Virus record (IMG/VR): IMGVR_UViG_3300046817_001031
Span: 1-21,722 of that record
Length of the DNA: 21,722 bases
From: a virus
Direction: 5' to 3' (one strand)
The notes under the pieces are model-generated. The model ran no database searches. It was not told the origin of the DNA and saw only the letters and a program-made list of their open reading frames with translations. Positions 1 through 21,722 of the stretch are shown piece after piece (the first letter of the stretch is position 1; the number at the start of each line of letters is the position of its first letter). Made by a program: the position numbers and the translations under genes.

Positions 1-777
1 CGCCAGGAAGATCAACCCGTAACCGGTGCCGTCATCCGCCGCGATCGAGAGCGCCGGGTTCTGCTGGAGGTTGATCGCCTGCAGCAACGCCAGCGCCTTC
101 TCCGCCCGGTCGTTCAGCGGTTTCGAAGGCTCGGCGCCAAACCAGTCGCGTAGCCGCACGCCCAGGTTCAGCACCATGGCGCTGCGTTCGCCATCAGTGA
201 CGACCAGCGGATCAGCCAAATTGACGATGGACGCGAAGACGCCGGGGATCACCTTGACGGCGCGCTCCCGCTGCCACTCGTTCATCATCTCGTTGAGGAT
301 CGACCAGCTATCGGTCACGTCCTGCGAGGTCTGCTGGACCCCCTGGTCGTCCTTGACCCGGCCGGCGAGGCGCAGGGCGAGGAAGATGATGCCGTAGCCA
401 GTGCCGTCGTCGTGCGAGACGGACGGCGCGGCGATTTGCTGCAAGTTTATCGCGTTGAACGCGGTCAGCGCGGAGACGGCCAGTTGCACGTCGAGTTGGA
501 CAGGCGGCAATGAGTAGACCTGCCGCAGCCGCACCGCCATGCTCGTCAAAAGAACGTGCTCGTAATTATTCCAGAATGGAACATCGGTGGTGAGATCAGG
601 GAACACCGGCAAGGTGACCCGGTTCACCTTGACCGTGCGCTCCAGATTGATCTCATTTATCCAGGCGTTAAGGATCTTGAAGCTGTCGTTGACATCATCA
701 GGCATCGGGGTTTGCCCGATGCCATTAATCGATCCGTTGCGTAACGCCAGGAAGATGATGTCGTTGGCGATGGTCAT
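1..777 (-). CDS. Tail accessory factor (P22 gp4-like), tandem domains, partial
   Basis: Open for 259 codons from ATG at 777 and running off the left edge. Each unit resembles P22 gp4, the head-completion/tail accessory factor that binds under the portal ring: an N-terminal IIFLALR helix, a helix with the pattern DS-x-(K/S)ILN, then a region ending INLQQ. The striking point is that the unit repeats. IIFLALR occurs at residues 7-13 and 130-136, and LIFLA again at 255-259, preceded both times by DDGTGYG. At least two complete copies and the start of a third therefore lie in one polypeptide, with a unit of about 124 aa. P22 gp4 itself is a single domain of about 166 aa. The start lies 4 nt after the stop of the upstream gene without a clear Shine-Dalgarno, so translation is probably coupled. 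The family call rests on motif similarity and position after the coat gene. Confidence 0.75.
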   Translation of the reverse strand, partial: MTIANDIIFLALRNGSINGIGQTPMPDDVNDSFKILNAWINEINLERTVKVNRVTLPVFPDLTTDVPFWNNYEHVLLTSMAVRLRQVYSLPPVQLDVQLAVSALTAFNAINLQQIAAPSVSHDDGTGYGIIFLALRLAGRVKDDQGVQQTSQDVTDSWSILNEMMNEWQRERAVKVIPGVFASIVNLADPLVVTDGERSAMVLNLGVRLRDWFGAEPSKPLNDRAEKALALLQAINLQQNPALSIAADDGTGYGLIFLA

Positions 778-781
778 TGGA

Positions 782-1141
782 TCATGCCGACAGGATGGAG
801 AACCACAGGCCGACGTCCGGCGAAACGAATTGCGCCTTACCGGCCGCCGCGAGTGAGATGCCGGTGGCCGCCGCCACGTTATTGATTAGGTCATTCGTGC
901 CAGGCGCCGCGAACACCTGGGCGGCCGCCGCGCCGCTGTTGATCACCGTCACCTCCTGACCGCCGGTGGCGGGCGGAAGGGAGACGCTATCGGCGGCGGT
1001 GGCGCAGACACTGATCCGGTTGAACGCGGCGACGAGAGGGCGCGCGGCGGCCCGCGTCCCTCCCGCCGTCGCCGTGATGTTGTTCTGGAAACTGGCGATC
1101 CCGGTCGGATCAAACAGTTGCGGGCCGCGATCGTATGCCAT
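782..1141 (-). CDS. Small phage structural-type protein, unknown function
   Basis: A 119-aa Ala/Gly/Thr-rich protein with no signal peptide or membrane segment. The body looks beta-rich (runs such as QEVTVINSGAAAAQVFAAPG and GKAQFVSPDVGLWFSILSA), which would suit a decoration or virion-associated protein, but I do not recognise a named family. It has a strong Shine-Dalgarno, AAGGAGAG at 1147-1154, six or so bases before ATG at 1141. It sits between the HNH gene (or, in an ancestral order without HNH, the coat gene) and the tail accessory factor. Position and composition suggest a virion component; this is inference. Confidence 0.75.
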   Translation of the reverse strand: MAYDRGPQLFDPTGIASFQNNITATAGGTRAAARPLVAAFNRISVCATAADSVSLPPATGGQEVTVINSGAAAAQVFAAPGTNDLINNVAAATGISLAAAGKAQFVSPDVGLWFSILSA

Positions 1142-1152
1142 GGTGGCTCTCC

Positions 1153-1737
1153 TTACTCGATGTGTTTCCAGGCACGGCGTTGCCTGATGATGTTAATCTG
1201 AGACACAGATACGCCATGCCGTTTCGCGAGGACTTTGGCAGTAGTCGGAGACGTGCGGATTTCTCGCACGATTGCCTCGGTGATTTTCGCGCGATGGTTT
1301 TCGGCTCCAGCCATGCCTCGTTTATGATCACGGCCTTTATTGATCATGTCATCGACGTTCGCCTGCTGGGTGCCGCAGAACAGGTGTCTGGGATTGACAC
1401 ACGATCTGTTGTCGCAATGATGTAAGCAGAACTGGCCTGTCGGTATTGGTCCGCGCTGTTGTTCATAGGCATAGCGGTGCGCGAGTATCGATTGTTTGGG
1501 CGTGGGATGAAACATCCCGTAGCCAGTGGAGATTTTTCCTCCTATCCACTCCCAGCAAGCTTTCGGCCCAGATCCTTTCTGGACAAAGGCTTTGAACCGC
1601 TCTTCCGCCGGCATTCCCTTATGATAGAGCCGCTCCTTATGAAGCGGATCACCATGCCGGCGCCACTGCGTGTAGTGCGGCGAGCAATAGCCGCGCCCTC
1701 GCGCTGTTCCAACGCATCCATCGATCGTGCAAATCAT
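1153..1737 (-). CDS. HNH homing endonuclease (HNH_3 type)
   Basis: A 194-aa free-standing HNH endonuclease. An N-terminal zinc-finger-like segment has C3, C8, C18 and H21. The HNH core follows: HRYAYE at 87-92, HHCDN at 106-110, CVNPRHL at 113-119 and N127 in the NVDDM stretch. The C-terminus, about 150-190, reads as a helix-turn-helix (AIVREIRTSPTTAKVLAKRH), as in many phage homing endonucleases. The start is ATG at 1737, because the typical MICTIDGC N-terminus and AGGAGGGGG six bases upstream point there; a longer in-frame start at 1803 lacks this. The gene lies directly after the coat gene on the same strand, so it is probably co-transcribed, but its Shine-Dalgarno is sequestered in a hairpin (separate entry). 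Such enzymes nick or cut homologous phage DNA to spread their own gene. Confidence 0.9.
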   Translation of the reverse strand: MICTIDGCVGTARGRGYCSPHYTQWRRHGDPLHKERLYHKGMPAEERFKAFVQKGSGPKACWEWIGGKISTGYGMFHPTPKQSILAHRYAYEQQRGPIPTGQFCLHHCDNRSCVNPRHLFCGTQQANVDDMINKGRDHKRGMAGAENHRAKITEAIVREIRTSPTTAKVLAKRHGVSVSQINIIRQRRAWKHIE

Positions 1738-1743
1738 ATCAAG

Positions 1744-1766
1744 CCCCCTCCTGTTCAAGGCGGGGG
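1744..1766 (-). promoter_or_regulatory. Hairpin sequestering the HNH ribosome-binding site
   Basis: In the mRNA sense, CCCCC-G-CCT is followed by a 5-nt loop (TGAAC) and then AGG-A-GGGGG: five G-C pairs, one G/A mismatch and three more pairs. The whole Shine-Dalgarno AGGAGGGGG of the HNH gene forms the 3' arm, with the start codon six bases further on. No T-run follows, so it is not an intrinsic terminator. The fold is read from the sequence; repression of translation is inferred by analogy with the RBS-sequestering hairpin of T4 I-TevI. Confidence 0.6.
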
Positions 1767-1806
1767 TATGATAACTACTCTCGTAGCAAACAGCAAACAT
1801 CATGCT

Positions 1807-3012
1807 CTAATTGGCTGCTAACCGAACTGCCAACTGGGGCCGCAATGCAACTGCTCCCCAAAGTACATCTATGCGGATCGGCATGGTATCGTCTGAAATA
1901 CTATACTGGCGTACCGCTCTCATACTAATTCCATCTTTTACGACACGCGAAGCCATGTCCACACCGCCGGGCATGACAAGATCTGCAGTGGCAAATGTAA
2001 AAGCGTCCGGACTATATGCGAGGCTCAACCCCGTCGCCGCGCTCGCCGTCCCCATGAACGTCAACCCCGCCGTCGCGTTCGCCACGGGAATGGCGACGTT
2101 CTGCTGCGGGCTGCCGACCACGGCATTGATGGCCGGCGCGATGGCCATGTTGCCGCCGCCGCCCGCGTAAGCGCCGGTCAGAACGAACTGCTGGAGCACA
2201 CCCGAGTTTGCTTTGGTTTCGGGGTGCACGCGGTAGACGCCGGCGATGGTGAACACGTCGCCCGCGTTGCCCGCGCCGGCTCCGGTGATCACGGCGAGGG
2301 TGGCGCCGGTGTTCTGGTTAAGCACGATCGCCGTCGTGTAAGCCGCGTTCTCGGCACCGCGCGTTTGCGTGGTCAGATGGGTGTTCTCAGCCCACTCGAA
2401 GCCGCCCGCGAGGCCCATGACGCCATCGGTGTATTGCCGGGCAATTTGCGTGCTCTGTTGAAACAGGCCCTTGAGGCTGTCCACCAGATCCACGTTGTCC
2501 TGCGTGTTGATGCGAAGCTGCCACTGTTTACTTTGCGGCGTCAGGTTATCGAGCAGCATCTTGCGGGCGACGAGGACGTTCTTGAACGATTGCGCGACCC
2601 CTGGCGTGCCGACCTGATTCCACACCGTCGGCCACATCATACCGACAAACGTGGCCTCGATCTGGGCGGCGAGAACCGCGATGGCGGGCTCGATATAACG
2701 GGCACTGAAATCATCGATGGACAGCGTGAGTTCAGCGGACGAGAACGAGAAGTCGACATGATACTGATTGGTGATCGGCAGGCTGACCTGAGTTTCCACC
2801 GTATTTTGCAACGACAACGCGGGCGTCGTGCTTACGGTGTATTGCACTGGCAGGCGGATGCGGAGGGTGGAGCCGATCTTGGCGCCGCTGTTCGCGAAGC
2901 TGTCATCGTATTGACGGTTCACCGATCCGATTATGTTGCACTTCTGGTGAAGGATCGCGAGGGCTTTCGCGGTGATCATGTTTATTGTTAACAAAGTGTT
3001 AGTGGCTGGCAT
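1807..3012 (-). CDS. Major capsid protein (P22 coat protein family)
   Basis: A 401-aa coat protein of the P22 gp5 (HK97-fold) family that assembles the procapsid shell around the scaffold. The order is typical: an N-terminal helix (MITAKALAILHQ), the segment on DDSFANSGAKIGSTLRIR, a middle region DRQ-like TQDNVDLVDSLKGLF, then the insertion-domain stretch with GDVFTIAGVYRV and LQQFVLTGAYAG, and a C-terminal part ending RPQLAVRLAAN. Start: ATG at 3012 (MPATNTLLTINMI) is preferred. The frame stays open upstream to 3099, but that part is Cys/Pro/Arg-rich and carries a leader hairpin. No strong Shine-Dalgarno is seen (a weak AGG lies about 14 bases upstream). The gene is separated from its scaffold by an oppositely oriented GIY-YIG gene and followed by an HNH gene. 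Confidence 0.93.
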   Translation of the reverse strand: MPATNTLLTINMITAKALAILHQKCNIIGSVNRQYDDSFANSGAKIGSTLRIRLPVQYTVSTTPALSLQNTVETQVSLPITNQYHVDFSFSSAELTLSIDDFSARYIEPAIAVLAAQIEATFVGMMWPTVWNQVGTPGVAQSFKNVLVARKMLLDNLTPQSKQWQLRINTQDNVDLVDSLKGLFQQSTQIARQYTDGVMGLAGGFEWAENTHLTTQTRGAENAAYTTAIVLNQNTGATLAVITGAGAGNAGDVFTIAGVYRVHPETKANSGVLQQFVLTGAYAGGGGNMAIAPAINAVVGSPQQNVAIPVANATAGLTFMGTASAATGLSLAYSPDAFTFATADLVMPGGVDMASRVVKDGISMRAVRQYSISDDTMPIRIDVLWGAVALRPQLAVRLAAN

Positions 3013-3031
3013 TAGTTTGACTAACCTGCTG

Positions 3032-3044
3032 GGCGCTTCGCGCC
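3032..3044 (-). promoter_or_regulatory. Compact hairpin in the coat-gene leader
   Basis: In the mRNA sense GGCGC-GAA-GCGCC forms five perfect G-C pairs closed by a GAA loop and contains the GCGAAGC mini-hairpin, which is known to be exceptionally stable in DNA. It ends 19 bases before the coat start codon. Possible roles are a 5' stabiliser or processing site for the most abundant late mRNA; the role is inference. Confidence 0.4.
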
Positions 3045-3135
3045 TGGGGAAACCAAAGGCCCCGCACCCACAGGGGTTATTGGGACCAACGGAAACCACT
3101 GCTGCAAGTTAGAAAAGCCACGCATACAGAGGGCC

Positions 3136-3197
3136 GGCACTTCACGCGGTATATTGACCCACCCGCTGTGGGCTTCGGCACGTCACGCGGTATTGAC
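3136..3197. repeat. Pair of 21-23 bp direct repeats upstream of the GIY-YIG gene
   Basis: Copies at 3136-3158 and 3177-3197 share GGCAC, then T or G, then TCACGCGGTAT, and end with TTGAC. They differ by one substitution and a 2-bp AT insertion and lie about 41 bp apart, in the 216-bp gap between the coat start and the GIY-YIG start. The remaining part of this gap (about 3045-3135) shows no gene. The repeats could be regulatory sites or a footprint of the endonuclease gene's arrival. Confidence 0.55.
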
Positions 3198-3221
3198 GGA
3201 ACCGCTAACCATTGATATTAG
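3193..3221 (+). promoter_or_regulatory. Candidate sigma70-type promoter for the GIY-YIG gene
   Basis: TTGACG (3193-3198) and TATTAG (3216-3221) are separated by 17 bp. The -35 hexamer is the end of the second direct repeat. The start codon at 3229 is only 7 bp beyond the -10 hexamer and no Shine-Dalgarno precedes it, so a transcript from here would be almost leaderless. The call rests on consensus match and spacing only. Confidence 0.4.
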
Positions 3222-3228
3222 CTATTAG

Positions 3229-3891
3229 ATGAACACATATTATGTCTATGCGATCATCCATCGTCAACGCGAAGAAGCCTATGTCGGCTGCTCGGCCCGT
3301 ATCGAAGTCCGCTGGACGGAGCACAAACGACAATTGACGCTCAGTCAGCACTCCAGCCCACGCCTCCAGGCCGCATGGGACAAAGATGGTGAAGCTGCCT
3401 TCACGTTCACCGTTCTGGCTGTTCTTACCGACGTTCCCCACGCTTCCGCGAAACGGGCGGAATTAGAATGGATCAATGAGATTGGTTCGTATAACGAAGT
3501 CAAAGCCGATCCAGTGAACCAGAAATTCGTGCTTCCGGAGCCAATCCGCGCGCAGTTAGCGAAGCAAAATCGCGCCAGGGGAAAGACACCGGAGCAACGT
3601 GAAAACATGCGCCAGCACAGCCTGCGCCGATGGGCTGATCCTGAACTCCGCAAACCCATGTTGGCCGGAATACTTTCTGGCAACGGCTTCTACAAAGGCA
3701 TGCCATCCGTTCGATCGCCTGAACAAATCTCGGCCGGCGCGGAGAAGATGAAAGAGGTTTGGGCTGACCCGAAACGCAACGCCAAACTAAAAGCCCGTCA
3801 GGAATCACGCTGGAAAGACCCGGAGGCCAAGGCCCGACAGGCTGAGAAGATGCGGGCCTATCATGCGAGGAGACGGGCCGCACTGGATTAG
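3229..3891 (+). CDS. GIY-YIG homing endonuclease
   Basis: A 220-aa free-standing GIY-YIG nuclease. The catalytic N-domain shows VYAI at 6-9 (GIY), AYVGCS at 17-22 (YIG), R28 in RWTEHK, and the acidic motif ELEWINEIGSYN at about 78-89. The C-terminal half is basic and carries three spaced W(A/K)DP motifs at W135, W178 and W195, the kind of short repeats used for DNA contacts in phage homing enzymes. It is the only plus-strand gene inside the leftward structural operon. Its stop at 3889-3891 overlaps the convergent scaffold stop by a few bases, so it fills the scaffold-coat junction completely. It has no Shine-Dalgarno; see the candidate promoter. It probably spreads into genomes lacking the insert; the target is likely near the scaffold-coat junction (inference). 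Confidence 0.9.
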   Translation: MNTYYVYAIIHRQREEAYVGCSARIEVRWTEHKRQLTLSQHSSPRLQAAWDKDGEAAFTFTVLAVLTDVPHASAKRAELEWINEIGSYNEVKADPVNQKFVLPEPIRAQLAKQNRARGKTPEQRENMRQHSLRRWADPELRKPMLAGILSGNGFYKGMPSVRSPEQISAGAEKMKEVWADPKRNAKLKARQESRWKDPEAKARQAEKMRAYHARRRAALD

Positions 3892-4670
3892 CGCCGTGTC
3901 TGCTTTTCCAGCGTCTGGCGCATATAGAAATCGGCCAACTGCTGCGCCGTCGCCGTGTATTCGTTGAACTGCGGCGATGCGCGACCCGTCACCGGCCGCA
4001 CCGGAGCCGGCGCCCTGGTCACCGCTGGCGCGGCGGCGGCCCCATTGACGCCGTTCGGCCGGGGTCGATCATGTGTCGTGTCCTCGATGGTGGCGGCATA
4101 CTTACCCAGAGCCACCGCCCGCGCCCGCTCGGAGCGGAGGTTCGCGATCCGCTCGACCGCGTCGGGATCGGCGGCCAGCGCGGCGGCCACCCTGACCCCT
4201 TCGCCACCCGGCATTTCGACCAGGAGTTGCGCGAACCCGGCATCGACGCCCATCGCCACGAGGTCATCACACCGCTGTTTCCAGTCGCCGTATTGCGTGG
4301 CGCCCTGCTGGTGGAATGTCTCGGTGCGGATCTGCGCCTCGACCTCCTGGCGCATGGCGCCGCGCTCCCGCTGGTAGCGTTGCTCCGGCGTCTCGTCCTC
4401 CGGTGCCACCGGCTGCGCGCGTTGCCGATAGAACTCCGCCTCGGCGCGCAGTGCGTCCCGCTCACGTTCGGCCGCCGCCAGCCGGGCGCGGACCTGGGCG
4501 ACGCGGCGGCCCTCGGTGTCGCGATCGGGGCGTTGCCCCTCTTCCTCGGTCTGCTCCGTGGCCTCGGCGGCCGTGGTGGCGGGCGCTGGCGTGGACTCTG
4601 GCGGCGCCTCGGACGGTGGCGGCTGGCTGGTGGTGGTGACGCCGTCGGCGTCAGTGGTTGTTTCGCTCAT
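3888..4670 (-). CDS. Scaffolding protein
   Basis: A 260-aa acidic-then-basic protein between portal-side genes and the coat gene, the usual place of a podovirus scaffold. The N-terminus (1-50) is disordered, rich in Thr, Pro, Glu and Ala. Residues 55-115 are charged and heptad-like (RARLAAAERERDALRAEAEFYRQRA), consistent with a coiled coil. A helical middle covers GVDAGFAQLL. A Pro/Ala linker leads to a short C-terminal helix ending TLEKQTRR, matching the basic coat-binding C-terminus of P22 scaffold. The name rests on architecture and position rather than sequence identity. It begins MSETTTD, like the next two genes upstream. The start is 6 nt after the preceding stop with only a weak Shine-Dalgarno. 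Confidence 0.8.
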   Translation of the reverse strand: MSETTTDADGVTTTSQPPPSEAPPESTPAPATTAAEATEQTEEEGQRPDRDTEGRRVAQVRARLAAAERERDALRAEAEFYRQRAQPVAPEDETPEQRYQRERGAMRQEVEAQIRTETFHQQGATQYGDWKQRCDDLVAMGVDAGFAQLLVEMPGGEGVRVAAALAADPDAVERIANLRSERARAVALGKYAATIEDTTHDRPRPNGVNGAAAAPAVTRAPAPVRPVTGRASPQFNEYTATAQQLADFYMRQTLEKQTRR

Positions 4671-4676
4671 AGGAAG

Positions 4677-4853
4677 TTACTCATCATTGCCGCCGCCAGG
4701 AATGATCACGAAGCGGCCACCCGGCGGGAAAAAGTCGGGGATATCGAAAGAGAAATCCTCACCAGGAACAGTTCGCGGCCGGGGATCGGGAACGGCGGGT
4801 CGCGGCGCGCCTCCGGGATCGGGAATGACCGGGTCGGTGTTTGTTTCGCTCAT
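4677..4853 (-). CDS. Small Pro/Gly-rich protein, MSET N-terminus
   Basis: A 58-aa protein of unknown function, Pro/Gly/Asp-rich (IPDPGGAPRPAVPDP, then DFSFDIPDFFPPGGRF). The start is ATG at 4853, not 4868, because it forms an ATGA overlap with the stop of the Lar-like gene. The first residues MSETNTD and the DNA just around the start (TGTTTCGCTCAT on the plus strand) match those of its two neighbours. It could be a disordered virion or assembly peptide; no function can be assigned. Confidence 0.6.
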   Translation of the reverse strand: MSETNTDPVIPDPGGAPRPAVPDPRPRTVPGEDFSFDIPDFFPPGGRFVIIPGGGNDE

Positions 4854-5128
4854 GATCGTTTGTTCCAAACGGCGACAGCTTCAGAAAACGTGGACGCGGG
4901 TGGCCCCTGAGCGCCACAGTGGCCGCAGGTGACGACCCAACTGGCTTCGTCTTCTTTCCCCTCGTTCAAGTCCCAGAAATTGCTCGGTTCAGCGCCGCAA
5001 AATGGGCACGCATCCATTTCATCCGCCACCTGTTCGGGAATGTAGGGATAGATGCTGACGCCACTCTCATGCGCGTTGTGGACATAGTTTCGCACAAGGG
5101 ATTCAATGTCGTCGGTTGTTTCGCTCAT
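4850..5128 (-). CDS. Lar-like zinc-ribbon protein (restriction alleviation family)
   Basis: A 92-aa protein. The C-terminal half has the Lar_restr_allev pattern: CPFCG at about 41-45, a V-x-C-GHCGA motif in the SWVVTCGHCGAQGP segment, and the terminal EAVAVWNKR. The four cysteines form a zinc ribbon. Known Lar proteins (Rac prophage) relieve type I restriction by stimulating host modification; many phage copies are untested. The N-terminal 40 aa (MSETTDDIESLVRNYV onward) lie outside the family domain. The gene is unusual in sitting inside the structural cassette between portal and scaffold instead of among early genes. It ends in an ATGA overlap with the next gene. Confidence 0.75.
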   Translation of the reverse strand: MSETTDDIESLVRNYVHNAHESGVSIYPYIPEQVADEMDACPFCGAEPSNFWDLNEGKEDEASWVVTCGHCGAQGPPASTFSEAVAVWNKRS

Positions 5129-5143
5129 TGGGATTACTCGGTG

Positions 5144-5347
5144 TTACCTTGGCGCGTTGGGTTCAACGTCGTGGTGGATGACGGCGGGCTGCTCGTCCTC
5201 CGGCATGACGGCCCGCCTCGCCAGCGAGCCGCACAAGATGGCGACCTTGGCCTCCAGGTCGAGCACGCGGCCGCGCAGCCGTTCGTTCTCGGCCAGCAGC
5301 CGGGTGCGCTCGTCGACCAGCTCGGTGAGTAGTTCGGTGCCGGTCAT
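5144..5347 (-). CDS. Small coiled-coil protein
   Basis: A 67-aa protein. Residues 1-36 form a leucine-zipper-like helix (LLTELVDERTRLLAENERL, continuing RGRVLDLEAKVAIL), followed by a short charged tail. The start is ATG at 5347, which overlaps the upstream stop as ATGA; a longer start at 5389 would run deeper into the previous gene. Function unknown; the coiled coil suggests oligomerisation or a scaffold-like partner role. Confidence 0.65.
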   Translation of the reverse strand: MTGTELLTELVDERTRLLAENERLRGRVLDLEAKVAILCGSLARRAVMPEDEQPAVIHHDVEPNAPR

Positions 5348-5634
5348 ATATCCACGCCCGGTCGGGACCAGCCCATGCGCTGCAACCATCGCATCATCGG
5401 AGACGCGTGCCTGTCCTGGTATTCTGTTGTTTCACTCGCGCCAGCCATAAGCCCTGTATTGTTGTTCGGTATCGGTTGACCAACAATCGCCGCCCCGACA
5501 TTGTTGTTTGGTATCGGTGTCGCGGGCCAGTTCTTATGAATATATGCCTGCATCTCGCTCATCGGCGGCATGTCTCCCTCGGCCGTTCCAGGCAGGAACC
5601 TGCGCGCCTCGTTCTTCGCCCGCATCGCCGCCAA
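5344..5634 (-). CDS. Unknown small protein, downstream half of a TGA-split frame
   Basis: 96 aa if the TTG at 5634 is the start, 93 aa from the ATG at 5625. The sequence is MRAKNEARRFLPGTAEGDMP, then a duplicated PIPNNN motif (from a 19-bp direct repeat with one mismatch at 5458-5476 and 5500-5518), then GASETTEYQD, which resembles the MSET N-termini of the next genes. It is in the same frame as the short ORF 5635-5766 and is separated from it only by one TGA. No convincing Shine-Dalgarno exists for either start. It is probably the C-terminal part of a ~140-aa protein, made by read-through or re-initiation, or a broken gene. Confidence 0.5.
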   Translation of the reverse strand: MAAMRAKNEARRFLPGTAEGDMPPMSEMQAYIHKNWPATPIPNNNVGAAIVGQPIPNNNTGLMAGASETTEYQDRHASPMMRWLQRMGWSRPGVDI

Positions 5635-5766
5635 TCACTGAGTCAATGGATCGGCGCCGGTCTGAGCGCCCGCCACGGCCATCGGGTCAGTCGGATCGCC
5701 GACCTGCCACGGCGCCAGGGACAGCGCGTTGCCGTCATCGCCGGTCTGGAGCGGGTTACGGGCCAC
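5635..5766 (-). pseudogene. Unknown small protein, upstream half of a TGA-split frame
   Basis: 43 codons from GTG at 5766 (ARNPLQTGDDGNALSLAPW at the N-terminus) to TGA at 5635-5637. GAGAGG lies five bases upstream of the GTG, a good Shine-Dalgarno, and the start overlaps the end of the preceding gene by 11 nt. The frame continues immediately after the TGA into 5344-5634 as LAAMRAKNEARR, so a single base change (for example TGG to TGA) would explain the split. Alternatively this is a true 43-aa gene. GC-rich third positions support coding. Confidence 0.5.
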
Positions 5767-5959
5767 CTGGGCCTCTCGACCGCCTTGGGTCCGGCTCCGC
5801 CAACCGACGATCCAACACCCCAGCCGCTACCAACAACCTGTGATATTCATACCTGGCCAACAGATATTCGGGTTCGTGATCCGGCAGGCGGCCAGAACAG
5901 GTATCCCGGCACTTCTGAAGCGCGGCCTCGAGCGCCGGGTCATCCCATCGTCGTGTCAC
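5756..5959 (-). CDS. Small charged protein downstream of portal
   Basis: A 67-aa Arg-rich protein, not recognised. The start is GTG at 5959, overlapping the portal stop as GTGA, typical of this phage's coupled genes. The centre (EPEYLLARYEYHRLLVAAGVL) is likely helical, and the tail is rich in Arg, Pro and Gly. It lies in a run of very small genes between portal and scaffold; a role in head assembly is only a positional guess. Confidence 0.6.
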   Translation of the reverse strand: MTRRWDDPALEAALQKCRDTCSGRLPDHEPEYLLARYEYHRLLVAAGVLDRRLAEPDPRRSRGPGGP

Positions 5960-8157
5960 GCGCCGCCCCCTGGAGCTGGTCCTGACGGCGCCTGACCGCT
6001 GCTCCCGTTCACCGGCACGGGCGGCGCCAGCGTGGCCTGTAGCTCGCTCTCGTCCGCCGCGTGCCGCTGGAGGACCGGGTGGATCTCGGTCTGAAGCATG
6101 TCGGACACCATCTGACGCACGATCACCTGGAGACTGAGCGGGTCGATCTGACCGACCGCCTTCAATCGATCCGTCTCCGCCTGATAGTCCTTGATCTCAA
6201 TCTCCGCGCTCTTGTCCTTGGCCTGCTCCTGGGCATGCACCAACTGGGCTTTTAGCGATGCGATCTCGGCGTCAGCCTTCTGAAGCATCCCTTGCGCCTG
6301 CTGCTGCATCTGTTGAGCCTGCTGGGTGACCGCCTGGACCTGAGGGTCGGGGCCGGCCTTGTATTGTGGCGGCAGGCCGCGTTTCAGACGGTCGGCCAGC
6401 TCATCCGCGCCGGGAAAATCACTGTTGGCGGCCCAGTAATCACCGACGATCTGAAACGCGGCCGGGTTTTGCTGCATGATCTGAGAGAACGCGTTCGCGG
6501 CCTCCTGGCGCTGCGTCCCATAAGCCGGGCCGACATCCGCCTCGACGTCGTAAGTCCCGACATTCGGGTTGAAGATGATCGCCGGGTCGGGCCGGTTCGG
6601 ATCTTCCTGCTGCGCCTGGGCATCAGCGGGTGAAACCGGCCCCGGCTGGCCGGTCTGAGGGTGCTGGCCAATATACTGATGGGCCTCGGGCGCGTCGGGC
6701 GCCACCATGACCTTGTTCTCGGTGCCGTCCTCGGCCAATGTCATCACCACGCGGCGCACATCGTATATTTTCGGGATCAAATCGATTAAAATGCGTCCGA
6801 TCTGACGAATGCCCTTGGCCTGATTGTCGATATAGTGGTACGTCGCCGTGTCGCCCTGGCGCTGGCGTTGCTGAATCGCGACACCACTGCGCTCGTTGCT
6901 CGGCATGCCCAGCTCGGCCTGATATTGTCCCGTCACCGACATCAGATCCTGCCGCGCGATGGTCATGCCCTGGATATAGGCCTGCGCCATCGTTGGGGGT
7001 TCAACACGGGTCGGCGGCGGGATCGGATTGCCCGCCTCGTCGATACCGTTATAAACCAGCACCGACCAGTTCTTAACGTTCGCCGTCGCCCACTGCTCCG
7101 TCCGGCCCTCGACCGCGTCGGCGCGGGCCAGATACGGCGTCTTGGTCTGCAACGCGACCTGTTCGACGGCGGCACTGGCCCAGTAGTTGTAAATCCGCTG
7201 GGCGTCGATCTGGGCGCGGGTGTGGCCCTTGCGGTCGAGTTGGTTCTCGATGACGGTTTCCTCACCAATGAACGGCACGATCGGGATGTATTTACCCAGC
7301 CACTGCTCACGATCGACGATCTTGTCGCCGGAGAGTTTGAACCACTCGATTGTCGGCGTCTCGACGGCACGGGTTTTAATGATCAACGGGGTCACCCGGT
7401 CACGCAACTCACCAGGGATCTCGCTGTCTCTGACGATGGTGCCATCACGCAATTGATGAATGGTGTCGCTATCGCTATCGCGACGCCAATATTCGGCGAT
7501 CCTGACGTGATCCTTATCGTTCCACCCATCGCTGTGCTCCAGCGTTGCCGGTGCGACGTTGTCCTCCTTCCCATATTCCTCCTCGTAACGATCGCGCGGG
7601 ATGTCCTCGAACACAAAGGCGAAGGTAGCGTCCGACTTATCGTATTGCCGCGCGTCGGGGTCCATGTAGACCGATCGAGGGTCCGGCACCCGCTCGATGA
7701 ACAGATCGAGGTCGAAACTGTTCTCGTCGACGTAGTCGGTTTTCACCCGCACGTAGCCGATGCCGCTCTCGACCTGATGATAAACAGCGGTGCTATAGGC
7801 ATCGATCGCCTTGGATACATACTCGATACGGCGAATGATACCGGAAAACACCTGGGCCGCCTCGTAGGACGCGCGGCCGCCGGTTGGGCTGACCTTGATC
7901 TGCGCCTTGTTCTGCCGCGCGTCGTTGATCACCTGCAGGTTGTGCTGACGCACCTGATTATAGGTCAGGCTGGGCCGGCTGCCGCGCTCGGACATGACAC
8001 TGGCGTCCCACTGCCAGCCGTTGCGGCTGTCGCCGTTGGCGAATTTGGTATCGAGCAGCGCCCGTTCGCGCCACGCGCTTTCCCAACCCACGCACCGTTC
8101 AAATCTTTCGCGGGCCTCCTTCAGGATGTCCTCGTCGCTGTCTTTAGCGCGTGACAT
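5956..8157 (-). CDS. Portal protein (P22-like)
   Basis: A 733-aa portal, close to the 725 aa of P22 gp1. Twelve copies form the DNA channel at one capsid vertex. Recognisable P22-family features include the N-terminal RERALLDTKFANGDSRNGW region, SRPSLTYNQVRQHNLQVIND, the segment VPDPRSVYMDPDARQYDKSDA, and the motif TGQYQAELGMPSNERSGVAI. The C-terminal region (about 607-670) is a Gln/Ala-rich coiled coil (barrel-like extension), followed by a Pro/Gly-rich tail. The start is ATG at 8157 with AAGGCGAG just upstream; the 29 Arg-rich residues available further upstream overlap the previous gene and are rejected. It is followed by a GTGA-coupled small gene. Confidence 0.93.
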   Translation of the reverse strand: MSRAKDSDEDILKEARERFERCVGWESAWRERALLDTKFANGDSRNGWQWDASVMSERGSRPSLTYNQVRQHNLQVINDARQNKAQIKVSPTGGRASYEAAQVFSGIIRRIEYVSKAIDAYSTAVYHQVESGIGYVRVKTDYVDENSFDLDLFIERVPDPRSVYMDPDARQYDKSDATFAFVFEDIPRDRYEEEYGKEDNVAPATLEHSDGWNDKDHVRIAEYWRRDSDSDTIHQLRDGTIVRDSEIPGELRDRVTPLIIKTRAVETPTIEWFKLSGDKIVDREQWLGKYIPIVPFIGEETVIENQLDRKGHTRAQIDAQRIYNYWASAAVEQVALQTKTPYLARADAVEGRTEQWATANVKNWSVLVYNGIDEAGNPIPPPTRVEPPTMAQAYIQGMTIARQDLMSVTGQYQAELGMPSNERSGVAIQQRQRQGDTATYHYIDNQAKGIRQIGRILIDLIPKIYDVRRVVMTLAEDGTENKVMVAPDAPEAHQYIGQHPQTGQPGPVSPADAQAQQEDPNRPDPAIIFNPNVGTYDVEADVGPAYGTQRQEAANAFSQIMQQNPAAFQIVGDYWAANSDFPGADELADRLKRGLPPQYKAGPDPQVQAVTQQAQQMQQQAQGMLQKADAEIASLKAQLVHAQEQAKDKSAEIEIKDYQAETDRLKAVGQIDPLSLQVIVRQMVSDMLQTEIHPVLQRHAADESELQATLAPPVPVNGSSGQAPSGPAPGGGA

Positions 8158-8446
8158 CTCTCGCCTTGATCCGTTCCTCAAGCCGCGCGATGCCTTCCTT
8201 GACCGTCGCGTCCGTCGCCTCCAGACCGCGTCTGACATCGCCAACCAGCACGCGGTTCTGGTCCATCGTCGCCCGCATGGCGTTCACCTCGGCCCGCAGC
8301 ACGTCGACGCGCCGCTCGAGATGATGCACGGAGGCAAGCCATGTGGAGGCCGCCGCGACGCCGCCCAGGATCGTGCCGGCGAGGGCCACGAGCGTTGCCG
8401 TGATACCAAGGTTCTGACGGACCCAGCCGGATGCCGCTTCGACCAC
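8144..8446 (-). CDS. Small membrane-anchored coiled-coil protein
   Basis: A 100-aa protein with one N-terminal transmembrane helix at about 14-39 (LGITATLVALAGTILGGVA and on), then a long charged helix (HHLERRVDVLRAEVNAMRATMDQN onward) with heptad spacing. The topology could suit an inner-membrane spanin, a holin accessory or a DNA-ejection helper, but no motif decides. The start is GTG at 8446, immediately after the stop of the upstream two-helix protein, and the 3' end overlaps the portal start by 14 nt. The pairing of two membrane proteins just before the portal is notable. Confidence 0.7.
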   Translation of the reverse strand: MVEAASGWVRQNLGITATLVALAGTILGGVAAASTWLASVHHLERRVDVLRAEVNAMRATMDQNRVLVGDVRRGLEATDATVKEGIARLEERIKARDVTR

Positions 8447-8447
8447 A

Positions 8448-8639
8448 TCATCTGAGGTTCAGTTGACGCAGGGGAATCTCGCCCAACAACATCGAAACCA
8501 GCACCAGAATGAAAATGAGCGCCACGATGGCGATGGCGATGGTGCCGAACGGCGCCGGCAACGGCAGCATCTGAATCACCCAGACAATGACGCCGAGGAC
8601 AAGGCACAGGACGAGTAGCCAGATGAGGAGCGTGATCAT
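8448..8639 (-). CDS. Thivi_2564-like small membrane protein
   Basis: A 63-aa protein made almost wholly of two transmembrane helices: about 2-22 (LLIWLLVLCLVLGVIVWVI) and 30-53 (TIAIAIVALIFILVLVSMLL), linked by LPLPAPFG. This matches the short Thivi_2564 family of bacterial and phage membrane proteins, function unknown; a holin-like role is possible given size and two helices. The start ATG at 8639 overlaps the stop of the preceding 57-aa gene as ATGA. Confidence 0.75.
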   Translation of the reverse strand: MITLLIWLLVLCLVLGVIVWVIQMLPLPAPFGTIAIAIVALIFILVLVSMLLGEIPLRQLNLR

Positions 8640-8809
8640 GCTTCAGTCGCCGCCTTGATGTTCGGGTCCGCTTGTTGGCGCATGCACTGGGCCTGTATCT
8701 CGCCGATCAGCGGCGCCACGACCCGGTAGGGCGCCTCGCTCAGCACCCGCATCACCGTCTCCCAGGCCCGCGCCTCGAGCATCACGGGTAGCTTGTCGTC
8801 TGGCCGCAT
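8636..8809 (-). CDS. Small protein of unknown function (57 aa)
   Basis: From ATG at 8809, with GGAG seven bases upstream, to TGA at 8636-8638, which overlaps the next ATG as ATGA. The protein reads MRPDDKLPVMLEARAWETVM and on to APLIGEIQAQCMRQQADP. Third positions are mostly G/C and the amino-acid composition is ordinary, unlike the overlapping frame at 8643-8870 over the same bases, which becomes Gly/Arg/Asp-rich. I therefore consider this the real gene over most of the stretch. Function unknown. Confidence 0.6.
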   Translation of the reverse strand: MRPDDKLPVMLEARAWETVMRVLSEAPYRVVAPLIGEIQAQCMRQQADPNIKAATEA

Positions 8810-8870
8810 CGTCACGCTCCGCCAATGTCATCCCGCCGCTTTCGGGACCGAAATAAACCACGTGCCTCAT
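8643..8870 (-). CDS. Overlapping small ORF; probably real only at its N-terminus
   Basis: The start ATG at 8870 overlaps the tail-fibre stop as ATGA, exactly like other coupled genes here, and the first 20 residues (MRHVVYFGPESGGMTLAERD) look like a genuine protein. Beyond about 8810 the frame turns low in GC3 and is rich in Gly, Arg and Asp, while the 57-aa frame becomes convincing. Either two genes overlap almost fully, or one protein is made by a frameshift near 8815, or an indel has split one gene. Confidence 0.3.
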   Translation of the reverse strand: MRHVVYFGPESGGMTLAERDDAARRQATRDARGAGLGDGDAGAERGALPGRGAADRRDTGPVHAPTSGPEHQGGD

Positions 8871-9871
8871 GTCAGCCTCACCTGAATGGCGTTGCCGGAA
8901 CGATACAACTGATTGAGCCCGGTTCCCGCCGTCGCCGCCGCCGCGTCATTGGCCGCGTTATCGAGATGGACCGTCACCCGGCCGTTGCCATCCACCACAA
9001 AGCCAGGCCCCCGCAGGAAACCGCCGCTGAACGTCACGGCGGACAGATCAAGGCCCCAGTTGGCGGCCATCGCCGGGCCACCAGGGTTATTGGCCGCCCT
9101 GGTGCCAATAATCGTTGACGCGGATGTGAACGGCCACCACCCCGTATACGCACCGAACTCAATGCCTGTTTTCCAACCCGGAGCGGTGCCGTTGTATTGA
9201 TTGGCGATCTGGAAAGCGGCGTCATCCAACGATGCCTGGACCGCGTCATTGGCGAACTGGACGATCCCCAGGCCGGTTTTGAACTGCGCCGAGACCCCGG
9301 CCTCGACGCCCACGTCGATCTCCATGCCAACGCATGTATGCCAGTAGCCAGCGCCCGCTTTGAGGGTCGCGCCAACATTGGAAGCGAACAACGCGCCTTG
9401 CGGAGCACCCGACGTCCCGCCGGCGGAATGATAAGCCTCATTGAAGGCGCCAAACGCGACATAATACTGACCGTCCGCCACCGTGGTATTACCAGACTGC
9501 ACCTGGAAGACTGTTAATCCCGTGCGCCCGCCCTTCGCGCCAGCGGCGATGTTGCCTCCAAAATAAGCCGCATGCGCTCCACCGCCTGACGCGTTCGTCG
9601 CATCGGCGCTGTCGTAATCGACGTTGAAGGCATACCAGCTTGCGATCTGACCGGCCGGGGCGGCAACGCTGTTGACATTATGATGCGCGAACAAAAAAGC
9701 CCGGTCGGCGTTGGTGGCTCCGGTCCATATGGTCGGGCCGGTGACGGTGCCGCCGCTCAACGGCAGGAACGGCCCGCCCGCGATCGCCACGCTGTTCGCG
9801 ATGGCCGCGTTCAGTTCATCGGCGTAGAGCGCATCGCCCTCGCTCCATGGATAACCCGGGCGTCCGCTCAC
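8867..9871 (-). CDS. Tail fibre/tail-spike-like protein
   Basis: 334 aa. After an N-terminal SGRPGYPWSEGDALYADELN segment comes the PFLPLSGGTVTGP motif (about 36-48) that is common at the head-binding end of phage tail fibres, followed by a Gly/Ala/Asn-rich, beta-structured body with many aromatic residues. Residues near the C-terminus (GPGFVVDGNGRVTVHLDNAA and on) resemble fibre tip regions. The start is GTG at 9871, overlapping the preceding stop as GTGA; the 31 residues available upstream are Arg/His-rich and out of character. It probably recognises the host surface together with the adjacent 506-aa protein (inference). Confidence 0.7.
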   Translation of the reverse strand: MSGRPGYPWSEGDALYADELNAAIANSVAIAGGPFLPLSGGTVTGPTIWTGATNADRAFLFAHHNVNSVAAPAGQIASWYAFNVDYDSADATNASGGGAHAAYFGGNIAAGAKGGRTGLTVFQVQSGNTTVADGQYYVAFGAFNEAYHSAGGTSGAPQGALFASNVGATLKAGAGYWHTCVGMEIDVGVEAGVSAQFKTGLGIVQFANDAVQASLDDAAFQIANQYNGTAPGWKTGIEFGAYTGWWPFTSASTIIGTRAANNPGGPAMAANWGLDLSAVTFSGGFLRGPGFVVDGNGRVTVHLDNAANDAAAATAGTGLNQLYRSGNAIQVRLT

Positions 9872-11388
9872 GTCGTCACCGACTGCATCTCGGCGTTGGA
9901 CAACACGCGAGGCCAGTAGGTGATGCGGCGCATCCAGCCGCTGAACGGACTGTCCAGACCCCACGGGGAGCAGCCGATGGACAGGCGTGTCGCACCTGAA
10001 ACAGGTCCCGACGTTATCGCCGCCGAGGCGACGACCCCACCGTTCACGACACCACGCGCGAAACCCGGACCATAATTGATCGCGGCTTTGTTCACCGCGT
10101 TGATGACGGGCGTGCCAATGAACAGATTAGCGCCCCCGGTGATACTGCAAATCACGGAGGCCTGAGGAACGGCATACAAGGAGTTGCCGAAGTTGCCATC
10201 GCTCACGCCCATGAATAGCGTCGCATTGGAGTTGGTCGGCGGGATGATTTCAGCCGCCATCGACATCGTTGTCGGATTATACCATGTGGACGTTGGGATG
10301 TAGCAAACATCCTGCGCCCTTGTCACGGACACCGTCGTCGTCGGAATGTAACTCGTCGCAAACCCCGCCTCGAGTTGTGGCATTGCGATATCTATCGAGC
10401 CGGCGATCCCAGTGCTTTCAATCGAAATGTTGGCGTTCAGAGCGGTCGTCGAGACGAAGGAAAATCGCCGCCACGCATTCGTCAGCGTGAAGGCAGGCGA
10501 GTCTCCGTCATTCGATAGACGCAGCGCGAAACTGGTCAGTGTCCGCGCCCGAGCGTATACGGAGAATGTCGCGCCATTCGGGACTGTAACGGATTGATAC
10601 ATCTGGCTGGCGGCGGCCGATGAGAAATTCAGCGTCATCGCGCTGAGAGTTCCGTCCGGCCCCGTTATGACCGCGCCCTTCGTCGCGCCGTTGAACAGAG
10701 CCCAGGCGGCATTGGTGAAATCAGTGCTCCACAGCGCGAGGTTGGTCCGCGCCTCCTCGATCAGCAGGCCACGCAACGCATGCGTGACCGGGTCGTAATC
10801 CCAACGAGGCGCGTTCGATGCCGCCGACCGTATCGTTCCTGTCGCATCAACGTATGTCGCGGTCGAGGCGCGGGTGAAGGTGATGCGCGGGTCGAGTGTG
10901 CCGGGCGTCATGAAGTCGAGGCTGAGCGATGGCGCTCCCGTTGCCGCCCAGGCGCTACCGGTCCAGTTGAAGCGGGCCACGCCCTGGAGCACACCGTAAG
11001 GCGTTGCCACGTCGGGCCCGGCCTGCCCGGCTGGCTGCCATTGGGTGCCGTCCCAATCGAACGCCGCGACGCCCCGGAGAGCGCCAGAGGGCGTGGCCAG
11101 GGCCGGGGCGCCGCCTGGTGGCGTCCACTGGGAACCGGACCATGTGTAGACCGCCACGCCGTCCAGCACGCCGGTGGGGGTGGCGACGGACGGGCCGGCG
11201 CGGCCGGCGGGCTGGGGCGGCGCGCCGGCGAACGCCGCGACGCCCTGGAGGTTGCCGGTGGGCGTGGCCACGCGGGGGCCGGCGCGGCCTGTCGGCTGCC
11301 AGACAGCGCCATCCCAGTCGAACGCGGCCACGCCCTGGAGGACGCCCGTGGGGGTCGGCACGTCCATGGTCGGATCGGAGACAGCCAC
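9868..11388 (-). CDS. Repeat-bearing tail/appendage protein with LamG-like C-terminus
   Basis: 506 aa. Residues 9-150 contain five tandem copies of a ~28-aa unit (core ATPTGVLQGVAAFDWDG, then a W-x-P-x-G-x-AGP ending); the second copy lacks its middle. The next part (about 155-230) has the phage appendage pattern FTRASTATYVDATGTIRSA and ends LLIEEARTN. It is followed by a CBM-like beta domain and, from about 370, a LamG/concanavalin-like domain ending SGWMRRITYWPRVLSNAEM. It probably binds carbohydrate on the host. The start is GTG at 11388 or ATG at 11367; neither has a Shine-Dalgarno, and a 7-bp repeat array lies directly upstream. Confidence 0.75.
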   Translation of the reverse strand: MAVSDPTMDVPTPTGVLQGVAAFDWDGAVWQPTGRAGPRVATPTGNLQGVAAFAGAPPQPAGRAGPSVATPTGVLDGVAVYTWSGSQWTPPGGAPALATPSGALRGVAAFDWDGTQWQPAGQAGPDVATPYGVLQGVARFNWTGSAWAATGAPSLSLDFMTPGTLDPRITFTRASTATYVDATGTIRSAASNAPRWDYDPVTHALRGLLIEEARTNLALWSTDFTNAAWALFNGATKGAVITGPDGTLSAMTLNFSSAAASQMYQSVTVPNGATFSVYARARTLTSFALRLSNDGDSPAFTLTNAWRRFSFVSTTALNANISIESTGIAGSIDIAMPQLEAGFATSYIPTTTVSVTRAQDVCYIPTSTWYNPTTMSMAAEIIPPTNSNATLFMGVSDGNFGNSLYAVPQASVICSITGGANLFIGTPVINAVNKAAINYGPGFARGVVNGGVVASAAITSGPVSGATRLSIGCSPWGLDSPFSGWMRRITYWPRVLSNAEMQSVTT

Positions 11389-11389
11389 T

Positions 11390-11432
11390 GATTACGACTT
11401 ACGTATTACGCAGTTACGCATTACGTATTACG
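11390..11432. repeat. Short tandem 7-bp array (NNTTACG)
   Basis: Six consecutive units ending TTACG (one unit of 8 bp) fill the gap between the Ig-like gene and the GTG of the tail protein, overlapping the last codons of the former. On the coding strand it reads as repeated CGTAAT or CGTAAC, placing TAA in all three frames. A slippage-prone array exactly at a translation start could vary spacing between genes. Confidence 0.7.
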
Positions 11433-11889
11433 CCACGACCACCGTATTGCTCATGGGCGCCACGGTCGAGCCGAGCGCGTTGGTCGCGGTCACCACGCAA
11501 GCCAACCCATGGCCGCTGTCCTCGGCTTTGGTCGTGTAGGTCGCGCCCGTGGCGCCGTTGGCAACCCCATCATCGTGCCACGCATAGGCGTAGGAAGTCG
11601 GCTCGCCATCCCAGTTGCCCATGGTGCAGTTGAGGGTGGCGCCTGATTGCGAGACATAGGGAACATCGCGGTTGACCGGGGGCGCCAGGGTCGCGGTGAC
11701 ATCGGCCAGGAGGGCGGCGATGCGGGCCTGATGGGTGCGGTCGTTGTTGAGCCAGTCCGCCGTGAGCAGGAGCAACATCTCCTGGGCGAGGGCGGCTGTG
11801 TCCTTCGGGGCGGCGACGGCCTTCGGAGCGGCATGCGGCGCCGGGGTTTCCGTTTTGGCATCGTGATGCGGCTCGGGATGCGTGGCCAT
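11428..11889 (-). CDS. Ig-like domain virion protein
   Basis: 153 aa. The N-terminal 30 residues are His/Pro/Ala-rich and disordered; residues about 35-75 are helical (ALAQEMLLLLTADWLNND); residues about 80-152 form an Ig-like/PKD-type domain with the familiar pattern TLNCTMGNWDGEPTSYAY, then W, GATYTT, D-G-LACVVTATNALGS and a final SNTVVVA. Such domains are common on phage virion surface proteins, where they are thought to adhere weakly to carbohydrate. The start is ATG at 11889, with AAGGAG eight bases upstream, not the earlier in-frame 11916. It directly follows terL. Confidence 0.8.
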   Translation of the reverse strand: MATHPEPHHDAKTETPAPHAAPKAVAAPKDTAALAQEMLLLLTADWLNNDRTHQARIAALLADVTATLAPPVNRDVPYVSQSGATLNCTMGNWDGEPTSYAYAWHDDGVANGATGATYTTKAEDSGHGLACVVTATNALGSTVAPMSNTVVVA

Positions 11890-11912
11890 CGCGCTCACTC
11901 CTTGTTGGTGGT

Positions 11913-13235
11913 TCAAACCGCCATCCAGCCGGTGCCGGCCCCCGCGTTGATCCGCTCGATGAGATCACGCGCGGCGGGGAACTGGCGGGTGACGATGGCG
12001 TCGTCGGTCGGGGTCGCCTCGCGCACGCCGAGGGCGAGGTAGCGGGCGGCGTCGGCGCCGTGGGACGCATGATCATGCACCGGGGAGGAGCGCCACGCCT
12101 GGGCGCTCTCGTTCCACTCGCGTTTATAATGCCGCAACGCGTGGATGCCTTTTTGAGTCTTTTCGGCATCGAACCAACATTTCGGGAGGACCATCCGCAC
12201 CGCGTTGACGCCGTCGGCCACCGCGTGCTGACGGACCACGCGGGTGGGGCGAACGCCGAGGCCATGCAGCGTCTCGAGACGGGATTTGCCGCTGCCGAGT
12301 TCACGCGCCTGGACATCGTGCGGCAGGATGTGGCGTTCATAAACGTATGGTTTCGCACGAAGCAGGCGGACGTAATGATCGAGACCGGCGCCGCTGTCCT
12401 CGATGTAATCAATCAGCCGCCACTCGCCGCCTTTCGAGATCTGCAGAAACCAGATCGCGGTGCTGTCGTCGATACCAAGATCCCAGGCGGTCCAGACCTT
12501 GAGGATCGGGTCGTGCGGCACATTCGTCACGCGGCCGTCACGGTCGGCGGCGTCCATGAGGCGGCCGTAATAGGAGCCGCTGTTGGGCGCCGCGAACGAG
12601 CAGTTCATCTCCTGATCGAACTCTTCCTCGGTCATTTCGGCCTTGAGGCGATCGATCGCCTCGGGCGGCAGCGCGCCGGTGGCGGCGTGGTCGAGCAGAT
12701 AGACCGAGTGGCCCGGGGTGGTCCTGGCCCGGTCGTAGGCGGCCCGCAGCAGCCCATTACCTTTCGGCGTGCCGGATCTGACGAGGGTACCGCCCCGGTC
12801 GGCCAGCATCGGCTCGATCACCAAAGGGACGAGGGAGGGCGGCGTGTCATCGAACTCGTCGACCACGCACAAATCCGCGCCGCCGCCACGCCAGCTATCG
12901 GGGTTGTCAGCGCCACCGCACTGGAACACCGAGTCGTTGGGAAACCGCACCGACAACTCGCCGCGCCGGATCACCGCGCCGGGGATCGCCTCGGCGGCCG
13001 CCGTCAGCTCGTCCCACAGGCCGGTGCGCTGCCACATGACGCCGTAGGGCAGGATGTGCACGACGCGGGCGCCTCGGGTGGTGACGGCGCGCCGGATGCC
13101 CATCCACATCAGCGCGGTGCTCTTGCCGGCGCGCCGGTGCACGACGGCAACGATGCGCTTCGCGCGGTCACTCAGCAGCGCCTTTTGCCAGGGGCGCGGC
13201 GCGAACGGGACGGTGATATTCTTACGTTCTGTCAT
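11913..13235 (-). CDS. terL: Terminase large subunit
   Basis: 440 aa, ATPase plus nuclease motor for DNA packaging. Walker A HRRAGKST at 33-40, Walker B DLCVVDEFD at 121-129 with catalytic E127, coupling motif SGTPKGN at 154-160. The RNase H-like nuclease domain carries acidic residues at D252 (WDLGIDDS), D307 (LPHDVQA) and D395 (HGADAARYL). Length and motifs fit the Terminase_6 group. The ATG at 13235 lacks a purine-rich Shine-Dalgarno: the bases upstream are part of a 9-bp-period repeat, so initiation may depend on coupling from an upstream frame or on an unusual signal. The frame is open upstream but has no ATG, GTG or TTG. Confidence 0.95.
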   Translation of the reverse strand: MTERKNITVPFAPRPWQKALLSDRAKRIVAVVHRRAGKSTALMWMGIRRAVTTRGARVVHILPYGVMWQRTGLWDELTAAAEAIPGAVIRRGELSVRFPNDSVFQCGGADNPDSWRGGGADLCVVDEFDDTPPSLVPLVIEPMLADRGGTLVRSGTPKGNGLLRAAYDRARTTPGHSVYLLDHAATGALPPEAIDRLKAEMTEEEFDQEMNCSFAAPNSGSYYGRLMDAADRDGRVTNVPHDPILKVWTAWDLGIDDSTAIWFLQISKGGEWRLIDYIEDSGAGLDHYVRLLRAKPYVYERHILPHDVQARELGSGKSRLETLHGLGVRPTRVVRQHAVADGVNAVRMVLPKCWFDAEKTQKGIHALRHYKREWNESAQAWRSSPVHDHASHGADAARYLALGVREATPTDDAIVTRQFPAARDLIERINAGAGTGWMAV

Positions 13236-13370
13236 GCGAGGAGTGCGAAAAGTGTGACAGGTGCGACAGGTGCGATGTGTGTGAATGCGGCCTGTGCGAT
13301 GTGTGCGAACGGTGTTGGGAGTGCGAAGAATGCAAAGGCTGCGAGGAGTGCGGTGTGCGCGACAGGTGCG
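13235..13370. repeat. 9-bp-period array (TGCGANNNN) at the terL start
   Basis: On the plus strand about 13 units follow the pattern TGYGANNNN with period 9 (a few units deviate), beginning at the terL start codon and running upstream. Read as plus-strand codons it gives C-x-x-C-x-x-C; on the mRNA strand it gives repeated GCACnnnTC. All three frames are largely open because the period is a multiple of three. The array occupies the position where the terL ribosome-binding site should be. Confidence 0.65.
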
Positions 13371-13395
13371 TGAATTACGATATCGAAACGGTCGG

Positions 13396-13600
13396 TTTGG
13401 GGGTGGAATGTGGTGGTTATCAAATCGGAATGATTGATTTGGGGGAGGAATGTGGGTGGAGGAGGGGGACGGCTGCCCTGGCGCGAGGCCGAGTGCCCAT
13501 GCCCCCCGGGGGGTGCCGGCCGGGTGGCCGGCGCCATGCCTGGCGACACCACCGGGGGTACCTTCATCACCAGACCTGGGGGTAGAATTGGGGGTAGAGT
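13396..13600. other. Non-coding G-rich region with direct repeats and palindromes, terS-terL gap
   Basis: This is most of the 443-bp gap between terS and terL. It holds a direct repeat beginning TTTGGGGG, then T or A, then GGAATGTGG (13396-13416 and 13438-13459), a 12-bp palindrome CCCCCCGGGGGG (13502-13513), an inverted repeat GCCGGCC/GGCCGGC with a GGGT loop (13515-13532), and three GGGGGTA boxes (13554, 13578, 13590). A minus-strand TTG-start ORF across 13232-13633 is Pro-rich and repeat-driven, so I do not call it. A packaging recognition site or late regulatory element is possible; 13601-13678 is AT-rich with nothing recognised. Confidence 0.5.
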
Positions 13601-13678
13601 TTTAACTACCAGAGAAAATCTCAATGTATTCAATTAGATAATAAGCCATATTGGCGGATGAGATATCCGCCCGCCGCC

Positions 13679-14092
13679 TTACCGACGCCTGAAAACCCGG
13701 TCCTCGTTTGAATATGGCTCGAAAACCAATTCTTTATCATCGTTTTCAAACGATGCAGCCATATCCTCGACTTTTTGTTCTATCTGGCGAACGACCTCAC
13801 TCTCGATTGTCGGTGGCGATGGCGCCTGCTCCGCCCAGCGAAAGTCGATCGCCAGCCCCTCACCATCCTTGCCGGTGACCTGCAGCGGCAGGATGCGGCC
13901 CAGCAGCCCCATGAAGGCCACGGGGCAGTCAAGTGCCCGTGCCGCAAGGTATTTTCGGCCCCCAACATCATTCAACGCACCAACGACCATCGCCTTGATG
14001 TCGGCCGTTTCACGGTTAAGCGAGCCCTTTGGGCGACCACGGCCGCGCTTAACGCCGTCTGGAACAGGGTTGAGATTGACGTGAGCCGACAT
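13679..14092 (-). CDS. Putative terminase small subunit / DUF5681-like
   Basis: 137 aa from ATG at 14092 (a GTG at 14095 adds one residue). The N-terminus holds a basic AT-hook-like GRGRPKGSLNRETADIKAMV segment, then a helical region (LAARALDCPVAFMGLLGRIL followed by PLQVTG), then an acidic tail ending DRVFRRR. This layout recurs in proteins encoded just before terL in P22-like phages of alphaproteobacteria and fits a DNA-recognising small terminase; the family itself is weakly defined. The Shine-Dalgarno is weak (GGAAA, about 7 bases upstream). A candidate promoter lies immediately upstream. Confidence 0.6.
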   Translation of the reverse strand: MSAHVNLNPVPDGVKRGRGRPKGSLNRETADIKAMVVGALNDVGGRKYLAARALDCPVAFMGLLGRILPLQVTGKDGEGLAIDFRWAEQAPSPPTIESEVVRQIEQKVEDMAASFENDDKELVFEPYSNEDRVFRRR

Positions 14093-14105
14093 CACATTTT
14101 CCGAG

Positions 14106-14133
14106 ATTTAATTAAGCGCAAATATGTGGTCAA
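14106..14133 (-). promoter_or_regulatory. Candidate promoter before the small terminase gene
   Basis: On the minus strand TTGACC (14133-14128) is followed after 16 bp by TTAAAT (14111-14106), in an AT-rich island unlike the surroundings. It would drive the terminase/structural genes and overlaps the last codon and stop of the NusG-like gene. Consensus match is moderate. Confidence 0.3.
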
Positions 14134-14714
14134 TGATAACGTCTCAAAACCAAGCACTTGACCTTCACATTCACATCCCTGAGTTCACCGAACATCAGAA
14201 CTTGCACGCTACAGTTGTCTCCATCGACCGATCGCACAACCGCGTCAATCCCATCGAGCGGGGAGCCGTTGCCGAGCCCGCACGCCGTCCCTGGCGGCCA
14301 GACACTCCCCGCCAACGGCGGGGCGCGGCGCGCCCCCTCCGTCGCCTGGAGCGCCTCCACGGCGCCGCGCGGCACGCGGTTGGGACGATCACCCGCCATG
14401 CAGAGCTTACGCACCCCGCCGACGTAACGGGCGGCGACCCAGCCCTGCCCCGGCTCGAGGCCGATGAACACGTAAGACCGGAACAACGGCCGGTGCGTGA
14501 GCCGGGGTGGAGCGCCCGTCAACACGGCATGGGTAGGGAAATACGGGACGTATCCGGCGCGTCCGAGATTATCGGCGGCCCACGCCTCACGATTGGGATG
14601 GGTGTGCGCCACCGCCCAGGTGAGGGAAGGCGCGGCATCGCGTCCGCAGTCCGGCGAAAGGAGGGCCTCGGCGTCCACACCCGCCTGTATTGCCCCCTCT
14701 TCGATCCACGTCAA
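14130..14714 (-). CDS. NusG/RfaH-like transcription antitermination protein
   Basis: 194 aa from TTG at 14714 (GGAG nine bases upstream); a GTG twelve codons later is the alternative. The NGN domain covers about 32-123: WAVAHTHPNREAWAADNL, then GYVPYFPTHAV, the hallmark PLFRSYVFIGL, and VAARYVGGVRKL. After a short linker a KOW-like domain covers about 138-188 (GTACGLGNGSPLDGIDAVV, then VLMFGELRDVNV). NusG paralogues bind the RNA polymerase clamp and suppress pausing and termination; specialised ones such as RfaH are recruited to particular operons. Here the gene is the first of the terminase/structural series, which suggests it supports transcription of the long late operon. It is preceded by 23-bp direct repeats. 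Confidence 0.85.
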   Translation of the reverse strand: MTWIEEGAIQAGVDAEALLSPDCGRDAAPSLTWAVAHTHPNREAWAADNLGRAGYVPYFPTHAVLTGAPPRLTHRPLFRSYVFIGLEPGQGWVAARYVGGVRKLCMAGDRPNRVPRGAVEALQATEGARRAPPLAGSVWPPGTACGLGNGSPLDGIDAVVRSVDGDNCSVQVLMFGELRDVNVKVKCLVLRRYH

Positions 14715-14720
14715 GCTCTA

Positions 14721-14774
14721 CCGCTCCACGCAATGCTCCACGCCAGACCCGCCGCTCCACGCAATGCTCCACGC
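14721..14774. repeat. Two perfect 23-bp direct repeats in the NusG-like leader
   Basis: Copies at 14721-14743 and 14752-14774 are identical. Each contains two GTGGAGC boxes (minus strand) 14 bp apart, so four boxes lie between the resolvase stop (14781) and the NusG-like start (14714). The last box supplies the GGAG of the probable Shine-Dalgarno. The sequence GCGGTAG (14724-14718), identical to the core of the enterobacterial ops element, abuts the array. Confidence 0.85.
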
Positions 14775-14780
14775 GGTTGC

Positions 14781-15215
14781 TCATCCGTTCCCGCACAGCA
14801 CCGTTCGCCAACCCCACCATGCCAGCAGGATGGCGTCCGCCTCGTCATGCCGTAGCGCCCGCGTCGGCTCGCCGATCACCTTTCGCGCCATGGCGACACC
14901 GTCCTGCTTGCTCGTCAGCCCGAACGCGCCGCGCCAGACCGCCGGCTCCACGCGATACGCCGACTGCCCGGTCGCCTCCAGCGCGCCAGTCACCACCCCG
15001 ACGCTCTCACCCAAACTGAACGCCGAGGCCACTCCCATCTGAGGGCTGGCGCGCTGCGCCTCCATCACGACGAGATCCGCGCCTCTCGCCGCGAGCGCCA
15101 CCTCGGCCGTGACATCCCACAGCCACGACAGCCGGGCCGTGCCTGTTTCAGGGTTCACACGCAGCAGCGCCACCGCTCCGTGCAGCCCTGGATCAATCCC
15201 CAAAATCGTTGCCAT
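14781..15215 (-). CDS. RuvC-like Holliday junction resolvase
   Basis: 144 aa, RNase H-fold junction endonuclease. The four acidic residues of the family are visible: D8 in LGIDPG, E52 in VVMEAQ, and D124 and D127 in RHDEADAILLAWW. It is slightly shorter than cellular RuvC (about 170 aa), as usual for phage members. Such enzymes resolve branched replicating DNA before packaging, which fits its place between the primase-helicase and the terminase genes. ATG at 15215 has an excellent AAGGAGC Shine-Dalgarno six bases upstream. Confidence 0.9.
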   Translation of the reverse strand: MATILGIDPGLHGAVALLRVNPETGTARLSWLWDVTAEVALAARGADLVVMEAQRASPQMGVASAFSLGESVGVVTGALEATGQSAYRVEPAVWRGAFGLTSKQDGVAMARKVIGEPTRALRHDEADAILLAWWGWRTVLCGNG

Positions 15216-15225
15216 TCCCGCTCCT

Positions 15226-15357
15226 TGGACAGCTGGACAGAGGTTTCAACTTTTTTCCCCGCACACACGCCGCTGCCCGCTGCCGCACGCCGCAACCACC
15301 ACTTTTCTTTACCTGTAAAATTTCCTCAATTTAGTGGACAGCTGGACAGCTGGACAG
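15226..15357. repeat. Two clusters of TGGACAGC repeats in the resolvase leader
   Basis: TGGACAGC occurs twice in tandem at 15226-15241 and three times at 15335-15357 (8-bp period), on either side of an AT-rich stretch with TTTACCTGTAAA (15308-15319). More GGACAG/CTGTCC copies are scattered through the primase 3' end up to about 15600. The 206-bp gap 15216-15421 has no gene. The repeats look like protein-binding sites for a control region or an origin. Confidence 0.6.
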
Positions 15358-15421
15358 AATGCAACGCGTGCATTGCACTACTCGCACGTATCCACACGCA
15401 TCGCATCCTTCGCATGGTATT

Positions 15422-17863
15422 TCAGAAGTCTTGGGCTATATTCCTCTTTCTGTCTTCGGACAGACGACGCTCTAATCCACTGGACGATAGCTGTCCAAGA
15501 ACGTGCCAGCGCCCGGGCAGCGCCCACAATCGCGGCCGCCCATCCCCGTCCACGACCCGTTGGTCAGTGTGTGTCCACCTCTCTGGACAGAGCCGCAGCC
15601 CCTGGACGACGTGCGCCCCGACGATGCCGCGCGCGATGGCATTGCCCGCCCCCCACAGGCCCGCCTGCCCCTTGGCGAGGATCTCCTCGGCGGTCACCAG
15701 CTCGCGATCGTGCAGCGGCCGGCCTGGGTTCCCCCACAGCTCGGTGACCCAGATCACCGCCGGGTGCGAGCCGAGTCTGGTCATCTCGCGCTTGGCCGCC
15801 GTGATCGGCGGCGCGGCCGCCGGATTGAACCGCGAGACATCGCGCGCCAGCAGCCATCCGGCGACGGCGGCGGCACCGTCCCGCGCGATCCATTGGTGCA
15901 GCCGGGTCCAATACATCACGCCTTCGATGGTCGAGCCGTGCGCGACGAACGCCGTCGCCACGATATCGCCCCGCCGATCGTCCTCGGCCAGCGCGATGGC
16001 GCCCGGGTGATTGCTGGTGATGAACACACAGACCACGTTGGGGATCATGTAGACCTCGATCCCCTTTTGATTGATCGGGATCTGGTCGGGCGGCGTGGTG
16101 ATCCACCCCTTGATCGTCTCGTAGCTGTCGCGCTTGTGCGCCGGCGGCATCTCGTTGATCAGCAGGATCTGGTGCCGCAGGTAGCCGTTGAACGACCCGC
16201 CGACCGCGCTCCCGCTCACCTGCCCGACATTGTGCGCGCCGATCGCCAGCAGGAACGGCAGCAGGAAGCTGTCCTTGCCGGCGCCCTGCGGCCCCAGCAG
16301 CACCAGCATGCTGCCGACCTTGCGGCCGGGGTTCTGAAGTATCCACGCCAGCCGATCCAGCACCCGCTCGCGGTCGGCCGCGTCCGGTATGAGCAGCCGC
16401 GCGTGCTCGAGCCACGGCGCCACGTCGTCGTCGCTGGCCCCCGCCAGCGGCACCACGCTCGAGGGCCGCCACGTATTGGCCATCGGCCGCCCGTCCTCCT
16501 CGACCAACTCCCCGGCCCCCGGCCGCATCGTCAGCCCGGCCGCCCGCCGCAGCCCGCTGTCGGGGTGCAGCAGCCGCGCCACCAGCCCCTTGGCGCCGCG
16601 CGTCATATACTTCGACACCCGCAGCGCGGCGGCCTCGGCGCACATTTGCTGGTCGTCCAGCAGCACGCCGTCGCGATCGAGCCAACCGCGTGGCGCCCTC
16701 ACATACCTTATGCGCGCCAGCAGCAGGACGAACGGGTCACCGCCTCCGGCCGCCCCGGCGGCCTCCCCATCTTTTCCCGGCTCGGCCCCACCGATCGCCC
16801 GCGCCTCCTCGACCACGTCGAAATCGCCATCCACGTTCGCCCGCGACGGCGGCCTCCACGACGGGTCAACCTCGCGCGCCAGCCACGCCAGCGTGCCAAA
16901 GCCAAGGTCATCCGCCGGTGAGCGCGCCCAGTGGTCCCACCGCTCCCGGCAGGCTTCCTCGTCGTGCTTGGCCTCGCATTTCCCGCTCCAGCCCACCCAG
17001 GCCTCGTAGGCGGCCTCAGCGCCGCCCGAGGCCGCGTGCGCGGCCATGCCGATGCGCGTCCACTCGTCCCAGTGCTCGCAATCGTTCGCGATCACGCCGA
17101 GCGCGGCCACGATGTCCTCGAGCGGCGCCGTGCGGGTCCGTCCCGGGCCGGCGCGCGCGCTCCGAAGCGCGATGCCGTCGTCCCTCACCCTCGCCCGCGC
17201 GAGGCGCCGCGCCTCGCCCAGCTCCCACAGCCGCAGCGCCTCCATGCCGATGTCGCCATCACCCTCGCCGGCCGCGCCACTGGTCCACCCGGTGACCGTG
17301 ACGAACCGCGAACAGGCGAAAAACACCTCGAGCGCGGCGCGCTCATGCGCGCCCGGCTCGCCGGCCATCGACACCCGCGCCTGCATCGGCACGTCCAGCC
17401 CCGCTTTTCCCATGATGCGGATGCCGGTGCCGGACGGGGTCACCTCGACATAAGCGCCGGGGCACCGCTCGATCAGATCCCAGGCCCACGGCGCCAGATC
17501 GCCGGTGGCGGGGTCGCGGCATTTGTCGCCGTCGAGCCAGACCCGCTCCAGATCACCCAGCAACAGCCACCCAACCCCGTCGGCCTCGCCCTCGAGGACC
17601 GCCCGCTCGGCCCGATCGTAGGTCGTGGCGCCGCGCGGGCTGTTGGAGCGGATCGACGCCGGCGAGCCGGGAACGTGCGGGTGCTTGGTCCACGACGCCG
17701 TGCCGTCGCGGCGGCTGACGAGGCGCCACGACCACACGCACCAGCGGACCTGGGCCAGCATGGCGGCGAACGCCGGAACGCCGTGCAGCCCGATACCCCT
17801 GGCCCTCCGGTCGGTGGGAGGACGCGGGGGATCGGGCAACGGGACGGATGCGGCGGGTGACAC
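15422..17863 (-). CDS. Primase-helicase (PrimPol, PriCT-2, SF3-type ATPase)
   Basis: 813 aa. Residues 40-190 resemble an archaeo-eukaryotic-type primase-polymerase: acidic pair in VWLDGDK (about 108-114) and the EVTPSGTGIRIMG motif (about 140-152). Residues about 249-333 match PriCT-2 (EDIVAALGVIANDCEHWDEW to LAWLAREVD). The C-terminal helicase/ATPase has Walker A GPQGAGKDS at about 524-532, Walker B QILLINEM at about 565-572 and a following ITSN sensor-like motif (VVCVFITSNHPGA), as in DUF5906/VapE-like phage helicases. It would initiate and unwind DNA for phage replication. The start is GTG at 17863, with GGGAG eight bases upstream; the open frame further upstream to 18019 overlaps another gene and is discarded. 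Confidence 0.88.
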   Translation of the reverse strand: MSPAASVPLPDPPRPPTDRRARGIGLHGVPAFAAMLAQVRWCVWSWRLVSRRDGTASWTKHPHVPGSPASIRSNSPRGATTYDRAERAVLEGEADGVGWLLLGDLERVWLDGDKCRDPATGDLAPWAWDLIERCPGAYVEVTPSGTGIRIMGKAGLDVPMQARVSMAGEPGAHERAALEVFFACSRFVTVTGWTSGAAGEGDGDIGMEALRLWELGEARRLARARVRDDGIALRSARAGPGRTRTAPLEDIVAALGVIANDCEHWDEWTRIGMAAHAASGGAEAAYEAWVGWSGKCEAKHDEEACRERWDHWARSPADDLGFGTLAWLAREVDPSWRPPSRANVDGDFDVVEEARAIGGAEPGKDGEAAGAAGGGDPFVLLLARIRYVRAPRGWLDRDGVLLDDQQMCAEAAALRVSKYMTRGAKGLVARLLHPDSGLRRAAGLTMRPGAGELVEEDGRPMANTWRPSSVVPLAGASDDDVAPWLEHARLLIPDAADRERVLDRLAWILQNPGRKVGSMLVLLGPQGAGKDSFLLPFLLAIGAHNVGQVSGSAVGGSFNGYLRHQILLINEMPPAHKRDSYETIKGWITTPPDQIPINQKGIEVYMIPNVVCVFITSNHPGAIALAEDDRRGDIVATAFVAHGSTIEGVMYWTRLHQWIARDGAAAVAGWLLARDVSRFNPAAAPPITAAKREMTRLGSHPAVIWVTELWGNPGRPLHDRELVTAEEILAKGQAGLWGAGNAIARGIVGAHVVQGLRLCPERWTHTDQRVVDGDGRPRLWALPGRWHVLGQLSSSGLERRLSEDRKRNIAQDF

Positions 17864-17901
17864 TGTTTCAACTCCCGGTGAGATGAGCCGGCGAGCATGG
17901 A

Positions 17902-18099
17902 TCAATCGGTGCCGCGATACCAAGGCGGGCTGTCGGCGGATGCTTCCACCTTGCCCTCGAGCCGCTCCAGCGAATGCGGCGGCGTCAGCATGCGCCGGTG
18001 GCGCCGCCACGAGATCCACGCGCGGGCGAGATTGACGGCCAGGGCCAGCGGCGGCGGCAGCAGGCCCTCGACTTCCGTCAGGATCTCGAGCGTGGTCAT
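17902..18099 (-). CDS. Small basic protein of unknown function
   Basis: 65 aa. A hydrophobic/amphipathic stretch (LLPPPLALAVNLARAWISW, about 13-31) is followed by a very basic RRHRRM and a polar tail. It might be membrane-associated or simply helical. ATG at 18099 overlaps the preceding stop as ATGA, which fixes the start. Located just upstream of the primase-helicase; no function assigned. Confidence 0.6.
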   Translation of the reverse strand: MTTLEILTEVEGLLPPPLALAVNLARAWISWRRHRRMLTPPHSLERLEGKVEASADSPPWYRGTD

Positions 18100-18302
18100 T
18101 TGTCGGCCGGCGTGTCCTTTTCGATCTGGTCGGCCACCATCCGTAACAGCGCGGGCAGCTGGAGCGCGACGCCAGCCGGGGCCTGGACGGAGAAGCCGGA
18201 GCCCTTCGCGCCGTCGAGGACGATCAGGACGACCCCGGTGGCACGCGTGGCTGTTCAGGCAGCCGAGGCCTGGGCGTCGTATTTACCGGGACCGAGGGCC
18301 AT
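18096..18302 (-). pseudogene. Small conserved-type phage protein interrupted by one TGA
   Basis: ATG at 18302 opens MALGPGKYDAQASAA, then TGA at 18255-18257, and the same frame continues TATRATGVVLIVLDGAKGSG, through FSVQAPAGVALQLPALLRMV, to DQIEKDTPADK and a TGA forming an ATGA overlap with the next gene. The two parts together look like one phage protein of about 68 aa that begins MALGPGKYD and ends in a ADQIE helix; no start codon exists after the internal TGA. GGAAA lies seven bases before the ATG. A single substitution (from CGA or TGG), read-through, or a sequencing error could explain it. Confidence 0.6.
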
Positions 18303-18519
18303 CAGCCGTTTCCATCAATCGGGTGAGATCGCCGAGCAGCGAGAGGAATGCCGACGTCATCCGCTTGCCGTGAAGGTCGTCGCCCAGGCCTGAACGCAGC
18401 GACAGCGCGAAACTGCCCAGCGCCACGCGGACCAGCATTGCCTGCGACGTCGTCAGCCGGGTGCCGTTAATGACGATGGTCGGCTCGTCGGCCCATGGGT
18501 CTTTTTCAGGTGAGGTCAT
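18283..18519 (-). CDS. Small phage protein of unknown function
   Basis: 78 aa of a type commonly seen in early regions of alphaproteobacterial phages: IVINGTRLTTSQAMLVRVAL, then GLGDDLHGKRMTSAFLSLLG. Predicted short beta strand plus helices, with no known activity. ATG at 18519 has GGAGGAGC close upstream and also overlaps the previous stop as ATGA. The 3' end overlaps the start of the TGA-interrupted gene by 20 nt. Confidence 0.75.
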   Translation of the reverse strand: MTSPEKDPWADEPTIVINGTRLTTSQAMLVRVALGSFALSLRSGLGDDLHGKRMTSAFLSLLGDLTRLMETADGPRSR

Positions 18520-18875
18520 TCCGCTCCTCCTGCTTCTCCATTTTGCTTTCGGATCAGATCGCGCACCAGGTCGGCGAACGTCTTCGGGTTCATCACCCTT
18601 CCCTGGAAATTGGGGAACACCGGCATCGTGGCGATGTCGCGGCCCAGCCTGGCGGCGACCGCCACGGCCTGCTCGCGTCGGACCCGCATCTCGGCCGCCA
18701 TCGGGTGCGCGTCGCCGATCCCGTCCAGATCGCCCCAGCGCAGCGCGCAGACCGTTTCGCGGTCGTCGCCGGTCGTCAGCATCCAGCGGATCGCCCCGCC
18801 GGCCCAGTGGCCGTGCGCGGCCGCCAGCAGGAGCGTCTTCTCGGCGTCGGACAGCGTCCTGCGACGGGGCGCCAC
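18516..18875 (-). CDS. Unknown protein with weak tyrosine-recombinase-like motif
   Basis: 119 aa from GTG at 18875. Residues 31-52 (RWMLTTGDDRETVCALRWGD) resemble the TG-x-R-x-x-E-x-x-x-L-x-W-x-D motif around the first catalytic Arg of tyrosine recombinases, but the catalytic Arg position holds Asp and no HxxR or Tyr motif follows, so no recombinase activity is expected. The rest is helical and ends VMNPKTFADLVRDLIRKQNG. It could equally be a DNA-binding protein with a chance resemblance. It is the first well-supported gene of the leftward operon and ends in an ATGA overlap. Confidence 0.65.
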   Translation of the reverse strand: MAPRRRTLSDAEKTLLLAAAHGHWAGGAIRWMLTTGDDRETVCALRWGDLDGIGDAHPMAAEMRVRREQAVAVAARLGRDIATMPVFPNFQGRVMNPKTFADLVRDLIRKQNGEAGGAE

Positions 18876-18876
18876 C

Positions 18877-18933
18877 TCACGGTTCGCCGTCGGGCAGCAG
18901 GCCGAAATCCAGCAAGTGGTTTGGTAGCCGCAT
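18877..18933 (-). CDS. Possible 18-aa leader ORF
   Basis: ATG at 18933, nine bases after GGGGAG, encodes MRLPNHLLDFGLLPDGEP and stops at TGA one base before the GTG of the next gene. The good Shine-Dalgarno and tight spacing suggest a leader peptide or coupling ORF at the head of the leftward operon; its small size keeps the confidence low. Confidence 0.35.
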   Translation of the reverse strand: MRLPNHLLDFGLLPDGEP

Positions 18934-19151
18934 TAACCGCTGCTCCCCGGGTCACCCTGTTGGTCCATGACCCTGCACTGGTCGCATGGATCGCACAACA
19001 CAAGAACAACACACTACAGGCTGTAATCCCGCACGCATTGCACGGTTCCGCACATAGGTCGGTTTCAGTATATCCCCCTGATTGCACTGGTTGCATTCTT
19101 CTCGGCCCAGGCCGGGAGCGCCGCGCCGTGCCGCACGATGCCGCCGAGACG
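18934..19151. promoter_or_regulatory. Divergent control region between the two operons
   Basis: About 218 bp without a gene, from which leftward and rightward transcription must start. It contains two copies of a 14-mer, TGCACTGGT(C/T)GCAT (18974-18987 and 19083-19096), a partial third (TGCACGGTTCCGCA, near 19039), and an 11-bp palindrome TACAGGCTGTA (19015-19025) between them. These look like operators for a regulator such as the adjacent HTH protein. I could not identify convincing -35/-10 pairs. Confidence 0.55.
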
Positions 19152-19343
19152 ATGACCGTTCGCGAGGCCGCCCGCGCTTTGGGGCTGCCGCTTCGCACGA
19201 CCTATCAATACTGTGAGACGGGCGCGCTGCCGCACATCCGCATCAGCCGGCGCATCCTGATCCTGCGCGAAACCGTGGACGGCATGGTCGCCGCCGGCCG
19301 CGCCCGGCAGCCGGAACTGGCGCTGGACGACGCGCGGTGGTGA
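19152..19343 (+). CDS. Small HTH (excisionase/MerR-like) DNA-binding protein
   Basis: 63 aa. Residues 1-50 form the helix-turn-helix plus wing typical of excisionase-family proteins: TVREAARALGLPLRTTYQYC, ETGALPHIRI, then RRILILRETVDGMV. It is the first gene of the rightward operon, next to a control region with repeated 14-mers, so a regulatory role (early repressor or activator) is likely; excision is less likely because no intact integrase is in view. ATG at 19152 is preferred because the reading frame upstream crosses the control region. It ends in a GTGA overlap with the helicase. Confidence 0.75.
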   Translation: MTVREAARALGLPLRTTYQYCETGALPHIRISRRILILRETVDGMVAAGRARQPELALDDARW

Positions 19344-20674
19344 GCCTGTGGGCGCACCAGCGTGCCGTGCTGACGGATCTGGCGATCGGCCACTACCTCC
19401 TCCTGTGGGAGCCGGGCGTCGGCAAAACCGCCGCGCTCGTCGTCGCCGGCGACATCGTCGGCGGCCGTCAGTTGTGGCTTTCGCCGGCGGTGATCATCCC
19501 GCAGAGCATCGAGGAGATCCGGCGCTGGCGTCCCGGGGTGACGATCCAGCACATCCGCACCGGCCGCGATCGGCTGGACCGATCGGCCGACGTGGTGATC
19601 CTCTCTTACGATCTGATGCGGCGCGTCGAGATCTGGCGCCAGCTCATCAGCGTGACCTGGGCGAGCTGCGTGGCCGACGAGGGCCACGCCTTCGGCCACT
19701 CCAGCACCGTCCGCACCCGCGCCTTTTATGGCGCCCGGGCCGACAGCCCGGGCGCCCTGTTCCGCCACTGCGAACGGGTGTGGATCGCCACCGGCACGCC
19801 GGTGCTGTCACACCCCGACGAGCTGCACGGCCATCTGTCCCGGCTGATGCCGCGTCTGATCCCCGGGCTGCTCCGCAGACAGGATTTCACCGACCACTAT
19901 TGCGTGACCATCAACAAATCATTCGGCCCGGTGGTCGTCGGCGCGCGCAATTTGCCCGAGCTGCGCCGCGTCCTCGCCGTCTGCGCCTCGCGTCTGACAC
20001 TGGCCGATGTCACCGAGCTGCCGCCGCTGTTGGTCGACCAGATCCCGGTGGAGATCAGTGCCCGTGATCGGGCGGCGATCGAGGCCTCGATGACCGACGA
20101 GCAGCGGCACGAACTGCATGTGGTCGTCACCCAGATCGAGGGCGGCGACGAGAGCGAATGGCAACGGCTGCAAGCGATGCTGCTGCCGTTGGCATCCACC
20201 CGCCGGGTGACCGCGATGGCCAAGGCGCGGGCCTGCGTGGACCTCGTCAGATCCGAACTGGACGGCGGCGCTGATCGGATCGTGGTGTTTGGCGTCCATG
20301 TCGAGGCGCTGCGCTTCATCGCCGAGGCCTGCGCGCGCCACGAGGCGCGCCTGCTCAACGGGTCTACCAGCCCGGCCGATCGCGAGCGCCACTTGCGTGC
20401 CTTCACCTCCGGCCACGCCCGCGTGCTGGTCGCCTCCACCCGCGTGGCCGGCTTTGGGTTGAACCTGCAGGCGGCTCGTCGCGCCCTTTTCCTCGAGACC
20501 GACTGGACACCCGCCGCCGTCGATCAGGCCATCGCGCGGCTCTACCGCGCCGGCCAGCAGCGGCCCGTCCACGTCTCGATGCTGGCCGTCGCGAACAGCA
20601 TCGACGCCAGGGTCGCCGAAGTGATCCGGCGCAAACGAACCACCATCGATCAACTCCTGGGAGCCGCCGCATGA
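19340..20674 (+). CDS. SNF2-type DNA helicase
   Basis: 444 aa from GTG at 19340 (GTGA overlap with the upstream stop; a GTG one codon earlier is also possible). It is a superfamily 2 ATPase. Walker A is EPGVGKT at about 24-30; motif Ia-like SPAVIIPQS follows; the DEAH-type box is DEGH in CVADEGHAFG; motif III is ATGTPVLS. The second RecA domain has RIVVFGVHVEAL, LVASTRVAGFGLNLQAA and motif VI QAIARLYRAGQ. This is the compact phage SNF2 form, which works in replication, recombination or DNA remodelling. Confidence 0.9.
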   Translation: MSLWAHQRAVLTDLAIGHYLLLWEPGVGKTAALVVAGDIVGGRQLWLSPAVIIPQSIEEIRRWRPGVTIQHIRTGRDRLDRSADVVILSYDLMRRVEIWRQLISVTWASCVADEGHAFGHSSTVRTRAFYGARADSPGALFRHCERVWIATGTPVLSHPDELHGHLSRLMPRLIPGLLRRQDFTDHYCVTINKSFGPVVVGARNLPELRRVLAVCASRLTLADVTELPPLLVDQIPVEISARDRAAIEASMTDEQRHELHVVVTQIEGGDESEWQRLQAMLLPLASTRRVTAMAKARACVDLVRSELDGGADRIVVFGVHVEALRFIAEACARHEARLLNGSTSPADRERHLRAFTSGHARVLVASTRVAGFGLNLQAARRALFLETDWTPAAVDQAIARLYRAGQQRPVHVSMLAVANSIDARVAEVIRRKRTTIDQLLGAAA

Positions 20675-21168
20675 GCGACGCGATCACCACCACGTTCTCG
20701 ATCACGCTATCAATGGACGACCTCGCCGCGCTGCTGGCGCGCTCGATGGGCCGGGGTACCGAGGCGCCGCCGCTGATCGCCGTCGCCGAGATGGCACCGC
20801 TGGCGACTGGCCATCCAGAGACGGCGGCTAACCAGCCGGCGCCACGATCCGCCCGGGCGACCCGCGCCGCGCGAGAGGTCAACGGGCGGGCCAGCCCGGC
20901 TCAGGAGCCGGCTGCCGTGGCCGCCGCCAACCCGGCCCCGGCCCCGGCACCAGCGCCCGTTCTGGCGCCCACGCTCCAGATCCCGCCGGAGGAGGAGCTG
21001 CGGCCGCTGTTGAGCAAGATGGCGGCGGTGCATCACGACAAGGTCAAGGGGGTCACCGACATGTTGAAAGCGGTCGGCGGCTTCGCCCGGTTGGTCGAGT
21101 GCCCGCCCGACACATGGCCGGCGATCAAACAGGCCTGCGAGGACGCGATCCTGGCGGCCGGCGGCTGA
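20671..21168 (+). CDS. Protein with Ala/Pro linker and small C-terminal helical domain
   Basis: 165 aa. An N-terminal segment (TTFSITLSMDDLAALLARS) is followed by a long Ala/Pro/Arg linker with an AP repeat (about 55-105), then a compact helical domain at about 108-165 (EELRPLLSKMAAVHHDKVKG, then MLKAVGGFARLVECPP). Similar C-terminal domains occur in phage proteins encoded beside recombination or replication nucleases. The ATG overlaps the helicase stop as ATGA and the stop overlaps the next ATG by one base. A helper for the flanking helicase and nuclease is inference. Confidence 0.7.
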   Translation: MSDAITTTFSITLSMDDLAALLARSMGRGTEAPPLIAVAEMAPLATGHPETAANQPAPRSARATRAAREVNGRASPAQEPAAVAAANPAPAPAPAPVLAPTLQIPPEEELRPLLSKMAAVHHDKVKGVTDMLKAVGGFARLVECPPDTWPAIKQACEDAILAAGG

Positions 21169-21722
21169 TGGACAAGCCCGTCGGCCACTCCCCGATCGGC
21201 ATGTCCGTCTTTGAGCGCCGGGCGAACTGTCCTGGCTCGATGCGAATGGAGGCCGGCCGGGTCGACCCAGGCAGCGGCTACGCGCGGCGCGGAACCGAGC
21301 TGCACGCCGTCGCCGCCGCCTGCCTGACCGAGAGCCTCAAGGCCGAGGACACCATCCCCGACGACCCTGATGGCGCTGATCTGGTGCGTGACTACCTCGA
21401 CGTGGTGCGCGCGAAACATGGTCAGCTCGGCGGCAGGCTGCTGGTCGAGCAGGCGTTCCGTCTGAGCCTGCACGAATTGTTCTGGGGCACGGCCGATGCG
21501 GTCATTGTTTCACCCCCGAAACTGTGGGTGGGCGATTTCAAGAGCGGCATCGGGCACCATGTCGCGATCAGACGCGACGACGGCCGGCTCAACTGGCAGC
21601 TCGGCGGCTATGCCCTCGGCGCTCTCGAGAGCCTGTCGCCGGCCGACGCGTCCCAGATCGCCGAGGTGGAGCTGTGCGTGATCCAGCCCCGCACGGGGCC
21701 GCCCCGATCCACCATCTGCTCG
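21168..21722 (+). CDS. DUF2800-like PD-(D/E)XK nuclease, partial
   Basis: 185 codons open to the right edge. Motifs of the phage DUF2800/Cas4-like exonuclease group are visible: RRGTELHAVAA at about 40-50, VEQAFRL with E94, GTADAVIV with D110, the catalytic D-x-K in VGDFKSGIG (D123, K125), QLGGYALGAL at about 144-153 and VIQPR at 171-175. It probably processes DNA ends in phage recombination, in partnership with the helicase. The start ATG at 21168 shares its A with the preceding TGA. The C-terminus lies beyond the window. Confidence 0.85.
   Translation, partial: MDKPVGHSPIGMSVFERRANCPGSMRMEAGRVDPGSGYARRGTELHAVAAACLTESLKAEDTIPDDPDGADLVRDYLDVVRAKHGQLGGRLLVEQAFRLSLHELFWGTADAVIVSPPKLWVGDFKSGIGHHVAIRRDDGRLNWQLGGYALGALESLSPADASQIAEVELCVIQPRTGPPRSTICS

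Follow-up and report, generated by a model that had tools for sequence, protein, structure and literature searches.

What is a protein of the NusG/RfaH type doing directly in front of the terminase genes of a phage? N, Q, put RNA and phage-encoded polymerases are all in known use among phages, and long operons on chromosomes and plasmids are known to be driven by specialised NusG proteins. The question is raised by a 21.7-kb IMG/VR viral contig (IMGVR_UViG_3300046817_001031, positions 1-21,722), which is called the window here. A preliminary description had placed a NusG/RfaH paralogue, denoted NusGL in what follows, at the head of its late operon.

Extent and position of the NusGL gene

The open reading frame first described (14130-14714, minus strand) is present and has 194 codons. 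Translation probably does not begin at its TTG at 14714; the most likely coding extent is 14130-14678 (minus strand), with GTG 14678 as start. Six close relatives align to the window without gaps just upstream of this GTG, and both the GTG and the stretch that follows it are conserved. The aligned leader of the relative L105 reads TTG ACC ATC GGT GAA TAA; with this in-frame TAA between the aligned TTG and the GTG, TTG cannot be the start in L105. A start at GTG 14678 gives a NusGL protein of ~182 residues. The hexamer TTGACG (14709-14714, minus strand) may belong to a promoter, as TTGAC is kept at the same spacing, 36 nt 5' of the GTG, in the six close relatives and may be a −35 element. It was not among the hits of a promoter scan in which the second hexamer has to be near consensus.

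Upstream of NusGL by 66 nt lies a codirectional gene for a RuvC-like Holliday junction resolvase (14781-15215, minus strand; PHROG 1770, 5e-15), and 34 nt downstream a gene (13679-14092, minus strand) that is called TerS by position, its matches PHROG 11043 and 15261 being families of unknown function. The same strand then carries the large terminase subunit TerL (11913-13235, minus strand; PHROG 2, 3e-26), a P22-like portal protein (5956-8157, minus strand; PF16510, 1e-167), a scaffold protein and a P22-like coat protein (1807-2979, minus strand; Pfam and PHROG matches) up to the contig end. The statement that NusGL precedes the terminase and about 14 kb of structural genes is therefore right for what the contig holds. 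With a codirectional RuvC-like gene on its 5' side and TerS 34 nt beyond its 3' end, NusGL of the window is situated at the early/late junction.

Several further genes were noted on the contig. An HNH endonuclease gene (1153-1614, minus strand; PHROG 1872, 5e-27) lies inside the structural operon, and a GIY-YIG homing-endonuclease-like gene (3229-3891, plus strand; PHROG 314, 2e-12) is inserted in opposite orientation between the scaffold and coat genes. A small protein encoded inside the late operon (4850-5128, minus strand) has a Lar-like restriction alleviation match (PHROG 599, 3e-10). An excisionase-like small gene (19128-19343, plus strand; PHROG 66, 1.5e-5) hints at a temperate phage.

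The lone NusGL sequence finds no match in the PDB (phmmer), in 50,697 phage records (single-sequence tblastn) or in a scan of viral contigs, and relatives were therefore gathered via terminase and portal. Among the loci so gathered, phmmer recovers dozens of NusGL homologues, down to E 1e-74, and an iterated profile yields 55 NusGL ORFs in the first locus set and 78 in all, the latter total including some contigs fetched twice. A consensus query returns from the phage records distant NusGs only, some of them from bacterial contigs filed as phages; given these results for the lone and consensus queries, no cultured phage with a close NusGL copy was found.

The survey of related phages that the preliminary description had proposed finds the position conserved. 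Forty-three of 45 viral loci whose TerL is at least 58% identical and whose sequence extends more than 5 kb upstream (a count that includes a few contigs fetched twice) carry NusGL before TerL, and in the same-terminase-type relatives L166 and L174 a copy was undetected. In every carrying locus the gene is on the TerL strand and upstream of TerL, never on the opposite strand, at a distance of 243-6996 nt (median 1505). It is also present in loci of the same portal/coat group with a different TerL (36-42% identical). Where TerS is recognisable it is found downstream of NusGL, often overlapping or within 60 nt.

On the upstream side the gene in most loci is codirectional, often with a 4-14 nt overlap, and in 11 loci it is divergent. 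In L058 and L122 the order is a strong hairpin and T-run intrinsic terminator, TTGACC, NusGL, the gene in the TerS position and TerL. As a terminator or a divergent gene precedes it in some relatives, NusGL starts the operon there; the description of NusGL as heading the late operon holds for these relatives, and in the window, with its codirectional RuvC-like gene 5', NusGL is at the early/late junction. The slot between replication genes and late operon is that of lambda Q and P22 gene 23.

Fold and residues of NusGL

NusGL matches the Pfam NusG family (PF02357; 32.9 bits, cut-off 22.2, E 9.3e-8) and, over residues 28-185, the 'transcription antiterminator' family PHROG 6386 (E 2e-9); this is the only PHROG matched, and no Q-family homology was found. 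Uncultured-Caudovirales proteins named RfaH/NusG (Foldseek 7e-10) are, like PHROG 6386, phage proteins of the NusG type, but the identity of these proteins to NusGL is ~20%, their names are annotations, and no account of their context or function was found in the literature. NusGL scores 31.7 bits with the NCBIfam RfaH model (equivalog), far under the 144.5 cut-off, and is likewise far under the cut-off of the UpxY model; the model for housekeeping NusG leaves the window protein unmatched. The Pfam match comes from hmmscan with the protein; a PF02357 search of the contig record itself passed over the gene, presumably on account of a loose first filter. A family profile (A1) was made from 48 NusGL sequences, all of which match PF02357 (E 0.01 or better) and the RfaH model, with weak matches to the LoaP and UpxY models among members. 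LoaP and UpxY are specialised NusG paralogues too, with other hosts and targets. Profile A1 matches NusG/RfaH structures across both domains (E 5e-20).

Structure prediction, which had been suggested as a check, returns a two-domain fold of the NusG type (AlphaFold, pLDDT 84.6). The NGN domain (residues 33-124 of the 194-aa ORF; 14343-14618, minus strand) is predicted to be closest to the RfaH NGN (Z 13.5, 1.9 Å, 98 residues), with Y81 and F83 as clamp-helix contacts; the segment PLFRSYVFIGL, by which an NGN domain had first been recognised, comprises residues 76-86 and is the clamp-binding strand. The C-terminal domain (residues 142-191; 14142-14291, minus strand) is a predicted β-barrel (pLDDT ~90) that matches KOW domains, and the A1 alignment runs through the NusG KOW, in agreement with the KOW-like domain proposed earlier. 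The α-helical autoinhibitory C-terminus is a trait of RfaH; in NusGL the β form is predicted, by a predictor that is blind to a possible second fold. PF02357, PHROG 6386, profile and fold all agree on the NusG/RfaH paralogue identity, and NusGL is very likely, close to certainly, a specialised NusG paralogue (NusG-SP).

The 48 members were aligned with E. coli RfaH and NusG. The clamp-binding residues, on which the proposed function had been said to depend, are present: the equivalent of RfaH Y54 (Y81 in the window) is Tyr in 48/48 and that of F56 (F83) is Phe in 45/48. The equivalents of W4 (Trp in 47/48) and F51 (Phe in 46/48) are conserved as well, and the L96 position is kept in 40 members. 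Y54 and F56 are important for RfaH function and RNAP binding, F56 being typical of RfaH-like proteins where NusG has Leu (PMC2871177), and F56 lets RfaH withstand displacement by NusG (PMC7593976). The RfaH-type Phe of NusGL is consistent with strong RNAP binding.

NusGL thus has in common with E. coli RfaH the NGN fold, both clamp contacts and, as proposed here, an operon-specific role, but differs from it in other respects. The ops-DNA contacts K10, R16, H20 and R73 are replaced by H, W, N and G in the window and are unconserved across the 48 members; the HTT gate-loop motif (65-67) is G-W-V in the window, the T66 position being Trp in 47/48, as in NusG; and both residues of the interdomain pair E48-R138 are missing. 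Furthermore, NusGL is phage-encoded and adjoins its presumed target. As the ops, HTT and autoinhibition residues are not kept, NusGL is an RfaH-like specialised NusG paralogue and not RfaH. In the KOW loop the NusG sequence I-F-G-R becomes (M/L)-(F/L)-G-(E/other), with F or L at position 175 in 48/48 and G176 in 44/48. The pattern as a whole points to an RfaH-like RNAP anchor combined with a NusG-like gate-loop region and KOW, and to a DNA specificity that is different or absent. With dN/dS values of 0.18-0.53 (11 pairs), NusGL is under purifying selection.

The KOW loop bears on a reading in which NusGL is mainly a translation helper that tethers ribosomes (via S10) to polymerase on late mRNA, any effect on termination being secondary. 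RfaH acts partly by such tethering (PMC7819879), and the hydrophobic-Gly loop kept in NusGL lies in the region known to bind S10; in most members, however, the equivalent of NusG R167 is Glu or another residue, and we regard this reading as quite improbable.

DNA elements around NusGL

In the window TerS and TerL are separated by 443 nt, and this gap contains a conserved element, CACCCCCCGGGGGGCATGGGCACT (13491-13514, minus strand), made up of a GC-rich palindrome, CCCCCCGGGGGG, followed by CATGGGCACT. Several diverged relatives have it as well, 100-180 nt downstream of TerS. It also occurs near TerS-like genes of unrelated phages (L190, where it is beside an HNH gene, and L192) and in L166, which is without NusGL, and it is missing from many NusGL loci; on these grounds it was rejected as a recruitment site for NusGL. 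By its distribution the element is probably a cos-like or other packaging site.

Right after this element and before TerL comes the most C-rich/G-poor stretch of 90 nt of the contig (13386-13475, minus strand; 48% C and 7% G on the transcribed strand, in the top 0.04% of windows). The trend is seen also in L003 and L126 and is not seen in L128 or L166. The base composition would be compatible with a rut-like Rho entry site.

No DNA element turned up that all NusGL loci share. The k-mers shared around the gene were discarded as elements, being start-codon context (ATG CTT GAC GC), part of the TerS coding region or a leader particular to one close group. Directly 5' of NusGL the window has four copies of GCGTGGAGC (14723-14774), with a fifth at 14945-14953. 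No relative has three or more copies, RNA folding of the repeats is unremarkable (z −0.46) and no Rfam match was obtained.

NusGL could alternatively be a host takeover factor that binds host RNAP globally and displaces NusG, such that host genes lose Rho-dependent termination and transcription-translation coupling and the late operon is not a specific target. The strong clamp-binding signature, including the RfaH-type F56, would suit this, and the finding of neither a recruitment site nor autoinhibition features would fit unspecific action. As a rule host-takeover genes are early genes without a set position, whereas NusGL keeps its place at the border of the late operon in phages whose terminases differ; we judge a takeover factor unlikely.

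Relatives in host genomes and the proposed role

Acetobacteraceae are the best host lead, since TerL relatives are found in two MAG contigs of that family; no NusGL copy was seen in those two contigs. In a profile search of 200 Acetobacteraceae genomes most gave a single housekeeping NusG, and there were seven stronger matches in addition. Four of the seven (L232, L233, L236 and L237) are distant NusGLs directly before a terminase in prophage-like regions. The terminase is GpA-type in L232, L233 and L237, the last also having a lambda-type portal, and of the TerL_ATPase/TerL_nuclease kind, with an HNH gene, in L236. The gene coordinates in L232 and L233 are those of the profile search, as simple ORF picking took an overlapping opposite ORF. 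Of the other three, the contigs of L234 and L235 are short, and L238 shows no evident phage character. In Acetobacter phage phiAX1, which has the closest portal with a known acetic-acid host, NusGL was undetected in the stretch examined. A Microcystis phage carries an annotated nusG.

At the level of the class, 89 of 385 alphaproteobacterial genomes have a NusGL relative at 1e-20 or better. The neighbours of 40 such chromosomal paralogues are aminotransferases, epimerases, asparagine synthases and polysaccharide genes, and terminase is absent among the 25 most frequent neighbour families. Many alphaproteobacterial RfaH-like NusG paralogues (L269-L308) head sugar/polysaccharide or asparagine-synthase clusters. 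These chromosomal proteins are the closest non-phage sequences to NusGL and likewise stand before long operons, but they are not in phages and belong to a separate group: in a tree the phage NusGL proteins fall together, RfaH joins the chromosomal paralogues in a second cluster, and housekeeping Acetobacteraceae NusG stands apart as a group of its own at the end of a long branch (SH-aLRT 100, length 1.46). The tree comes from a quick search and has long branches, and its fine order is unsure. This distance of the housekeeping proteins tells against NusGL being a recently captured host NusG without a phage-specific role; fold and domain order are the same as in NusG, but NusGL of the window also gets a score from the RfaH model and none from the NusG model, and its position is fixed. 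Such a capture is disfavoured and seems to us extremely improbable.

Position and residues together make it likely that NusGL is a phage-borne RfaH-like NusG paralogue acting as a late-operon processivity (antitermination) factor. Its mRNA would be an early or middle transcript, or would start at a promoter of its own in loci with a divergent gene or a terminator upstream. The NGN domain would lock onto the β' clamp helices of host RNA polymerase, and NusGL would stay with the polymerase across the TerS, TerL, portal, scaffold, coat and tail genes and curb pausing as well as termination, the Rho-dependent kind probably included. The KOW domain would act in place of the host NusG KOW, possibly still contacting ribosomal protein S10. 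Displacement of host NusG or Rho, as first suggested, is plausible. NusGL would functionally replace lambda Q or P22 gp23, with which it has the genomic slot and presumed job in common but no detected sequence relation. Q binds DNA and RNAP by folds other than the NusG type.

The nearest non-phage kin argue for the late-operon role, as they precede polysaccharide/sugar operons, the type of operon on which specialised NusGs are known to act (PMC7593976). Four points argue against it. There is no common recruitment element, and the CACCCCCCGGGGGGCATGGGCACT element occurs without NusGL; NusGL, TerS and TerL overlap or abut in many relatives, leaving no leader room for a classical terminator; nothing in the predicted KOW points to autoinhibition of the RfaH type, so that selective loading on the phage operon is unaccounted for; and L166 and L174 have the same terminase type without a detectable NusGL. 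A wider proposal is possible but tentative: that a large uncultured phage group (host lead Acetobacteraceae), together with prophages with unrelated terminases, has swapped Q-type proteins for its own NusG paralogue as late-gene switch, which would outcompete host NusG on the phage operon and override a Rho checkpoint in the TerS-TerL leader, where the C-rich, rut-like 90 nt lie.

A close parallel to the late-operon role proposed for NusGL is GafZ of the Caulobacter gene transfer agent (GTA), which antiterminates a 14-kb phage-like structural cluster, also in an alphaproteobacterium; that cluster needs antitermination after its first gene (PMC11150451). GafZ, however, works with host NusA, NusG and NusE, whereas here the phage brings a NusG-type protein. 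Reviews and a study of RfaH evolution treat chromosomal and plasmid NusG paralogues (PMC7819879, PMC6391919, PMC7593976), and rfaH-like genes on prophages are mentioned in a single sentence (PMC7593976). Phage NusG/RfaH-like proteins are already named in databases (PHROG 6386); for a NusG paralogue conserved at the late-operon position no description, and no paper on such a role, was found in the openly accessible literature.

With a NusG paralogue fixed in the place of Q in a group of phages, the fields of NusG paralogues and phage antitermination would meet. The NusGL phages would give a natural system for studying NusG paralogue loading that does not rely on an ops site, and would offer a test of late-transcription takeover via the host NusG site on RNA polymerase.
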